DNA from: Flavihumibacter profundi
GTDB lineage: Bacteria; Bacteroidota; Bacteroidia; Chitinophagales; Chitinophagaceae
Direction: 5' to 3'
Length of the DNA stretch: 64,000 nt
Assembly: GCF_020076305.1 (NCBI RefSeq)
Contig: NZ_JAIQXE010000004.1
Span: 496,001-560,000 of the forward strand
Shown here: one piece after another, positions 1 to 64,000 of the stretch
Layout: every line of letters starts with the position of its first letter
How positions within the stretch are numbered: position 1 is the first letter of the stretch
Position numbers and translations under genes: made by a program
The notes under the pieces: generated by a model
The model's database searches: none
What the model was told of the DNA's origin: nothing
Seen by the model: the letters and a program-made list of their open reading frames with translations, nothing else

Positions 1-1046
1 TCATTCAGGTGCTTAACAGCATCTTTTACACGTAAAATATGCTTATCTCGTTGTGGCTGTTCTTCCGTTTGCTGATAACGGCCAATTAAAGCAGAAGAGG
101 ATAATATGGTACTCAGCGGCGTCCTGAATTCATGGGATGCCATCGACACAAAGCGCGATTTTATTTCGTTCAACTCTTTTTCTTTGTTCAGCGCCTCCTC
201 CAGTTCATGCTGCGAACGCTCCAGTTCCTGCAGGGCTTCCTTTAAGATAAGCGTCCGCTCTTCCACCTTTGTTTCAAGGTTTGCGTTTAGTTTCCGTACA
301 TCATTGGTTACTTTTTCCAGTTGTTCCTTCTGTTGCAATAATTTTATTTCAGCCTCTTTTCTTTGCGTAATATCTATAATGAAAGCAATTACAAAATTTT
401 GCTTTTTATGTTTGAAATGACTGAGGCTGATCTCAACCGGAAACTCTGAACCATCTTTCTTTTTGGCAAAGAGGTCACGCCCCTGACCCATCCTGCGATT
501 ACTGGGGTTTTCCACAAAATTTTCCCGGTATTGAACATGGTTTGCCTGAAACCGCTGTGGAATAAGCGATTCAATGGTTTTTCCAAGTAATTCATTTTTA
601 TTATAACCCAATAATCTTTCTGCTTCGGGATTACCAAGAATAATTTCCCCATTGCCATTTGTAAGAATAATTCCTTCCGTGGCAAATTCAAAAAGTGCAG
701 TAACCTGGCGCCTTTCCCTATCAAGACTCCTGTATAATTTTTTCTGGTATATAACCAGTAGCATGGTCATTATGATTACAACAGCAGAAAATAAGTGCTG
801 CAGAAATAGTTGGGGCGCAGGGATTGATGAGTCAGGGTTAAAGGACGAAACCAAAACAAGTGCAAGGCCACAAAAACCAAAAATCCGTGTATAGCTATCG
901 TCATTTAAAAATATAGTAAGCAGGATAGCTATGATATAGCCGCCATCAAAAAAGCTGTAATCGGGTTGATTGTACTGCATTACTGCAGTCACCAGGATTA
1001 CAATACAGCTGAATAAAACAAGAGGAAGAGGTTTTTCTTTAAACAT
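1..1046 (-). CDS. PAS-domain sensor histidine kinase (C-terminus beyond window)
   Basis: The reading frame runs uninterrupted from an ATG at 1046 to the window edge (348 codons). It begins with a hydrophobic region of about 110 residues that looks like several membrane segments. A PAS domain follows (segments ALFEFATEGIIL and NPEAERLLGYN), then a coiled-coil linker rich in Glu, Gln and Lys. At the end is a HisKA H-box, FVSMASHEFRTPLS, whose His is the predicted phosphorylation site. The ATP-binding domain must lie outside the window. It is therefore a membrane-attached two-component sensor; the signal is unknown and no response regulator is visible. It is read from the sequence itself because the missing stop makes it easy to overlook. 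Confidence 0.9.
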   Translation of the reverse strand, partial: MFKEKPLPLVLFSCIVILVTAVMQYNQPDYSFFDGGYIIAILLTIFLNDDSYTRIFGFCGLALVLVSSFNPDSSIPAPQLFLQHLFSAVVIIMTMLLVIYQKKLYRSLDRERRQVTALFEFATEGIILTNGNGEIILGNPEAERLLGYNKNELLGKTIESLIPQRFQANHVQYRENFVENPSNRRMGQGRDLFAKKKDGSEFPVEISLSHFKHKKQNFVIAFIIDITQRKEAEIKLLQQKEQLEKVTNDVRKLNANLETKVEERTLILKEALQELERSQHELEEALNKEKELNEIKSRFVSMASHEFRTPLSTILSSSALIGRYQQTEEQPQRDKHILRVKDAVKHLN

Positions 1047-1054
1047 ATTTAAAG

Positions 1055-1636
1055 TTACAGCAGCAAGCCGTTAATTTGTGCATATTGTAATAACAATATT
1101 GTTTTAGCATCCTTTATTTCACCAGATCTTACCATTGCCAGTGCATCTTTAAAATTGTATTCAAGCACTTCAATATCTTCATGGTCTTGTGCCACTCCAC
1201 CACCTTTACCCAATTTCATTTCCTTTTCATAAGCAGCAACAAAAAAATGGAGGATTTCAGTGACAGAGCCTGGTGACATATACGCTTCAAATATTTTTTC
1301 AACATCTTTAATTTTATAACCAGTCTCTTCTTCAGTTTCGCGCCTGATACAATCTTCAGGATGGTCGTTATCCAAAAGTCCGGCACAAGCTTCAATAAGC
1401 ATACCGGTTTCATTACCATTAATGTAGGTTGGCAACCTGAATTGCCTGGTGAGAATTACAGTTCCGGCTTGTTTATTATACAATAATATTGTTGCACCAT
1501 TTCCCCGGTCATATGCTTCACGGTTAAGCTGTTGCCATACACCATTATTATCACGGTAATCAAAAATGATCTTCTTAAGTATATACCAATTATCAGATAA
1601 TATTTTTGTCTCGAGGATTTTTACGCGATCATTCAT
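1055..1636 (-). CDS. nudK: NudK-type Nudix hydrolase (GDP-mannose pyrophosphatase family)
   Basis: A 193-residue protein of the usual NudK length. It shows the NudK-specific opening KILSDNWY, the YDRGNGATILLYN strand, and the Nudix box region AGLLDNDHPEDCIRRETEEETGY. The conserved REtxEExG helix carries the metal-binding glutamates. The later MSPGSVTE and GGGVAQDHEDIEVLE segments match the family as well. Known members hydrolyse GDP-mannose to mannose-1-phosphate and GMP in the cytoplasm. It ends 8 bp before the histidine kinase start on the same strand, so the two may be cotranscribed. Substrate is inferred from family, not shown. Confidence 0.88.
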   Translation of the reverse strand: MNDRVKILETKILSDNWYILKKIIFDYRDNNGVWQQLNREAYDRGNGATILLYNKQAGTVILTRQFRLPTYINGNETGMLIEACAGLLDNDHPEDCIRRETEEETGYKIKDVEKIFEAYMSPGSVTEILHFFVAAYEKEMKLGKGGGVAQDHEDIEVLEYNFKDALAMVRSGEIKDAKTILLLQYAQINGLLL

Positions 1637-1951
1637 GAATTACTAATTGATACAACGTAATTTAATTATTCCGTTTAGGATATCTACTAAAAAACAGTTA
1701 GTTAAACTACTAATTTTACTGAAATGCAGGCTGGTATTGGGTACAACTACTCGACAATAGCAGTCCATTCATCGAAAAAACACTATCAATACTTGTATTT
1801 TCCGAATTCTGAAACAATCTTTGTACAGTTGATCGGTAATAATGTAACCTGCGCGGCAGGAAAATTTTTAAAAATTCCAAAATCTTTGAAAACCAAAGTT
1901 TCGCAACAATACCTATGAGGAATATATATTTCCTTACCCACAGTTGATTTT
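1637..1951. other. Intergenic region of 315 bp, no supported gene
   Basis: AT-rich divergent spacer between nudK and the secreted protein at 1952. A 64-codon open frame at 1724-1918 has no recognisable features and I do not call it. A TTG at 1793 followed about 20 bases later by a TCTTTG-like element (1815-1823) could be a Bacteroidota-type promoter for the 1952 gene, but the match is weak. Confidence 0.4.
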
Positions 1952-3268
1952 ATGAAAACTTTGTACCCCCATTTGTCTAGCCAGGTTTTGGTAAACAAAA
2001 TTAAAACATTCATCTTGATAGCTTTCCTGCTATCCTCCGGATCTATCTCCGCCCAAAATATCAGTTTTACGAATTACAAATTAATCGGTGGTGCCGCTGG
2101 TCAGAGAGGTGCCATGTATCGCTTCAGCTCTGTAACACAGGATGTTTTCGGCAAACCTGTTTCTGATTGTATCATAAAAATTGAAGGTATAACACCCGGT
2201 GTAACCCTGAAACAAATTAACCATGATGCAGCCGGCCATATTTCTTCTTTCCAGCCTGAAGTTGAATACCAGGATATTAACGGGCCCTCATGGATTGAAT
2301 TCAGCTTCACTTTCGTTCCCCATAACTCTTCAAGTACACAATACAACAATTACCATAATATTCCTGAGATCACTACATCTGTATCAGGACTTAATAATTT
2401 CGGATCAGCACAGGAATTTGCAGAATGTAATCTTGGCCCGGATAGCAAGATTGTATACGATTCAGAAATCACTAACCTGATGATTTCAGCCACCGGTACC
2501 GGATTTCGCGCTGAAAACAAATGGGGTACTGAAAATGGCACAAAAAACAAAATAAACAATACCGATAAGCTGAGCATTGTGAACAAGAATATTTCAGTTA
2601 TCAGGATCAAAATCGGTATCAACAGAAATAATAATAACTGGGGTGGAACCAGCAAGTACACGATCGAATTGAAGGATGCCGGTCCCGATTTGACAAAAGT
2701 ATATATGCCAAATATAGTAGGCTTCCAGGCAAGGATGCAACAAGACCAGGTTCAACTGGCATGGTCCAGTCCTAACCAGGATAACCTGCAGGATATTTCA
2801 GTAGAAAAAAGCCTTGATGGTGAGATTTTCAGGCAAGTTGGCAGCTTCAGAAAAACTGAAATGGAAAAAGATGGTTTGTTTGAGTTTACTGATGAGGCAA
2901 AATCATCGACTACAATGGGGGCTGTATTTTATCGTTTGCGTACCAGGGACATGCAGGGTAATTTTGAATATTCTTCTGTTAAAATGGTTGTCCTTAAAAA
3001 GAAAGATGACTTCATAAAAACAGATATCAGTATGGACCCGGTTACTGGAGTATCAGTATTGTTGACTCCGCTGGGATGGCAACAGAAAGACATTTCTGCC
3101 GAAGTCTTTAATGCGCAAGGTGAACTGGTGAAAAAAATCACTGAAAAGAAAGCTTCAGCCCAAATGAACCTTGAAATGAAGGATCTTCCTGCCGGTGCCT
3201 ATGTAGTTCGATTCACCTGTGGAAAGCAATACTCAACTCAATACATTATTCATTCCGAAAGCCTGTAA
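1952..3268 (+). CDS. Secreted protein with T9SS-like C-terminal sorting tail
   Basis: A 438-residue protein of unknown function. Residues 1-35 form a Sec signal peptide ending at SAQ. The middle is rich in Asn, Thr and Gly and beta-strand prone. From about residue 255 a fibronectin-III or Ig-like segment (VQLAWSSPNQDN, then an SLDGEIF motif) is typical of exported Bacteroidota proteins. The last ~75 residues have the layout of a type A sorting domain: VFNAQGELV, then LPAGAYVVRF, then a short basic and aromatic end. I infer export through the type IX secretion system and surface attachment or release. No enzyme motif was recognised. It stands alone and converges on the glutaminase gene across a strong terminator. 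Confidence 0.75.
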   Translation: MKTLYPHLSSQVLVNKIKTFILIAFLLSSGSISAQNISFTNYKLIGGAAGQRGAMYRFSSVTQDVFGKPVSDCIIKIEGITPGVTLKQINHDAAGHISSFQPEVEYQDINGPSWIEFSFTFVPHNSSSTQYNNYHNIPEITTSVSGLNNFGSAQEFAECNLGPDSKIVYDSEITNLMISATGTGFRAENKWGTENGTKNKINNTDKLSIVNKNISVIRIKIGINRNNNNWGGTSKYTIELKDAGPDLTKVYMPNIVGFQARMQQDQVQLAWSSPNQDNLQDISVEKSLDGEIFRQVGSFRKTEMEKDGLFEFTDEAKSSTTMGAVFYRLRTRDMQGNFEYSSVKMVVLKKKDDFIKTDISMDPVTGVSVLLTPLGWQQKDISAEVFNAQGELVKKITEKKASAQMNLEMKDLPAGAYVVRFTCGKQYSTQYIIHSESL

Positions 3269-3334
3269 GCATTCGCAGTATTCTGTGCAAGCTTATTATT
3301 CAAATATTTTACGCTGCCATTCATAGTACTACCA

Positions 3335-3376
3335 AAAGTAAAAACCAGTTCCAAACAGGAAACTGGTTTTTACTTT
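3335..3376. terminator. Bidirectional Rho-independent terminator
   Basis: A perfect 16-bp inverted repeat (3335-3350 with 3361-3376) surrounds a 10-nt loop. Each arm has an A or T run at its outer side, so either strand gives a stem followed by a U-rich tract. It lies between the converging genes ending at 3268 (+) and 3409 (-), where a shared terminator is expected. Confidence 0.88.
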
Positions 3377-3408
3377 ATTTAGCAATAATTTCAGGACTAT
3401 TAACAGGA

Positions 3409-5883
3409 TTATTTCCCGGGCTTCATTTTTGCTTCAAGCATCTTGATGAAATACCCTCCAACTACGCTCCTGGCCTGGAATCCAACCATTTTTCCGTCAG
3501 TGGTCTCATGCCAATCGCTTAAAGGTACCCTGGAAGGTGTTTCATTGGCATAGCGGAATACCGGGGCAACAATAGCTTCAAATTTTTTCCGGTCATCTGT
3601 CAGTACGGAAGTCCAGAGAATCCAATCTGATTTTGTATATGTCTTCCGGCTGTCTAGCGGTAATCCGTAGATGTTTTGCCTGGTCAGGTAATAGTCAATC
3701 TCTTTCTCATATACCGATTTTGGGAAAAGGCCCAGTCCCAGCAACTTATCCCACACCAGGTTGTATTTCTGGCTCCAGGTGCCTTTACTTTCAAAGGTCA
3801 GGGCATAATGGTCGCCATCATCAGCAAGCTGCATCCATTTCTGCGCCATTTCCCTGGCCATAGACTGGTATTTTGCGGCAACCTCCGTAAATCCGAGCTG
3901 GTCGGCCATCTGCGCATACCCACCCAGGGCAACAATCGCCTTAACCGATAAATTTGCATTCCTGGCTAAGTGCCCGGCAAAATCATCCGTACAGAGCTGG
4001 TTGGCAGGATCAAATCCTTCTTTGGAAAGGTAGTCGGCCCAGGCACTTAAGGTTGCCCAGTGTTTTTTTGCGTAACCGGCATTTTTTTCCACCTTCACTA
4101 TTGCTGCTGTGAGAATGAGCATATTGCCACATTCTTCCACTGGCATGTCTTCCCCATAGGTTTGTCCGTTGGCCAGCGGATAAGTCCCGAGGTCATGGGC
4201 TGCAAAAGGTTTGGTCCATTTGCCAGATTCGCTGTAATAAAATATTCCATTCAGCATACCCTTCAGCAGATCAGGATTATACAAAAGGAATAATGGAGCA
4301 GAAGGATAAGTTACATCCACCGTATTTATGGAACCGTTACTGAAATTTTCCTTAGACAGGAAAAGAATTTCACCATCCGGGCTCTTAAGCAATTTATGGG
4401 CGGCTATACTTTGCCGGTAAGCCAATGATACCAACTGGGCATATTGATCACCACCGGCATCCCGGGCATCTTTTTGCATTTGCTGGTCGAATGCTGTACA
4501 TTTCTTAACAACAGACGGATATTCTACCAGTGCATTTACCAATTGTTGTTCAAAAGATATGGTGCCATCTGAATTCCACCAGGGCCGAAGGTATTTCTTG
4601 AAAAATTGCACCGAATACACATCATTATAGCCTAGCAGAAATAGTTGTTCTTTTGCAGAACCACCTACATCGCCCAGGTTCGCAACAGTATTTAATATAA
4701 GGTGCTTCCCTTCCGCCTTACCAGCAATAGTCGCACCTGATGAGTTGGTTACAGCCTGGATAATCCCTGCACCTTTAGGAGCTGCAAAATAAAAATAGCC
4801 CCAGTCAATACGCAAGTCATCGCCTTTTTTTTGCAGAACAGGTTGTTCCTTTGTTCCCGACTTAAGAATTGATAAATTACCCGAAAAATATTTTTCTGCA
4901 ACGACTGGCTGAGCAGCCGTATTAGTAGCAATATCTGTGGAAGCATCCAGGTAGAGTTTTACTTTATGCATTTTCCCATCATTTGATTTCACCTGGGCAT
5001 TCACATATGAAACAGGCCTGGATAAAAGGTTGAGGTCATTCATCAATAAAGGGGAAGTGAAACTAAGGGTTAAGTCTACTTTTCCACAAACAAATGAATA
5101 GCTTGTTTGTGTTGCTGTAATCCGGTAGCCTTTTTGTATGGCCTTTGTTTCTTGCTTGCTGGCGGAAGATTTGGATTCGGTGACCAGGCCAGCATCGAGC
5201 CAGGCCCCACCATCAGTATTTTCAACGTGAATGGCAAGCAGGTTCTCCCCTTTTTTAAGGCTCCTGGTAATTACTTCATTTATGGGTATGATAACGAATT
5301 TATGGGTCCAGCCTGTTAGTTTATATACCAATTCTCCATTCAGGTATACTTCAACGTTATCATCGTGCTGCAACTTTAGGAAAAGCGGTTGTGTAATAGT
5401 TTCATTAATTAAGAATTTCCTGCGCATCCATATGTTTTTTGAAGTCCACAGTGTCTTTACCTGGTCCTTTTCATCACCAAAAGGGGCAATACCTTTTTTC
5501 CAGTTTGATTCATCATATGCTGGTAGTATCCAATCACGCGAAGGCATAGTTTCGGTATAAGAAGCTGCATAATTCAATTCATCCCCTGCCGGCAAAATGG
5601 TAGTGTAGTTTTTTTCCTCATCGCCCATAAACCGGTAGAAATTACCATCTACGCTGATCTTCCCTAGCAGGGAATGACCAGTGCCAGTCCAATGTTTGGT
5701 AGTTGACCCGTTTAACTGGTCAGTTGTAGACCAGATACTAAAATAAGGATCATGGGTTATGAGTGGGTAAGCTGGCGGACGTAGTTGCTGGGCCTTCAGA
5801 TTTTCGGCAAAAATGGAAAACAATAATATTATTATAAATATTATTTTAGGATTTCTAGCGGAAATGGTAAACCGATTATTCAT
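3409..5883 (-). CDS. Exported glutaminase-family protein (DUF4964/5127/4965/1793 type)
   Basis: An 824-residue exported protein with a signal peptide ending near FAENLKAQ. The opening LRPPAYPLITHDPYFSIWS is the signature of the DUF4964 domain of bacterial and fungal glutaminase A-like proteins. A galactose-binding-like insert follows (about residues 120-240, with WMRRKF and GGAWLDAG). The C-terminal half is an alpha/alpha-barrel-like region (MPVEECGNMLIL, GYAQMADQLGF, WHETTDGKMVGFQARSVVGG). Characterised fungal relatives hydrolyse L-glutamine, but most bacterial members are untested and the fold resembles glycoside hydrolases. It is followed 3' only by the terminator and lies 12 bp after the GH5-like gene, so the two are probably one operon. 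Confidence 0.85.
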   Translation of the reverse strand: MNNRFTISARNPKIIFIIILLFSIFAENLKAQQLRPPAYPLITHDPYFSIWSTTDQLNGSTTKHWTGTGHSLLGKISVDGNFYRFMGDEEKNYTTILPAGDELNYAASYTETMPSRDWILPAYDESNWKKGIAPFGDEKDQVKTLWTSKNIWMRRKFLINETITQPLFLKLQHDDNVEVYLNGELVYKLTGWTHKFVIIPINEVITRSLKKGENLLAIHVENTDGGAWLDAGLVTESKSSASKQETKAIQKGYRITATQTSYSFVCGKVDLTLSFTSPLLMNDLNLLSRPVSYVNAQVKSNDGKMHKVKLYLDASTDIATNTAAQPVVAEKYFSGNLSILKSGTKEQPVLQKKGDDLRIDWGYFYFAAPKGAGIIQAVTNSSGATIAGKAEGKHLILNTVANLGDVGGSAKEQLFLLGYNDVYSVQFFKKYLRPWWNSDGTISFEQQLVNALVEYPSVVKKCTAFDQQMQKDARDAGGDQYAQLVSLAYRQSIAAHKLLKSPDGEILFLSKENFSNGSINTVDVTYPSAPLFLLYNPDLLKGMLNGIFYYSESGKWTKPFAAHDLGTYPLANGQTYGEDMPVEECGNMLILTAAIVKVEKNAGYAKKHWATLSAWADYLSKEGFDPANQLCTDDFAGHLARNANLSVKAIVALGGYAQMADQLGFTEVAAKYQSMAREMAQKWMQLADDGDHYALTFESKGTWSQKYNLVWDKLLGLGLFPKSVYEKEIDYYLTRQNIYGLPLDSRKTYTKSDWILWTSVLTDDRKKFEAIVAPVFRYANETPSRVPLSDWHETTDGKMVGFQARSVVGGYFIKMLEAKMKPGK

Positions 5884-5894
5884 TTTCTGTTTTA

Positions 5895-7001
5895 TTATTT
5901 TGTTCCTGTAAGCGTTTTAATCAGCTCAGTTTCTTCAGGATCGAAGGCAGAACCGTCTTTCCGGAAGATATCGTGAAACCAGATTTTGGGTTCTTTACCA
6001 TCCGGCATGGGTGTATCCCAGGCGTAGATTGTATTTGTTTTACCTGCAACCAGTCCCCAATTGATAGCACCCACATTTTTTTCCTTAAGCAGGGGAAGGA
6101 TATTTTCGAACTTGCTATTGCGGGTTCGGGCCATATATTCAGTACAGATCAGAGGCTTGCCATTGGCCTTTAATACTTCAATAGTGCGCCTGTGCATGGG
6201 CTCTTCCTCGTAATCGTGGTAGGTAATTACATCAGAATGCGACAAAATCAACTGGTTAAATTTTTCCAGGCTCCAGTCATATATGCCTACAGAAACAGGC
6301 TGGTCTGGATTGGCTTCTTCTGCCCAACGGAAAACATTGGTCAATAAAGGAAAGGAGCTATCTCCTTTACCAGAGTTGCCCGGCTCGTTATACAGGTCCC
6401 ATAAAAGTATCCTTGCGTCATTTTTGAAATAACCCATTATTGCTTTTACATAAGATTCCAATAAAGGGAAAAGTGTTGAATCTTTTGAATACGGATCACC
6501 CGGATCCTGCATCCAGCCAGAATTGTGTACACCAGGTTTCGGTGCGGGCTGAGTGCCGGTTTTAGGGTCTTTATTCCAGCAATCATCAAAGAATACGAAA
6601 ATAGTTTTGATGCCATAAGAATTCGCAATGGTGAGGTATTGGTCAAGCCGCCCGATAAAACCAGCCTTATCGGCTTCCCAGGCCTTATGGTGCAGGTAAA
6701 CCCGCATGGTATTCATCCCGATCTGGCTAGCCCATTGCAATTCCCTTGAAATAGTAGTGGAATCAAAAGTTTCAGCCTGCCACATTTCCAACTGGTTAAT
6801 AGCAGTACTGGGAATAAAATCAGCACCCACTATCCATTTTTGCCGGCTGTACCAGGAATTTGCTTTTTCGGCAGACCATACCTTTCTGGCAGTTAGGTCG
6901 GAAGATAGTTCAACTGGCTTTGAAGCGATTTGATTACAGGAAGCCAATACCAGGATTGAGTAAACAATCGAAATGAGGCCACTAAGGAAATTAATCCGCA
7001 T
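5895..7001 (-). CDS. GH5-like glycoside hydrolase lipoprotein
   Basis: A TIM-barrel glycosidase of 368 residues when started at the ATG at 7001. That start is chosen because it places a clean lipoprotein signal at the N-terminus with lipobox LASC (Cys 22); the longer frame opens with GTG and gives a poor leader. The general acid/base Glu is predicted in LWDLYNEPG and the nucleophile Glu in ICTEYMAR, spaced as in clan GH-A. The GMNTMRVYLHH strand and the IFVFFDDCW segment fit GH5-type enzymes often annotated as 1,4-beta-xylanases or mannanases in Bacteroidota. The substrate cannot be set from sequence. It is likely anchored in the outer or inner membrane and cotranscribed with the downstream glutaminase-family gene. 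Confidence 0.8.
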   Translation of the reverse strand: MRINFLSGLISIVYSILVLASCNQIASKPVELSSDLTARKVWSAEKANSWYSRQKWIVGADFIPSTAINQLEMWQAETFDSTTISRELQWASQIGMNTMRVYLHHKAWEADKAGFIGRLDQYLTIANSYGIKTIFVFFDDCWNKDPKTGTQPAPKPGVHNSGWMQDPGDPYSKDSTLFPLLESYVKAIMGYFKNDARILLWDLYNEPGNSGKGDSSFPLLTNVFRWAEEANPDQPVSVGIYDWSLEKFNQLILSHSDVITYHDYEEEPMHRRTIEVLKANGKPLICTEYMARTRNSKFENILPLLKEKNVGAINWGLVAGKTNTIYAWDTPMPDGKEPKIWFHDIFRKDGSAFDPEETELIKTLTGTK

Positions 7002-7124
7002 AATATTTTTTTGAAAATGGTGAAGTTTAAAGTTAAGCGAATAGGTCATTAGTTGAACAGTCACAACAGGCTTAAATCAGGGGATTAAGGAAACAATTAA
7101 AAGTCTAATTTTAGGGGATACAAT

Positions 7125-8234
7125 ATGAAACCAGCAAGTAATATGCGCCCCCTTTTTTCCTGCCTTAACTTACTGCTGCTTGCAATGACGTTTTTATCCT
7201 GCCGGCAAAAAACTGAATCAACCCAACCAACCATTGAAAAAATCACAGAATCAGTTTACGCTTCAGGCACCATTAAAAGTCGCAACCAATACCAACTCTA
7301 TGCTACGGTAAATGGCATAATCAAGGACATTTATGTAAAGGAGGGGGACACTGTTAAAAAGGGTAGCCCATTGATGAAAATACAGAATGAAACCGCCAGG
7401 CTAATGTCTGAAAATGCGAGGATTGCCGCTGATTATGCCGATGTAACCAATAATGCTGATAAACTTGAGGAATTAAAGGTTAATATCAGTGTTATTCAAA
7501 GCAAGTTAAAGAATGACTCATCGCTTTATGAAAGGCAAAAAAACCTATGGGCATCAGGTATAGGTACCCGTAATGAACTGGAGCAGCGCGAGCTTGCTGT
7601 TACGAATTCAAGAAGCAATTATGAAGCTGCATTATTGCGCTATAATGAGTTAAAGAAACAAATTGAGTTTACTGCCAAGCAATCAAAAAAATCACTGCAA
7701 ATTTCATCTGTACAGGAAAATGACTTTATCATTAAAAGTGAAAGCTATGGGAAAGTATACGACATCCTTAAAGAAAAAGGGGAAACGGTGAACCAGCAAA
7801 GTCCGGTTGCAGTAATTGGTGATCCATCTGATTTCCTTGTGGAATTGCAGGTAGATGAATATGATATAGCTAAAATTAGACTCGGGCAATTGGTAATTAT
7901 TAGTCTTGATAGTTATAAAGGGGATGTATTTGAAGCTGTCATAGATAAAATATATCCTATCCTGGATGAAAGGTCGCGTTCCTTTATAGTTGAAGCTTCA
8001 TTCACCAAAAAGCCACCGGTACTTTTTCCCTTCCTTTCTGCAGAAGCGAATATCGTTATCAGGACCAAAGAAAAAGCCCTGACTATTCCACGCAATTACC
8101 TGGTGGATGACAATTACGTACTGACTGGAAAAAAAGAAAAAAAGGAAGTTAAAGTTGGCATTAAGGATTACCGCAAAGCAGAAATCATCAGTGGCCTTCA
8201 GGAAGGAGAAACAATTATGAAGCCAGACGAATGA
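7125..8234 (+). CDS. HlyD/RND-type periplasmic adaptor lipoprotein of an ABC exporter
   Basis: A 369-residue membrane-fusion protein with lipobox FLSC (Cys 26). The biotinyl-lipoyl-like segment NGIIKDIYVKEGDTVKKGSP comes first, then a coiled coil (about residues 85-200), then the second lipoyl half SYGKVYDILKEKGETVNQ and a beta-barrel region ending in GLQEGETIMKP. It links the inner membrane pump to an outer membrane channel. The stop overlaps the permease start by 4 bp (ATGA), which indicates translational coupling. No TolC-type gene lies beside this operon, so it must use a channel encoded elsewhere, perhaps the one at 42903. Confidence 0.88.
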   Translation: MKPASNMRPLFSCLNLLLLAMTFLSCRQKTESTQPTIEKITESVYASGTIKSRNQYQLYATVNGIIKDIYVKEGDTVKKGSPLMKIQNETARLMSENARIAADYADVTNNADKLEELKVNISVIQSKLKNDSSLYERQKNLWASGIGTRNELEQRELAVTNSRSNYEAALLRYNELKKQIEFTAKQSKKSLQISSVQENDFIIKSESYGKVYDILKEKGETVNQQSPVAVIGDPSDFLVELQVDEYDIAKIRLGQLVIISLDSYKGDVFEAVIDKIYPILDERSRSFIVEASFTKKPPVLFPFLSAEANIVIRTKEKALTIPRNYLVDDNYVLTGKKEKKEVKVGIKDYRKAEIISGLQEGETIMKPDE

Positions 8235-9490
8235 ATACCAAACTAATTTTCAATATCGCCATTTCAATGTTGCTGGCAAGATGGAGGCAAACCCTTGTTG
8301 CAGCAATCGGAGTGACATTCAGCATAACCATGTTCGTTACTTTATTGAGTTTTATGACCGGACTCAATAAAATGCTGGATGCATTGATTTTGAACCGTAC
8401 AGCCCATGTGCGCATATACAATGAAATTAAACCCAATGAGCGGCAGCCGTTGAATAGTTCACCTGGATTCAGTGACAGCTACAATTTTATTCAATCGGTA
8501 AAAGCCGGGAACAGCAGGCAATCTATATACAATAGTGAGGCAATCATGAAGCAGGTGAAAAATGACCCTCGCGTATTGGGTTTATCGCCAAAGATCACTG
8601 CGCAGGTATTTTTCAATGAAGGCAATATTGATATTACCGGTGTTATTTATGGTATAGATATCGAAGCAGAGAGCCGGTTATTTTTTTTCAATGACTACAT
8701 TGTGAAAGGTAATTCCGCTGATATTAAAAACTTATCCAATACCATTGTTTTGGGTAAGGGCCTGGCGGAACAGTTACTTGCAGATATCGGAGATGTAGTA
8801 CAAGTGACGACCTCAAAGGGTGAATTATTCCGTTTAAAAGTGGTAGGCTATTTTCAATCGGGTATCCAGCAAATGGATAAAACCCAAAGTTTTGCATCAA
8901 TTGCTACAACACAGAAACTTCTGGGCGAACCCAAAAACTATATTACCGATATCCAGGTAAAATTGAAAGACATTAACCAGGCCCCGGTAGTTGCGAAAGA
9001 ATATGCAAAAACCTTCCAGGCTGATGCGGAAGATATACAAACTGCCAATTCCCAATTTGAAACCGGCACAACAGTCCGGACCATCATTTCCTATTCCGTT
9101 GGCATCACATTGCTGATTGTTGCCGGTTTCGGCATTTACAATATCCTGAATATGATGATTTATGAAAAAATGGATTCCATTGCAATATTAAAAGCGACCG
9201 GGTTTTCAGGTCGGGATGTTAACTGGATATTTCTGGTGATTGCTTTGAGTATTGGCTTTTTTGGTGGATTAACAGGATTGTTTTTGGGTTTCTTATTGTC
9301 AAATGTAATTGACAATATTCCTTTTAATACTGCAGCCTTGCCGACCGTAAAAACCTACCCCATCAATTATAATCCGGTGTATTATTTTATTGGCGCAGTT
9401 TTCTCGCTGGTCACGACTTATTTCGCCGGATATTTTCCGGCTCGAAAAGCCAGCAAAGTAGACCCGGTAGTTATTATAAGAGGAAAATAA
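8231..9490 (+). CDS. ABC transporter permease, FtsX/MacB family
   Basis: A 419-residue permease. One membrane segment near the N-terminus (after the LLARWRQTLVAAIGVTFSI stretch) is followed by a large periplasmic MacB-PCD domain of about 230 residues. Three hydrophobic segments close the protein, with the FtsX motif IAILKATGFSGRDV between the first two and the end PARKASKVDPVVIIRGK. This is the mechanotransmission type of ABC permease, which drives export or lipoprotein movement rather than carrying substrate through the membrane. It overlaps the adaptor gene by 4 bp and the ATPase start follows 1 bp after its stop. Confidence 0.9.
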   Translation: MNTKLIFNIAISMLLARWRQTLVAAIGVTFSITMFVTLLSFMTGLNKMLDALILNRTAHVRIYNEIKPNERQPLNSSPGFSDSYNFIQSVKAGNSRQSIYNSEAIMKQVKNDPRVLGLSPKITAQVFFNEGNIDITGVIYGIDIEAESRLFFFNDYIVKGNSADIKNLSNTIVLGKGLAEQLLADIGDVVQVTTSKGELFRLKVVGYFQSGIQQMDKTQSFASIATTQKLLGEPKNYITDIQVKLKDINQAPVVAKEYAKTFQADAEDIQTANSQFETGTTVRTIISYSVGITLLIVAGFGIYNILNMMIYEKMDSIAILKATGFSGRDVNWIFLVIALSIGFFGGLTGLFLGFLLSNVIDNIPFNTAALPTVKTYPINYNPVYYFIGAVFSLVTTYFAGYFPARKASKVDPVVIIRGK

Positions 9491-9491
9491 T

Positions 9492-10172
9492 ATGAGTGAA
9501 ATCATCCTGGAAGCAAGGCATATTTATAAACAGTTCAATGATCCGGTTACGATTGCTGTATTGAAGGATATTTCTTTTACGATCAATAAGGGAGAATTTG
9601 TTTCTGTGGTCGGCAAATCGGGCTGCGGAAAATCTACCTTGCTGTACATTTTGTCAACTATGGATACTGCGTACCAGGGTGAGTTGCTGATTGACAATGA
9701 AAAAATGACCGGGTTAAAAGAAAAAGAACTGGCCCGGGTCAGAAATGAAAAAATAGGTTTCGTATTCCAGTTCCACTACTTGCTGAATGAATTTTCTGTT
9801 TTGGAAAATATTATGCTGCCAGGGCGCAAACTGGCAAAAAAGCCGTTAGAAGAAATTGAACACAGGGCCATGGAATTGTTGAAAATATTAGGTATTGACA
9901 AACTAGCCGCCAAAAAAGCCACACAACTTTCGGGCGGTGAAAAACAACGGGTAGCCATTGCCAGGTCCCTGATTAATGAGCCACAAATTATTATGGCTGA
10001 TGAACCCACAGGAAACCTCGACAGGAAAAACAGTGAAATTGTATTTGATATTTTCCAAAAGCTAGCCAATGATTTAAACCAAAGCCTTCTGGTTGTAACC
10101 CATGATACAGAATTTGCCGCAAAAACAAAACGGATCATTGTAATGGAAGACGGGCGCATCGTCAGCCAATAA
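9492..10172 (+). CDS. ABC transporter ATP-binding protein (LolD/MacB type)
   Basis: A 226-residue ATPase with all canonical motifs: Walker A GKSGCGKST, Q-loop FVFQFHYLL, signature LSGGEKQRVAIAR, Walker [13 protein letters not shown] and the H-loop VVTHD. The GNLD after Walker B is typical of the LolD/MacB/FtsE branch that pairs with FtsX-like permeases. It is the third gene of the adaptor-permease-ATPase operon that starts at 7125. The exported substrate is unknown. Confidence 0.93.
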   Translation: MSEIILEARHIYKQFNDPVTIAVLKDISFTINKGEFVSVVGKSGCGKSTLLYILSTMDTAYQGELLIDNEKMTGLKEKELARVRNEKIGFVFQFHYLLNEFSVLENIMLPGRKLAKKPLEEIEHRAMELLKILGIDKLAAKKATQLSGGEKQRVAIARSLINEPQIIMADEPTGNLDRKNSEIVFDIFQKLANDLNQSLLVVTHDTEFAAKTKRIIVMEDGRIVSQ

Positions 10173-10184
10173 ACTGAACCTTCC

Positions 10185-10192
10185 TATCTTTG
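10185..10192 (+). promoter_or_regulatory. Putative -7 promoter element (TATCTTTG) of trmD
   Basis: Exact match to the Bacteroidota -7 consensus TAnnTTTG, located in the short gap between the ABC ATPase stop and the trmD ATG at 10197. No clear -33 TTG is visible. If active it would start transcription at or within a few bases of the ATG. Confidence 0.4.
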
Positions 10193-10196
10193 CTGC

Positions 10197-10871
10197 ATGC
10201 GCATAGATATCATTTCCATCATTCCCGAACTACTGGAGAGCCCGCTGGGCCATTCCATCATGAAAAGGGCCCAAAGTAAAGGCCTGCTGAATGTGCATGT
10301 ACACCAATTACGGCAATGGGCAGTGAATGAATATGGGCAGGTGGATGATTACCAGTACGGTGGTGGCGCTGGCATGGTTATGATGTGTGAGCCATTGGCC
10401 AGGGCAATCGATCAACTATCAGCAGAACGGTCTTATAATGAAATCATTTACATGACACCTGATGGCCAGCGTTTCGATCAAAGAACGGCCAACAGGCTTT
10501 CCCTTTCAGAGAATCTATTAATTATATGTGGGCATTATAAAGGAATAGACCAACGGATAAGAGACCATTATATAACATTGGAAATATCCATTGGAGATTA
10601 TGTGCTGAGTGGTGGAGAATTGGCTGCAGCTGTTGTGACAGACGCCATCGGACGCCTGATACCCGGTGTATTGAATGACGAAACATCGGCCCTGACAGAT
10701 TCATTCCAGGATGATTTACTGGCCCCCCCAGTATATACACGACCTGCTGATTTCAGGGGCTGGAAAGTTCCGGAAATCCTCTTAAGCGGCGACTTAAAAA
10801 AAGTGGAGGACTGGCGATATGAGCAAGCCCTCCAGAGAACAAAAGATCGCAGGCCCGACCTTATTGATTAA
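10197..10871 (+). CDS. trmD: tRNA (guanine-N1-)-methyltransferase TrmD
   Basis: A 224-residue SPOUT-fold methyltransferase that makes m1G37 in tRNAs reading CNN and GGN codons and prevents +1 frameshifting. The start [21 protein letters not shown] and the segments [30 protein letters not shown] and the knot loop [16 protein letters not shown] are all highly diagnostic. The C-terminal [19 protein letters not shown] segment is also conserved. It sits between an export operon and an MFS gene, not with rpsP, rimM or rplS, which accompany it in many other bacteria. Confidence 0.98.
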
Positions 10872-10956
10872 CTCAGGTAAATTCTTTTAATGTATTTACA
10901 AATTGTTAATTATCAAGGCAATACCTGACAACAAGGTTCCCTGAAGAATTTTTATG

Positions 10957-10964
10957 TATCTTTG
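10957..10964 (+). promoter_or_regulatory. Putative -7 promoter element (TATCTTTG) upstream of the MFS gene
   Basis: Exact TAnnTTTG match about 200 bases before the MFS start codon at 11162. If used, the transcript would carry a leader of roughly 190 nt that ends in the hairpin at 11115-11141. A -33 TTG is not obvious at the expected distance. Confidence 0.4.
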
Positions 10965-11114
10965 CAGGGTTAATTCATTTTATACACTGAGTGATTCAAC
11001 ATAGTAAGTATACTTCAGGTATTACTATTTTACATAAGCGCAGCATTTCTGCTAAGTGAAAATGATTCCCGGTGTCGCGCAGCTTGCCCCATTAATTTAA
11101 AAGTAAAACATAAC

Positions 11115-11141
11115 GATTGCCTGCTTTTCAAGCAGGCAATC
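11115..11141 (+). promoter_or_regulatory. Perfect 12-bp hairpin just before the MFS start codon
   Basis: Arms 11115-11126 and 11130-11141 are perfectly complementary with a 3-nt loop. Five more base pairs (ataac with gttat) can form across a 2-nt bulge. No T-run follows on either strand, so it is a poor intrinsic terminator. It ends 20 bases before the ATG, in the place where an operator or an RNA element controlling translation would act. Confidence 0.55.
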
Positions 11142-11161
11142 CTGTTATAATATGTACAATT

Positions 11162-12472
11162 ATGAACCAAACATTTTTTCCGCATACAGCAAAAAGAAGA
11201 CTTTATGTGGCCATGCCGGGTTCAACAAAACCGGTCACGAAACCAGGAAATTTTACAGTAAGTAAACCTTTAATCGATAAAACTTTCCTGGCTAACAATT
11301 CATTAAAAGCCAGCTTACTAACGCTCACCCTTGGTGGATTTAGTATTGGCATGACAGAATTCATGATGATGGGTGTGCTGCCGGATGTCGCCAAATCCCT
11401 GGCGATATCTATACCAACAGCAGGTAACCTGATTTCCATTTATGCCCTTGGCGTTGTAATTGGTGCGCCATTGATGGTAGCTTTAGCCGGACATTATCCA
11501 CCCAAAAGAGTACTGATGTACTTAATGCTTTTGTTCGCCCTTTTTAATGGCCTTTTCGCAATAGCTCCAAACTATTCCACCTTGCTATTAGCAAGGTTAT
11601 TTTCCGGATTGCCCCATGGCGCTTTTTTTGGCATGGGTGCTGTAGTAGCAAGTAAATTGGCAGATCCCGGCAGGGAAGCCAGAGCAGTTTCAATCATGTT
11701 CGCCGGACTCACCCTGGCCAATATAATTGGAGTACCACTGGGAACTTATATCGGACATAACCTGAGCTGGCGGATATCATTCGCTTTGATCGCATTTGTT
11801 TCCTTGGCTGCTGCAGGCAGCATAAAAAAATGGCTACCCAATTTACCAGCTGCACCAAATTATGGATTTAAAAAGAGCTTATCCGTATTACAGAAACTCG
11901 ATTTCTGGTTAATCATTGGTATTTCTGCGATCGGCACTGGGGGGTTGTTTGCATGGATCAGTTATATCGCCCCGCTAATGACGGAAGTTGCCGGGTTTGA
12001 TGGTAATTCAATTACTGCAATTATGATCATTGCCGGCGCAGGCATGGCGGCAGGAAATTTCCTGGGAGGAAGGCTGGCCGACAGGTTTTCACCTTTGAAA
12101 ACCACAAGCTTTCTACTGATGGCGATGGTTTTTGTGTTACTACTGGTTACACTTCTGGCTCCTTTTAAGATTGCAGCACTTTTAATGACTTTCGTTACAG
12201 GGGCTATCGCATTCGCAGTTATCGCTCCGATGCAGATGCTAATGATCAATGCAGCGAAGGAATCAGAAATGCTTGCTTCTGCATCCCTTCAGGCCAGCTC
12301 AAACATTGGGAATGCATTAGGTGCATTCCTGGGTGGGTTACCCATCATTGCCGGCTTCGGTTATGCCTCACCAGAATATGTTGGTGCAGCCCTTGCTTTT
12401 ACAGGATTCCTTTTTTGCATGGCCCTGGCCAGGAAAGAAAAATTAGCTGAAGTAGCTGCACCGACCTTTTAA
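11162..12472 (+). CDS. MFS transporter, DHA1/AraJ-type efflux
   Basis: A 12-segment major facilitator of 436 residues from the ATG at 11162. The upstream extension to 11117 lies inside the hairpin and is rejected. After an unusual hydrophilic N-terminal stretch of about 45 residues come FSIGMTEFMMMGVLPDVA (the DHA1 motif D1 of AraJ/YdhP/SotB-like carriers), the loop-2/3 PPKRVLMY, and the LSGLPHGAFFGMGA antiporter-type motif C. Family members export sugars, arabinose-like compounds or drugs using the proton gradient. It ends 2 bp from the stop of the convergent GH172 gene. Confidence 0.87.
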   Translation: MNQTFFPHTAKRRLYVAMPGSTKPVTKPGNFTVSKPLIDKTFLANNSLKASLLTLTLGGFSIGMTEFMMMGVLPDVAKSLAISIPTAGNLISIYALGVVIGAPLMVALAGHYPPKRVLMYLMLLFALFNGLFAIAPNYSTLLLARLFSGLPHGAFFGMGAVVASKLADPGREARAVSIMFAGLTLANIIGVPLGTYIGHNLSWRISFALIAFVSLAAAGSIKKWLPNLPAAPNYGFKKSLSVLQKLDFWLIIGISAIGTGGLFAWISYIAPLMTEVAGFDGNSITAIMIIAGAGMAAGNFLGGRLADRFSPLKTTSFLLMAMVFVLLLVTLLAPFKIAALLMTFVTGAIAFAVIAPMQMLMINAAKESEMLASASLQASSNIGNALGAFLGGLPIIAGFGYASPEYVGAALAFTGFLFCMALARKEKLAEVAAPTF

Positions 12473-12474
12473 AA

Positions 12475-13635
12475 TCAGTTTACTTCCAACTCATCTTTTG
12501 AAGGGAATTTCGGGAAGCTGGTATGCGGTTCGGTCTGGTACCAAAACACAACAGAAGCAATGTCATCCTGTAAAGGAAGATAACGGCCGCCACTGCGCCA
12601 GCCCAACGCCTGGATTGTTACTTTCAGGTCCTTTTCGAACCGAATGGGATCTGTAATATGCCAGCGGTACATGCCAAACCGCTGCGATACATCGTAATGC
12701 CCATCCCCTTTTATCACCTGGTGCAAACCGGCATAAGCAGTTGAGAATTCCGTATAATTGGTTTCGTCCACACCTGCAACATTTTTCCTGCGTGTATCGA
12801 AATCGTATGAACCGCAGAAATAGTCTTCTGTACCTGTGCCACAGATTGTTGGATACTCGGTATCACCATCCATGAAAAATTTTATCTCGCCTTCACCCCA
12901 CCAGCCATTGTTGTGCACGCCCCATGCTATGTAAGTGCCTACATATTGTCCGCGTCCTTTGATATTATCCACCAAAACATAATCCTTTTTATAAGGCAGC
13001 GGATTAGTACGGTTAAACTGCGCATGGAAATAGGCCGCATCTGAAGGCACATCAGTTAAAATATAATCCACCTGGTAATAAAGGACCATATCATCATTAT
13101 CAATATTCTCCATGGTAATCCTGCACTTTTTACGAAAAGGCATGGGCCAGTAACAATTGAATGCGCTTCCCGGATTAACTGTAACAGGTAAAGAATTCAA
13201 ATGAGAATACTGTCCCCAACCCATACAAAAAAAATCTCCTACCGGTGCCTCCACAGAAGGAGTTGCCTCATCATCCCAATAAAAACGAATGATGGAATTC
13301 CGCCAGTTGCCTGTTGGTGTCATCCAGATATGCTGGATGGAACCGGATCCATCAATTTCCGCTACAGTATATGTTGTTTTTGATTTGATCACTACACTCG
13401 GACTCACTTTCCAACCTTTTCCCAGTTCACGTGATGCATTTGACCCCGTGCCTTTGGTAGCCATGCCACCCTTACCTTTTTCACCATTAAAATTCTCCGG
13501 ACTGATTGACCTTGTTTTTGCGTCAGACATACGATACAGGTTACCCAGGTTGGCATCGATACCATTAAACTTTTGCTGGGCCTGCAATTGTCCAAGAATA
13601 CAAAAAGCGAATGCAAGCGTTAGAATTTTCTGCAT
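12475..13635 (-). CDS. GH172 (DUF2961) glycoside hydrolase, exported
   Basis: A 386-residue protein from the ATG at 13635; the longer frame starts at a TTG. The signal peptide ends near QLQAQ. The DUF2961 signature is clear: ENFNGEKGKGGMA, then GSIQHIWMT, FYWDDEATPSVEAPVGDFF, a GQYVGTYIAWG strand and the acidic GEGEIKFFMDGD TEYPTICGTGTEDYFCGSYDF region. GH172 members characterised so far act on alpha-D-fructofuranosides (difructose dianhydride I) and alpha-D-arabinofuranosides. It is the last gene of the operon headed by the UxaA-family dehydratase, with a 12-bp gap to the FAH gene, which supports a role in releasing the sugar that the operon then processes. Confidence 0.87.
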   Translation of the reverse strand: MQKILTLAFAFCILGQLQAQQKFNGIDANLGNLYRMSDAKTRSISPENFNGEKGKGGMATKGTGSNASRELGKGWKVSPSVVIKSKTTYTVAEIDGSGSIQHIWMTPTGNWRNSIIRFYWDDEATPSVEAPVGDFFCMGWGQYSHLNSLPVTVNPGSAFNCYWPMPFRKKCRITMENIDNDDMVLYYQVDYILTDVPSDAAYFHAQFNRTNPLPYKKDYVLVDNIKGRGQYVGTYIAWGVHNNGWWGEGEIKFFMDGDTEYPTICGTGTEDYFCGSYDFDTRRKNVAGVDETNYTEFSTAYAGLHQVIKGDGHYDVSQRFGMYRWHITDPIRFEKDLKVTIQALGWRSGGRYLPLQDDIASVVFWYQTEPHTSFPKFPSKDELEVN

Positions 13636-13647
13636 GATTGGCAAGTT

Positions 13648-14505
13648 TTATTTTTTTGAAATTTTTATTCCAATTGTATTCGTTAAGGTACCAATTCCTT
13701 CAATGTAAATGTTTACAATATCGCCTTCCTTTAGAGTGAAATCGTTAGGCGGCACAACACAGGTGCCAGTCATAAGAAAAGCGCCTGAGTCAAAATCCAT
13801 CTCCTTAAACAGCCATCCGGCTAACTCGGTCAGGCTTCGTTTCATCCGGTTAAGGGATGTGGCATCATCAAAAAGTTTTACTCCGTCGCGAATGATTTCC
13901 ATCTGGATTTTAGTATCGGGCGAAATTGGTTTGTCCAAAATCCATAAGCATGGACCAAGTGCGGCACTTCTTTCATACATTTTTGCCTGGGGCAGGTATA
14001 AAGGATTCTCCCCTTCAATACTTCTTGAACTCATGTCATTACCGATGGTATAAGCCTGGATATTCCCACCGGTACTAATGAATAAAGTGAGCTCAGGTTC
14101 AGGCACATCCCAGGTGGAATCCTTGCGGATATGCACTATTCCACCAGGTCCTGCAACCCGATGGGGAAGGGATTTAAAAAACAATTCAGGCCTCTCTGCT
14201 TCATATACCCGCTGGTAACAATCAGCCGCACCCGAATCTTCTGACTCTTCCATCCTGGCATCGCGGCTCCTTAAATAAGTTACCCCGGCTGCCCATACTT
14301 CCTGCGAACCTATTGGTGGAAGCAGGAAATCTGTTAACCACTGATTTGCAGTTGTAGCATCCAATTTCCATTCTTCTTTCAAACTTTCTTGCAGGTAAGC
14401 AAACAAATCCTCCCGGTTAATGAGTTTATCCCAGGTTACGCCAATTTTGTAAAACTGCCCTTCTTTTTGAAGGACATTGCCTTTTAATGTCTTGTAGAGA
14501 TGCAT
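13648..14505 (-). CDS. FAH-family protein, candidate 2-keto-3-deoxy-D-arabinonate dehydratase
   Basis: A 285-residue cytoplasmic protein with no signal peptide. The metal site of the fumarylacetoacetate hydrolase fold is visible as EPELTLF (two Glu ligands) and [14 protein letters not shown] (Asp ligand). The N-terminal half has [19 protein letters not shown] and [10 protein letters not shown], as in archaeal and bacterial 2-keto-3-deoxy-arabinonate dehydratases. These convert the keto-deoxy acid to 2-oxoglutarate semialdehyde. Other FAH enzymes hydrolyse acylpyruvates, so the exact reaction is inferred from the operon partners: a sugar-acid dehydratase upstream and GH172 downstream. It lies 2 bp after the preceding lipoprotein gene. 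Confidence 0.75.
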
Positions 14506-14507
14506 TG

Positions 14508-15740
14508 TTATTTTTTTATATCGTCAAGGTTAACGCCCAAAAGTTGACTAACCAACTGCTTCATGCTTTTATAGTCACCAGTTAAGTGACAGGTTATTTG
14601 CCGGTACTCGCCGGTTTGTCCCTTTTTCAATTCAAGAGCGGGTGAAGATGATTCGATCTCGAAAAAAGGCCCCATCTGCGTTCCATCCGCTAACGGTCCG
14701 TCATTGTATGAATTGATCACATCACCTTTGTAGGGTTCTTTTTGCAATTCCCATTTGCTGTTTACATAAGGTGAATTTTTATGCACGGTGGGAATTACTA
14801 ATGTCAATACGTTTTTTTCAAAATCAAATCCCGCCGCCAATGGTTTTGCAATTGCCGGAGATAAGCCAATCTTGCTGCGGTATTTGCCATCGCAGGTAAA
14901 GAAGAGTACACTGTCTTTTACATGCAACCTGTCAGGCGGTACAGTTCCAAAATAGTTGTCAGTGATATAGGATTTAGCATTTTCAATTGGACTAAATGGA
15001 ATCATAACCACCGTTTCCGGGGAAGGAGTAAACATACCCAGCAACCAGATTGATAACAACCCCTTCTCTTTTGTCCAGTCAGACTCCCCGATATTCGTTA
15101 TGCTATTAACAGTTTCATACCCGACCATGCTGATATCTTCCGATATATTAGTCTGCAATTTGCGGGCGAGATCTGCTTTATCCAAAAGGTGTATGGAGCG
15201 TATAATATTGAGGTTGAAAACAGTTCCGCTATAGTTAGTGAGTTGTGTTTTCTTGGAAAAAGTCGCTGATGTATCAGTAGCCTTTTCAATGATATAAGCT
15301 TCTGTATCAATTACCGGCGGAACCTGCCAGTTGGCAATATTAAAGGAATCCTTTCCCTTGAAATAAATGGAATATTGCCCGCCTTCCGGCCCAAGCCAGA
15401 AACGTTCTTCACCACCATAGGGATTGAATTGTTTCTTCTTTTCGGGCGCGGCTATTAAATTGTAATTCAACCAACCGAAGCTGGCACCAGAATCACCGGC
15501 GGCTGTGCTTGTCATAACTCTTCCCTGGTAACCCGCCGCCAGCAACACCTTCGAAGAACCATCGGCACTCATCAGTTCGATGGCACCTGGTACATGTGCC
15601 TTTATGAATTTCAGGTCATCGCCATAGGTGGCATTGTTATGAATTACATCCGGTTTCTTGTCTTCCATTTTCTTTACAGGATTATTGCAAGCCGCTGCAA
15701 TGGATAAAAAAACTAATCCAACCCAGGTAAATACGCGCAT
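14508..15740 (-). CDS. Uncharacterised lipoprotein (possibly DUF6786, aldose-epimerase-like)
   Basis: A 410-residue lipoprotein with lipobox AAAC (Cys 18). The body contains [31 protein letters not shown] and a late [13 protein letters not shown] segment. The [10 protein letters not shown] motif recalls proteins with a galactose mutarotase-like beta-sandwich that are common beside sugar catabolic genes in Bacteroidota. I think it belongs to the family listed as DUF6786, but I could not check this. A mutarotase or sugar-binding role would suit its place between the dehydratase and FAH genes, with gaps of 15 bp and 2 bp. No catalytic residues can be named. Confidence 0.6.
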
Positions 15741-15755
15741 AATTGTAAAATTTCA

Positions 15756-17411
15756 CTATAGAGAAATACCTCTTTTCCAGGGAATAAAATCATCATGACC
15801 TGCTGCACTTGCTTTTACCGGCATTTCACCACTTGCCATTTTGATGATTGTTTCAAAAATCCGTTCACCGGCTTCTTCAACTGTTTCCTTACCATCTATA
15901 ATTGTTCCGGTATCAATATCGATAATATCATTCATTTTTTGAAAAAGTGCTGTATTAGTGCTGACTTTTACTACAGGTGCAATGGGATTTCCGGTTGGTG
16001 TTCCCAATCCGGTTGTAAACACAACAATTGTTGCGCCAGATCCCACTTCTGCTGTAGTAGATTCAATGTCGCTACCTGGTGTGCATAATAAATTCAGTCC
16101 GGGTTTTGTTATTTTTTCGGGATAATCCAGGACAGCAGTAACTGGTGATGATCCGCCCTTTTTCGCTGCTCCGGCGCTTTTCATGGCATCAGTAATTAAT
16201 CCGTCGCGAATATTACCGGCAGAAGGATTGGAATCAAAACCTGAGCCAACTGCTTTTGCCCTTGCAAAATAATCGCGTATCAGTTGTATAAACCGCTCAG
16301 CTGTTTTATCATCAATACAACGGTCGCTTAAGTTTTGTTCAACTCCGCATAATTCCGGAAACTCCGACAAAACTACAGTTCCGCCAAGAGCTACTAAAAT
16401 ATCAGAAACATGGCCTAAAGCCGGATTAGCTGAAATACCTGAAAATCCATCTGATCCGCCACATTCCAAACCCACTACCAGTTTGCTAAGAGGTGCCGGT
16501 TCCCGTTTGCATTGATTCGCAGTTATCAGCCCGGCAAAAGTTTGTTTGGTAGCCTGCACCAGCATTTCTGTTTCGTTGCCAATGGCCTGTTGCTCCAATA
16601 AAAACAAAGGCTTAGAGAAATGGGGATCCCGTTTATGAATTTCTTCCTCAAGAATTGCCAATTGTGCATTCTGGCAACCAAGACTTAAGACAGTAGCGCC
16701 TGCAACATTTGGATGGGTAATATAGCCAGCCAGCAACCCACATAAGGCTGTAGTATCATCTTTGGTACCTGCACACCCCAGAGTATGGTTAAGTATCTTA
16801 ATACCATCCACATTCGGGAAGAGTTTTTGCTGTGTGCTCCTTATTTCATCCAGGGTGATCGTACTGTTCAATATTTCATCCGCGGTTTTTCCTGCTTTGT
16901 ATTGATCAGCCAGGGATTCGGCAATAGATTCGTACTTTGACTTATTTTCTTTATAACCCAGCGCTTTTACCAGTGCTTCCTGCAAGGCATCCACATTTTT
17001 GTTTTCACAAAAAACCATGGGCAAAATCAGCCAATGGTTGGCGGTGCCAACAGAACCGTCTGCACGATAATAGCCCATAAAGGACCTTTGCTGCCATTTC
17101 GAAACATCGGGCTTAGTCCAATTGGTCTGCCGCTCTTTCAGGCTAAACCCCTGTGTTGCATGCACAATATTTTTTGTAGTGACCAGGCTCCCGCAGGGAA
17201 TTGCAGTTAGGGCTTTGCCCACAATAACACCATACATTATCACTTCCGAACCTTCCGGAATGTCATCAGAGGCAAACTTATGTTTGGCAGGGATTGCATC
17301 GCGCAAAGTGATTTCACCAGAAATTCCGGTAACTATATCCCCTTTTAATAAGGCGGAAAGTGCCACGGCGACATTATCGCCGGGATTAATTTTAAGTGTT
17401 GTTTGTTTCAT
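15756..17411 (-). CDS. UxaA-family altronate/galactarate-type sugar-acid dehydratase
   Basis: A 551-residue protein from the ATG at 17411 (the longer frame opens with TTG). It has an N-terminal SAF domain (IKPGDNVAVAL-like start, about residues 1-95) joined to the large UxaA catalytic part, with YYRADGSVGTANHWLILP, ILNHTLGCAGTKDDT, LSLGCQNAQL, GLECGGSDGFSGI and the C-terminal GLGTPTGNPIAPVVKVS. The conserved Cys residues in GCAG, GCQN and LECGG are candidate metal ligands. Family members dehydrate D-altronate, D-galactarate or other aldonates to 2-keto-3-deoxy acids in the cytoplasm. It heads the operon and is divergent from the AraC gene, its probable regulator. Arabinonate is a possible substrate given GH172 and the FAH enzyme. 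Confidence 0.88.
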   Translation of the reverse strand: MKQTTLKINPGDNVAVALSALLKGDIVTGISGEITLRDAIPAKHKFASDDIPEGSEVIMYGVIVGKALTAIPCGSLVTTKNIVHATQGFSLKERQTNWTKPDVSKWQQRSFMGYYRADGSVGTANHWLILPMVFCENKNVDALQEALVKALGYKENKSKYESIAESLADQYKAGKTADEILNSTITLDEIRSTQQKLFPNVDGIKILNHTLGCAGTKDDTTALCGLLAGYITHPNVAGATVLSLGCQNAQLAILEEEIHKRDPHFSKPLFLLEQQAIGNETEMLVQATKQTFAGLITANQCKREPAPLSKLVVGLECGGSDGFSGISANPALGHVSDILVALGGTVVLSEFPELCGVEQNLSDRCIDDKTAERFIQLIRDYFARAKAVGSGFDSNPSAGNIRDGLITDAMKSAGAAKKGGSSPVTAVLDYPEKITKPGLNLLCTPGSDIESTTAEVGSGATIVVFTTGLGTPTGNPIAPVVKVSTNTALFQKMNDIIDIDTGTIIDGKETVEEAGERIFETIIKMASGEMPVKASAAGHDDFIPWKRGISL

Positions 17412-17606
17412 GCAACACAAAGGAATAGGAATAGCCGTTTCAAAATAGGCAAATTGTTTGCTTAAATTGGTATAATATTGGCATATTTAAAATAATGTCC
17501 CCTGCTAATTTTAAACAAAAAACAGAGAAATAAAAGGGAATTTAATTAGTTTAGTATAATTGCAGCAATATTTATTATTGCCATAATAGTATGAATTGAG
17601 ACCATC
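17412..17606. promoter_or_regulatory. Divergent control region of the sugar-acid operon and its AraC regulator
   Basis: AT-rich 195-bp spacer between the divergent starts at 17411 (-) and 17607 (+). It must contain the promoters of both transcription units. A TATAATTGC string near 17555-17563 resembles a -7 element for the araC-type gene. No clear direct repeat for AraC binding could be identified by eye. Confidence 0.45.
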
Positions 17607-18485
17607 ATGAAACCAATTCTCAGGAAAGTTGACACGGGTCATCATTATTCTTTTAGCATAAGGGAAGACATCTTTCCTTACCTGTATAATCGCTGGCATT
17701 ACCATCCTGAGATTGAACTTACACTTATCAGGAAAGGAACAGGAATAAGGCTGGTTGGAGACAGTGTGGAAAAATTTGAAGACAACGACCTTGTGCTTTT
17801 AGGATCAAGCCTGCCGCATTACTGGAGGAGTGATGCAAAATATTTTGAAGAAGGCGCCGACCTTCATGTTGAAGCAATTGCCATTCATTTCAAGGAAGAC
17901 TGCTGGGGTAAAGAATTATTTGATATGCCCGAATTTGCAACAGTTAAAAAACTATTACTGGATGCCAAGAAAGGTATTGAGATTACCGGGAAAACAAAAA
18001 AAATACTGGTCCCGCTGATGGAAGAAATTTTAATGTCTAAAAATGCCCGGCGGGTAATCCTTTTACTGGATATGCTGCAAATAATCTCAACTTCAAAAGA
18101 TATTAAAGCATTATCCAGTGCAGGCTTTTCTAAAACCTATGACCATTCCAACACAGACCGTATAAATGAAATTTACAACTATACCTTCAACAATTTCCAG
18201 AAGGAAATCAGTATCAGGGAAATTGCAGCAGCAGTGAATATCAGCCACAATTCTTTTTGCCGGTATTTCAAAACCAGGACCACCAAAACCTATTGGCAAT
18301 TTTTACTTGAAGTGCGTATTGGCTATGCATGCAAGCTGTTGATAGATGATAAAATGAGTGTGGCCCGTATATGTTATGATTGCGGCTTTAATAACCTGTC
18401 TAACTTCAACCGGCATTTCAAAAACATGCTGGGAATGACACCACTTCAGTACAGCAAAACATTTCTCCAGGATAAGCGGAAATAA
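17607..18485 (+). CDS. AraC-family transcriptional regulator
   Basis: A 292-residue regulator. Residues 1-120 form a cupin-like sensing domain (WHYHPEIELTLIRKGTG, then LVLLGSSLPHYW). The C-terminal 100 residues carry two helix-turn-helix motifs: ISIREIAAAVNISHNSFCRYFK and MSVARICYDCGFNNLSNFNRHFK, followed by MTPLQYSKTF. This is the architecture of sugar-responsive AraC regulators. It is transcribed away from the UxaA-family operon with a 195-bp common spacer, so control of that operon is the simplest hypothesis. It converges on the SlyD-like gene with only 6 bp between stops. Confidence 0.9.
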   Translation: MKPILRKVDTGHHYSFSIREDIFPYLYNRWHYHPEIELTLIRKGTGIRLVGDSVEKFEDNDLVLLGSSLPHYWRSDAKYFEEGADLHVEAIAIHFKEDCWGKELFDMPEFATVKKLLLDAKKGIEITGKTKKILVPLMEEILMSKNARRVILLLDMLQIISTSKDIKALSSAGFSKTYDHSNTDRINEIYNYTFNNFQKEISIREIAAAVNISHNSFCRYFKTRTTKTYWQFLLEVRIGYACKLLIDDKMSVARICYDCGFNNLSNFNRHFKNMLGMTPLQYSKTFLQDKRK

Positions 18486-18491
18486 TTCCTA

Positions 18492-18818
18492 TTAACAATT
18501 GCAATCTGGCCCGCAGTCACCTGCTATCAAAGGCTTTGATGGTATACCCTTTTCAATTTCTTCGCCCGATGCAGGTCTTACATTATCTACTATTACCTCA
18601 AAATGAAAAACGCCCCTTAATAATTTATCACTGATCGAAAAGAATTTGGTTTCGCCGGCAGACAATCCAATCATGGCATTTTCCAATGCCGGGAATAAAT
18701 TTCCGCTACCATGAACATACTCGAATGGAGCAGCGTTGGTATTATCTTCCATAATTTCTCCTGCATCATTCCGCATTTTGTAACGCAGCGATACTATTGT
18801 ATTGTTGTCTATTTGCAT
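18492..18818 (-). CDS. Short SlyD-like FKBP peptidyl-prolyl isomerase lacking the IF domain
   Basis: A 108-residue protein. The start VSLRYKMRNDAGEIMEDN, followed by PFEYVHGSGNLFPALENAMIGLSAGETKFF, is the SlyD half of an FKBP fold. In SlyD an insert-in-flap chaperone domain of about 60 residues follows; here the chain passes directly from SAGETKFFSISDKLL to the last strand FHFEVIVDNVRPASGEE. The tail ends in a short cysteine cluster, CGPDCNC, which recalls the metal-binding tail of SlyD. Prolyl isomerase activity is likely weak or altered, and metal binding is plausible. It follows GH116 on the same strand with an 11-bp gap. Confidence 0.75.
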   Translation of the reverse strand: MQIDNNTIVSLRYKMRNDAGEIMEDNTNAAPFEYVHGSGNLFPALENAMIGLSAGETKFFSISDKLLRGVFHFEVIVDNVRPASGEEIEKGIPSKPLIAGDCGPDCNC

Positions 18819-18829
18819 GACTTACCTTG

Positions 18830-21463
18830 TTATACCTGGATATATGGTTTCTTTTTACCCGATATACTAATGGTTTGGATATCAATTTTCCCATAAGCCA
18901 CTTTAACAAATGGTTTTCCCATCTTAAGAGAAACGTTTCCAAAACCCTGCTCGGTCGCCAAAAAGGAAGTAAAATCGCCAACCTTTGAATCTATGTACAA
19001 TGTTTTTTCAACTGCATCATACTGAACACCTGTCAAGGCCTGCAGGTAACCATAGCTCGATAAAGCCCTTGCATACCAGTGGCCACATTCATACTCATTG
19101 AATGGATTCCTGATTTTACCATCATAGCGTTTGCGGCTTGCCCGCAAAATATCAAGGCCTTCTTTTACATAACCCATCAGCATCAGGTGGGAGGCAACCT
19201 GGTGTTCGATTCCTGTCCATACTTCATCACTATATACAAAAGGCAGGGAAAGTTTTCCCCCTTTCGGCCATGTGCAAAGCAGTAAACCACCTTCATCCCC
19301 TAAAGCAAAAGAAGGCCGTTGCGGATTTGCATGTTCACTCAAATTTTCCCTGAGGTTATATTTGTGCACCGATTTTAAGTGGCTTTTAATCTTTGTGCTA
19401 TTTACCGGATCTGGCAAGCCACACATACGGGCTATCCATGCACCCAGAATACCATCGGAAAGGCAGCCTTTTCCATACTGGTACTTAGGTCCTTCTTTTT
19501 CAAGCAATTTCTGTGCTTCCTTGGAATATTCCCCGCCGAAGGAAGTTGCAGTGGCCGGATTTTGAGCATTCAGGCCGGTGAACTGGATTTTCTGGAAAAA
19601 ATACTCTCCGTTATAGAGTTCGGTTTCCATAAATAATTTTCCTTTTTCCGACAGTTCCCTGTACCAGGAAATATCCCGGCCAAGAAAGTTTCCCATGGCG
19701 ATGATGGCTTCTAATGCACCAATGTAAAAACTGCAATGCATGCCATCGGGCCCCCAGAATTCGATGTCATAGGTATTGTGGTGTGGTTCTTCAATAATGC
19801 CTTTATGTTTGGGGTCCCAGGTACTGATACAGTAATCCATACTTTTTTGCACCATGGGAAATATTTTCTTCAGCCAATTACTGTCGCCACTGATCCGCCA
19901 TTCGCGATATACTTTCATAATCCCACCAAGCTGCCCGTCTGCAGCAGCGTGGAATTCATGGGTAGCAGGTTTGATTGGAAGCGCTGACCTGAAATTCTGG
20001 TGCCCCTTCTCGTCCTGGCTCTCACAGAATTCTGTATTCCTCAAACTTCTTTCCAGGGCCGGAAACAAATGCGGAATTGCCTGTGCGTAATTCCAAACAT
20101 GCGTGCATGATCCATGGCAACAGCCCCCATTATCACTGCATCCTTCAAAACTCCACAACCGGCCATCGTATTGCCGCAAAACAGTCGGGGATTTCAAAAT
20201 AGTCAGGTTGGCCGCAACTGCTTCCATTACTTCCGGCGGTAAATTTCCGGAGAAAAAGGCTTCCTTGAAAAGTGTTGATTTACGTTTCAAATCATCATAA
20301 TGGTTTCCCCAGAAATCGCATACTTCTTCAACAGATTTGAATTGACTGCTATACCAGGGCTTGTAGAAAGGTGCATTAAAATCCTTATCATATTTATCCA
20401 ACCCAATGTCTGAAGGAGAATTACAACAACCAGATTCAGGATTACAATTTTCTTTTCGCGTGCCCATATCACCAAAGGTGAGGTCTGACTCTGGTGTATA
20501 CCAGGCGAACATTACCCTTATTACTTTCTTCCCGCCGGGCATTAATCTAAACGGCACATACAAAGAAGCACCGGGTGCGTTATTCTCCACCGGGTCATTG
20601 CTTATGACGTCTGAGTTTTTTACGGCATTCCAGGCCATGGTCAGTGGATCCCACCAACCACCCCTGAACCAACAGTGATCCACAACCGATTCCATCTCAC
20701 TCGTAAACACGGCAAAATCAGTGCGGAATGGTTTTTCCTTTTCTCCTTTCTCGGTGAGGATAAAACCATTTTTAAGAGGACTAATATTATTGTTTCCATT
20801 ATCAATCTTCAGGAAATTTTTTGCATTAAATGAAAAGACTGCTTCACGGGTGGCAGCCCCTGTATTATGGAAACTATACTCCATGGCACCTACAGGCAAA
20901 CTCGAATTATCTTCTTCACCAGGAATAAAAGGGCTCCAACCTGTTACCTGCACCTTAAAAGGAATGTCGGCATCATGCAGATCGAGCTGGCCAAAAGGAA
21001 ACCTGGGAAGGAACGATGCATTCCTGAAACGCGGCAAGCCAGTAGTAGCACCAGTTGAACCATTTCCAGCATCTATAATCCCAAATTTTTTCCAGTCAGG
21101 AACAGGCCCTTCCAGCAGCTTGGCTCCATCTTTTATACCCTTTATGGAAATGGCTGCAAAAACAGATGGTTCATTAAAAATTTCTGGTTTGTTCCTGATG
21201 GACATATGTGAAATTGCCCCGGTTCCTTCCATGCAAAACATGCCAGCACCCATTCCCCCAATGGGAAATGCAACGCGGTTGAGATACGCACCAGTATACG
21301 TGGAATTAAATGACCTTTGCCCGGCTACTTCAATAGCATTATCATGCTGGTCCTTCTCAACTTTTTCATTAGCGACAAAATTAGTGGCAGGAAGAATGAC
21401 CGTACCAACACCTCCCATCCCTAAATTCTTAATGAAGGACCGGCGGCCAGATTTATTTCCCAT
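18830..21463 (-). CDS. GH116 family glycosidase (GBA2-like), Tat-exported
   Basis: An 877-residue enzyme from the ATG at 21463; the longer frame opens with GTG and adds nothing useful. The N-terminus has a Tat-type motif, GRRSFIKNLGMGG. An N-terminal GH116 domain follows (YLNRVAFPIGGMGAGMF, about residues 50-330). The catalytic (alpha/alpha)6 domain contains HGSCTHVWNYAQAIPHLFP, YDIEFWGPDGMHCSF and the C-terminal ECGHWYARALSSYGYLQ, all typical. Characterised members are beta-glucosidases, beta-xylosidases, N-acetylglucosaminidases or glucosylceramidases, so substrate is open. Its neighbours, a NagX-like protein and a GH20 remnant, make an amino-sugar or beta-glucoside context possible. Confidence 0.9.
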   Translation of the reverse strand: MGNKSGRRSFIKNLGMGGVGTVILPATNFVANEKVEKDQHDNAIEVAGQRSFNSTYTGAYLNRVAFPIGGMGAGMFCMEGTGAISHMSIRNKPEIFNEPSVFAAISIKGIKDGAKLLEGPVPDWKKFGIIDAGNGSTGATTGLPRFRNASFLPRFPFGQLDLHDADIPFKVQVTGWSPFIPGEEDNSSLPVGAMEYSFHNTGAATREAVFSFNAKNFLKIDNGNNNISPLKNGFILTEKGEKEKPFRTDFAVFTSEMESVVDHCWFRGGWWDPLTMAWNAVKNSDVISNDPVENNAPGASLYVPFRLMPGGKKVIRVMFAWYTPESDLTFGDMGTRKENCNPESGCCNSPSDIGLDKYDKDFNAPFYKPWYSSQFKSVEEVCDFWGNHYDDLKRKSTLFKEAFFSGNLPPEVMEAVAANLTILKSPTVLRQYDGRLWSFEGCSDNGGCCHGSCTHVWNYAQAIPHLFPALERSLRNTEFCESQDEKGHQNFRSALPIKPATHEFHAAADGQLGGIMKVYREWRISGDSNWLKKIFPMVQKSMDYCISTWDPKHKGIIEEPHHNTYDIEFWGPDGMHCSFYIGALEAIIAMGNFLGRDISWYRELSEKGKLFMETELYNGEYFFQKIQFTGLNAQNPATATSFGGEYSKEAQKLLEKEGPKYQYGKGCLSDGILGAWIARMCGLPDPVNSTKIKSHLKSVHKYNLRENLSEHANPQRPSFALGDEGGLLLCTWPKGGKLSLPFVYSDEVWTGIEHQVASHLMLMGYVKEGLDILRASRKRYDGKIRNPFNEYECGHWYARALSSYGYLQALTGVQYDAVEKTLYIDSKVGDFTSFLATEQGFGNVSLKMGKPFVKVAYGKIDIQTISISGKKKPYIQV

Positions 21464-21598
21464 ATGTAGTTTTTTTGAATGAATTAACACAGGAATTTTC
21501 CTTCCCGAATATAAATTGATTCAAAAAAAAATGCACTGTCAATATTCTACCAATATTTGCCAATTATGGCGAACTATTTCGAGCCTGGCTTTTGGAAA

Positions 21599-22729
21599 CT
21601 ACACTTTCAGGAATACTTTTTTCAGGTAAAGAATATAAAGGAATACCCATTTTACAGCAACTGCTGCAATGGCCAGCACAACCAGTGAGTATGGTTCCCC
21701 GGCGAGCTGCATTAACCATTGGAAGAACGCTTTGGCAGTGTATTCCCAATTGATAAAGTGACCCGACATGTAGATCAGGATTGAATTCATTCCAATAACC
21801 CGGAAGAAAAATGCCCATTTCTGGTACCCCAAAACATCAATGATATAATAAAATACAGCCAGCAATAAAAGGCTAATGCCACCCACATGCAAAACGAAAG
21901 AACTGGTCCAGAGATTCTTATTGATCGGGAAAGAGAAATTCCATAAGTAAGCCATTAAAAGGAAAATTATACCAACCCCGGCCATTTTCATCACTTTGGT
22001 TGTTCCTTTTGAAGGATCGTTCTTAATGTAAGTTCCCGTTATGATGCCAAGCAATCCGGTGCTGATGGCGGGTATTGTAGAGAACAATCCTTCAGGGTCA
22101 TGAATATCGAGGTAAAGTCTGCCAGGCATCAGTAAACGATCTACATAGGATGCAAAATTCCCTTCCATCGTCAGGTCGCCTGCAGGAAATCCAGGTGCTG
22201 AATTAAATTTCAGCATCAACCAATAAAAGACCAAAAATGCCCAGAACCATACTACCTGCCATTTTTTCCCGGCGTTGAGGTAAATTAAGTTAGCGAACAA
22301 ATAAGCTGTACCAATCCTTCCTAACACACTCCCGAACCTGATTTCAGATATGGGTTTTATTTCTAACCCGTTATTTACAATCAGTCCAAACAAAATGAGC
22401 AACAAAGCTCTTTTCAAGACACGGAAAGCAATTTCAGTTTTCGCTTTTCCTTTCTCCAATTCGCGACCTACAGAATATGGAGTGGCCACGCCGGCAATAA
22501 AAAGGAACAGTGGGAAAATAGCATCATAGAAATGAAAACCATTCCAGGCAGGATGGGTCAATTGCTCCGCAAAGCCCGTCCAGAAAGGCGATCCGGAAAT
22601 TTTTGCGGTGCTATGGACAATTTCTTCGGCTCCCATAATCCAGAACATATCGAAGCCCCTTAAGGCGTCAAGGGAATACAATCGTGGTGCAGTTGTTTTT
22701 GGGAATGGAGTAGTTATTGCGGCTGCCAT
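21599..22729 (-). CDS. NagX-like membrane protein (DUF5009, heparan-alpha-glucosaminide acetyltransferase family)
   Basis: A 376-residue integral membrane protein with about ten hydrophobic segments. The N-terminus carries the family hallmark LDALRGFDMFWIMG, followed by GFHFYDAIFPLFLFIAGVATPYS, which marks the YeiB/HGSNAT/NagX group. Members near N-acetylglucosamine genes are called NagX, and the human relative acetylates terminal glucosamine across the lysosomal membrane. The bacterial activity is not established. It precedes GH116 on the same strand after a 135-bp spacer and lies downstream of the GH20 pseudogene, which fits a former hexosamine locus. Confidence 0.82.
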   Translation of the reverse strand: MAAAITTPFPKTTAPRLYSLDALRGFDMFWIMGAEEIVHSTAKISGSPFWTGFAEQLTHPAWNGFHFYDAIFPLFLFIAGVATPYSVGRELEKGKAKTEIAFRVLKRALLLILFGLIVNNGLEIKPISEIRFGSVLGRIGTAYLFANLIYLNAGKKWQVVWFWAFLVFYWLMLKFNSAPGFPAGDLTMEGNFASYVDRLLMPGRLYLDIHDPEGLFSTIPAISTGLLGIITGTYIKNDPSKGTTKVMKMAGVGIIFLLMAYLWNFSFPINKNLWTSSFVLHVGGISLLLLAVFYYIIDVLGYQKWAFFFRVIGMNSILIYMSGHFINWEYTAKAFFQWLMQLAGEPYSLVVLAIAAVAVKWVFLYILYLKKVFLKV

Positions 22730-22916
22730 GGAACAAATTTGTTTAATAATGATCCATCAATAATACTTCTTAATTTTTTAATTCTGCTAATTGACGCAGG
22801 GACATTTCAGGAATTATCATCATCTTACCCACCATTATTCCATTTTTACAAGCAACAATTTGCAGGAGACTAAGGACTTTTGGAATGGTTAAAGGGGATT
22901 GGTATTTTGGATAAAA

Positions 22917-23965
22917 CTAATCCGAAAAAAAACTATCAAAGCTGTAATACATTTCTAAACCCTCCACTTCAGTAGGCGAGTCAACAACAAGTTTGCCTTT
23001 TGCATTTTTAGCCACTTTTACAATTGGCTCATACATGCTGGTGCGATACTTTTTTTGTACCTGGTCGTATATCAGAAAATGTTGCTTTACCCTAACAATA
23101 AAATCGTTCCAGTACTTTTTAGCATTGTGTGACCAAACTACTTAAGACACCATAAAGGCTGTTGGCCATTTCATATATTGCAAATGGCGTGTATTACAGG
23201 TTTTTTCGGTCCAGATATTTCATCTGTAACTACGTATAATAGCCTACGTTAGTTCGTGGTTCATCGGGACCAGGAGCCGAAAATTCACCAAAATCGCCGC
23301 CAACTTTATTAACATTCCGTGGCCCAACTTCGGTAAGCCTTGGTAAGCCCTTAATCTCAATTCTCCAGCCTTCATCATCTGAAAGATGCAGGTGTAAAAA
23401 GTTGAATTTACAGCGCACCAAATCATTTATAAAAGACTTCACCTCGTCAAAGGTAAAAAATGCCTGGCCACATCAAGCATCAATTCCCCCCATCCAAACC
23501 GCGGATAATCGGTTATATTAACATACGGGATAGTCCATTTTTGGGCTGGCCCTGCTTTCCTACGCTCAATTTCCTTAGGTAATAACTGCATTAAGGTTTG
23601 CATGTGATAAAATAAACCTGCCGGATCGATTGCCCTGATTATAACCCCGCTGGCGGAAACATCCAGCCGGTATCCTTCCATACCAATTACCTGGTCCCCG
23701 ACCCTATTAATTTGAAATTGTATGCTTCCTTTTGCAGGGAAGGTTACGACCTTTACCGGAATACCTGTTGGAGCTGCAATCACTTCCTTTAAAAATTCAG
23801 CTACACTTTCTGATCCTTTATTAATTGAAATAACCAGGTTAGCGGGCAATTAAAATGTTCATGAGTTTCTGAGGAGCGATACTGGTTAAGGGATAATTGC
23901 AATCGGCGGCTCCGGATTACAAAAAGCCAAAAAGGTAGCAAACAAACAAAAAACAAGATAGATAA
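22917..23965 (-). pseudogene. GH20 beta-hexosaminidase remnant with stops, frameshift and internal deletion
   Basis: Reading the minus strand from 23965: a signal-peptide-like stretch (LVFCLFATFLAF) with no ATG, then PEPPIAIIP and in-frame stops TAA, TGA and TAA before LPANLVISINKG. The N-terminal GH20b-like domain reads well to DYPRFGWGELMLDVARHF. There a frameshift near 23455-23460 moves the reading to DEVKSFINDLVRCKF, LHLSDDEGWRIEI and NVGYYT, followed by TAG. The catalytic centre is absent. After a short degenerate stretch the frame resumes with VVWSHNAKKYWNDFIVRVKQHF, the region after the barrel, and ends at YYSFDSFFSD-TAG (22917). So one GH20 gene lost its start, its frame and roughly 250-300 codons. 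Confidence 0.85.
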
Positions 23966-23976
23966 TTCTGTTCCTG

Positions 23977-26274
23977 TTAAATTGTATTTAATACCTGGTC
24001 CAATTGTTCAACCATATCCGCAGCATTCTTTTTATTGAAAACTAGAGGAGGTTTTATTTTCAGCACATTATATAATGGGCCGTCTGTACTGATCAGGAAT
24101 CCCCGGTCACGCATGGCCTCAACGATCATATCGATCTCCGGCACTGCAGGTTCAAGTGTATTCCGGTCGCGCACAAGTTCTGCCCCAATAAATAATCCAT
24201 GTCCTCTTACATCACCGATAATAGGATGTTTTTCCATAAGTTTCCGCAGTCCTTCCATCAGGAAATTACCTGTCTCCAGTGCATGGTGCTGGAGTTCTTC
24301 CTTTTGAATTATTTCCAATACTGTTTTACCGGTTACCATCGATACGGGGTTCCCGCCATAAGTATTAAAATATTCCATTCCATTATTAAACGCATCAGCG
24401 ATTTCATTAGTCACAACAACAGCAGCCAGCGGGTGCCCGTTACCGATAGGCTTTCCCAATACTACCATATCGGGTATGACATCCTGCAATTCAAAACCCC
24501 AGAACTTATCCCCGACCCTCCCGAAACCTACCTGCACTTCATCGGCTATATTAATACCGCCGGCCTTATTAACATGATCATATACACGCCTTAAATACCC
24601 TTCCGGAAGAGGAATTTGTCCTCCTACTCCTAGCAATGTTTCGCATATGAAAGCAGCCGGTTTTTTTCCGGATTCAGCCAGCATACTGATTATCCGTTCG
24701 ACATCATTGGCATATTTCTCACCGGCTTTTTTATCACCAGACCGATAAATACCCCGATAGGTATCCGGATTCATGGCTTTATGGATGTATGGTTTTTGCG
24801 GGAAGCCTCCTTTGCCATCAAATTTATATGGACTCATTTCTATAGCCGTTGTTGATGTACCATGGTATGCATGATCCAGTACAATTACATCTTGCTGCTT
24901 TGTAAAATGGCGGCTCATTCTTATGGCCAGGTCATTGGCTTCACTGCCGGAATTGGTGAAATAACAAACTGATAACTTTGAAGGCAGTGTGGCGGTAAGT
25001 TTTTTTGCATAGTCAACCAGGTGATCATTCAAGTATCGTGTATTGGTGTTCAGGGTAGCAACTTGTTTCTGCATGGCTTTCACCAGCACAGGGTGGCAAT
25101 GCCCGATATGGCTTACATTATTGACACAATCAATATAGGTATTGCCCAGGTCATCGTACAAATACTGCAGGGCCCCCTTAACGATCTTTAATTTTTTAGC
25201 ATAACTAATGCTAAGGTTCCGGCCTACATACTTTTTTCTTTCTTCGAGCAAATGGCTGTATGTCGCATCAAGGGGCTGCAATTCGAAGCCACAGGCCTCG
25301 CGGAAAACCCGCTTCGCCCTAACGGGATTGATTTCAATGAGTTGGTATAAGAGATTCCAGGCTGGCACTTCGGTAATAAAGTGGTGTTCATTTTCACTAT
25401 CATTCGAAGCATTAAAAGCCGATTTGCCCACGCTGATACAAAGCCGTCCGGCTACGAGATAGTACAACAGGTCGGTTTCTTCTGGAAGAACGGGGTTATG
25501 CTGGTGATATCCTTTTACCACGTGTACCGCTGCAGCTAAAGGGTCTTCCTTTGCCAACATTGCATAGGTAACCGCTACCGCCAGGTTATTTATCAGTTCA
25601 GAATATACCATATCACCAAAATCAATCAGTCCGGTCATACGGTCATCCTGCACCAGGACATTGTAGTCGTTAGCGTCATTATGGATATAGGCTTTACGCA
25701 ATTGGTGGCGAAGGGGCATCACTTCCATTTCAAACTGCAAAAGGAAATATTTTGCGATCCTCCTTTTTTCGTGTGATCGAATATAATCCAGGTGCTGCAA
25801 TGCATCCATAGCATTGCTGATATCCCATTCATAGTGGCGATGCATGGCTGGATGCCGGAATCCCTGCAGGCCCAGGTCCATTTGTCCTATTACCTTACCA
25901 ATACTATAAAGAAGCGCATCGGAGTGAATAGGCACATCAACAAGAAATTCACCATCCAGGAAATTAAGGACCCTGAAAAAAAACAATTCCCCATTCTGTT
26001 GAATAGTGGTAAGGGCCTTCCCTTCCTTGTTCAAAATGGGTTGCTGAAAAAATTCCTTAACAGGAGTATGCTGCAAATGTTGCATCATGGCCACCTGTGC
26101 TTCCAGGAAATAAAGGTCATGCTGCGGGGTTGCCACTTTACAAATAAATTTTTTTCCTGAAACATCCGTTAGCAGGATGTTCTGTTCGTCATAGCCATTC
26201 AGGCTCTTCAGTGTACCCTTCATGCCATAAGACGTTAAAAGGATCTCTGACACTGCTTGTTCGGTGATATACAT
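23977..26274 (-). CDS. Fused APH-like kinase and class III aminotransferase (phospho-lyase type)
   Basis: A 765-residue fusion. Residues 1-330 form an aminoglycoside phosphotransferase/choline kinase fold with the catalytic loop [13 protein letters not shown] and the metal loop [10 protein letters not shown]. Residues 345-765 form a PLP class III aminotransferase with [39 protein letters not shown] and the PLP lysine in [11 protein letters not shown] (about Lys 608). The kinase half resembles hydroxylysine kinase and the other half resembles ethanolamine-phosphate or phosphohydroxylysine phospho-lyases. An attractive role is phosphorylation of an amino alcohol followed by elimination of phosphate in one polypeptide. 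A simple transaminase role remains possible. It lies 1 bp after the GH2 gene. Confidence 0.85.
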
Positions 26275-26275
26275 T

Positions 26276-29383
<3,108 letters not shown>

Positions 29384-29492
29384 CTAAGTTTAAAAGACAA
29401 TCAAGCGCGATTGGCAACCTGGCAAATATCGGCCTATCCTTTCAAAAACCGGATGAAAAAGACATACTTAATATTAACCAAAAAGCAAACTG

Positions 29493-31016
29493 TCACTGAA
29501 TGCTACTCTTTAAAATAGTGTATTGTAGTTGCCGGACAATAGTTCCTTTTTCGGTGGAAATACGTAAGGCAGTATAGCGGTTTTTAGGAAAAACGACATC
29601 AGTCATTACAGTTAGTCCATCGTCTGCAAACAACTCCACCGAAGCCTGGTCAAAAACCAGGCTTATGGATATTGAATTCCCAGTGGAAAGCCTGGGTGCA
29701 AAATGCTTTTTAGCAAAACCGGCTTCAAATGAAGTTACCCCCGATTTCGATCGGTCAATATAATATTTGTTGGATGTATGGTCAAAGCCAATCACCAGTT
29801 TTTCTCCCGTTTCATTGTCAAGTAAAATGCTGAAATTATTGGCTGCAGTTAGGTCAAGGTCAAGTTGGAATAACCCGTTTTCATTTTTTTGATGGGCCGC
29901 TACAAGATAGTTTACCGGTGAGGTAATATTGGCTTCAGTAATTGATTTCCCTTTGATCACTTTCATTTCTGTTACAGGGCTTGAAGCCAGGTATAGTTTA
30001 CCAGCTGCAGACTTTAGCGACAGGGTCCTTGGAATGGTCATCGCACTGCGCCATTGAAGGGTAGGCACTTGGGTCGCATACTGCCAGTTGCTCATCCAGC
30101 CCAGGAATATTTTCCTGTTACCTGAATTGAAAAAACTAACCCCGGCATAATTATCTGTGCCAAAATCAATCCAGCGTGTAGCCGTATCCGTTGGTGTAAA
30201 CTGAATACCGTCAAAATTGCCGAGGAAATATTGTGTGGCAGATCCGCCATTGGGTCCGCCGGGATTAATACTAACCAGCAGCACCCAGGTTTTCCTGCCC
30301 TGATAATCCATTTCCATTAAATCCGGACATTCCCAAACCCCGCTATGGGCACCCAATTGAAGGCCGAATTCACTTAACTTTTCCCATTGCTTCAGGTTTT
30401 TTGATCCAAAGAATGAAATACGGTCTTTAGTTGCTAGGGTCATTATCCATTTTTGTTGTGGTGCATACCAGGAAACCTTGGGGTCCCTGAAATCAGTAAT
30501 CCCTGGATTTGGCAGAACAGGGTTACCCGCATATTTTGTCCACGTCATCCCATCATCAAGACTAAAGGCTAGGCCCTGGTATTGAAAATCTTTTCTTTTC
30601 GCCTTTTCCAGGACAGGGTTATGGTAAGTGAAAATAGCCACCAGTGGCGTTTTCCCATCCTTACCAAAACCTGAAGTGTTTTTAGCATCAACTACTGCGC
30701 TGCCTGAAAAAATATAGCCGAGGGTATCGGGGTATAATGCAATGGGTAATTCTTTCCAATGGAAAAGGTCGGTACTGGTTGCATGGCCCCAATGCATGGG
30801 TCCCCATACTGTTGCCTCGGGATAGTACTGGAAGAAAATATGATAAACCCCCTTATAGAATATGAGTCCATTAGGGTCATTCATCCAATGTTCCCGTGGT
30901 GAAAAATGAAATTGCGGACGATACATTTCCTGTGCTGTACTGGATTTTTCCTGTGCAGATAAAACAGCAGCAAGTAACAGGGAAATGGTGACAAGCAATA
31001 ATTTTCTTTTTGTCAT
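29493..31016 (-). CDS. GH32 fructan beta-fructosidase / levanase, exported
   Basis: A 507-residue exported enzyme with a signal peptide ending at VLSAQ. The five-bladed propeller shows the catalytic triad of GH32: nucleophile Asp in WMNDPNG, transition-state Asp in DFRDPKV and acid/base Glu in WECPDL. A C-terminal beta-sandwich (about residues 350-507, with FADDGLTVMTDVVFP) follows. It removes fructose from levan, inulin or sucrose-type ends. It is on the same strand as GH2 but separated by 115 bp. There is no fructokinase or SusC/SusD pair nearby. Confidence 0.93.
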   Translation of the reverse strand: MTKRKLLLVTISLLLAAVLSAQEKSSTAQEMYRPQFHFSPREHWMNDPNGLIFYKGVYHIFFQYYPEATVWGPMHWGHATSTDLFHWKELPIALYPDTLGYIFSGSAVVDAKNTSGFGKDGKTPLVAIFTYHNPVLEKAKRKDFQYQGLAFSLDDGMTWTKYAGNPVLPNPGITDFRDPKVSWYAPQQKWIMTLATKDRISFFGSKNLKQWEKLSEFGLQLGAHSGVWECPDLMEMDYQGRKTWVLLVSINPGGPNGGSATQYFLGNFDGIQFTPTDTATRWIDFGTDNYAGVSFFNSGNRKIFLGWMSNWQYATQVPTLQWRSAMTIPRTLSLKSAAGKLYLASSPVTEMKVIKGKSITEANITSPVNYLVAAHQKNENGLFQLDLDLTAANNFSILLDNETGEKLVIGFDHTSNKYYIDRSKSGVTSFEAGFAKKHFAPRLSTGNSISISLVFDQASVELFADDGLTVMTDVVFPKNRYTALRISTEKGTIVRQLQYTILKSSIQ

Positions 31017-31105
31017 ACTGAGAATGATAGAATGTACAAGTTAACTATTCCTATCAATATTTTAAAAGTCGGTCAGCTGTTGAAAAACCAGGCAACCAGA
31101 ATACT

Positions 31106-32185
31106 TCAGGCGGGCATAACCGATGGTTTTATTCCCATCATTTTCAGGTAATGGAAATGATCGGCTATTGTGTCTGCAAAAGTTTTTTCCAGATAGGGTA
31201 TATTGTAATCCTGCAAGACTTTTTTAATGATTTTGGTTAGGTTAAAATAGTGTGTATGGCAGATATTCGGGAACAGATGATGAACAAGGTGTGTATTTAA
31301 TCCACCGCAGAAAAAGTTCAGCAACCGGTTCCCTGGAGAGCTGTCTACCGTGCTATGGATCTGGTGTAACACCCAGTCATTCCGGTTATTAATGTCATGG
31401 CTTCCCATCGTTGATGCCGCTTCCGTATTAATATGTGGAACCACAAGCACAAGCAATAGCAAAGATCCGGAAATCCCCATAGCAATAAGGTACAGAATCA
31501 GTACATGCCACCAGGCAAAGGGAAGCACTAAAAGGGGAATAAGGAAACTTACTATTAAAAAAACCGATTTTGTAAAAATCATGCGCGCCAGGAAATTCCG
31601 AGGTAATTGCCTCACCCCATGATTCTTCAATTGCTTCGAAAAGTACATGATAAAATCCCTTATAAAAACAATATAAATACCAAAGACCCCATATAAAAAA
31701 GCTGCATAAAAATGTTGGTATTTATAGTAGTGCCTATAGGGATAAGTTGGGCTGAAACGCAATAGTGGACTCTTTGCAATATCAACATCCTGGTCGGGTA
31801 TATTTGTATAGATGTGATGGGAATGATGGTGCTTTATTTCCCACAAATATTTACTGACACCAATTATGTTCCAGGAAAAACTCATCCATTTATTTACCTG
31901 TTTCCCTTTAAATAAAGCATGGTGTGAGGCATCATGGGCAACGGAAACAACAAACAGCGCAGCACCAATGATAAAGAGGATAAATCCTGTAAAAGCCGAC
32001 ATTAAAGACATGCCCCCAAACTGTAAAAGGAAAATATAGCCCACAACTGTTATAATGCCAAAAAGAATCATCTTCAACCACATAATCCAATCACAAAATT
32101 TACTCTTCCCGGATTCTTCAAAATACATGTTGATCCTTTCTTTCAATTCCTGAAATAATTGATTGTCAGTTTTTGGGTCAACCAT
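31106..32185 (-). CDS. Acyl-CoA / fatty acid desaturase
   Basis: A 359-residue membrane di-iron desaturase. The three histidine boxes are present: HDASHH, HHHSHH and HLVHHLFP, with four hydrophobic segments arranged in two pairs. The last box, preceded by GGLNTHLVHH, resembles the linoleoyl-CoA or delta-6-like branch found in many Bacteroidota. It introduces a double bond into membrane fatty acids, probably for membrane fluidity. It is divergent from the Lrp-family gene across an AT-rich 187-bp spacer. Confidence 0.9.
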   Translation of the reverse strand: MVDPKTDNQLFQELKERINMYFEESGKSKFCDWIMWLKMILFGIITVVGYIFLLQFGGMSLMSAFTGFILFIIGAALFVVSVAHDASHHALFKGKQVNKWMSFSWNIIGVSKYLWEIKHHHSHHIYTNIPDQDVDIAKSPLLRFSPTYPYRHYYKYQHFYAAFLYGVFGIYIVFIRDFIMYFSKQLKNHGVRQLPRNFLARMIFTKSVFLIVSFLIPLLVLPFAWWHVLILYLIAMGISGSLLLLVLVVPHINTEAASTMGSHDINNRNDWVLHQIHSTVDSSPGNRLLNFFCGGLNTHLVHHLFPNICHTHYFNLTKIIKKVLQDYNIPYLEKTFADTIADHFHYLKMMGIKPSVMPA

Positions 32186-32372
32186 TGGAATTCATTTATA
32201 TTAAGTTATTACAAAAAATACAAAGCCGGCAACTTCCCGCATTATTTTATAAATAAAATATTTACTGAATATTATTCCAATATTGATTTAATAATTAGAA
32301 TTATATTCTTTAATATTTTATCAATATCGAATTAAGTTCCTTTTTTTATTAATTTGCATTTAAATTGAAAGA
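32186..32372. promoter_or_regulatory. Divergent AT-rich spacer between desaturase and lrp-type gene
   Basis: A 187-bp region, extremely AT-rich from about 32240 to 32360, with repeated TATT and AATATT strings. It holds the promoters for both genes and, since Lrp proteins usually autoregulate, probably an Lrp-type site. A TTAATTTG string near 32347-32355 is close to a -7 element for the + strand gene. Confidence 0.35.
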
Positions 32373-32843
32373 ATGAATTTCAATCTGGACGACATAGACT
32401 TCAGGATTCTGGAAATGATGCAGTGCAATGCGAGAATATCGAATGCAGACCTGGCCCGTGAATTGGAAATGGCACCCTCCGCTATCCTTGAAAGGGTAAG
32501 AAAACTGGAGCAGAAAAATGCGATCATGGGATATACGACCCGTTTAAATCCCGCGGCTGTCCGGCAAAAACTACTTGCCTTCATTTTTATCCGTACAAAG
32601 GATGGATTTGGCGAAACCGGTAAAACCACCCAGGCTTTATCAAAGATTCCTGAAGTGCAGGAAGTGCACCATATTGCCGGGGAAGATTGTTTCCTGGTAA
32701 AAGTGCGTACAGAAGATGCTGCATCCCTTATGGAGCTGATGCGTAAATCTTTCAAAAAAATCCCCAACATATCCTCAACCCGAACCACAATTGTATTGGA
32801 AACCGTTAAAGAAGAACAACAGTTGGTTATACCAAAAATGTAA
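32373..32843 (+). CDS. Lrp/AsnC-family transcriptional regulator
   Basis: A 156-residue protein. The N-terminal winged helix reads LDDIDFRILEMMQCNARISNADLARELEMAPSAILERVRKLE, and the C-terminal RAM domain carries GEDCFLVKVRTED and ISSTRTTIVLETVKE. The RAM domain usually binds amino acids and controls oligomer state. The EamA transporter begins 3 bp after the stop, a common pairing in which Lrp controls amino-acid export. Confidence 0.92.
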   Translation: MNFNLDDIDFRILEMMQCNARISNADLARELEMAPSAILERVRKLEQKNAIMGYTTRLNPAAVRQKLLAFIFIRTKDGFGETGKTTQALSKIPEVQEVHHIAGEDCFLVKVRTEDAASLMELMRKSFKKIPNISSTRTTIVLETVKEEQQLVIPKM

Positions 32844-32846
32844 ACA

Positions 32847-33803
32847 ATGTCTGTGCAATTAAAGAAAGGTGCTTCTCCAGCAATGGTTATCCTGGCTTTT
32901 GCCATTGTTTATATAGTCTGGGGGTCTACTTATTTTTTCATCCAGCGGGGCGTAAAAGAAATCCCTCCGTTTATCATGGGCGCCATGCGTTTTATTTTAT
33001 CGGGATCTATTTTGATGGGCTGGTGTATGTATAAAGGGGAGAGGATCTGGGACCAAGGACAGGTGAAAGCAGCTGCTATAAGCGGACTGATCCTTTTATT
33101 GGTGGGTAATGGCGCTGTGATCTGGGCAGAGAAAACATTACCCAGTTCATTGGTAGCTATCCTGTCATCCGTAACCCCCATATGGTTTGTAATTTTAGAC
33201 CGGCCGAAATGGACAGAAAATTTTCAAAGCAAGTCAACCCTAATTGGATTGTTCATCGGCTTTATTGGCGTTTACCTGCTTTTTTCTGAACAGGTAGCTT
33301 CAGTGATGAAGGGATCAGGTCATTCATTGCAGATTATCAGTTTAATGGTACTGATGGTCGGTTCAATCAGCTGGGCAAGGGGATCTTTGTATGCAAAATA
33401 TCATTCAAAAGGATCGGCGACTGTTAGCTCTGCCTGGCAAATGCTGGTGGCCGGACTCGCATTCCTTCCGTTAAGCGCAATCAGCAGGGAATGGGGCAAT
33501 TTCCATACCTCCAATGTATCCTCTGGTGCGTGGCTATCAATACTTTACCTTGTCTTCATGGGATCGTTAGCCGGATACAGCGCATATATATGGTTGTTAC
33601 AGGTCAGGCCTGCTACCCAGGTAAGCACGAACGCCTATGTAAACCCGGTTGTGGCTGTTTTATTGGGCACCATGTTTGCAGGTGAACACATGAGTGGGTT
33701 ACAGATATTGGGTTTAGCTGTTATACTTACCAGTGTTTTACTGATTAACCTGGCCAAATACCGTTCGGCTAAAGCAGAATCCGCAGCTATGCAAATCCGG
33801 TAA
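32847..33803 (+). CDS. EamA/DMT-family transporter
   Basis: A 318-residue protein with ten hydrophobic segments in two EamA repeats. The first opens with IVYIVWGSTYFFIQRGVKEIPPF and the second closes with AYVNPVVAVLLGTMFAGEHMSG, the standard end motif. YedA/RhaT-like members export amino acids or metabolites. Cotranscription with the Lrp-type regulator (3-bp gap) favours amino-acid efflux. Confidence 0.9.
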   Translation: MSVQLKKGASPAMVILAFAIVYIVWGSTYFFIQRGVKEIPPFIMGAMRFILSGSILMGWCMYKGERIWDQGQVKAAAISGLILLLVGNGAVIWAEKTLPSSLVAILSSVTPIWFVILDRPKWTENFQSKSTLIGLFIGFIGVYLLFSEQVASVMKGSGHSLQIISLMVLMVGSISWARGSLYAKYHSKGSATVSSAWQMLVAGLAFLPLSAISREWGNFHTSNVSSGAWLSILYLVFMGSLAGYSAYIWLLQVRPATQVSTNAYVNPVVAVLLGTMFAGEHMSGLQILGLAVILTSVLLINLAKYRSAKAESAAMQIR

Positions 33804-34200
33804 AACCCATTTGACCAGACCATAACTATATACCAGGCTTATCCCATCCCGGTTTTACAAAAATCGCGAAACAGATTCTGCCTTGCTTGTCAAAAAATCT
33901 GCGGAAGTTGATGCCAACAGGAACCGGATGCGGCATTCCAAATATATTCACACAGAAAAAAATATCCCCGCATAACGGTGATGGTCATTCTCGCCTGGAT
34001 CGTTTATTATCATGCCGATTATGATAATAATGATGGCCAGTCGGTTGCTACAATCGGGAAAGCAACGCGCATTTTAGTGAAAGAGAAAAAACCAGTGATC
34101 ATGTTTGCCTATCATTGTACCTTGTTATTTTAGCGAACATTCAAATAATATTTTCCCTTCATATTAAATATCAGTAAATTAGGTATCTAAACAAATCAAG
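33804..34200. other. 397-bp spacer with no supported gene
   Basis: After the transporter no recognised gene is present. The plus frame ending at a TAG at 34131-34133 is open for 74 codons back to about 33912, with a possible ATG at 33981 giving 50 residues. Its product (HADYDNNDGQSVATIG...) matches nothing I know. It may be a gene remnant. The last 60 bases are AT-rich and should hold the promoter for the cytochrome c gene at 34201. Confidence 0.35.
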
Positions 34201-34821
34201 ATGAAAACTCATTCATTGGTTATCGGTTTGATTTGCAGCTCTGCCTTTTTCTTCGCTTCACGATGCACGGAACGCACACATGAAATGCAGCCCACGGCAG
34301 CAAGCATTTCTTCAACAGATTTTGGCGGTTATGACAGTCCCGAAAAATGGGGTCAACACCTCGTTACCATAGGAGGCTGCAATGACTGCCATACACCTAA
34401 AAAAATGACGGAACACGGCCTTGAACTGGATAGCAGCCTGACGCTTTCGGGCCACCCCGAAAAATTACCGCCACCTGATGTAAACAGGAAGGAAACCGAA
34501 GCCAAAGGGCTTATCGTTACCAATGATTTAACTACCTGGGCAGGCCCGTGGGGTGTTTCCTTTGCCGCTAACCTAACCCCCGATCCAAGTGGCCTGGGTA
34601 ACTGGAAGGAAGAAAATTTCTTTATGGCAATCCGTGAAGGAAAATTCAAAGGCATTTCGAACTCAAGGCCATTATTGCCGCCAATGCCCTGGCAAATGCT
34701 CAGGAACATGTCCGATAATGAACTGAAAGCAATATTCGCCTACCTCAAATCCATTCCACCGGTAAAAAACCAGGTACCAGAATTTCTGCCTCCTGTTTCT
34801 TCTCCGAGCCCTGCGAAATAA
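34201..34821 (+). CDS. Exported monohaem cytochrome c
   Basis: A 206-residue protein with a hydrophobic signal sequence at residues 1-20. A single haem attachment site, CNDCH, is at about residues 60-64, after the YDSPEKWGQHLVTIGG helix. The likely axial Met lies in PPMPWQMLRNMSDNELKAIFAYLKS, where the helix before it is typical of class I cytochromes c. Function is periplasmic electron transfer; the partner is unknown. It precedes the PafA-type gene by 33 bp. Confidence 0.85.
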   Translation: MKTHSLVIGLICSSAFFFASRCTERTHEMQPTAASISSTDFGGYDSPEKWGQHLVTIGGCNDCHTPKKMTEHGLELDSSLTLSGHPEKLPPPDVNRKETEAKGLIVTNDLTTWAGPWGVSFAANLTPDPSGLGNWKEENFFMAIREGKFKGISNSRPLLPPMPWQMLRNMSDNELKAIFAYLKSIPPVKNQVPEFLPPVSSPSPAK

Positions 34822-34854
34822 ACTATTTTGTTCCCAGCTTGTCAAAAATTTCAT

Positions 34855-36468
34855 ATGTATAAAATACTATTCCTGCTCTTGTCTTTTATCTGCACATCTG
34901 CCACTCATGCACAGCCAGGTGCAGCATCAAAAGGATCCGCCATTCCCCGCCCCAAATTGGTGGTGGGTATTGTAGTAGACCAGATGCGATGGGATTACCT
35001 GTACCGCTATTATAACCGGTATTCTGCAGAAGGCGGATTTAAGCGGTTGCTCAACAATGGATTCTCCTGTGAAAACACACTTGTTCCATATGTCCCTACT
35101 ACTACTGCATGCGGCCATACCAGCATCTATACAGGCTCAGTGCCAGCTATAAATGGCATTACCGGAAATGATTGGTTTGACTATGACAAAAATGATTATG
35201 CGTATTGCACCGGCGATACCAGTGAAAAATCCATTGGCAGCAGCAGTGCCCTTGGCAAAATGAGTCCGCGCAATTTGCTTGTCACAACTATTGGTGATGA
35301 ATTGAGACTGGCTACCAATTTTCACAGCAAGGTTGTCGGCATAGCCTTAAAAGACAGGGGCGCGATCTTGCCGGCAGGGCATAGCGCCAATGCTGCTTTC
35401 TGGTATGACAACACAACCGGCGACTGGATCAGCTCTTCCTATTACATGGCGGAATTGCCCCAATGGGAAAAGGAATTTAATGCAAAGAAACTGGTAGATA
35501 AATATTATGCACAAGACTGGACCACACTTTTCCCTTTAAATACCTACGAGCAAAGCGCACCTGATCCAAAAGGTTTTAATCATCCTCTTAAACAGTATAC
35601 CGGAAAAAACTTCAGTATCATTTCAGCCACACCACATGGAAACAGCTTTACTTTAGAAATGGCAATGGCGGCAGTCACGGGCGAAAAACTGGGTGGAGGT
35701 GAAGCAACTGATATGCTTACAGTAAGCTTATCTTCTCCCGATTATATCGGGCATGCTTATGGTCCCAATTCTATTGAGGCTGAAGATGGATTTCTAAGGC
35801 TTGATAAGGACCTGGGGGATTTTTTTCATTTCCTGGATGATAAAATCGGTAAAGGCCAGTACCTGCTTTTTTTAACCGCCGACCATGGCGTTGCCAATTC
35901 GCCTGGATTTATGAAGGAGCATAAAATTCCAACTGGAAATTTCGATAATGAAAAAGTTACTGATACAATTAATGCAATTCTGAAAGCGAAAACAAATACT
36001 GCTGATATAGTACTGGGAATTATAAACTACCAGGTTTTCCTCGACCGGAAAGTTATAAAAGATGCGAAGCTGAATAAAGATTCGATCGAGACCTGGGTAA
36101 TGAATAGTTTAATGTCGACTCCAGGTGTTGAAAGGGTTTTCCTGTTAAACACCCTCAATAAGATAACCCTGAACAGCACACAAAAAGAAGCACTTACCAA
36201 TGGCTATTTTCCCCAGCGAAGCGGCGACATTCAAATACTATTTAAGCCCCAGTGGATAGACAGCTTTTTAAAGGGAGGAACTACGCATGGCGTCTGGAAT
36301 CCCTATGATGCCCATATCCCATTGCTTTGGTATGGTTGGAATGTCCATCCCGGGAAATCGAACCGCGAAGTTTATATGACCGATATTGCTCCGACCATTG
36401 CAGCCATGCTTCATATTCAGATGCCCAGCGGGTCTATAGGGCATGTCATAGAAGAAGTCACAAAATGA
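34855..36468 (+). CDS. pafA: PafA-type alkaline phosphatase
   Basis: A 537-residue exported enzyme from the ATG at 34855 (the longer frame starts with TTG). The signal peptide ends at THAQ. The alkaline phosphatase superfamily motifs are intact: metal Asp in VVDQMRWDY, nucleophile Thr in PTTTACGHTS, the KDRGAILPAGH segment with the Lys and Arg specific to PafA, DYIGHAYGP (metal Asp and His), TADHGVA, and a late THG histidine. PafA of Flavobacteriia hydrolyses phosphomonoesters, acts independently of inorganic phosphate and needs no Mg at the Lys site. The next gene begins 11 bp after the stop. Confidence 0.9.
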   Translation: MYKILFLLLSFICTSATHAQPGAASKGSAIPRPKLVVGIVVDQMRWDYLYRYYNRYSAEGGFKRLLNNGFSCENTLVPYVPTTTACGHTSIYTGSVPAINGITGNDWFDYDKNDYAYCTGDTSEKSIGSSSALGKMSPRNLLVTTIGDELRLATNFHSKVVGIALKDRGAILPAGHSANAAFWYDNTTGDWISSSYYMAELPQWEKEFNAKKLVDKYYAQDWTTLFPLNTYEQSAPDPKGFNHPLKQYTGKNFSIISATPHGNSFTLEMAMAAVTGEKLGGGEATDMLTVSLSSPDYIGHAYGPNSIEAEDGFLRLDKDLGDFFHFLDDKIGKGQYLLFLTADHGVANSPGFMKEHKIPTGNFDNEKVTDTINAILKAKTNTADIVLGIINYQVFLDRKVIKDAKLNKDSIETWVMNSLMSTPGVERVFLLNTLNKITLNSTQKEALTNGYFPQRSGDIQILFKPQWIDSFLKGGTTHGVWNPYDAHIPLLWYGWNVHPGKSNREVYMTDIAPTIAAMLHIQMPSGSIGHVIEEVTK

Positions 36469-36479
36469 ATTAACATAAA

Positions 36480-37514
36480 ATGAAAACAAACAACTCCATC
36501 CTGCTTATTTTTTTTTCTATAACCTGCCAGTTCATTTACGGTCAGGCAACCCCGGTAAATAAAGTTAAATTTTTCGAGGAGCAGGCACCATTGAGTGTAA
36601 CCCTGGCTGCCAATTGGAATAAAATAATCAACCAGAAAAACAATACCGGGTACGTATACCCTGGAATGTTTATTTGCAAACTGCCAGACAGCACATTGGT
36701 TAACGATTCTATTAATCTGGAAGTTAGGGGGCATTTCAGGAGGGAACACTGCTATTTACCCCCGATAAAAATCAACTTTAAAAAATATGATCAGTCAGTA
36801 ATGTATCCGCTGAAATCATTGAAACTGGTGAATTCCTGCAAGGCCAATTCAGTAAGTGACCAGAACCTGCTCAAAGAATACCTGATCTATAAAATGTACA
36901 ATTTATTTACTGATAAAAGTTTCAGGGTAAGGCTTTTAAATATTGAATATAAAGACAGTAGCGGCAAGAGTAACAAATTTACAGAACATGCATTTTTTAT
37001 TGAAGATGTCGATGAAATGGCTAAAAGGAATGATTGCATTGAGTGGGAGCATGCCAATCTGAATCAGGAAACAACAGAACGAAACCAGATGACTATACTG
37101 GCCATATTTGAATATATGGTCGGCAATACTGATTGGGCTGTTTCAGCTAACCATAATATTAAACTGATCCAGTCAAAACAAGACTCAACTTCAAGGCCAT
37201 ATGCCGTACTTTATGATATGGATTGGTCAGGACTGGTAAATTCTGATTATGCAGTTCCGGACCCGATTTTAAATACTGAAACAGTAAAAGAAAGGGTTTA
37301 CCGGGGATTTCCACGTACCCAGGAAGAGATCAATTCAGCAATTGATCAATTCAAAAAGCAAAAAGAAAACATCTACGCCTTAATCAATAATTTTGAACTG
37401 CTCACACCAAAAAGTAAAAAAGGCATGATCGATTATCTTGATGAATTTTTTGATACCATCAATAGCCCCAAACAAGTGAAATATGTTTTCATTGACAATG
37501 CCAGAACCCAGTGA
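36480..37514 (+). CDS. Secreted protein with divergent CotH-kinase-like motifs
   Basis: A 344-residue protein with a signal peptide ending at FIYGQ. I do not recognise a named family. The segment MVGNTDWAVSANHNIKLI about 30 residues before YAVLYDMDWSGLVN looks like the catalytic loop and metal-binding motif of CotH-type kinases, in which a DxxxxxxN loop and a D-containing motif coordinate ATP and Mg. Upstream LKEYLIYKMYNLFTDKSFRVRL and FFIEDVDEMAKR also recall CotH. It is 11 bp downstream of the PafA-type gene. A role in phosphorylating exported proteins is conceivable but unproven. Confidence 0.55.
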   Translation: MKTNNSILLIFFSITCQFIYGQATPVNKVKFFEEQAPLSVTLAANWNKIINQKNNTGYVYPGMFICKLPDSTLVNDSINLEVRGHFRREHCYLPPIKINFKKYDQSVMYPLKSLKLVNSCKANSVSDQNLLKEYLIYKMYNLFTDKSFRVRLLNIEYKDSSGKSNKFTEHAFFIEDVDEMAKRNDCIEWEHANLNQETTERNQMTILAIFEYMVGNTDWAVSANHNIKLIQSKQDSTSRPYAVLYDMDWSGLVNSDYAVPDPILNTETVKERVYRGFPRTQEEINSAIDQFKKQKENIYALINNFELLTPKSKKGMIDYLDEFFDTINSPKQVKYVFIDNARTQ

Positions 37515-37559
37515 AATACGGCTGTAACCAACTGATACCCTAAACCAAAACAACCTTTC

Positions 37560-39446
37560 ATGGCCGTAAAATTTGTCAATCCAGACGACACCTCCGATCC
37601 GGTTCCAAGTGGGGTGCATTTTTCCAAAAGCCTGGCATCAATGGTACTCGGGCTGGTACGCCCCTTCAGGAAATGGCTTTTCCTGATTTTAATTGCCATG
37701 CTAATTGAAACCATAATGAGCCTGGCTGCTCCCTGGCCGCTGAAAATAATAATCGATAATGTAATTGGCGACCATAAACTACCCCACTGGCTTTCGTGGA
37801 TGCAGAATACCGCGCTTGGCGAAAATGCTTTGGCGCTGGCAGCAGTAGCGGCAATCAGCGTAGTTATAATTGCACTTATCGGATCAATTGCCGGTTATGT
37901 AAACAGTTATTTTACGGAAAGTGTTGCGCAACATGTAGCCAATGACCTGCGCAGGCGAATGTACCACCACCTGCAGCGGCTCTCCTTATCTTATTATGAT
38001 TCGCACCAGGTAGGAAAAGTGCTTAGTACCATAACATCAGACGTATCCACTATTCAGGATTTTGCATCTTCATCACTCCTCAGTATTTTGGTTGACGCAC
38101 TTACTATCATCGGCATGCTCTGCCTGATGTTTTACCTGAATTGGGACTTTGCCCTGATCGCTGTTGGGGTTACACCATTCCTGTTGCTATTTATTGCGCG
38201 TTTTAAGAAGGCAGTAAAAAAAGCTACCCGGCAGGTACGTCTTTACCAAAGCAATATGATTGTTGTGCTGCAACAGGGACTGGAATCCATGCGTGCAGTA
38301 AATGCCTTTGGCCGGCAGGACTATGAAGAAGACCGTCTTAAAAAAGTAAGCCAGGAAACCATGAATGCCGCGCTTAGGGCCCGGCGCTTAAAATCATTGC
38401 TGGTTCCGGTTGTGACAGTAATCGTGTCGATGTGTACAGCGCTGGTACTTTGGCGTGGCGCAGGGTTATCCTTAAAAGGGATAATGACAGTTGGGTCACT
38501 CACAGTATTCCTATCCTATCTCAATAAGTTTTTTAACCCGGTGCAGGACCTTGCCAAACTAACCAATACTATTGCCCAGGCTACAGTCGCCCTTGAACGG
38601 ATCCAGACAATACTGGAAACAGACACCATTATTCCGCAAAAACCAAATGCCATTGTGCCAAAAAACCCGAAGGGGCATATCGTGTTTGATCATGTGGCCT
38701 TCTATTATAACCCGGAAAGTCCGGTGTTACACGATCTCTGTTTAACTATCCAGCCAGGCCAGAGGGTGGGCATCTGCGGACCAACCGGCGGCGGTAAATC
38801 TACAATCGCCAGTCTTATACCGCGCTTTTATGACCCTACTGCCGGCAGGGTACTGATTGATGGCATAGATATCAGGGATTATAATCTCGATGGACTAAGA
38901 AACCAGATCGGTTTTGTTTTACAGGATACCGTTTTGTTTTATGGTACCATCCGGGAAAATATAGCCTATGGAAGGCCCAGTGCCACTGAAGAAGAATTAG
39001 TTGCTGCAGCCAAACTTGCCAATGCGGATGAATTTATTGCAAAAATGCCCCATGGTTACGATACACTGGTGGGCGAAAGAGGAATGACACTTTCCGGCGG
39101 ACAGCGGCAACGGATTGGCATTGCCCGTGCAGTAGTTCGAAATTCACCCATCCTTATCCTGGATGAACCAACTGCCGCACTGGATACTGAATCAGAGAAA
39201 ATTGTTATGGATGCATTGGAAAAACTCATGGAAGGCAGGACTGTTCTGACGATTGCGCACCGGCTGAGTACCATCAGCGATTCGGACAAAATTATCGTCG
39301 TAAAGGATGGTATAGTAGCTGAGGAAGGCCGGCACGAAGAACTAATTGAAAAAAATGGAATTTATGCAGAACTTTACCATGTACAAGCCCGGGAAGACAA
39401 ATCAATAACTGAAAACGGACACCATCAAAAAAAAGAAGACTCATAA
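37560..39446 (+). CDS. ABC exporter, fused membrane and ATPase domains (MsbA/MDR-like)
   Basis: A 628-residue half-transporter. Residues ~40-340 contain six membrane segments with an ABC type 1 exporter fold; residues ~370-610 hold the ATPase with Walker A GPTGGGKST, Q-loop FVLQDTVLF, signature LSGGQRQRIGIARA, Walker B LILDEPTAALD and the H-loop TIAHRLS. It should act as a homodimer exporting lipids, drugs or peptides. The PLD-family gene starts 13 bp after its stop, so cotranscription is likely and lipid handling is a possible theme. Confidence 0.92.
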   Translation: MAVKFVNPDDTSDPVPSGVHFSKSLASMVLGLVRPFRKWLFLILIAMLIETIMSLAAPWPLKIIIDNVIGDHKLPHWLSWMQNTALGENALALAAVAAISVVIIALIGSIAGYVNSYFTESVAQHVANDLRRRMYHHLQRLSLSYYDSHQVGKVLSTITSDVSTIQDFASSSLLSILVDALTIIGMLCLMFYLNWDFALIAVGVTPFLLLFIARFKKAVKKATRQVRLYQSNMIVVLQQGLESMRAVNAFGRQDYEEDRLKKVSQETMNAALRARRLKSLLVPVVTVIVSMCTALVLWRGAGLSLKGIMTVGSLTVFLSYLNKFFNPVQDLAKLTNTIAQATVALERIQTILETDTIIPQKPNAIVPKNPKGHIVFDHVAFYYNPESPVLHDLCLTIQPGQRVGICGPTGGGKSTIASLIPRFYDPTAGRVLIDGIDIRDYNLDGLRNQIGFVLQDTVLFYGTIRENIAYGRPSATEEELVAAAKLANADEFIAKMPHGYDTLVGERGMTLSGGQRQRIGIARAVVRNSPILILDEPTAALDTESEKIVMDALEKLMEGRTVLTIAHRLSTISDSDKIIVVKDGIVAEEGRHEELIEKNGIYAELYHVQAREDKSITENGHHQKKEDS

Positions 39447-39459
39447 AAAAGCCAAACAT

Positions 39460-40485
39460 ATGTATCATCGCTCCATAATTGTGTTGCCAGACGATACAGT
39501 AAAATCAATAACCGACGCTATTAATTCTGCTACGGAATCGCTTCGCATTAAAATGTTCCTTTTTAATGATCCCGATTTGATAGAAGCGGTTATCGCTGCA
39601 AAAAAACGCGGAATCGAGGTGAAAGTGATGCTAAACCCAGCGCGTCGTGACGGGGAAGAAGAGAACAAGGAAACCAGGAAAATGCTGGAAGATGGAGGAA
39701 TAGCAGTAAAAGACAGTAACCCGAATTTCGGATTGACCCATGAAAAATCAATGGTGGTTGATAATCGTCTGGCCTTTATAAAATCGTTGAACTGGGAAAC
39801 AAAGAACCTGACCGAAACCCGCGATTATGCTATTGTCACCTCCCACCCGCATGAAGTGGAAGAGGTTATTATGTGTTTTGAAGCAGATTGGGATCGTAGG
39901 GATTTCAACCCCGGGGAATCAGCACACCTTATTTGGTGCAGTGGCAACGGCAGGGCAAGGATAGCCCGTTTTATTGACGATGCAAAACACTCCCTTTTTG
40001 TACAGAACGAGCGTTTCCAGGATCTGGTGATCATAGAAAGAATCGTACGGGCTGCCAGCCGTGGTGTGAAAGTGCATGTAATGGTAAGACCACCACATAC
40101 CTTAAAAAAAGAGAAGTTAATTGAAGGGGTTGGTGGCCTGCGTATCATGGATGACGTGGGTATCAAGATACATAAATTGAAATTTCTGAAATTGCATGGA
40201 AAAATGTTGCTGGCAGACGGATGCAGGGCAATAGTCGGTTCTATCAATCTAGCGCCAGGCAGTTTTGATGACCGCCGTGAACTCGCCATCGAAGTGCACG
40301 ATGCAGACATAGTGGAAAGATTGCACAATATTGCCCGCCATGACTGGGAAAATTCCCATCCCCTGGACCTCTCAGACGCGGGGTTACTGGAAGACCTTGA
40401 AGTGCGCGGCTATGGCGGATCAGAGAAATTAGTTTTGAATGTGGATGAGGATAAAAAGAAAAAAAACAAACACAACAAAAAATAA
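39460..40485 (+). CDS. Phospholipase D-like protein with two HKD motifs
   Basis: A 341-residue protein with no signal peptide. Two halves each carry an HKD-type motif: HEKSMVVDN at about residues 90-98 and HGKMLLADG around residues 247-255, followed by GSINLAPGSFDDRRE, close to the GSxNxDxRS pattern of PLD enzymes. The LMLNPARRDGEE-like early strand fits cardiolipin synthase or PLD nuclease relatives. Substrate (phospholipid or nucleic acid) cannot be settled. A poly-Lys/Asn tail (KKKKNKHNKK) ends the protein. It is 13 bp downstream of the ABC exporter and converges with GH43. Confidence 0.85.
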   Translation: MYHRSIIVLPDDTVKSITDAINSATESLRIKMFLFNDPDLIEAVIAAKKRGIEVKVMLNPARRDGEEENKETRKMLEDGGIAVKDSNPNFGLTHEKSMVVDNRLAFIKSLNWETKNLTETRDYAIVTSHPHEVEEVIMCFEADWDRRDFNPGESAHLIWCSGNGRARIARFIDDAKHSLFVQNERFQDLVIIERIVRAASRGVKVHVMVRPPHTLKKEKLIEGVGGLRIMDDVGIKIHKLKFLKLHGKMLLADGCRAIVGSINLAPGSFDDRRELAIEVHDADIVERLHNIARHDWENSHPLDLSDAGLLEDLEVRGYGGSEKLVLNVDEDKKKKNKHNKK

Positions 40486-40490
40486 AAACA

Positions 40491-41534
40491 TTACTTGCCA
40501 AGTGGCCGTGCAGGCACACCTTCCCTGGTCATCCTGATAGGCAGGATTAGTCCGTCGGCATCAAAATACATCCGGTCAATACAAGTTTCGCGGTGATTGC
40601 CATTGGTTGTATTCAATGGACGGCGGTGATAAACAATATACCACTCATCAGTACCCGGGATATTAATTACAGAATGGTGCCTCGCCCCAGTAGCAATCTG
40701 CATGTCTTGCTTCAGGATTTTATCAATTCGCTTAAATGGGCCAAGCGGTGAATCGCCGATGGCATAGGCCACACTATAATCAGGACCCGTCCAGCCTCCT
40801 TCCGACCACATCAGGTAATACTTTTCTTTTCTTTTGATCATGTACGGACCTTCCACATAATTTTCAGGCGTAATTTCAGTAAAAGTGGTGCCATCCTTGA
40901 AAGGAACCACATGCAACAGGTCGGCACTTAGCTTAACTACGTTACAATGCCGCCAGCCGCCATAATACAGGTAAAATTGTCCATCTGTATCCTTGAAAAT
41001 AAACTGGTCGATAGGTTGGGCGCCATTGTAGAACTGGCCAACCAAGGGCTTACCCAGGGCATCCTTAAAAGGGCCTTCGGGTTTCTTACTAACGGCCACG
41101 CCTATACCTCCATATTCATTATTGCCTTGGATATCATTCGCAGAAAAGAAAAGGTAATATTGGTTGTTTGCATGGACGATGGAAGGTGCCCAAAGGGAAT
41201 AAGCCGCCCATTTTACATCCTTGATATCCAGCACATGCGGATGTTTTTTCCAGGTAATTAAATCGGATGATGAAAATGCGTTAATGAAAGTCTGCTTCAG
41301 ATACTGTTTGTTAATAGTTTTCTTTTGTGCCTCTAATTGATCCGTGGACAATGAGGCCGACCGGTCAGTTGCACCATAGTCGTCCGAAAACGTTGGATAA
41401 ATCCAATACCTGTTACTAAATATGGCAGCTTCCGGGTCGGCATACCAACCAGGAAAAATAGGGTTACCTGATTTCTGGGCCTGGGTGCAAAGTGCCCCGG
41501 TAAAAATTAGTATAGTCGCGACAATAATTTTCAT
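40491..41534 (-). CDS. GH43 glycoside hydrolase, exported
   Basis: A 347-residue enzyme from the ATG at 41534; the longer frame begins at TTG. The signal peptide ends near LCTQAQ. The five-bladed propeller has the general base Asp in GWYADPEAAIF, the pKa-modulating Asp probably in a middle blade strand, and the acid Glu in YVEGPYMIKRKEKYYLMWS. The WAPSIVHANNQYYLFFS segment is typical. GH43 enzymes remove arabinofuranose, xylose or galactose from plant polysaccharides. It is monocistronic and converges with the PLD-like gene. Confidence 0.9.
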   Translation of the reverse strand: MKIIVATILIFTGALCTQAQKSGNPIFPGWYADPEAAIFSNRYWIYPTFSDDYGATDRSASLSTDQLEAQKKTINKQYLKQTFINAFSSSDLITWKKHPHVLDIKDVKWAAYSLWAPSIVHANNQYYLFFSANDIQGNNEYGGIGVAVSKKPEGPFKDALGKPLVGQFYNGAQPIDQFIFKDTDGQFYLYYGGWRHCNVVKLSADLLHVVPFKDGTTFTEITPENYVEGPYMIKRKEKYYLMWSEGGWTGPDYSVAYAIGDSPLGPFKRIDKILKQDMQIATGARHHSVINIPGTDEWYIVYHRRPLNTTNGNHRETCIDRMYFDADGLILPIRMTREGVPARPLGK

Positions 41535-41668
41535 GGCATGTATTAAACTACCCCAATATACGGCCAAAATTTAAAGCCGGACAATTCAAAGAATTCCCCG
41601 GAAAAGGGGTAAATTAAAGAAGAAATAAGCCATTTACATGAAAGACTTATTTAAATAAAAAAATAATC

Positions 41669-42265
41669 ATGAAGAAGACAATTCTACTCCTCACTTTATT
41701 TGGCAATATCATTCCCGCATTCTCGCAAACTACCGCCCCTCCGGCTGCTATCCAGATCAAACTGGCTGTTTTGGCTGCGCCTGAAGAAAAGCGTGAAGGT
41801 GCAATGGTGTATGGCTATGACAGCAAGGGCACTTTAACAGTTCTGCGCAAAGGAACTAATGAAATGATCTGCCTGGCCGACGACCCAGTACAAAAAGGAT
41901 TCAGTGTTGCCTGCTACCACAAGGACCTTGACCCCTTTATGAAAAGAGGCCGCGACCTTAAGGCCCAGGGAAAAAAATATGAGGAAATTTCAGCAATCAG
42001 GGAACAGGAAGTAAAATCAGGAAAACTGAAGCTGGTACAGCAACCCTCTACCCTTTTTGTATTCACTGCGAATGACGAAGACTGCGACCTGGTAAATGGA
42101 AATGTAAAAAATGGCTACCTACGTTATGTGATCTATATTCCTTATGCCACTCCGGAAAGTACTGGCTTACCCTTAAAGCAAGATGCCCCGGGAATGCCCT
42201 GGATCATGGACCCCGGTACTTATCGCGCGCACATTATGATTAACCCAGCGCCAGTGAAACAATAA
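41669..42265 (+). CDS. Uncharacterised secreted protein
   Basis: A 198-residue protein with a signal peptide ending at PAFSQ. I do not recognise the family. It contains IKLAVLAAPEEKREGAMVYGYD, then a Cys pair region (MICLADDP, VACYHKDLDPFMKRGRDL) and a C-terminal PGMPWIMDPGTYRAHIMINP. The layout suggests a compact exported domain, perhaps with a disulfide. It is monocistronic, with 16 bp between its stop and that of the convergent CxxCH lipoprotein. No function can be assigned. Confidence 0.65.
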   Translation: MKKTILLLTLFGNIIPAFSQTTAPPAAIQIKLAVLAAPEEKREGAMVYGYDSKGTLTVLRKGTNEMICLADDPVQKGFSVACYHKDLDPFMKRGRDLKAQGKKYEEISAIREQEVKSGKLKLVQQPSTLFVFTANDEDCDLVNGNVKNGYLRYVIYIPYATPESTGLPLKQDAPGMPWIMDPGTYRAHIMINPAPVKQ

Positions 42266-42280
42266 ACAGGCTAAATAATA

Positions 42281-42778
42281 TCAATGGCTTTTACCAACCT
42301 GAAAACTTTGGTTGCTAAAAGCAGGTTGGTCTGGTATTTTCACTACATTGAATCCAAACTCCGTAGCCTGGTGGCACTTATTGCAGGTTGCAGTCAGCAG
42401 GTTATAAGTCTTTTCAAACGCCAGGGGATTCTTTTGTGTGATCGCATTATTCATGCTATCCAAAACGGGATCCAACATGGGTAACAATTTGGATTCCTTG
42501 CGCCCGGACTGGTATTTGGTTATCCCATCAAGTGCTTCCATGATTTCATGTATTTCAAAATTTGCCAGCGCCCAATTTTCATTCTTACCCGCAAACCACA
42601 GTTTGGCATGGTGTGACTGAACAGCACTCATAAATTCACCAAAGCCCGGTTTGTATGTTGACGATAACTTCAATTCAAGACTGTCTATCCGATTTTGCAA
42701 CTGAAGTTCATGCCCTGAGGGTTGCCGGCACGAAAAAATACTTACAAGTATTATTGGTAATAAAAATGATGATTTCAT
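42281..42778 (-). CDS. Lipoprotein with one CxxCH haem-binding motif
   Basis: A 165-residue lipoprotein with lipobox IFSC (Cys 17). A coiled-coil segment (LQNRIDSLELKL) follows, then a helical region and near the C-terminus TATCNKCHQATEF, a single CxxCH site placed at the end of a helix. Helical bundle with a C-terminal CxxCH matches cytochrome c-prime-like topology. It may be a membrane-anchored haem protein or a sensor. It is divergent from the TolC gene at 42903. Confidence 0.7.
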   Translation of the reverse strand: MKSSFLLPIILVSIFSCRQPSGHELQLQNRIDSLELKLSSTYKPGFGEFMSAVQSHHAKLWFAGKNENWALANFEIHEIMEALDGITKYQSGRKESKLLPMLDPVLDSMNNAITQKNPLAFEKTYNLLTATCNKCHQATEFGFNVVKIPDQPAFSNQSFQVGKSH

Positions 42779-42902
42779 TTTACCCCGGTTTTGGTTTTCA
42801 CACCATGAATTTAAGGTATTAACCAGAATCCGGAACTGATTAGTACAGCCGGAATTTATTGGTTAATTTTATTGTGCCCAACAAGCATAATATCCCTTAG
42901 AT

Positions 42903-44222
42903 ATGCCTGTTAGATCATTATATATTTTAGCATTCTTTTGGCTGTTGCTCCCCGCCCCTGAACTCATTGCCCAGGATTCAACTTTCCCACGCTGGACGCT
43001 TGTACAATGTATTCAATATGCAGAACAACATAATATCGCCTTAAACAATTTCCGCTTAATAAAACAATTAAAAGAACAGGACCAGGTACAGGCTAAAGCT
43101 GCTATAATCCCAGACCTCTATGGTGGCGCCTCATACGATTTTACGCATTATTCGCAAGCATCAAGCCTGTCTAAAACAACTGTAAATACAACCGGTTCGT
43201 GGGGACTAAGTTCAAAGGTTGTTTTATATAATGGCGGGATACTGAAAACAAATATCCGGCAAAGCGACCTTGATGTAAAAATAGCAGACCTTAATATCGC
43301 CCAGGAAAAAAATAGTTTATACCTGAACATTATTGAAGCCTACACCAATATCCTTTTGTCAAAGGAAACAATAAATTATGCAAAAGTCCAGTTGGAAAGC
43401 AGCCAGGTACAAAATGAACAGGCAAAGATTCAATACAATGCCGGGGCCATTGCCAGGAAACAATTAATTCAGCTTGAAGCACAACTGGCAAATGACGAAT
43501 TCACATTAACCAACGCACAAAATGCAGAAAGGTCAAACAAGGTTATCCTAAAACAATTATTACAAATACCGGTTACAGACAGTTTCGATATTTCAGATAA
43601 AACAGCAGAATTCGCGTTACAACTCATTCCCTCTTTAAACGAGGTCCTGGAATCTGCCATGAAATTCCGTCCGGAAATAAAAAGCAGCCAGTTAAACAGG
43701 GAGATGGCTGAGCTTGACCTGAAAATAGCCAAGGCAGGCTATTTACCATCTATTTCTGTTGGTGGAAAACTTTATACCGGGAACCAGAATATTGTCAACA
43801 AAAATATCCTTGCGCAACTAAATGATAATTTCTACCAAAACATTGGCATTTCGGCAAGCATTCCCATTTTCACAAAAAAAATCAATGCAACTAATGTTGC
43901 GAGGGCTAAGATCAGCATTACGCAAAGCGACTTAAACCAGTTGAACACAAAAACAATTTTATCGCAGGAAATTGAACAGGCATATATAACTACTAACAAT
44001 GCCTATGGAGAATACCTGGCGGCCAAAAAACAATTCGGGTATTATGAAGAAGCCTATAAAATTGCCTCGGAAGAACTACGCCTGGGTGCAACGAATATTA
44101 CGGAGTTTGTACAACAAAGGAACTTGTATACGCAGGCACTGCAAGCCTATGTGCAGGCAAAGTACAAAGCCATGCTGGCTTATAACGTATTAAACTTCTA
44201 TGCCGGCAAATTAAATAATTAG
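42903..44222 (+). CDS. TolC-family outer membrane channel
   Basis: A 439-residue protein with a signal peptide ending at ELIAQ. It shows two OEP repeats with long helical stretches (LKEQDQVQAKAAIIPDLYGGASYDF early, then a second half starting near AELDLKIAKAGYLPSISVGGKLY). The trimeric barrel and coiled-coil tunnel carry substrates across the outer membrane. It is the first gene of a four-gene exporter: the adaptor follows at 14 bp, then the ATPase and permease, giving a complete tripartite pump. Confidence 0.92.
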   Translation: MPVRSLYILAFFWLLLPAPELIAQDSTFPRWTLVQCIQYAEQHNIALNNFRLIKQLKEQDQVQAKAAIIPDLYGGASYDFTHYSQASSLSKTTVNTTGSWGLSSKVVLYNGGILKTNIRQSDLDVKIADLNIAQEKNSLYLNIIEAYTNILLSKETINYAKVQLESSQVQNEQAKIQYNAGAIARKQLIQLEAQLANDEFTLTNAQNAERSNKVILKQLLQIPVTDSFDISDKTAEFALQLIPSLNEVLESAMKFRPEIKSSQLNREMAELDLKIAKAGYLPSISVGGKLYTGNQNIVNKNILAQLNDNFYQNIGISASIPIFTKKINATNVARAKISITQSDLNQLNTKTILSQEIEQAYITTNNAYGEYLAAKKQFGYYEEAYKIASEELRLGATNITEFVQQRNLYTQALQAYVQAKYKAMLAYNVLNFYAGKLNN

Positions 44223-44236
44223 CTTATCCAGAGAAG

Positions 44237-45415
44237 ATGAAAAGAAAATATATTATAACCCTCGTATTTGTGCTCATCTTAATTGGTACTATTTCCGCAT
44301 ATTATATATTGAATAAAGGAAAAAATAACAACGCTTTTACTTTAAATACAGAACAGGTAAAAAAATCAGCAATAGCCAGTATTGTTACTTCCACCGGCAC
44401 AATAGTACCGGTTGATACAGTAGCGGTGGGCACGCAGATATCAGGGATGATTTCAAAAATACATACTGATTTTAATGCCAGGGTAAAAAAAGGCCAGCTA
44501 CTGGCGGAACTAGATCCAACAATTATGCAATCAACAGTAGAGCAGATAAAAGGTAACCTGGCACTGGCAGAAAGTAACCTTGCTTATCAAAAAATAAATT
44601 ACGAACGCCAGAAACAATTGTATGACGTGGGTTCAATAAGCAAAGCTAATTATGATGCAGCCATAAATGGCCTAAGTAATGCAGAAGCAGCTTTATCCAG
44701 TATAAAGGCACAATTAAAATCTGCTAATAAAAACCTGAGTTTCACGAAAATATATTCCCCAATTGATGGTGTTGTGTTGAACAGGAATATCAGCGTAGGG
44801 CAAACTGTAGCAGCCAGTTTCAATACGCCTACACTATTCAGCATTGCAAAGGACATCACAAAAATGCAGGCCCAGGCAAAAGTTGATGAAGCCGATATCG
44901 GGCAGGTCTCTAAAGGCAATAGGGTAACATTTACTGTTGATGCTTTTATAAACGACATTTTTCCTGGTACCGTTGCCGAAATAAGGTTACAGCCAACCAT
45001 TTCCGCAAATGTTGTAACCTATACCACCATTATTAATACAAACAATGATAGCCTTAAACTGAAGCCCGGCATGACAGCTACCATTACTATCTATACTGCC
45101 GAAGCAGAAGATGTACTAACAATTCCTTTACCGGCTCTAAAATTTAAACCCAGTCCCGAAATGATGGGCAAAGATTATACGATCGTTGCCTTTACAGGAG
45201 CCAGGAAAGCAACAGATAAATTTGTCTGGGTCCTGAAGGATAAAAACATTACCGAAAATAAAATCACAACGGGCATTAATGATAATACAAGGGTCCAGGT
45301 ATTAAGCGGAATAAAAGAAAATGACCTTGTGATAACCGGGGTTTCCAATGAAGCCAATAGCAAAGCAAATAGCGAATCAAAAAGCCCGTTCTTACCAACA
45401 ATGAGAAGACGATAA
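44237..45415 (+). CDS. macA: MacA-like periplasmic adaptor
   Basis: A 392-residue protein with an N-terminal membrane anchor (about residues 4-24). The lipoyl halves VGTQISGMISKIHTDFNARVKKGQLLAELDP and the second IYSPIDGVVLNRNISVGQTV flank a long coiled coil (residues 95-165). A beta-barrel domain (ANVVTYTTIINTNND, LKPGMTATITIYTAEAEDVL) closes it. The order and homology match MacA, which stimulates the MacB ATPase and seals to TolC. A start at 44237 is preceded by a GA-rich stretch. The ATPase starts 2 bp after the stop. Confidence 0.88.
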   Translation: MKRKYIITLVFVLILIGTISAYYILNKGKNNNAFTLNTEQVKKSAIASIVTSTGTIVPVDTVAVGTQISGMISKIHTDFNARVKKGQLLAELDPTIMQSTVEQIKGNLALAESNLAYQKINYERQKQLYDVGSISKANYDAAINGLSNAEAALSSIKAQLKSANKNLSFTKIYSPIDGVVLNRNISVGQTVAASFNTPTLFSIAKDITKMQAQAKVDEADIGQVSKGNRVTFTVDAFINDIFPGTVAEIRLQPTISANVVTYTTIINTNNDSLKLKPGMTATITIYTAEAEDVLTIPLPALKFKPSPEMMGKDYTIVAFTGARKATDKFVWVLKDKNITENKITTGINDNTRVQVLSGIKENDLVITGVSNEANSKANSESKSPFLPTMRRR

Positions 45416-45417
45416 CT

Positions 45418-46164
45418 ATGCCTGATATATTAAAAATGGAGAATATTAAAAGGGAGTTCATCCTGGGTCCACAGGTGGTAAAAGCATTGCGGGGGATAAG
45501 TTTCAGCGTTCAAACCGGTGAATTTGTAAGCATTATGGGGAGTAGTGGTTCCGGAAAATCAACCTTGCTGAACCTCATTGGGTGCCTGGACAAAGCCACG
45601 GAGGGAGATTATTTCCTGGATAGCACAAATGTGAAATCATTAGATAAAAATGAGTTGGCTGAATTACGGAATAAAAAAATCGGTTTTGTATTCCAGTCAT
45701 TCAACTTGCTGCCAAGGACAAGCGCTTTGGAAAATGTTGAATTGCCCTTATTGTACCAGAAAGGAATTTCCCGAAGTGAAAGGAAAGAAAGGGCAATGCA
45801 AGCCCTTGAAAAAGTGAAACTGGCAGACCGGTTTGAACATACGCCCAACCAGCTTTCGGGTGGACAGCAGCAGCGGGTTGCTATTGCAAGGGCACTGGTC
45901 AATGAGCCTGTACTTGTACTGGCTGATGAACCTACTGGTAACCTCGACACACGAACATCCTATGAGATCCTGAACCTGTTACAGGAACTGAACCGTGACC
46001 AGCAAAAAACAATTTTACTGGTAACACATGAACCAGACATTGCAACCTTCAGCAGCCGTACATTAATCCTGCGTGATGGAAAACTATTGCGAGATTTCCA
46101 GAATATTACAGTCCGTTCCGCAAAAGAAGCTTTGGCCGCTATACCTGTAAACGATGATTTTTAA
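45418..46164 (+). CDS. MacB-like ABC ATPase subunit
   Basis: A 248-residue ATPase with Walker [11 protein letters not shown]-loop FVFQSFNLL, signature [14 protein letters not shown], Walker [13 protein letters not shown] and H-loop VTHE. In E. coli MacB this domain is fused to the permease; here it is split from the permease at 46174. The C-terminal extension after residue 215 is short. It works with the flanking adaptor and permease to export an unknown substrate. Confidence 0.92.
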
Positions 46165-46173
46165 TCCATATAA

Positions 46174-47400
46174 ATGAATTTTTTCAACCTGTTACGAATC
46201 GCCTTAAAAGCCCTCAGGAGAAATAAGCTGAGAGCATTTCTGACTATGCTGGGCATAATAATCGGCGTTGGCGCTGTAATTACTATGATGGCCATTGGTT
46301 CAGGTTCAAAACAAAGCATTGAGGAAACCTTTTCCAGCATGGGTACCAACATGATTATAGTTAGGCCTTATAGTAATATCCCACTACCCGGTGGGGTGCG
46401 TATCGGATCATCCAATATACAATCGCTAACCCTGAAAGATGTAGATAAAATACGGGGCGAGGTTACAAATATCTCCGCACTGTCGCCGGGTATATCAAGC
46501 AGCGGGCAAGCCATCAGGGGTGCCAAAAACTGGCCTACCAATATGCAGGGCGCTTCGGTTGATTACCTGTCCATCCGGAAATTATCCGTTTCAATTGGCA
46601 CAAACTTTAATGAAGAGCATGAAAAATCATTTGCAAAAGTTTGTGTAATAGGGCAAACTGTAGTAAAGAACCTTTTTGAACCAGGAGAAAACCCGGTTGG
46701 CCAGATCATACGCTTTGGAAAGATCCCTTTCCAGGTTATTGGTGTTCTTACCGAAAAAGGACAAAATACTTTTGGGCAGGACCAGGATGATATCATCGTA
46801 GCGCCTTATACCACAATAATGAAACGGGTTAAAGCAAGCATTTACATACAGAATATTTTTGCCTCTGCAGAAAAAGAAGAACTATCCGAAGAGGCTACCA
46901 AAAATATCATTGCCGTTTTAAGAAGCAGCCACAAATTAAGAAAGGAGCAGGAAAATGATTTTGATGTAAGGACCCAGCAGGAATTAATCAGTACCATGAG
47001 TAAAACAAGCAATATGATGACCACATTACTGACTGCCGTTGCTGCCATTTCGCTGGTTATCGGAGGTATTGGTATTATGAATATTATGTACGTTTCTGTA
47101 ACGGAAAGAACCAGGGAAATCGGCCTCCGGATGTCGATCGGTGCCAAAAGCAGGGATATCTTATTGCAATTTTTAACAGAAGCCATTATCATCAGCATAA
47201 CGGGCGGCCTCATTGGCGTGCTGCTGGGCATTTCCGCAACTTATTTTATAGCCAATTTCCTTAAATGGCCAACAATTATCAACCAAAACGCAATGCTGGT
47301 CTCATTTTTGGTATGTGTACTTACAGGTGTTTTCTTCGGCTATTATCCAGCATTAAAAGCTTCTTCGCTAGATCCTATTGAAGCACTTCGATATGAATAA
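46174..47400 (+). CDS. MacB-like ABC permease
   Basis: A 408-residue FtsX-type permease: one N-terminal membrane segment (LRAFLTMLGIIIGVGAVITM), a periplasmic MacB-PCD domain (residues ~55-270) and three C-terminal membrane segments with the motif RTREIGLRMSIGAKSRDI and the end ASSLDPIEALRYE. These features closely match the permease half of MacB. It starts 9 bp after the ATPase stop and ends the pump operon, converging with the outer-membrane-like protein at 47415. Confidence 0.92.
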   Translation: MNFFNLLRIALKALRRNKLRAFLTMLGIIIGVGAVITMMAIGSGSKQSIEETFSSMGTNMIIVRPYSNIPLPGGVRIGSSNIQSLTLKDVDKIRGEVTNISALSPGISSSGQAIRGAKNWPTNMQGASVDYLSIRKLSVSIGTNFNEEHEKSFAKVCVIGQTVVKNLFEPGENPVGQIIRFGKIPFQVIGVLTEKGQNTFGQDQDDIIVAPYTTIMKRVKASIYIQNIFASAEKEELSEEATKNIIAVLRSSHKLRKEQENDFDVRTQQELISTMSKTSNMMTTLLTAVAAISLVIGGIGIMNIMYVSVTERTREIGLRMSIGAKSRDILLQFLTEAIIISITGGLIGVLLGISATYFIANFLKWPTIINQNAMLVSFLVCVLTGVFFGYYPALKASSLDPIEALRYE

Positions 47401-47414
47401 AATATTTTGCCAGG

Positions 47415-48035
47415 TCATTTTTTCTTATTTAACCAGAAGCCAATGCTAACTCTACCCAATAACGTCAGATTTTCCTGGTTCTCTGTGTAGGGGTTGCCGG
47501 TTTCATCCCAGTAAGTATGCTTTGTAAATAAATAGCCCAACCCAACATTTGCATCAATGCTAAAGCGTTTGGCGTAGTTCCTCTGTATACCCCAGGCGAT
47601 TCCTATCCGGTTTACTGCTTCCCAATGGTCTTCCGTTTTGTCCTGGTAATATAAATGCACTTTAGTAAAAAAAAGTTCGTCTATACCTGCCAGGTAATTC
47701 ATGCTATTCATTTCAGTTCGTTTTCCTTTAGCCATCCTTTTTAAGGAATTGTAATAATACCTGTATTGAAGTGTTGTTGCCGGGTAGAATCCCACAGAAG
47801 CTTCACTACCGAAACTGCTGGAGTAAGAATACGCAAAGCCAATACTTACAAAACCCCGGAGATAGAGTGTTTGCATGTGGCCGATACTTTTTTCATAGCT
47901 AATCCCCGGACCCAAAATAGTCAATTTAAAAACATCCGTAACACCGCGGTCTTGCTTTTCCTGGCCCATGCAATTTCCATTAAGCAATAGGCATGAGCAA
48001 AAACAGCAAACTGATTGTATACATAATTTTACCAT
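47415..48035 (-). CDS. Exported outer-membrane-type protein of unknown function
   Basis: A 206-residue protein with a signal peptide ending around NGNCMGQ. After it, alternating polar and hydrophobic strands with many aromatic residues (LYLRGFVSIGFAYSYSSSF, FYPATTLQYRYYYN, WAVNRIGIAWG-like) and the end RVSIGFWLNKKK suggest an eight-stranded beta-barrel or related outer-membrane protein. The terminal aromatic near the C-terminus is common in such barrels. It is unrelated to named families as far as I can see, and converges with the MacB-like permease. Confidence 0.6.
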   Translation of the reverse strand: MVKLCIQSVCCFCSCLLLNGNCMGQEKQDRGVTDVFKLTILGPGISYEKSIGHMQTLYLRGFVSIGFAYSYSSSFGSEASVGFYPATTLQYRYYYNSLKRMAKGKRTEMNSMNYLAGIDELFFTKVHLYYQDKTEDHWEAVNRIGIAWGIQRNYAKRFSIDANVGLGYLFTKHTYWDETGNPYTENQENLTLLGRVSIGFWLNKKK

Positions 48036-48133
48036 AAAAGCACCAACTGATTAACTTCAATTCTATCGGCGAAGAATATAACTAAATTTAAATAACATTT
48101 CCATTCACCCCGGCGGTAATTAAAACGAGAACT

Positions 48134-48901
48134 ATGAAATTATTAGCACAGATCTGCATTACAGTATCTTCCTTCTTTTTTGCCTGTAACCCTGCTTCAA
48201 AAACAATTTCACCGGCAGCCAAACCCGATAGCAGTATGACTTCCCTCGACAGGAATGGAGTTTATTATGGCATCCTGCCCTGCGCAGATTGTGAAGGCAT
48301 AGAAACCGTTATCCACCTCAATAAGGATAACACCTATTCCATAAAAAGAAAATACCTGGGTAAGTCAACCGATATTAATGAAATGACCGGCAGGTTTACC
48401 TGGAACAGTAAAGGCAATAAAATATCCCTAGAAGGGGTTAGTCCGGGTATCTACCTGGTAGGCGAAAACAAACTTATCCATCTCGACATGAACGGGAACA
48501 GCATTACCGGCGATCTGGCGGCTAAATATGTACTGGTACAAAAAACACCGGGGATAGTTGAAAAATATTGGAAACTTACTGAGCTTAATGGTAAGCCTGT
48601 AACAGTGACGTCCAATATGAAAAAAGAAGCGCACATGATTCTAAAGGCAGAAAACAACCAGGTGAACTTACATGGTGGTTGCAACAGTTTTACCGGCACA
48701 TATGAATTGAAGCCCAACAATAAAATCAGTTTTGGAAAATTTGCAGGAACCCTGATGGCATGTCCGGACTTGGAAATGGAAACCCAATTCCTGAAAGTGA
48801 TTGAAACCGCAGACAGTTATATTCTGGAAGGCGACAAACTTGTTTTAAACCGGGCCAAAATGGCGCCGCTTGCCCGTTTCGAGGCGGTGTATTTTCAATA
48901 A
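48134..48901 (+). CDS. Lipoprotein with NlpE N-terminal and META domains
   Basis: A 255-residue lipoprotein, lipobox FFAC (Cys 18). Residues ~40-140 are an NlpE-like barrel with GVYYGILPCADCEGIETVI, including the CxxC also seen in NlpE. Residues ~145-255 are a META/HslJ domain: KYWKLTELNGKPV, then GGCNSFTGTYEL and MACPDLEMETQFLKVIE. In enterobacteria NlpE senses surface contact and copper and HslJ is a heat-shock envelope protein; the fused form here is common in Bacteroidota and its role is unproven but suggests envelope stress. Confidence 0.88.
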   Translation: MKLLAQICITVSSFFFACNPASKTISPAAKPDSSMTSLDRNGVYYGILPCADCEGIETVIHLNKDNTYSIKRKYLGKSTDINEMTGRFTWNSKGNKISLEGVSPGIYLVGENKLIHLDMNGNSITGDLAAKYVLVQKTPGIVEKYWKLTELNGKPVTVTSNMKKEAHMILKAENNQVNLHGGCNSFTGTYELKPNNKISFGKFAGTLMACPDLEMETQFLKVIETADSYILEGDKLVLNRAKMAPLARFEAVYFQ

Positions 48902-48922
48902 GTTTTCGCAATAAACAAATTT

Positions 48923-49441
48923 CTATGCCGACTTCCTTTTAACAGGGACTTCAGCCCAATAGTACCAAAGGTAGGCCAGGCAAGCAAAGACAATTACATC
49001 AAGCAACAATAAGGCATTCCTGCCACGTTTGAAGTATGGAGCTGGATTTGAATTATCTTCCGTTTGTGTCACGTCTAAAGGCATGTTAGTTGGTGCTTTT
49101 TCCCACATACCGGATGCCTGGATAGACAATTCATGAAAATGTTTGGCTAATACAAATGCCAGGAACATTACTGATAGTCCGGATAAAATGACTAACAAAT
49201 TCCAACCTGCACGTTTATATTTATACTTGAATTCCCTGATAAAATAAGTGAAGAAACCTATCACTAAAAAAAAGACAACAAATAATAATCTTTGCGGGAA
49301 AACAAATGATTTACCCATAAAGCGCACACCAAATAGTCTTGGCACTTTTACGCCACCAAAAATGCTGTTATACAATATCGCTGAAAGCAGTGCAATACCA
49401 ACAAGGATAAATATTTCAATTTTCGCTTTACCTGGTTTCAT
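48923..49441 (-). CDS. Uncharacterised membrane protein, four predicted segments
   Basis: A 172-residue protein from the ATG at 49441; the longer frame starts with TTG. Hydrophobic segments are seen at EIFILVGIALLSAILY, LLFVVFFLVIGFFTYF, LLVILSGLSVMFLAFVLA and LLLLDVIVFACLAYLWYY. The loops are basic. No family recognised. It converges with the NlpE/META lipoprotein gene, with 21 bp between the stop codons. Confidence 0.65.
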   Translation of the reverse strand: MKPGKAKIEIFILVGIALLSAILYNSIFGGVKVPRLFGVRFMGKSFVFPQRLLFVVFFLVIGFFTYFIREFKYKYKRAGWNLLVILSGLSVMFLAFVLAKHFHELSIQASGMWEKAPTNMPLDVTQTEDNSNPAPYFKRGRNALLLLDVIVFACLAYLWYYWAEVPVKRKSA

Positions 49442-49597
49442 TTCTTTTTTTTGAAGCCTCAATCTTTCAAATATACAATTGCTTCGATAATATTTTCGCT
49501 TTATCCAATAAAAGGCCAGGCGATGGTAACGGAAAATATTAGCTGTATATTGCTATTGGTGCCTGCTGCTGATTAGCAGTCCTCAAATACACTTAGC

Positions 49598-50917
49598 ATG
49601 AAAAGAGTAATCCTTTTGACCGGTTTCACAGTAGCCTGTTTCCTAGGATCGATCGCACAAAAAACACCCGGAGAAAAGCCAATATCAACAACGGGAAAAG
49701 ACGTCATCAAAGGCTTTATGGACAAACGTTTTGGTATGTTTATCCATTGGGGTCCTATCACGCTAAGGGGCACAGAGATCGGCTGGTCAAGGGGGCATGA
49801 AGTACCAGTGGAAGATTATGACAACCTGTACAAAGAATTTAACCCGGTTTTGTTTAATGCAGATACCTGGGTGAAAGCGGCCAAGGATGCAGGTATGAAA
49901 TATATCACTTTTACTTCCAAACATCACGATGGCTTCTGCATGTGGCCAAGTGCGTTTACACAATATGATATCCAATCCACACAATATAAAAAGGACATTG
50001 TTGGTGAAATTGCAAAGGCCTGCAAAAAACAAGGCATAGCATTCTGTCTCTATTTCACAATACTGGACTGGCATGATACCAATTATCCACTGCATAACCT
50101 GGGCGATAGTATTCCCGATCCTAAATCCAATATGGGAGCGTTCGTACAAACCATGAAAAATGAACTCACTGAACTGGTTACCAATTATCACCCTTACATG
50201 ATATGGTTTGATGGGAACTGGGAAGAACCATGGACAAAGTCTTACGGCCAGGAAATTTATACCCACCTGAAGAGACTCGATGCCAATTTGATTATCAATA
50301 ACCGTTTAGGCAAAGGTTCCCACAAAGTGATGAGTGCAGCATCTGTTGGCGATTACACCACGCCCGAACAGGAAATTGGAAATTTAAATATGGATACACC
50401 GTGGGAAAGCTGCATCACTATTTGCGACCAATGGGCCTGGAAACCCAACGATAAAATGAAGACATTGCAGGAATGCCTGCAGACATTGATAAAAACAGCA
50501 TCTGGAAATGGCAACCTGCTCCTGAATGTTGGCCCCATGCCCGATGGCAGGATGGAACAAAGGCAGGTAAACCAGTTGAAAAAAATTGGCGACTGGCTGA
50601 AAATATATGGTGAAAGCATATATGGAACAGCAGGGGGGCCTTATGCACCTAATGATAACTATAGCGCGACACGCAAAGACACCAGAGTATTCATCCATAT
50701 CTTCAATACCGCCAATAAGGAAATAGTATTGCCCGTACTCCCGGGTGTAAAACTGCTTAGTGCAAAATTAATGAACGGCCCGGCAGTAAAGGTGCAGGCA
50801 AAGGATGACAATTATTATTTCACCTTGCCAGCGCAACTACCCGACAATAACAGCAATGTGCTGGTATTGCAACTGGACAAGCAGGCAATAGATCTTCCTA
50901 TAATCGACTCCAAATAG
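49598..50917 (+). CDS. GH29 alpha-L-fucosidase, exported
   Basis: A 439-residue enzyme with a signal peptide ending near GSIAQ. The GH29 core is plain: KRFGMFIHWGPITLRGTE, ITFTSKHHDGFCMWPS, and the nucleophile Asp in MIWFDGNWEE. The acid/base Glu differs between GH29 subfamilies and I cannot fix it. The C-terminal ~85 residues form a beta-sandwich (IFNTANKEIVLPVLPG). It releases L-fucose from glycans in the periplasm or at the surface. The Gfo/Idh oxidoreductase begins 54 bp downstream, so it may be the first gene of a fucose operon. Confidence 0.93.
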   Translation: MKRVILLTGFTVACFLGSIAQKTPGEKPISTTGKDVIKGFMDKRFGMFIHWGPITLRGTEIGWSRGHEVPVEDYDNLYKEFNPVLFNADTWVKAAKDAGMKYITFTSKHHDGFCMWPSAFTQYDIQSTQYKKDIVGEIAKACKKQGIAFCLYFTILDWHDTNYPLHNLGDSIPDPKSNMGAFVQTMKNELTELVTNYHPYMIWFDGNWEEPWTKSYGQEIYTHLKRLDANLIINNRLGKGSHKVMSAASVGDYTTPEQEIGNLNMDTPWESCITICDQWAWKPNDKMKTLQECLQTLIKTASGNGNLLLNVGPMPDGRMEQRQVNQLKKIGDWLKIYGESIYGTAGGPYAPNDNYSATRKDTRVFIHIFNTANKEIVLPVLPGVKLLSAKLMNGPAVKVQAKDDNYYFTLPAQLPDNNSNVLVLQLDKQAIDLPIIDSK

Positions 50918-50971
50918 ATATATATATACTTGTTCTATTCGTTAATTTCAATATATTAAAATCATTCACTC

Positions 50972-52084
50972 ATGAACTCACGTCGTCAATTCCTGCAAAA
51001 ACTGACCGCATCCCTGATTACTGTGCCATTCCTGCCACTTGAAGACCTTTCGGCTCCGGCCGGACCAGATAATACACCGTACGCCGGACCAGTACTGCGG
51101 GTAGCCATCATGGGACTAGGCGGCTATGCAAACCGTGTTGCCGAAGCCATGCGCGCATGCAAGAAAGCCAAAATAGCAGGGGTTGTAAGCGGCACTCCGG
51201 CTAAAATCACCGATTGGCAAACCAGGTTCAGGATCCCGGACAAGAACTGTTACAACTACACGAATTTCGACAAGATGATCGATAACCCCGATATTGACGC
51301 TGTTTATGTGATCACCCCGAACGGGCTTCACCACGACCACGTGATCAGAGCAGCAAAGGCGGGCAAGCATGTGATCTGCGAAAAACCAATGGCTGTGAAT
51401 GCAAAAGAGGGACAGGAAATGGTGGATGCCTGTAAGAAAGCCAACGTACAATTGCTGGTAGGTTACCGTATGCATTTTGAACCCAAAACGCTTGAAATTA
51501 TCCGTATGCGCAATGCCGGCGAATTTGGCAAAGTACAATTTTTCCAGGGCCTCAGCGGATTTGTAATCGGCGATCCCACCCAATGGCGGCTTAACAAACA
51601 ACTCGCAGGCGGTGGTGCAATGATGGACATCGGCATATACTCGGTTAATGGCATGCGTTATATGCTGGGTGAAGAACCAATTTGGGTTACAGCAGAAGAA
51701 ACCAAAACCGACCCTGTCAAATTTGCTGTAGGTGTTGATGAAACCATCCAGTTCCAGGCAGGATTCCCCAGTGGTGCCATTGCTTCCTGCCTTAGCACGT
51801 ATAACATGAACTTCCTCGACAGGTTTTTCCTGACCGGTGAGAAAGGTTTTGCAGAATTGAATCCCGCCACTGGTTACGGCCCCATTCTTGGCCGCACCAA
51901 CAAGGGCGAACTGAGCTTCCTTCATGTGGCCCACCAGACCATTCAAATGGAGGAAATGTCAGACATCATCCTGAAAGGAAAACAACCAATCGTTCCCGTT
52001 AACGGTGAAGAAGCCGTGAAAGATTTAAAAATTATCGATGCGATTTATAAAGCAGCGAAAGAAGGTAAAAAAATACTGTTGTAA
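50972..52084 (+). CDS. Gfo/Idh/MocA-family oxidoreductase with Tat signal
   Basis: A 370-residue protein. The N-terminus SRRQFLQKLTASLITVPFLPL is a Tat-type signal, as in glucose-fructose oxidoreductase of Zymomonas. The Rossmann fold reads VAIMGLGGYANRVAEAM, the EKPMAVNAKEGQEMVDAC motif gives the catalytic Lys (CEKP), and the C-terminal domain follows (GGAMMDIGIYSVNGMRYMLGEEP). Such enzymes hold NAD(P) tightly and oxidise or exchange hydrogens on sugars in the periplasm. Substrate unknown; the adjacent GH29 favours fucose or a fucose-derived sugar. It converges with the enolase-superfamily gene, leaving 13 bp. Confidence 0.9.
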   Translation: MNSRRQFLQKLTASLITVPFLPLEDLSAPAGPDNTPYAGPVLRVAIMGLGGYANRVAEAMRACKKAKIAGVVSGTPAKITDWQTRFRIPDKNCYNYTNFDKMIDNPDIDAVYVITPNGLHHDHVIRAAKAGKHVICEKPMAVNAKEGQEMVDACKKANVQLLVGYRMHFEPKTLEIIRMRNAGEFGKVQFFQGLSGFVIGDPTQWRLNKQLAGGGAMMDIGIYSVNGMRYMLGEEPIWVTAEETKTDPVKFAVGVDETIQFQAGFPSGAIASCLSTYNMNFLDRFFLTGEKGFAELNPATGYGPILGRTNKGELSFLHVAHQTIQMEEMSDIILKGKQPIVPVNGEEAVKDLKIIDAIYKAAKEGKKILL

Positions 52085-52097
52085 TAAAAAACCAGGC

Positions 52098-53591
52098 TTA
52101 GCTCCATTCCCGGTCCCAGCTGTCAATTTTGTCCCACTCCTGGGTCGGGGCAAAATAAAGTTCCCCTTTTTTGAGGTGTTCTTTCACTACTTTCTCATTC
52201 AACTCTACACCCAGTCCCGGTTTGTCAGGCACTTTGGCAAAACCATTCTGGAAAATGGGCTTTTCCACGCCAGTAACCAGGTCTTCCCACCAGGGAATAT
52301 CAAAGGAATGGTGCTCGAGGGCTACAAAATTTTCCGTCGCAGCAGCGCAATGCAGGTTTGCCATGAAACAAACCGGACTTCCCGCGAAATGCATCGCCAT
52401 AGGCACCCCTCTTTCTTCTGCATAGTCCCCGATCTTTTTGGTCTCCAGTAATCCACCTGAAGTGGCAAGGTCTGGATGGATCATGTCTACCGCACGTGCA
52501 TCTATTAACTTAATAAAATCTTCTTTCAGGTAAATATCCTCCCCTGTTAAGGTTGGCGTTTCAATAGCATCTGATATCTGCTTCCATTGCTCCGTATAAC
52601 TCCAGGGCACCATGTCTTCCAGCCAGGCCAGCTGGTATTTTTCCAGCGCTTTGCCCAGGCGGATGGCCGTATTCACATCAAAATGGCCAAAATGATCTGC
52701 AGCCAATGGAATCTCATAACCCACGGCCTGCCGCACATTGGACACATATTCACTGATCATATCCAATCCTTTGTCTGTTATCTGGATTCTCGTAAAAGGG
52801 TGCCTCGTCTGGCTATAACTCCGGGCATTGCCTTTCTCCGGGGCACCATCGCCCCATTGCCGCTGGTAATCCCAGTTCTTCGAACCAATTACTGTACCCG
52901 GGGTCTTTGCCAGCAACTCAATACCGAAATCCATTTTTAAAAAAGTCAGCCCGAGTGCCTGCCTTTCCTGCATTTTTTTCGCATATTCAGCCGGGTTATC
53001 AACTTCCGGTGTGTCGCCATATATCCTGATTTGGTCCCTGAATTTCCCACCCAGCATCTGGTAACAGGGAACATTAAACGCTTTCCCTGCAAGGTCCCAT
53101 AGCGCCATTTCGACACCACATACACCGCCTGCTGCCCGGCCCGCGGCACCAAATTGCTTGATAGTCTTAAAAAGGTATTCCACATTGCAGGGGTTCTTCC
53201 CCAGTAAACGGCTCTTCAGGAATAATCCATATTTGGCACTGGCCCCATCGCGGATCTCACCATATCCTGAAATACCCTGATTGGTATCGATGCGAATAAT
53301 CGGGCATGTCATCGGCGCACCTGTAATTACAGCTACCCTCAGGTCGGTTATCTTCAGGTCCGACGGACTACCCCTGCGGTTTACTTTCTGGGTGATATAC
53401 TCAATTTCCTTAGCCGGATTATTGTTGAACATCATGCCCAGGCCTAAACCTCCCATGGAAACATTTTTAAGAAAATCACGGCGGTTACTGCCTTTCTTCT
53501 GGTCCTGGAACTGTAAGTCTGTGCCTGTTTTTGAAGAAGGCCCTTCAGGGATTCTTCCATTAAATTGAAACCTGTCAATTATATTTTTCAT
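52098..53591 (-). CDS. Enolase-superfamily dehydratase/isomerase (MR/MLE group) with Tat signal
   Basis: A 497-residue protein about 90-100 residues longer than a typical member because of an N-terminal leader of about 60 residues ending in a Tat motif (NRRDFLKNVSMGGLGLGMMF). The enolase fold contains the KMDFGIELL strand, metal-ligand candidates in AADHFGHFD, WLEDMVPW and LTGEDIYL, and a base His in MAMHFAGSP. These fit acid-sugar dehydratases. The loop HFGHF after the first Asp differs from the classic galactonate or fuconate motifs, so the substrate is unclear. It is followed after 33 bp by the RraA-like gene upstream on the same strand and both converge with the Gfo/Idh gene. Confidence 0.85.
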   Translation of the reverse strand: MKNIIDRFQFNGRIPEGPSSKTGTDLQFQDQKKGSNRRDFLKNVSMGGLGLGMMFNNNPAKEIEYITQKVNRRGSPSDLKITDLRVAVITGAPMTCPIIRIDTNQGISGYGEIRDGASAKYGLFLKSRLLGKNPCNVEYLFKTIKQFGAAGRAAGGVCGVEMALWDLAGKAFNVPCYQMLGGKFRDQIRIYGDTPEVDNPAEYAKKMQERQALGLTFLKMDFGIELLAKTPGTVIGSKNWDYQRQWGDGAPEKGNARSYSQTRHPFTRIQITDKGLDMISEYVSNVRQAVGYEIPLAADHFGHFDVNTAIRLGKALEKYQLAWLEDMVPWSYTEQWKQISDAIETPTLTGEDIYLKEDFIKLIDARAVDMIHPDLATSGGLLETKKIGDYAEERGVPMAMHFAGSPVCFMANLHCAAATENFVALEHHSFDIPWWEDLVTGVEKPIFQNGFAKVPDKPGLGVELNEKVVKEHLKKGELYFAPTQEWDKIDSWDREWS

Positions 53592-53624
53592 GGCGAATCG
53601 TTTATCAGTTTTTATAGGAATAAG

Positions 53625-54569
53625 TTACCAGGTGCGGTCTTTTAAAAACGCATCCAGCTCAGCTTTCGACATTGGCACTTTCGAAGGATTGTCCCTGATC
53701 CATTGCATAAAATCCTTCTTGATATCTTCTGTCCAGCCCTGGTCAATCTGGCCCGGCGTATACTTTCCTTCTTTTAACCGCTGGTGTGAAAAATCATCTT
53801 TCATCGCAATAAATTCCGCGGTGATAATAACTTTTTCCGCCAGGTAGGCTGGTATGAAAATCACTCCTTCTTTCTTTCCTAAAACCAGGTCACCGGGCAA
53901 TACGGTAGCACGGCCAATACGAATGGGATAGTTGATGCCTGTTAACATCACGTCTTTTATATAAGATGGATCAACCCCGCGCACAAAACCAACGAAGCCA
54001 TCAATTTCTTCCAGGCCTTCAAGGTCACGTACCCCTGCATCAAAAACAACACCCGTCTTAGACTTGGTATAAATTGAATTGCCCAGGTTATCTCCAATCA
54101 GGGTACCATCAATAATTTTAGAAAAGCCATCCGCCACATATACATCACCATTCTGCAACAAGTCAATCGGCCAGGAATTAGGGGCACCGGACCTGCCCTC
54201 CGATTTGCCTTTTGCCTTTATCGGATTATCAACATCAGGCCGTGTTGGCATATACTGCGCTGTCACTACCCTTCCAGCTAAAGGTTTTTCAGGATGGATA
54301 ACCTGCCAGCCGGCTTCAAACTGGTTATTAAACCCCTCATTACGCAATACCCCCCAGGCTTCTTCCATAGAAATATTAGCGAGCCGTTTAACCAAATCAT
54401 CTGACACTTTCGGACGTCCGTCGGGATAACGTTCCCCTTTCCATTGGGAAGAATATGTGAGGATTTGATCTTTGGTGGCCTGTATTTGCTGGCCACTACT
54501 TTGCAGGTAAAATGCTATACTGGCAATAATGCAAAGCATTAAAGGCAAGCCCGTTATTCGATTATTCAT
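53625..54569 (-). CDS. RraA-family protein (HMG/CHA aldolase-like) with signal peptide
   Basis: A 314-residue protein with a Sec signal (residues 1-27, ending SSGQQ). The RraA/HMG-aldolase core reads GDVYVADGFSKIIDGTLIGDNLGN followed by GVVFDAGVRDLEGLEEI, in which the catalytic Arg-Asp pair (VRD) of the retro-aldol type is intact. The metal-binding Asp and Gly-rich loop are kept as well. Family members cleave 4-hydroxy-4-methyl-2-oxoglutarate or decarboxylate oxaloacetate, while E. coli RraA lacks activity. Export is unusual for this family. It lies upstream of, and in the same direction as, the enolase-superfamily gene (33-bp gap). Confidence 0.85.
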   Translation of the reverse strand: MNNRITGLPLMLCIIASIAFYLQSSGQQIQATKDQILTYSSQWKGERYPDGRPKVSDDLVKRLANISMEEAWGVLRNEGFNNQFEAGWQVIHPEKPLAGRVVTAQYMPTRPDVDNPIKAKGKSEGRSGAPNSWPIDLLQNGDVYVADGFSKIIDGTLIGDNLGNSIYTKSKTGVVFDAGVRDLEGLEEIDGFVGFVRGVDPSYIKDVMLTGINYPIRIGRATVLPGDLVLGKKEGVIFIPAYLAEKVIITAEFIAMKDDFSHQRLKEGKYTPGQIDQGWTEDIKKDFMQWIRDNPSKVPMSKAELDAFLKDRTW

Positions 54570-54702
54570 AAAAGGTATTTTTTTCGGTCCGCTATTAAGA
54601 TAATCATTATTATTATTCAGCTGTCCTGCCGGAAAACTACTTTACGTATATTCAAATGATACAATTTTGCAGTTCAATTCTTACAGTATAAAATAAATAA
54701 AT

Positions 54703-55764
54703 ATGTCGCGACTGTTTTCACGCTTAATGATAAAAGATTTCCACCTGAAAAACCGCATTGCAATTTCACCTATGTGCCAGTATTCAGCTGAGGATGGTTT
54801 TGCCAATAACTGGCACCTGGTGCATTTGGGAAGCCGTGCAGTGGGTGGTGCCGGGCTAATTATCCAGGAAGCAACAGCAGTTTCACCGGAAGGACGTATC
54901 ACACCCGGTGACCTTGGCCTGTACCATGATGAACACATTGCACCATTGAAAAATATCACCAGTTTTATACACCAGCATGGTGCTATAGCAGGTATACAGT
55001 TGGCTCATGCCGGCCGGAAAGCTTCCTGTGCCAGGCCCTGGAAAGGCGGCCACCAATTGGATAAAACTGCTGGTGGCTGGACTACCATGGCACCTTCAGC
55101 TATCCCTTTTCATGAAAAGGACGATTCACCCAAGGCACTGGACCTTGCTGGCATACAGCAAGTGATCACCGATTTTACAAAAGCTGCAGAACGTTCCCTT
55201 GAAGCTGGATATAAGTTGGTGGAAATTCACGCCGCACATGGCTACCTGATCAATGAATTCCTGTCACCTTTAACCAACCACCGGACAGATGATTACGGTG
55301 GCAACTTTGATAACCGGACCCGGTTGTTGCGCGAAATCATTCAATCGGTTAAAAAAGTCTGGCCTGAAAATAATCCTTTATTTGTACGCTTATCGTGTAT
55401 CGATTGGGCCGAAGGCGGCTGGACTATTGAAGATTCTGTCCAACTGGCAGAAATACTAAAAAATATCGGCGTCGACCTTATCGATTGTTCTTCCGGAGGA
55501 TTGGTATCGCATGCAAAAATTCATGCCAGTCCGGGTTACCAGGTGACTTTCGCAGAAAGGATTAAACAGGAAACGGGCATCCTCACAGGAGCTGTTGGAT
55601 TGATCACTGAGGCTGAACAAGCAGAAGAAATTATAAGAAATGACCAGGCCGACCTGGTATTGATCGCACGGGCTTCCCTGCGTGACCCAAACTTTCCTTT
55701 GCATGCTGCAAAGGAACTGGGTTTTGACATAGACTGGCCTGCGCAATACCTCCGGGCGAAATAA
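54703..55764 (+). CDS. NADH:flavin oxidoreductase of the YqjM/old yellow enzyme type
   Basis: A 353-residue FMN-dependent TIM-barrel enzyme without a signal peptide. It shows ISPMCQYSAEDGFANNWHLVH, with the thermophilic-like OYE Cys (PMCQYS), the AGRKASCARPWKGG motif, and the substrate His pair in EIHAAHGYLINEFLSP. The C-terminal ADLVLIARASLRDPNFPLHAA segment binds the FMN phosphate. It reduces activated alkenes such as enones and may serve in redox defence. The gene is divergent from the RraA-like gene. Confidence 0.93.
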   Translation: MSRLFSRLMIKDFHLKNRIAISPMCQYSAEDGFANNWHLVHLGSRAVGGAGLIIQEATAVSPEGRITPGDLGLYHDEHIAPLKNITSFIHQHGAIAGIQLAHAGRKASCARPWKGGHQLDKTAGGWTTMAPSAIPFHEKDDSPKALDLAGIQQVITDFTKAAERSLEAGYKLVEIHAAHGYLINEFLSPLTNHRTDDYGGNFDNRTRLLREIIQSVKKVWPENNPLFVRLSCIDWAEGGWTIEDSVQLAEILKNIGVDLIDCSSGGLVSHAKIHASPGYQVTFAERIKQETGILTGAVGLITEAEQAEEIIRNDQADLVLIARASLRDPNFPLHAAKELGFDIDWPAQYLRAK

Positions 55765-55766
55765 GA

Positions 55767-55885
55767 TTATTCGCAGCTTGCTTTCAAAAACGCCACAATC
55801 TTTTCATTTACCAAATGCGGCTTCTCCATTAGTGGCAAATACGCGGCATCATCAACTCGCAAAACCTGCCGCAGGGAATCTGCAT
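55767..55885 (-). pseudogene. C-terminal tail of an alpha/beta hydrolase
   Basis: The last ~38 codons read LRQVLRVDDAAYLPLMEKPHLVNEKIVAFLK, which matches the end of alpha/beta-hydrolase proteins: a strand, then the Asp-Xaa-Ala-Xaa-Tyr/His region, then the closing helix. The catalytic His position, usually HLP, reads YLP. The frame further upstream (up to 55949) does not look like a hydrolase. The tail ends 3 bases from the OYE stop on the opposite strand. The junction with the neighbouring fragment is around 55855-55895. Confidence 0.6.
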
Positions 55886-56222
55886 AGCGGAAACAACAAG
55901 CCCAGACAATGATAAGCAATGGTTTGATGTAGCCTGGAATGGTAACCATATTGTAACAGTGGGCGTCGGAGTTTCTGCCACTTCCCCTGATGGGATTAAC
56001 TGGTCTATTAAAGATATTCCGGTGGAATGGGCTTTGAGTGCCGTTATGAATGCAGGCAATAAATATGTCGCTGCAGGTGCTGGCATTTATAATCCATCAG
56101 ATGGTTTAAACTGGACCAAAACTTACCCAGGTGAAATCTTGTATCCATTGAGGAGTATTGCATGGAACGGTCTGCAATATGTTGCTGTTGGTAAGCAAAT
56201 GATGGTTTTGGAATCGCCATAA
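55870..56222 (+). pseudogene. C-terminal fragment of a photosynthesis-repair/BNR-like repeat protein
   Basis: An open plus frame with no fitting start reads GICIAETTSPDNDKQWFDVAWNGNHIVTVG, then VSATSPDGINWS, GNKYVAAGAGIYNPSDGLNWTK and SIAWNGLQYVAVGKQ, ending at a TAA at 56222. The repeating SPDG-INW ... AWNG-QYVAVG units of about 40 residues are typical of BNR- or beta-propeller-like extracellular proteins. Only about three repeat units remain and the start is missing, so it is a truncated gene. Confidence 0.65.
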
Positions 56223-56330
56223 CAGCAAAACCTTGTTGGGGACAAATTGGTATAAGTAAACCATGGCCACGAGCTGATTTGCGGGTGACCATAGTTACTT
56301 CAACCACTACCTGTTCTTGATAAAATAAAT

Positions 56331-56837
56331 CTATTTGCCTTTGGGAACAGGTAAATCAGAATTGAATATATCCCGGAAAAGTTTCCATTTGCCATCTTCT
56401 TTTTTCCAAAGCACAATGTATTTCCCTTTGTCCAGTTGCTTACCATCCATGGTAGCTATTGACATTACCCCTTCTTCAGCCAGCATGGATTCATTTCCCC
56501 AAACATCAGTAGCGGCCAAATCAAGTTTTACTGGCCCGGCTTTAATAAGGCCTGCAATTACAGGTTGGATGTTCTCCCTTCCTGAAGCAGCTGGTCCATT
56601 TGGTCCCATAAACTTTGCATCAGCAGTGTAGCAATTGGCAACACCAATAGAGTCACCCTTGCCTACAAGATCCATAAAATTTTGGTTGGCAGAATCAATC
56701 TCCTTTTTTGCCATAGTCAAATCAAAAACCGGTTTAGCGTCAATCTCAATTGTTTCTTTTGGTTCTTCGGCATTATTGCATCCAAATAATAAAAAACTAA
56801 AAAAACAGGTAACTGTAAATAAAGAAAACTTTGTCAT
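56331..56837 (-). CDS. SnoaL/DUF4440-type lipoprotein
   Basis: A 168-residue lipoprotein with lipobox LFGC (Cys 20). The NTF2-like fold of about 120 residues is recognised by IDSANQNFMDLVGKGDSIGVANCYTADAKFMGPNGPAASGRENIQPVI and the end GKYIVLWKKEDGKWKLFRDIFNSD. Such domains bind small ligands or act as ketosteroid isomerase-like proteins. It has no obvious operon partner; a 46-bp gap separates it from the decarboxylase gene upstream on the same strand. Confidence 0.85.
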   Translation of the reverse strand: MTKFSLFTVTCFFSFLLFGCNNAEEPKETIEIDAKPVFDLTMAKKEIDSANQNFMDLVGKGDSIGVANCYTADAKFMGPNGPAASGRENIQPVIAGLIKAGPVKLDLAATDVWGNESMLAEEGVMSIATMDGKQLDKGKYIVLWKKEDGKWKLFRDIFNSDLPVPKGK

Positions 56838-56883
56838 GATTTTGCTTATTAAGAATGATAAATGATAGGTTTAGGTTGGATTA

Positions 56884-58371
56884 TTATTTTCCCGAAAGCT
56901 TTTTGTGCATTTTTTTGCCTTCGCGGACAATTATATTTATGATCTCTTCGATATCTTTTTTTGAAGTACGGAAATTGACGATACATCCCCGCAGGCAATA
57001 TTTACCATTTACCACTGCGTTGGATAAAAACACTTCGCCGCCCTGCTGCAAATCATTCAGAAGTGCTTCATTCAACCTGTTCAGGTAGCTATCCCTCTCT
57101 TCCTTGCCAGCCGTAAAATTAGCAGGCACGTAGCGTAAAGTTGTAATGCTCAGGTTTTGCGTAATGGCTTCCAGTTCTTTATGTTTCTTTGCCAGGTCAA
57201 AAAACAATTTCGAGAGTTGGATATCCTCATCAATCATTTCAATATATCCTTTCCGGCCCACCTGTTGCAATGTTAGCCAAACCTTCAATGCCCTGAAGCC
57301 CCGGGAATTCTGCAATCCGTATTCATAATAATTTTGTGTTACTGTTTCGCCAATATTGAAATTGTAATATACCGGATGCGAACTGAAGGTTTCAATCAAA
57401 TGGTTGGGATCTTTTACAAGCGTGCAGCCGGCTTCCAGGGGACTATAGAGCCATTTATGCGGATCAAGGGCGATGGAATCTGCCGCTTCAATTCCCTTAA
57501 ATATTTTTTTCAGCCTGGGGATAACAGCTGCCGGTATACCATAAGCGCCATCAATGTGAAACCACAAGTCATGGGTCTTACAAATGGCTGCAATAGCTTT
57601 TAAATCATCTACTGCCCCGGTACTTACATCGCCGGCAGTACCGATAACCATAATTGGCTTGCAACCTTTTTCAAGATCAGTTTTGATCGCCTGCTCCAAT
57701 AATGTATTATCCATTTTATTATGGGCGTCCGCTGGTATCCAACGAATAGCATTTAAGCCAAGCCCGAATAAAACTGCCGCTTTCTCCACCCAGGTATGCG
57801 TCGTTTTGGAACAATAAATAACAAGCCTGGCAGGCGCTCCGGAGATGCCTTCTTCCTTAATATTTTTTGGGGCTTTTGCGGTCCTTCCTGCTAAAAAACC
57901 TGTGAAATTGGCCATATTGCCACCACTCACCAATATGCCACCATAATTGGGTGAAACCCCGATAAATTCGGCCAGCCACCTGATTGTTTGCTTCTCAATT
58001 TCCGTTGCCATAGGACTTAATACCTGCGCACCCACATTGGGATTTATGCTGGCCGCCAGCAAATCTGCCAGGGCACCTATGGGTGCTGCAGAAGAAGTGA
58101 TATACCCCAGGAATTTTGGATGGCCATTCAGCAGGGAATGCCTGAATAGCAGCTCCTTAGCTTTAGACAGTATCTTATCAGGGGCACTGCCATCTTCCGG
58201 CAAAGAGACCGTCCCAAGGATTTTTTGTAATTGCTCCGGCGTTTCACCTAGGGTTACTGGCTGCTCATCAATAGTATCGATAAAATCAGCAATCGAATCG
58301 ATCATTTTGTAACCCATTTTCCTGAAATCTTTCTTACTGATTTCTATAGGTGAATCCCGTTTTTTTTTCAT
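56884..58371 (-). CDS. PLP-dependent amino-acid decarboxylase (aromatic/group II)
   Basis: A 495-residue fold-type I decarboxylase. Diagnostic stretches: an N-terminal FRKMGYKMIDSIADFIDTI, NPNVGAQVLSPMATEIEKQ, GGILVSGGNMANFTGF, WFHIDGAYGIPAAV, and the PLP lysine in SIALDPHKWLYSPLEAG. The arrangement fits the aromatic-L-amino-acid/tyrosine decarboxylase family. Products could be tryptamine or tyramine-like amines, but substrate specificity is not evident. It is on the same strand as the SnoaL lipoprotein and the serine hydrolase. Confidence 0.88.
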   Translation of the reverse strand: MKKKRDSPIEISKKDFRKMGYKMIDSIADFIDTIDEQPVTLGETPEQLQKILGTVSLPEDGSAPDKILSKAKELLFRHSLLNGHPKFLGYITSSAAPIGALADLLAASINPNVGAQVLSPMATEIEKQTIRWLAEFIGVSPNYGGILVSGGNMANFTGFLAGRTAKAPKNIKEEGISGAPARLVIYCSKTTHTWVEKAAVLFGLGLNAIRWIPADAHNKMDNTLLEQAIKTDLEKGCKPIMVIGTAGDVSTGAVDDLKAIAAICKTHDLWFHIDGAYGIPAAVIPRLKKIFKGIEAADSIALDPHKWLYSPLEAGCTLVKDPNHLIETFSSHPVYYNFNIGETVTQNYYEYGLQNSRGFRALKVWLTLQQVGRKGYIEMIDEDIQLSKLFFDLAKKHKELEAITQNLSITTLRYVPANFTAGKEERDSYLNRLNEALLNDLQQGGEVFLSNAVVNGKYCLRGCIVNFRTSKKDIEEIINIIVREGKKMHKKLSGK

Positions 58372-58399
58372 CGCTTAAGTTATGAATAATATTGCCTGG

Positions 58400-60088
58400 T
58401 TATTTCACTATTTTATTAAACCGCAAATGCTGTATCCGGCCTGAATTGACCTCAAAGCCAATAATATTTTTTTTACTATCCCGTACCACCATCAGGTGAT
58501 TGATCCACCAATTGTTATTGGTTAAATGATCGTTGCCAACCAGCGTCAATCTTGCATCTTCGTATTTCGCATTGGTCAAAAGCAGGTGGTGGTCCTTCAA
58601 AATGATGCCGTACTTACAATCCAGCTCCGGACAATAATACATTCCAGTATAAGCCTTTAAAACCTGGTCAGTTTGTGCAGTATCTTTTAAATACTTCTTT
58701 ATATGATACGTTTCATCGGGTGTCATTACATCAACCGTTGTATCCTTACCCTGAAGCTTAAAAACAAATTTGATATTGGGTGCAGCAGGAATAGAGAAAG
58801 TATCTTTCGCTTCTTTTATTAAATAATTGCTTTCATCATAAATCTGGTAATAGAGTTTATTATTTTTAACCTTGAAGTTAAAAGGCAGGCCATCATTGCC
58901 AATATAATCACCACTATATTTCTGCCAGGCCGAAGCATCCTTTAAAATAGCTGTGATACTATCGCGCACTGCTTTATTCTCCTCTTTTTTCTGCGTGGTA
59001 TCTTTTATGAAAAGATCTGCAATCGCATAAGCTTTACCACCGGGATCAAAATCGCCCAGGTTACTAAATACAATAATCCCCAGTTTCAGGTCGGGGAAAA
59101 CGGACAGGTAAGTCCTGTAACCCGCATCTGCACCGCCATGTGAAAACTGGCGCCATCCTTTATATTCATTCACTACAATCCCATTGGCATAAGTCAATTC
59201 TTTGCCACTATTGAGCCTTCCTTTTTGGGTAAGCTGCCGTACAAGCTCCTGGTTCGAGACCTCCTGGTTATAGAAATGCATCACCCATTTGCTCATATCG
59301 TTAACATTGGTAAACAGGCTGGTTGCACCGGCGACGGAATAACTCAAAATGGCATTGGTAAAATGCGCGCTGTCTTTTCGATTATAAGAATAAGAGCGGT
59401 TCCTTTCAATCTCCGTATAATCATCGTGAAAATGGGTACTGGTCATGCCCAGGGGTTTAAAAATCGCGGAGTCGGTAAATTTCCGAAGCGTTTGTCCCGT
59501 TACAGATTTTACAATCTCGGCCAACATGGTAAAGCCACTGTTGGAATAACTATATTTTTCGCCGGGTTTAAAATTAAGGGCCTGTTGTTTGCTGAGTATT
59601 TTAATGATCTGCTCCTGGGTAATCACATCGTCTAACCTTGTTCCTGAAATTGCCAGCAGTTGCCATTGGTCTCGAATACCGCTGGTATGGTTTAACAGGT
59701 GCTGGATTGTGATCTTCTGTTTGAGGTCCGGAAACCAGGGCAGGAATTTGCGAACATCATCATCCAGTTTAAGCTTACCCTGCCTGGCCAGTAAAATAAT
59801 TGACCAGCCGGCAAATTGCTTTGAAATAGATGCCATGTGAAACGGAGTTGCAACCGTATTAGGCAGGGAATATTCGAGGTTGGCCATTCCATAACCCCGG
59901 GAATAGATCAGGGTATCGTTACGGACAATACCGATAGCACAACCCGGACTACTATTCGTATTCCATTGAACAAATAAATTATCAATTTTTTTGGTGACTG
60001 AATCGGGCAGGATCTGCCCCGAGGCCGTATGCATTGTTATCAAAGAAAATAAAATCAAAATGATGCTTAATCTTATCCTGATACTCAT
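58400..60088 (-). CDS. Serine hydrolase of the beta-lactamase/class C family, exported
   Basis: A 562-residue protein with a signal peptide ending near ASGQ. The penicillin-binding fold motifs are present: SxxK in HMASISKQFAG (nucleophile Ser), YxN in KYSYSNSGF and HxG in SHGGADAGYRT. A C-terminal extension of about 180 residues (from about residue 380) forms a beta-rich domain, as in DUF3471-type members. Such enzymes are esterases, D-peptidases or amidases rather than true lactamases. A 51-bp gap separates it from the M20 gene upstream on the same strand. Confidence 0.9.
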   Translation of the reverse strand: MSIRIRLSIILILFSLITMHTASGQILPDSVTKKIDNLFVQWNTNSSPGCAIGIVRNDTLIYSRGYGMANLEYSLPNTVATPFHMASISKQFAGWSIILLARQGKLKLDDDVRKFLPWFPDLKQKITIQHLLNHTSGIRDQWQLLAISGTRLDDVITQEQIIKILSKQQALNFKPGEKYSYSNSGFTMLAEIVKSVTGQTLRKFTDSAIFKPLGMTSTHFHDDYTEIERNRSYSYNRKDSAHFTNAILSYSVAGATSLFTNVNDMSKWVMHFYNQEVSNQELVRQLTQKGRLNSGKELTYANGIVVNEYKGWRQFSHGGADAGYRTYLSVFPDLKLGIIVFSNLGDFDPGGKAYAIADLFIKDTTQKKEENKAVRDSITAILKDASAWQKYSGDYIGNDGLPFNFKVKNNKLYYQIYDESNYLIKEAKDTFSIPAAPNIKFVFKLQGKDTTVDVMTPDETYHIKKYLKDTAQTDQVLKAYTGMYYCPELDCKYGIILKDHHLLLTNAKYEDARLTLVGNDHLTNNNWWINHLMVVRDSKKNIIGFEVNSGRIQHLRFNKIVK

Positions 60089-60138
60089 AACAGTGCTTCT
60101 TACCCTGTAATATAAAGAAATTCCACCATCTGTCAGGA

Positions 60139-61674
60139 TTACAATATGAGCATCAGGGATCCTATCGATTCAATGCCATCAAATAAATTCCGCAACCGGA
60201 TATTTTCATTTTCAGCATGCTGGTTATTATCATGGTTTGCAATGGGCACTGTAACCGTTTTGGCATCCAGGTATTTTTCAAACAGGAAAAGCGGAAGGCT
60301 GGCACCCGACGTTGGTTGCAGCACTACCTGGTCTTTAGTGGTGGCTTTAACTGCCGCAATTACCTTTTTAATGATTGGCAGGTCCATGGCGGTACGCTGG
60401 GCATTATAACCATCGTTGCCGGCTGTTATTTTGATCAGCTTTGCATAATTTTTTCTTTCTTCATCAGTAGGTTCACGATCAGTTACATAATAGCCCAGGG
60501 CTTTTATATGATCGATGACTTTCTGTTGCTGCCTCTTCCAATCGTTGCCTAATACCAGTCTCAGGTCAATTACTGCCGTGGCATAAGCAGGTATCTGGTT
60601 GGAGGCCATTTTCCCGACATTGCCACTCTGTATACCGTTGATGTTTAAGGAAGGTTGGTTGATTGCTTCGCCAAGGGATATGCCAGGTATTTCACTTGCT
60701 TTGATGCCAAGTTCATTTTTCATTTGTTCATCCACAGAAGGCACTTCTGCAAGTGCTTTTTTCTCTGTGGTACTTAACGGGGTAACATCATCATAAAATC
60801 CTTTTACAGTGACTCTACCATTATCATCTTTCAAAGAAGCCAGTAATTTAGCCATCATCAGTGCCGGGTTAGGCGCCCAGTTGCCATAATGGCCACTGTG
60901 CAAAGGTTTCTTTGATGCATATACGGTAAGGTCGAGGTGCGTATCACCGCGAACACCAAACACAATCTGCTTTTTACCTGATTGGTGAACTGGGCCGTCG
61001 CAAATAATCCATAGGTCTGACCCTAACAAATCCTTATAGTTTTCCAGTATCTCATTCAGATGTGCAGAGCCGGCCTCTTCTTCCCCTTCGAAGAAAAACT
61101 TAAGGTTAGCACCCGGAGTTAATCCATTATTCTTTAAAGCCTCCCACGCGTTGAGAGTGGCCGTTACACCGGCTTTGTCATCGGATGCACTCCTGGCATA
61201 AATCCGCCATTCAGGATCAAAATGCTGGTCGGCAGGAAAAGGGATTGCTGACCCACCATTTTCAATTTTATCAGTATACAATTTCGGCTTAAAAGGATCG
61301 AGCTCCCTGGCCCATTGGGCCGGGTTAACGGGCTGGCCATCATAGTGGGCATAAAATACAAGGGTTTGCTTTGCACCAGGAACAAGCACTTCACCATATA
61401 CTGCAGGTGGTACGCCCGGAGTTGTAGCGGATAGAAGTTGAACATTTTGAATACCGCGCTTGATCATCATATCCATTAAGAAGGCCGTATTTTTTTGCTG
61501 GCCTGCAGGGTCTGCTGCAACATTGGGCAATGCAAGAAATTCGGAAAACTCACTCAGTATATTCCGGGCATTTTGCTGGTTATATTGCCTGATCTTTAAT
61601 GTCCCGGGCGATTGGGCATAAAGGGATGCACTGATCACCAAACTGAATGCAAAAATAATATGGCGGGGCCTCAT
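60139..61674 (-). CDS. M20-family dipeptidase (CNDP-like), exported
   Basis: A 511-residue peptidase with a signal peptide ending at SLYAQ. Metal and catalytic motifs of M20: VFYAHYDGQPV (His ligand and Asp), SASDDKAGVTATL (bridging Asp) and FEGEEEAGS (catalytic and ligand Glu). The dimerisation insert lies at residues ~225-380, and the late SLPLFLFEKYL with IANHDNNQHAENENI supplies the final His ligand. It cleaves small dipeptides in the periplasm. It overlaps the lipoprotein gene upstream by 4 bp. Confidence 0.92.
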   Translation of the reverse strand: MRPRHIIFAFSLVISASLYAQSPGTLKIRQYNQQNARNILSEFSEFLALPNVAADPAGQQKNTAFLMDMMIKRGIQNVQLLSATTPGVPPAVYGEVLVPGAKQTLVFYAHYDGQPVNPAQWARELDPFKPKLYTDKIENGGSAIPFPADQHFDPEWRIYARSASDDKAGVTATLNAWEALKNNGLTPGANLKFFFEGEEEAGSAHLNEILENYKDLLGSDLWIICDGPVHQSGKKQIVFGVRGDTHLDLTVYASKKPLHSGHYGNWAPNPALMMAKLLASLKDDNGRVTVKGFYDDVTPLSTTEKKALAEVPSVDEQMKNELGIKASEIPGISLGEAINQPSLNINGIQSGNVGKMASNQIPAYATAVIDLRLVLGNDWKRQQQKVIDHIKALGYYVTDREPTDEERKNYAKLIKITAGNDGYNAQRTAMDLPIIKKVIAAVKATTKDQVVLQPTSGASLPLFLFEKYLDAKTVTVPIANHDNNQHAENENIRLRNLFDGIESIGSLMLIL

Positions 61675-62120
61675 AAAACTTTCTTATACTTTTCAACGAT
61701 GATATGGTCGATGCCCATTTTCTCCACTTTCTCGACACCTTTTTGAATTAAGGTATCCCCGGAAATCTTCACTACAAATTCAAAAATCCCACCCTCCCAT
61801 TCTTTATTCACAAAATAATCAAGATGCTCCGTGTACACACTATCAACTAAAGTATAAGGTCCGCCACCTGCCGTGAATGCAGCGGCCATTGAATCTTTCG
61901 CACCGCTGATATCATGACTTAAAAAAGCAAAATGCGTTGGATTAATGATCTTGATCATTTTCACTTTCGGATTGAAAGTTGACATTGTTGTGTCGTTCGC
62001 TGAAGATGTTGCTGAAATCAATTCCCAGGTTCCTACAATAGGTAGTGGAACTTTTTTTTCAGTTTGTAAGCAGGATGTAGCAATAATAAAAAGGAAGACA
62101 AACTTATATGACAGACGCAT
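61671..62120 (-). CDS. Lipocalin-like lipoprotein
   Basis: A 149-residue lipoprotein, lipobox ATSC (Cys 17). The mature part begins with the lipocalin-like PIVGTWELISATSS and ends with a strand-rich GDTLIQKGVEKVEKMGIDHIIVEKYKK. It resembles DUF4488-like small lipocalin proteins of Bacteroidota, which have no known function. Its stop overlaps the start of the M20 gene by 4 bp (ATGA), which suggests coupled translation and a possible functional link with peptide or small-molecule handling. Confidence 0.75.
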   Translation of the reverse strand: MRLSYKFVFLFIIATSCLQTEKKVPLPIVGTWELISATSSANDTTMSTFNPKVKMIKIINPTHFAFLSHDISGAKDSMAAAFTAGGGPYTLVDSVYTEHLDYFVNKEWEGGIFEFVVKISGDTLIQKGVEKVEKMGIDHIIVEKYKKVL

Positions 62121-62236
62121 GCAATTTATTTCTTTCGAATATAAGCGATATTATCTACCTATACCTTTTAACCATTCACTGCATGTTAGTAGAAATCTGC
62201 CGCAAGTTTCGTTTTATTAAAAGCATTGTGTGAAAT

Positions 62237-62270
62237 AAAAAATCCCTGTCCGGCCCGGGAAGCCGATTTT
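62237..62270 (-). terminator. Probable Rho-independent terminator of the small basic gene
   Basis: Read on the minus strand, AAAATC at 62270-62265 pairs with GATTTT near 62242-62237, enclosing GC-rich GGC/GCC pairs, and the stem is followed by a T-run. It lies about 50 bases past the stop at 62319. Confidence 0.45.
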
Positions 62271-62318
62271 CCTGCTGTAAATGCAAGACTTTCTTTATTT
62301 AAAGAAGGGCCATCCTAA

Positions 62319-62531
62319 TTAAGGGATGCGCTCTTCATCATATGAAACAGTAGTGCCTTCATTGGCAAGTCCCCTTCCTGAAATAGCTTTTACGTGTGAA
62401 ACCGCACTCTCCATCGCCCTGTTCATGGCTTCAACAGATGATCTTTTCTTTGGCTTTTTATGTTCCGTCTTGCTTTCCGGGGGGGTATTTTCTTCCTGTC
62501 TATCCGGCAGCTTATTTTCTTCGTTTTCCAT
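62319..62531 (-). CDS. Small hydrophilic protein of unknown function
   Basis: A 70-residue product. Its first half is acidic and Pro/Lys rich (NKLPDRQEENTPPES, KKPKKRSS) and the second half predicts an amphipathic helix (VEAMNRAMESAVSHVKAI) followed by a Gly-rich end. No family recognised. It has an ATG start and a plausible downstream terminator, and lies 64 bp after the methyltransferase gene. Confidence 0.5.
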   Translation of the reverse strand: MENEENKLPDRQEENTPPESKTEHKKPKKRSSVEAMNRAMESAVSHVKAISGRGLANEGTTVSYDEERIP

Positions 62532-62595
62532 TGTATCAGTTTTAAATTATCAAATAATGGTATTTAATGCTTTCCTGGATTTCTAAAGAAAAATT

Positions 62596-63636
62596 TTATT
62601 TATTGGCGATCGCTGCGCTTGAAGGTCCGGCAAGCGGAAGAAGATCAGTTTTTTTGAAGCCAACAATTTTTGCCCACTTATTAAAGTCTGCAAAAGTGTA
62701 ATCAAATCCTTTGCCAGTTTCAATAAGCATATTCAAACTCATCATCATACCGAAAACATTCTTTCTCCTTTCGTCATCAATAATGCTTTCAATGGCTACA
62801 AACGCACCACCTTCCGGAATTGCATTAAAAGCTTTTTTCATCAGCAGCAGTTTAGTCTCTTCGTCCCAGTCATGCAGGATATTACCCATTACAACGATAT
62901 CGGCTTTAGGTAAAGGTGCGGAAAAAAAATCGGCCGACACTATTTGAACCCGGTCGCCCATTTGAAACTGACTGATCGTATGTTTAGCTATGGGCTCAAC
63001 AGAAGGAAGGTCAAAACTAATACAACTCATGTGGGGTTGGTGTTTGGCAACCGTTACCGAGAGCAAACCGCTTGATCCGCCTACATCTGTTAATGTTTTA
63101 TAGGGTGAGAAATCAAACTTTTGCGCAAAAGCCATAAAATTGCCCATTTGAATACCGCTCATTGCATGCACAAACTGGTGCAACCTGTTAGGGTCGCTGT
63201 ACAATTCGGCAAACATATCCTTTCCATTTTTTATTTCATTTTGCGGCTGTCCGGTAAGCAAGCCTTCTTCAAGATTACCCCAGAATCCGTACAAACGGTC
63301 ATTCATCATTTCCAGGATACCTCCAATGTAACCGGGCTTCTGTTTATCAAGGAAAAAATCGGCGTTGCTGCTATTTGAATACATGGCCGATTCCAATATA
63401 CCTTCCCGGTTAAGGAATCCTAATACAGTTAAAGCATCCAGGAAATCGTACACATTCCGGTCAGTACACCTCAAATCCAGCATTGTTTTTATGGCTGCTG
63501 CTGACATTGATTCCTGTTGTGCTAATTTAGTAAATAACTGGAAATATATAGCCGCTAAAAGTGTTTTAGAAGCCCAGAAACCGGTACCGACTTGCATGAT
63601 GCTTTCCGGATTTGGAGGTATACCTTTTTGTTCCAT
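62596..63636 (-). CDS. SAM-dependent O-methyltransferase
   Basis: A 346-residue enzyme of the plant-type/TcmN family. Residues 1-105 form a winged-helix dimerisation domain (ASKTLLAAIYFQLFTKLAQ, then FLDALTVLGFLNREG). The Rossmann SAM-binding part has LTDVGGSSGLLSVTVAKH, the adenine motif VQIVSADFFSAPLPKADIVVMGNILHDWDEE, in which the His-Asp pair (HDW) is a candidate catalytic base. The substrate is likely a small phenol or hydroxyl compound. No neighbouring biosynthetic genes are visible. Confidence 0.9.
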   Translation of the reverse strand: MEQKGIPPNPESIMQVGTGFWASKTLLAAIYFQLFTKLAQQESMSAAAIKTMLDLRCTDRNVYDFLDALTVLGFLNREGILESAMYSNSSNADFFLDKQKPGYIGGILEMMNDRLYGFWGNLEEGLLTGQPQNEIKNGKDMFAELYSDPNRLHQFVHAMSGIQMGNFMAFAQKFDFSPYKTLTDVGGSSGLLSVTVAKHQPHMSCISFDLPSVEPIAKHTISQFQMGDRVQIVSADFFSAPLPKADIVVMGNILHDWDEETKLLLMKKAFNAIPEGGAFVAIESIIDDERRKNVFGMMMSLNMLIETGKGFDYTFADFNKWAKIVGFKKTDLLPLAGPSSAAIANK

Positions 63637-63834
63637 TTTGCGTTGGTTTATTTTTTATCCAGAATCTGATCATTTAATTTTTTGGCAGGAATGCTAAACA
63701 GTGTAACCAGGGAAACGGAAAATGGAAGTAGTTTAACGGCCTCTGAATTTAGTCAATTTTCAGCTGTCTGCCAATGGAGTTTTACTTTTAACAACTCCTT
63801 CCCAATAAAGCTAAAGTCTCAAAATACCAGAAAC

Positions 63835-64000
63835 TTATATCATCAATTTTCCGCTGGCTTTACCCTCTTTTTTATAAACCACCATTTTTGGAAACTTAAA
63901 CGCTTCCCATTCCTGTTCTATGGGCTGCCACCAATTGGCTCTGTCCTTATTAAAGTAAAAGCGCCGGCTAGTTTTATGTATCTGTTCGCGAAATAGGCTC
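63835..64000 (-). CDS. C-terminus of an unidentified protein (runs off the window)
   Basis: Minus-strand frame from the window edge to a TAA at 63835-63837 gives 54 codons: LFREQIHKTSRRFYFNKD, then ANWWQPIEQEWEAFKFPKM and a basic end VVYKKEGKASGKLMI. The composition (many Trp, Arg, Lys, Phe) is protein-like and ends cleanly. I do not recognise the family. The opposite frame (63682-63996) is less protein-like and is not called. Confidence 0.5.
   Translation of the reverse strand, partial: SLFREQIHKTSRRFYFNKDRANWWQPIEQEWEAFKFPKMVVYKKEGKASGKLMI

Follow-up and report, generated by a model that had tools for sequence, protein, structure and literature searches.

The conserved part of the locus described here is a pair of adjacent genes for two proteins with export signals, an RraA-family protein and an enolase-superfamily (MR/MLE) protein. 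We favour, with moderate confidence, reading this pair as an exported two-enzyme module of sugar-acid catabolism. Sugar-acid dehydration and aldol cleavage to pyruvate are chemistry known from inside cells, and a recurring exported pair is therefore unexpected. An extracytoplasmic module is the best reading because three unrelated protein families, MR/MLE, UxuA-like and DgaE-family, meet one exported RraA that bears the residues of an aldolase; the known MR/MLE, UxuA and DgaE families make 2-keto-3-deoxy acids.

Organization of the locus and export signals

The window is a 64,000-nucleotide stretch of the Flavihumibacter profundi genome, in which all four enzyme genes are confirmed as open reading frames (ORFs) at 49598–54569 (Table 1). 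The first-pass annotation had treated them as one candidate exported pathway packed within 5 kb. The genes are real, but they form two convergent units, not one operon: GH29 and Gfo/Idh on the forward strand, Gfo/Idh starting 54 bp past the GH29 end, and, on the reverse strand, RraA followed after 33 bp by MR/MLE. Gene calls rest on ORF rules and on profile HMMs built from sequences of this analysis.

Export was assigned by simple rules, a twin-arginine motif and a hydropathy rule, and the signals claimed earlier for all four proteins were borne out by motif and by eye. The Gfo/Idh N-terminus, MNSRRQFLQK, is of the twin-arginine type; the MR/MLE motif, NRRDFLK, stands behind a 35-residue n-region; GH29 and RraA begin with hydrophobic, Sec-type segments; and TatC is encoded in the same genome. 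Chance does not account for the RR motif: it is carried by 42 of the 44 MR/MLE proteins of the window's kind (type A) and by 45 of 1088 other called ORFs with 200 or more amino acids. The h-region rule for RraA was passed by 14/15, 28/33 and 28/31 loci of three sets (window plus relatives, contig set and even sample, respectively) and also by 16/33 control RraA proteins, which makes it a loose rule.

Table 1. Features of the locus, in window coordinates
Feature	Position	Strand	Basis or remark
GH29 alpha-L-fucosidase family protein	49598..50917	+	ORF; Pfam Alpha_L_fucos 287 bits, above cut-off
GH29 Sec-type signal	~49598–49660	+	Hydrophobic N-terminal segment
Gfo/Idh protein, Tat-type	50972..52084	+	ORF; Pfam GFO_IDH_MocA 108 bits, above cut-off
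Gfo/Idh twin-arginine signal region (SRRQFLQK...)	50972..51055	+	Sequence
MR/MLE (enolase superfamily) protein, type A, Tat-type	52098..53591	-	Pfam MR_MLE_C 170 bits, above cut-off
MR/MLE twin-arginine signal region NRRDFLKNVSMGGLGLGMMF	53424..53486	-	Sequence; RR columns at least 90% conserved
MR/MLE residues 299–303 (DHFGH)	52683..52697	-	Asp299 kept; D-x-H His replaced by Phe
RraA-family protein with export signal	53625..54569	-	ORF; RraA-like PF03737 61.6 bits, cut-off 24.5
RraA Sec-type signal	54489..54569	-	Sequence; helix 7–23 in structure model
RraA Arg181-Asp182 codons	54024..54029	-	Equivalent of Arg123-Asp124 of HMG/CHA aldolase 3NOJ
Intergenic region upstream of RraA	54570..54702	.	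Divergent from NamA-type OYE gene 54703–55764

Recurrence of the RraA–MR/MLE pair

The exported RraA subfamily was delimited at E < 1e-60, a split made by eye at a gap from 2.7e-66 to 3.1e-16; this gap is broken only by fragments of G249 and G104, both split genes, and their loci each entered the counts once. From the control RraA set, G258:C50, a fragment with stops, was left out, G018 was counted once, and two G195 matches were taken as one locus. The first-pass annotation had staked its proposal on a conserved neighborhood of exported MR/MLE and RraA in other Bacteroidota, and such a neighborhood is found. In an even sample of this phylum, 27 of 31 exported-RraA loci have a partner within 5 kb (a Tat-type MR/MLE in 24, a DgaE-like PLP lyase in three), against none of 33 control loci (Fisher 3.7e-14). 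Controls had a UxuA-like gene in 4/33 and an MR/MLE gene in 1/33, all without the motif. The partner rule held in 15/15 loci of the window and its relatives, and in the contig set of several phyla in 24/33 by script, or 25/33 with L062, whose type-A MR/MLE is overlapped by an over-long antisense frame. A partner by rule, be it a Tat-type MR/MLE or UxuA-like protein or a DgaE-like one, is absent in 8/33 contig-set and 4/31 even-sample loci; the MR/MLE of L059 has no called N-terminal motif, and the UxuA-like gene of L061 is cut by the contig end. Counted by genome, exported RraA occurs in 15/15 genomes with a type-A MR/MLE against a background of 24/395 (raw counts, kinship ignored).

The pairing occurs in Bacteroidota, Acidobacteriota, Planctomycetota and one Caldithrix MAG, and the RraA subfamilies track partner type on the tree, with 18 changes against a shuffled mean of 46.3 (labels of L048, L055 and L128 assigned manually, on incomplete MR/MLE sequences). 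In Acidobacteria, a UxuA-like dehydratase with an export signal also joins exported RraA. The second exported RraA of the F. profundi genome keeps company with amidohydrolases, SMP-30, a BASS transporter and a DgaE-like protein that scores below TIGR01437 (183 vs. 385 bits), and in six loci of relatives a Tat-type RidA joins the group.

Predicted chemistry of the pair

The exported RraA is predicted to be a class II pyruvate aldolase. Its domain, its Arg-Asp pair and a second acidic ligand place it in the RraA/HMG-CHA type class II aldolase superfamily, and Foldseek matches of its structure model include 5x15, 3k4i and 3noj. The Arg-Asp pair of RraA aldolases, noted earlier in the window gene, is indeed kept throughout the alignment of exported proteins (Arg181 in 85/85, Asp182 in 84/85). 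Asp258, the equivalent of the second ligand and a Glu in 3NOJ, is kept in 84/85; less favorably, 25/85 carry a Ser at position 160, where 3NOJ has Asp. The metal-ligand and Arg roles in HMG/CHA aldolase are as given in passages of PMC5065237. The protein lies well below the 4-carboxy-4-hydroxy-2-oxoadipate aldolase equivalog TIGR02798 (57.5 vs. 304.5 bits).

The MR/MLE protein is the less certain partner. Its best PDB-profile and Foldseek matches (model mean pLDDT 80) are putative dehydratases and its nearest group is the galactonate/mannonate dehydratases; it scores 197 bits against the NCBIfam cut-off of 311 for galactonate dehydratase NF010624. The first-pass annotation had let its proposal depend on dehydratase ligands in the active site, and here the outcome is divided. 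All 44 type-A proteins retain D299, E325 and E351, the acidic metal ligands, and H401/D374, the His/Asp dyad of MR/MLE aldonate dehydratases. The His two residues after the first ligand (D-x-H), a catalytic position of the GalD/ManD aldonate dehydratases, is replaced in all 44 (F12, W12, L10, Y5, T5), and dehydration by type A is therefore not assured. From its sequence, type A may be an unusual sugar-acid dehydratase or a cycloisomerase; His300, His303 or His428 may stand in for the missing His.

This replacement favors an unlikely but credible alternative, in which type A would act on anhydro-sugar acids or lactones, as a cycloisomerase or as an epimerase, and supply RraA by a different route; the dehydratase would then be a second kind of MR/MLE (type B, signature D-M-H-G-R). 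Both types occur together in L053, L074, L060 and, by partial sequence, L128, and the Foldseek matches include 5olc, a 3,6-anhydro-D-galactonate cycloisomerase, at rank 31 (TMt 0.89). Such an assignment must contend with the many loci where type A is the only MR/MLE beside RraA, and with top matches that are putative dehydratases. The two-enzyme module would survive even so, because a cycloisomerase would still yield a 2-keto-3-deoxy acid.

The module would work as follows. MR/MLE would fold in the cytoplasm and then be exported by Tat; in the periplasm, it would remove water from an aldonic-type sugar acid, or bring about an equivalent rearrangement, to give a 2-keto-3-deoxy acid. RraA, having traveled via Sec, would split this product into pyruvate and an aldehyde by metal-dependent retro-aldol cleavage. 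Both fragments would be imported, in many relatives by an adjacent BASS-type symporter. A BASS-type gene is present in 16/31 even-sample loci; it matches Pfam SBF above cut-off, its nearest NCBIfam model being PanS (258 bits, cut-off 400). Between 40 and 62 kb of the window there is no BASS and no SusC/SusD gene, and the locus thus lacks the adjacent SusC/SusD of a polysaccharide utilization locus; L053, L074, L131, L142 and L145 have SusC/SusD. The sugar acids would be taken from the environment or made by exported sugar-oxidizing enzymes; at the window, the adjacent Gfo, which resembles aldose–aldose oxidoreductase (AAOR) and may carry bound NADP, is a possible candidate for such an enzyme.

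The Gfo/Idh protein, GH29, and the fucose reading

The earlier likening of the Gfo/Idh protein to glucose–fructose oxidoreductase (GFOR) proved sound: its PDB matches are led by AAOR (5a02, 301 bits), followed by GFOR entries at 234–237 bits and the next at 96. This closeness to the Caulobacter enzyme fits the idea of a bound cofactor. An AAOR-like match is present in 18/24 genomes with exported RraA, but the AAOR-type gene neighbors RraA in only three loci (the window, L035 and L124), or four if L147, where the distance is about 5 kb, is included. Among 11 places with a Gfo of at least 57% identity, two adjoin RraA and nine (L178–L186) do not; the latter have no MR/MLE, RraA or GH29 profile match beside the gene, and AAOR was dropped as a fixed part of the module. 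Also dropped was an RraA–MR/MLE–AAOR arrangement in Eudoraea (L049–L052), where the Gfo reaches only 38–43 bits to the AAOR-type profile; that of L049 is nearest to the BT_2158 model (119 bits, cut-off 750).

The pathway originally proposed would have all four enzymes act on L-fucose in the periplasm, GH29 freeing the sugar, Gfo oxidizing it to fuconolactone, MR/MLE dehydrating fuconate, and RraA cleaving the product. For this locus, we regard that reading as possible but weak, and the pathway itself as rather improbable. Part of the case stands. The GH29 and Gfo genes are closely spaced in tandem, and Gfo is closest to an aldose-oxidizing enzyme; in mild support, the genome, 100% complete, has 10 GH29 matches and no match to the fucose isomerase C-domain or FucU/RbsD. 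In another phylum, L060, an acidobacterial MAG, encodes a GH29 with a Tat motif (239 bits), and an MR/MLE–RraA–MR/MLE–RraA array lies about 1 kb downstream of this gene. Other findings speak against the proposal. A ten-sequence GH29 profile, in which the window protein appears twice (as L196), was run over 117 loci and matched in no more than two of them, the window and L060, the latter confirmed by Pfam; GH29 is near the module in just 2/79 loci, and all four enzymes occur together at the window alone. Close Gfo orthologues lie mostly away from RraA, MR/MLE is nearest to another dehydratase group with no fuconate dehydratase label in the top 60 of its profile's 186 PDB matches, and nine GH29 genes lie elsewhere in the genome, so that linkage to one can be chance.

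That the enzymes serve unrelated functions or work on keto-glycosides, with mere co-regulation behind the neighborhood and RraA perhaps decarboxylating a keto acid, is improbable: the Gfo/Idh relatives do include BT_2158-type glycoside 3-dehydrogenases, and aldolase/oxaloacetate decarboxylase is the name given to related RraA-family models, but the window Gfo has 39 bits to the former (cut-off 750) against 301 to AAOR, and co-regulation alone is strained by a pairing that recurs in four groups and with alternative partners.

Implications

If the exported module is real, C–C cleavage of sugar acids sits in the periplasm and the cell takes up pyruvate instead of sugar acids. This would assign a function to the exported RraA subfamily of several phyla, to Tat-type proteins of the MR/MLE and UxuA-like kinds, and perhaps to AAOR, whose physiological role its authors call unclear in passages of PMC4628093. 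Aldonic acids left from oxidative polysaccharide breakdown would gain a testable fate; an LPMO as substrate source was considered for this genome and rejected, there being no AA10 match. A more tentative extension, which we hold as a fair conjecture short of an expectation, is that bacteria of several phyla degrade sugar acids by a complete non-phosphorylative route located outside the cytoplasmic membrane, with pyruvate, not sugar, crossing it. Exported oxidation (AAOR/GFOR-like, PQQ- or GSDH-cytochrome-type) would be followed by a lactonase, then by interchangeable formers of the keto-deoxy acid (type A or B MR/MLE, UxuA-like, or amidohydrolase plus DgaE-like lyase plus RidA), and last by the dedicated exported RraA aldolase. 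In its lyase form, this pathway would mirror in the periplasm the GlcNAc1A route for oxidized chitin.

Comparison with known systems

Among the open-access papers listed in literature searches, none treats an exported MR/MLE–RraA pair, as judged by title or start of abstract. The proposed order of steps resembles the Weimberg/Dahms and Entner–Doudoroff-type non-phosphorylative pathways: aldose oxidation, lactone opening, dehydration, and cleavage of the keto-deoxy acid. Here, in contrast, both the dehydratase-like enzyme and the putative aldolase, a member of the RraA family, bear export signals. Archaea use enolase-superfamily dehydratases in such pathways, according to passages of a review (PMC9795676) in which the word "periplasm" is absent. 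The window MR/MLE shares the fold of enolase-superfamily D-galactonate/D-mannonate dehydratases, together with their three acidic ligands and His/Asp dyad; type A differs in D-H-[FWLYT] for D-x-H and in its Tat motif. The Pseudomonas HMG/CHA aldolase (3NOJ; described in passages of PMC5065237) is similar in fold to the window RraA (Foldseek E 2.4e-13) and shares with it the Arg and two acidic metal-ligand positions, whereas the window protein is 22% identical, bears an export signal, is about 75 residues longer, and has other genomic company. Like Caulobacter AAOR and Zymomonas GFOR, as portrayed in parts of PMC4628093 and PMC9795676, the window Gfo is Tat-type (301 and 237 bits, respectively), and its C-E-K-P and D-I-G-I-Y stretches align with theirs; unlike them, it adjoins a dehydratase–aldolase-like pair. 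Finally, the amidohydrolase, PLP deaminase and RidA kinds of the Pseudoalteromonas ong pathway for GlcNAc1A, outlined in sections of PMC9537276, recur beside exported RraA in L039–L045. That pathway has OngB, OngC and KdgK assigned to the cytoplasm, whereas the counterparts here come with signals and RraA; OngB is of a D-aminoacylase-like subtype in the relevant passage of PMC12017989, whereas the amidohydrolase here matches PRK09237.

Genes for predicted exported proteins and their neighbourhood

Four neighbouring genes (table below), read in the first-pass annotation as a candidate exported sugar-acid pathway, possibly for fucose, do carry exported-type N-termini at the coordinates assigned there. 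Judged from these N-termini, with signals called by eye and by rules, all four products look exported, and TatC is encoded in the genome. GH29 and Gfo lie 54 bp apart on one strand, RraA and MR/MLE 33 bp apart on the other, and these two units are convergent, their stop codons 13 bp apart. The NamA-type gene diverges from RraA, likewise at locus L035.

Features of the window, with N-terminal motifs and profile scores
Feature	Position	Strand	Remarks
TolC-like protein, membrane-fusion protein, ABC ATPase, permease	42903-47400		resembles a MacAB-TolC-type set (by eye)
GH29	49598-50917	+	complete; Sec-type N-terminus
Gfo/Idh	50972-52084	+	complete; twin-arginine N-terminus SRRQFLQK
MR/MLE	52098-53591	-	complete; twin-arginine NRRDFLK after a 35-residue n-region
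RraA	53625-54569	-	complete; Sec-type N-terminus
NamA-type NADPH dehydrogenase (flavin reductase)	54703-55764		443 bits, cut-off 431

Conservation of the module

RraA was searched in 59 relatives, 395 evenly drawn Bacteroidota genomes and one genome-contig collection. Matches of any kind occurred in 16 of the relatives and 42 of the 395 genomes, 24 of the latter at E < 1e-60, the threshold defining the exported subfamily there; the contig collection gave 33 loci from Bacteroidota, Acidobacteriota, Planctomycetota, a Caldithrix MAG and an Opitutales MAG. We predicted genes with our own ORF rules, labelled them from profile HMMs and, at each locus, counted neighbours up to 5 kb from the best RraA. 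The RraA gene is split in genome G104 and at L152, L143 has an additional RraA fragment, and an amidohydrolase gene is split at L042.

At all 15 loci of the window and relatives RraA has a partner, a Tat-type MR/MLE at 6 and a DgaE-like lyase at 9. The even sample (31 loci, 22 genomes; those of G000 and G009 are counted with the relatives) has a Tat-type MR/MLE at 24 loci, 27 counting the lyase, and a BASS symporter at 16. Its exceptions are L124 (an AAOR-type, that is, aldose-aldose oxidoreductase-like, Gfo without MR/MLE), L137 (a 4.6 kb contig with BASS only), L140 and L150. The script found a partner at 24 of the 33 contig loci, or 25 after a re-check of L062 showed an MR/MLE of the window's kind (type A) with a Tat motif; the MR/MLE of L059 has no called motif, the UxuA-like gene of L061 is truncated by the contig end, and L065, L071, L073, L075, L076 and L078 have no partner within 5 kb. 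None of 33 control loci, holding other RraA-family proteins from the relatives and the 395 genomes, has a qualifying partner (27/31 vs 0/33, Fisher 3.7e-14); their four UxuA-like genes and one MR/MLE lack the motif. Type-A MR/MLE (E up to 1e-60) occurs in 15 of the 395 genomes, each of which also carries the exported RraA, itself present in 24 (Fisher 2.5e-21, phylogeny not corrected); in G443 it lies with a BASS gene (L187) on a different contig from the RraA genes. An exported dehydratase-like enzyme and an exported RraA form a module with exchangeable first enzymes, whose chemistry we infer. An open-access literature search found no paper on an exported MR/MLE-RraA module, though one may exist elsewhere.

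Partner enzymes

The known MR/MLE, UxuA and DgaE families yield 2-keto-3-deoxy acids. Besides type A (44 sequences), the partners include type-B MR/MLE, which keeps the canonical D-M-H-G-R stretch, and a Tat-type UxuA-like protein, mostly in Acidobacteria (the two proteins examined score 131 and 152 bits with PF03786; that of L058 reaches 107 bits with the NCBIfam model for mannonate dehydratase, under the cut-off of 191). In relatives of the window's genome a further partner is a Tat-type DgaE-family PLP protein (TIGR01437 183 bits, under the cut-off of 385), with an exported amidohydrolase beside it (PRK09237 451 bits, cut-off 371); Tat-type RidA occurs in 6 of the 15 window and relative loci. 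These kinds of protein serve the ong pathway, described as converting GlcNAc1A to KDG via OngB and OngC, with growth requiring ongD (PMC9537276), which ties the amidohydrolase-PLP-RidA partners to 2-keto-3-deoxy acid formation. Such a set stands in the window's own genome at L034 (C4:268000-287000): three exported amidohydrolases, a Tat DgaE-like PLP protein, a GSDH-cytochrome protein, an SMP-30 lactonase, BASS, and a second exported RraA, 56% identical to the window's. L034 may encode a periplasmic route that handles N-acetyl-glucosaminate-type acids.

When the five partner labels are mapped on a rapidly built tree of 85 RraA proteins, 18 changes are required, against a mean of 46.3 after shuffling; near-copies and taxonomy add to this clustering. 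L046 and L134 each hold two exported RraA paralogues in tandem; on the tree, one falls among mostly lyase-linked RraA and the other among MR/MLE-linked RraA. Elsewhere, L053 and L074 (Flammeovirgaceae MAGs) are PUL-like, with SusC-SusD, RraA, type-B MR/MLE, RraA and two or three type-A MR/MLE, followed by BASS and an AGE-type epimerase. L049-L052 (Eudoraea and kin) share one gene order across four genomes, RraA-MR/MLE converging with a PIG-L deacetylase and a Tat Gfo, that of L049 nearest the BT_2158 type.

The closest solved structure to the window's MR/MLE is 2qq6 (345 bits by profile, Foldseek E 3.5e-34), titled merely MR/MLE-like protein. Asp299, Glu325, Glu351, Asp374, His401, Lys219 and Asp221 are kept in 44/44 type-A sequences, as is His300; His303 is kept in 42. 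Two residues after the first ligand, galactonate and mannonate dehydratases have a catalytic histidine. All 44 type-A proteins have F, W, L, Y or T two after Asp299, so the active site is changed. Type A may use another acid or, since 5olc is among its Foldseek matches, may be a cycloisomerase; either way it could deliver a 2-keto-3-deoxy acid.

Sugar oxidation and the fucose question

The best PDB matches of Gfo are Caulobacter AAOR (301 bits) and Zymomonas glucose-fructose oxidoreductase (GFOR; 234-237), the next scoring 96. AAOR is described as a Tat-signal protein with tightly bound NADP that converts aldoses to aldonolactones, its physiological function being called unclear (PMC4628093, PMC9795676); the earlier idea of a bound cofactor would fit this kinship. 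An AAOR-like Gfo is encoded by 54 of the 395 genomes, and by 18 of the 24 that have the exported RraA. AAOR-type Gfo is linked to RraA only at the window, L035, L124 and L147 (~5 kb off), and 9 of 11 places with Gfo of at least 57% identity in the 395-genome search (L178-L186) have no adjoining RraA or MR/MLE. An exported sugar dehydrogenase (AAOR-type, GSDH-cytochrome or PQQ, the last by a profile built from two sequences) lies within 8 kb at 7/31 even-sample, 5/15 window and relative, 0/33 contig and 1/33 control loci. At L131, L135 and L140 the PQQ-type protein scores 520-666 bits with Pfam PQQ and has a cytochrome domain, with an NCBIfam score under cut-off. L131 is the fullest oxidative version among the loci seen, a single stretch holding PQQ dehydrogenase-cytochrome, SMP-30, two type-A MR/MLE, BASS, RraA, two UxuA-like genes and SusD/SusC.

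Could the four enzymes degrade fucose in the periplasm? The genome has 10 GH29 matches and none to the fucose isomerase C-domain or FucU/RbsD, so an oxidative fucose route is conceivable; the genome also encodes a clear galactonate dehydratase (657 bits vs cut-off 311), which has no export motif. However, GH29 lies near the module at only 2 of 79 loci (0/33 controls), the window and L060. The latter, from an Acidobacteriaceae MAG, has a GH29 with a Tat motif (Pfam) ~1 kb upstream of a run of type-B MR/MLE, RraA, type-A MR/MLE and RraA, plus an MFS transporter. The four-enzyme fucose pathway is improbable. What stands of the exported pathway is the conserved pairing of dehydratase-like enzyme and RraA, broader than proposed.

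Comparison with known aldolases

The AlphaFold model of RraA (pLDDT 91.7) matches the folds of RraAS2 (5x15), 3k4i and the HMG/CHA aldolase 3noj. In 3NOJ, Arg123 is described as stabilising the pyruvate enolate, and metal binding is ascribed to Asp124 and Glu199 (PMC5065237). By alignment these correspond to Arg181 (conserved in 85/85), Asp182 (84/85) and Asp258 (84/85) of the window's RraA. At position 160, where 3NOJ has Asp, 56 of the 85 proteins also have Asp, 25 have Ser and 4 have another residue.
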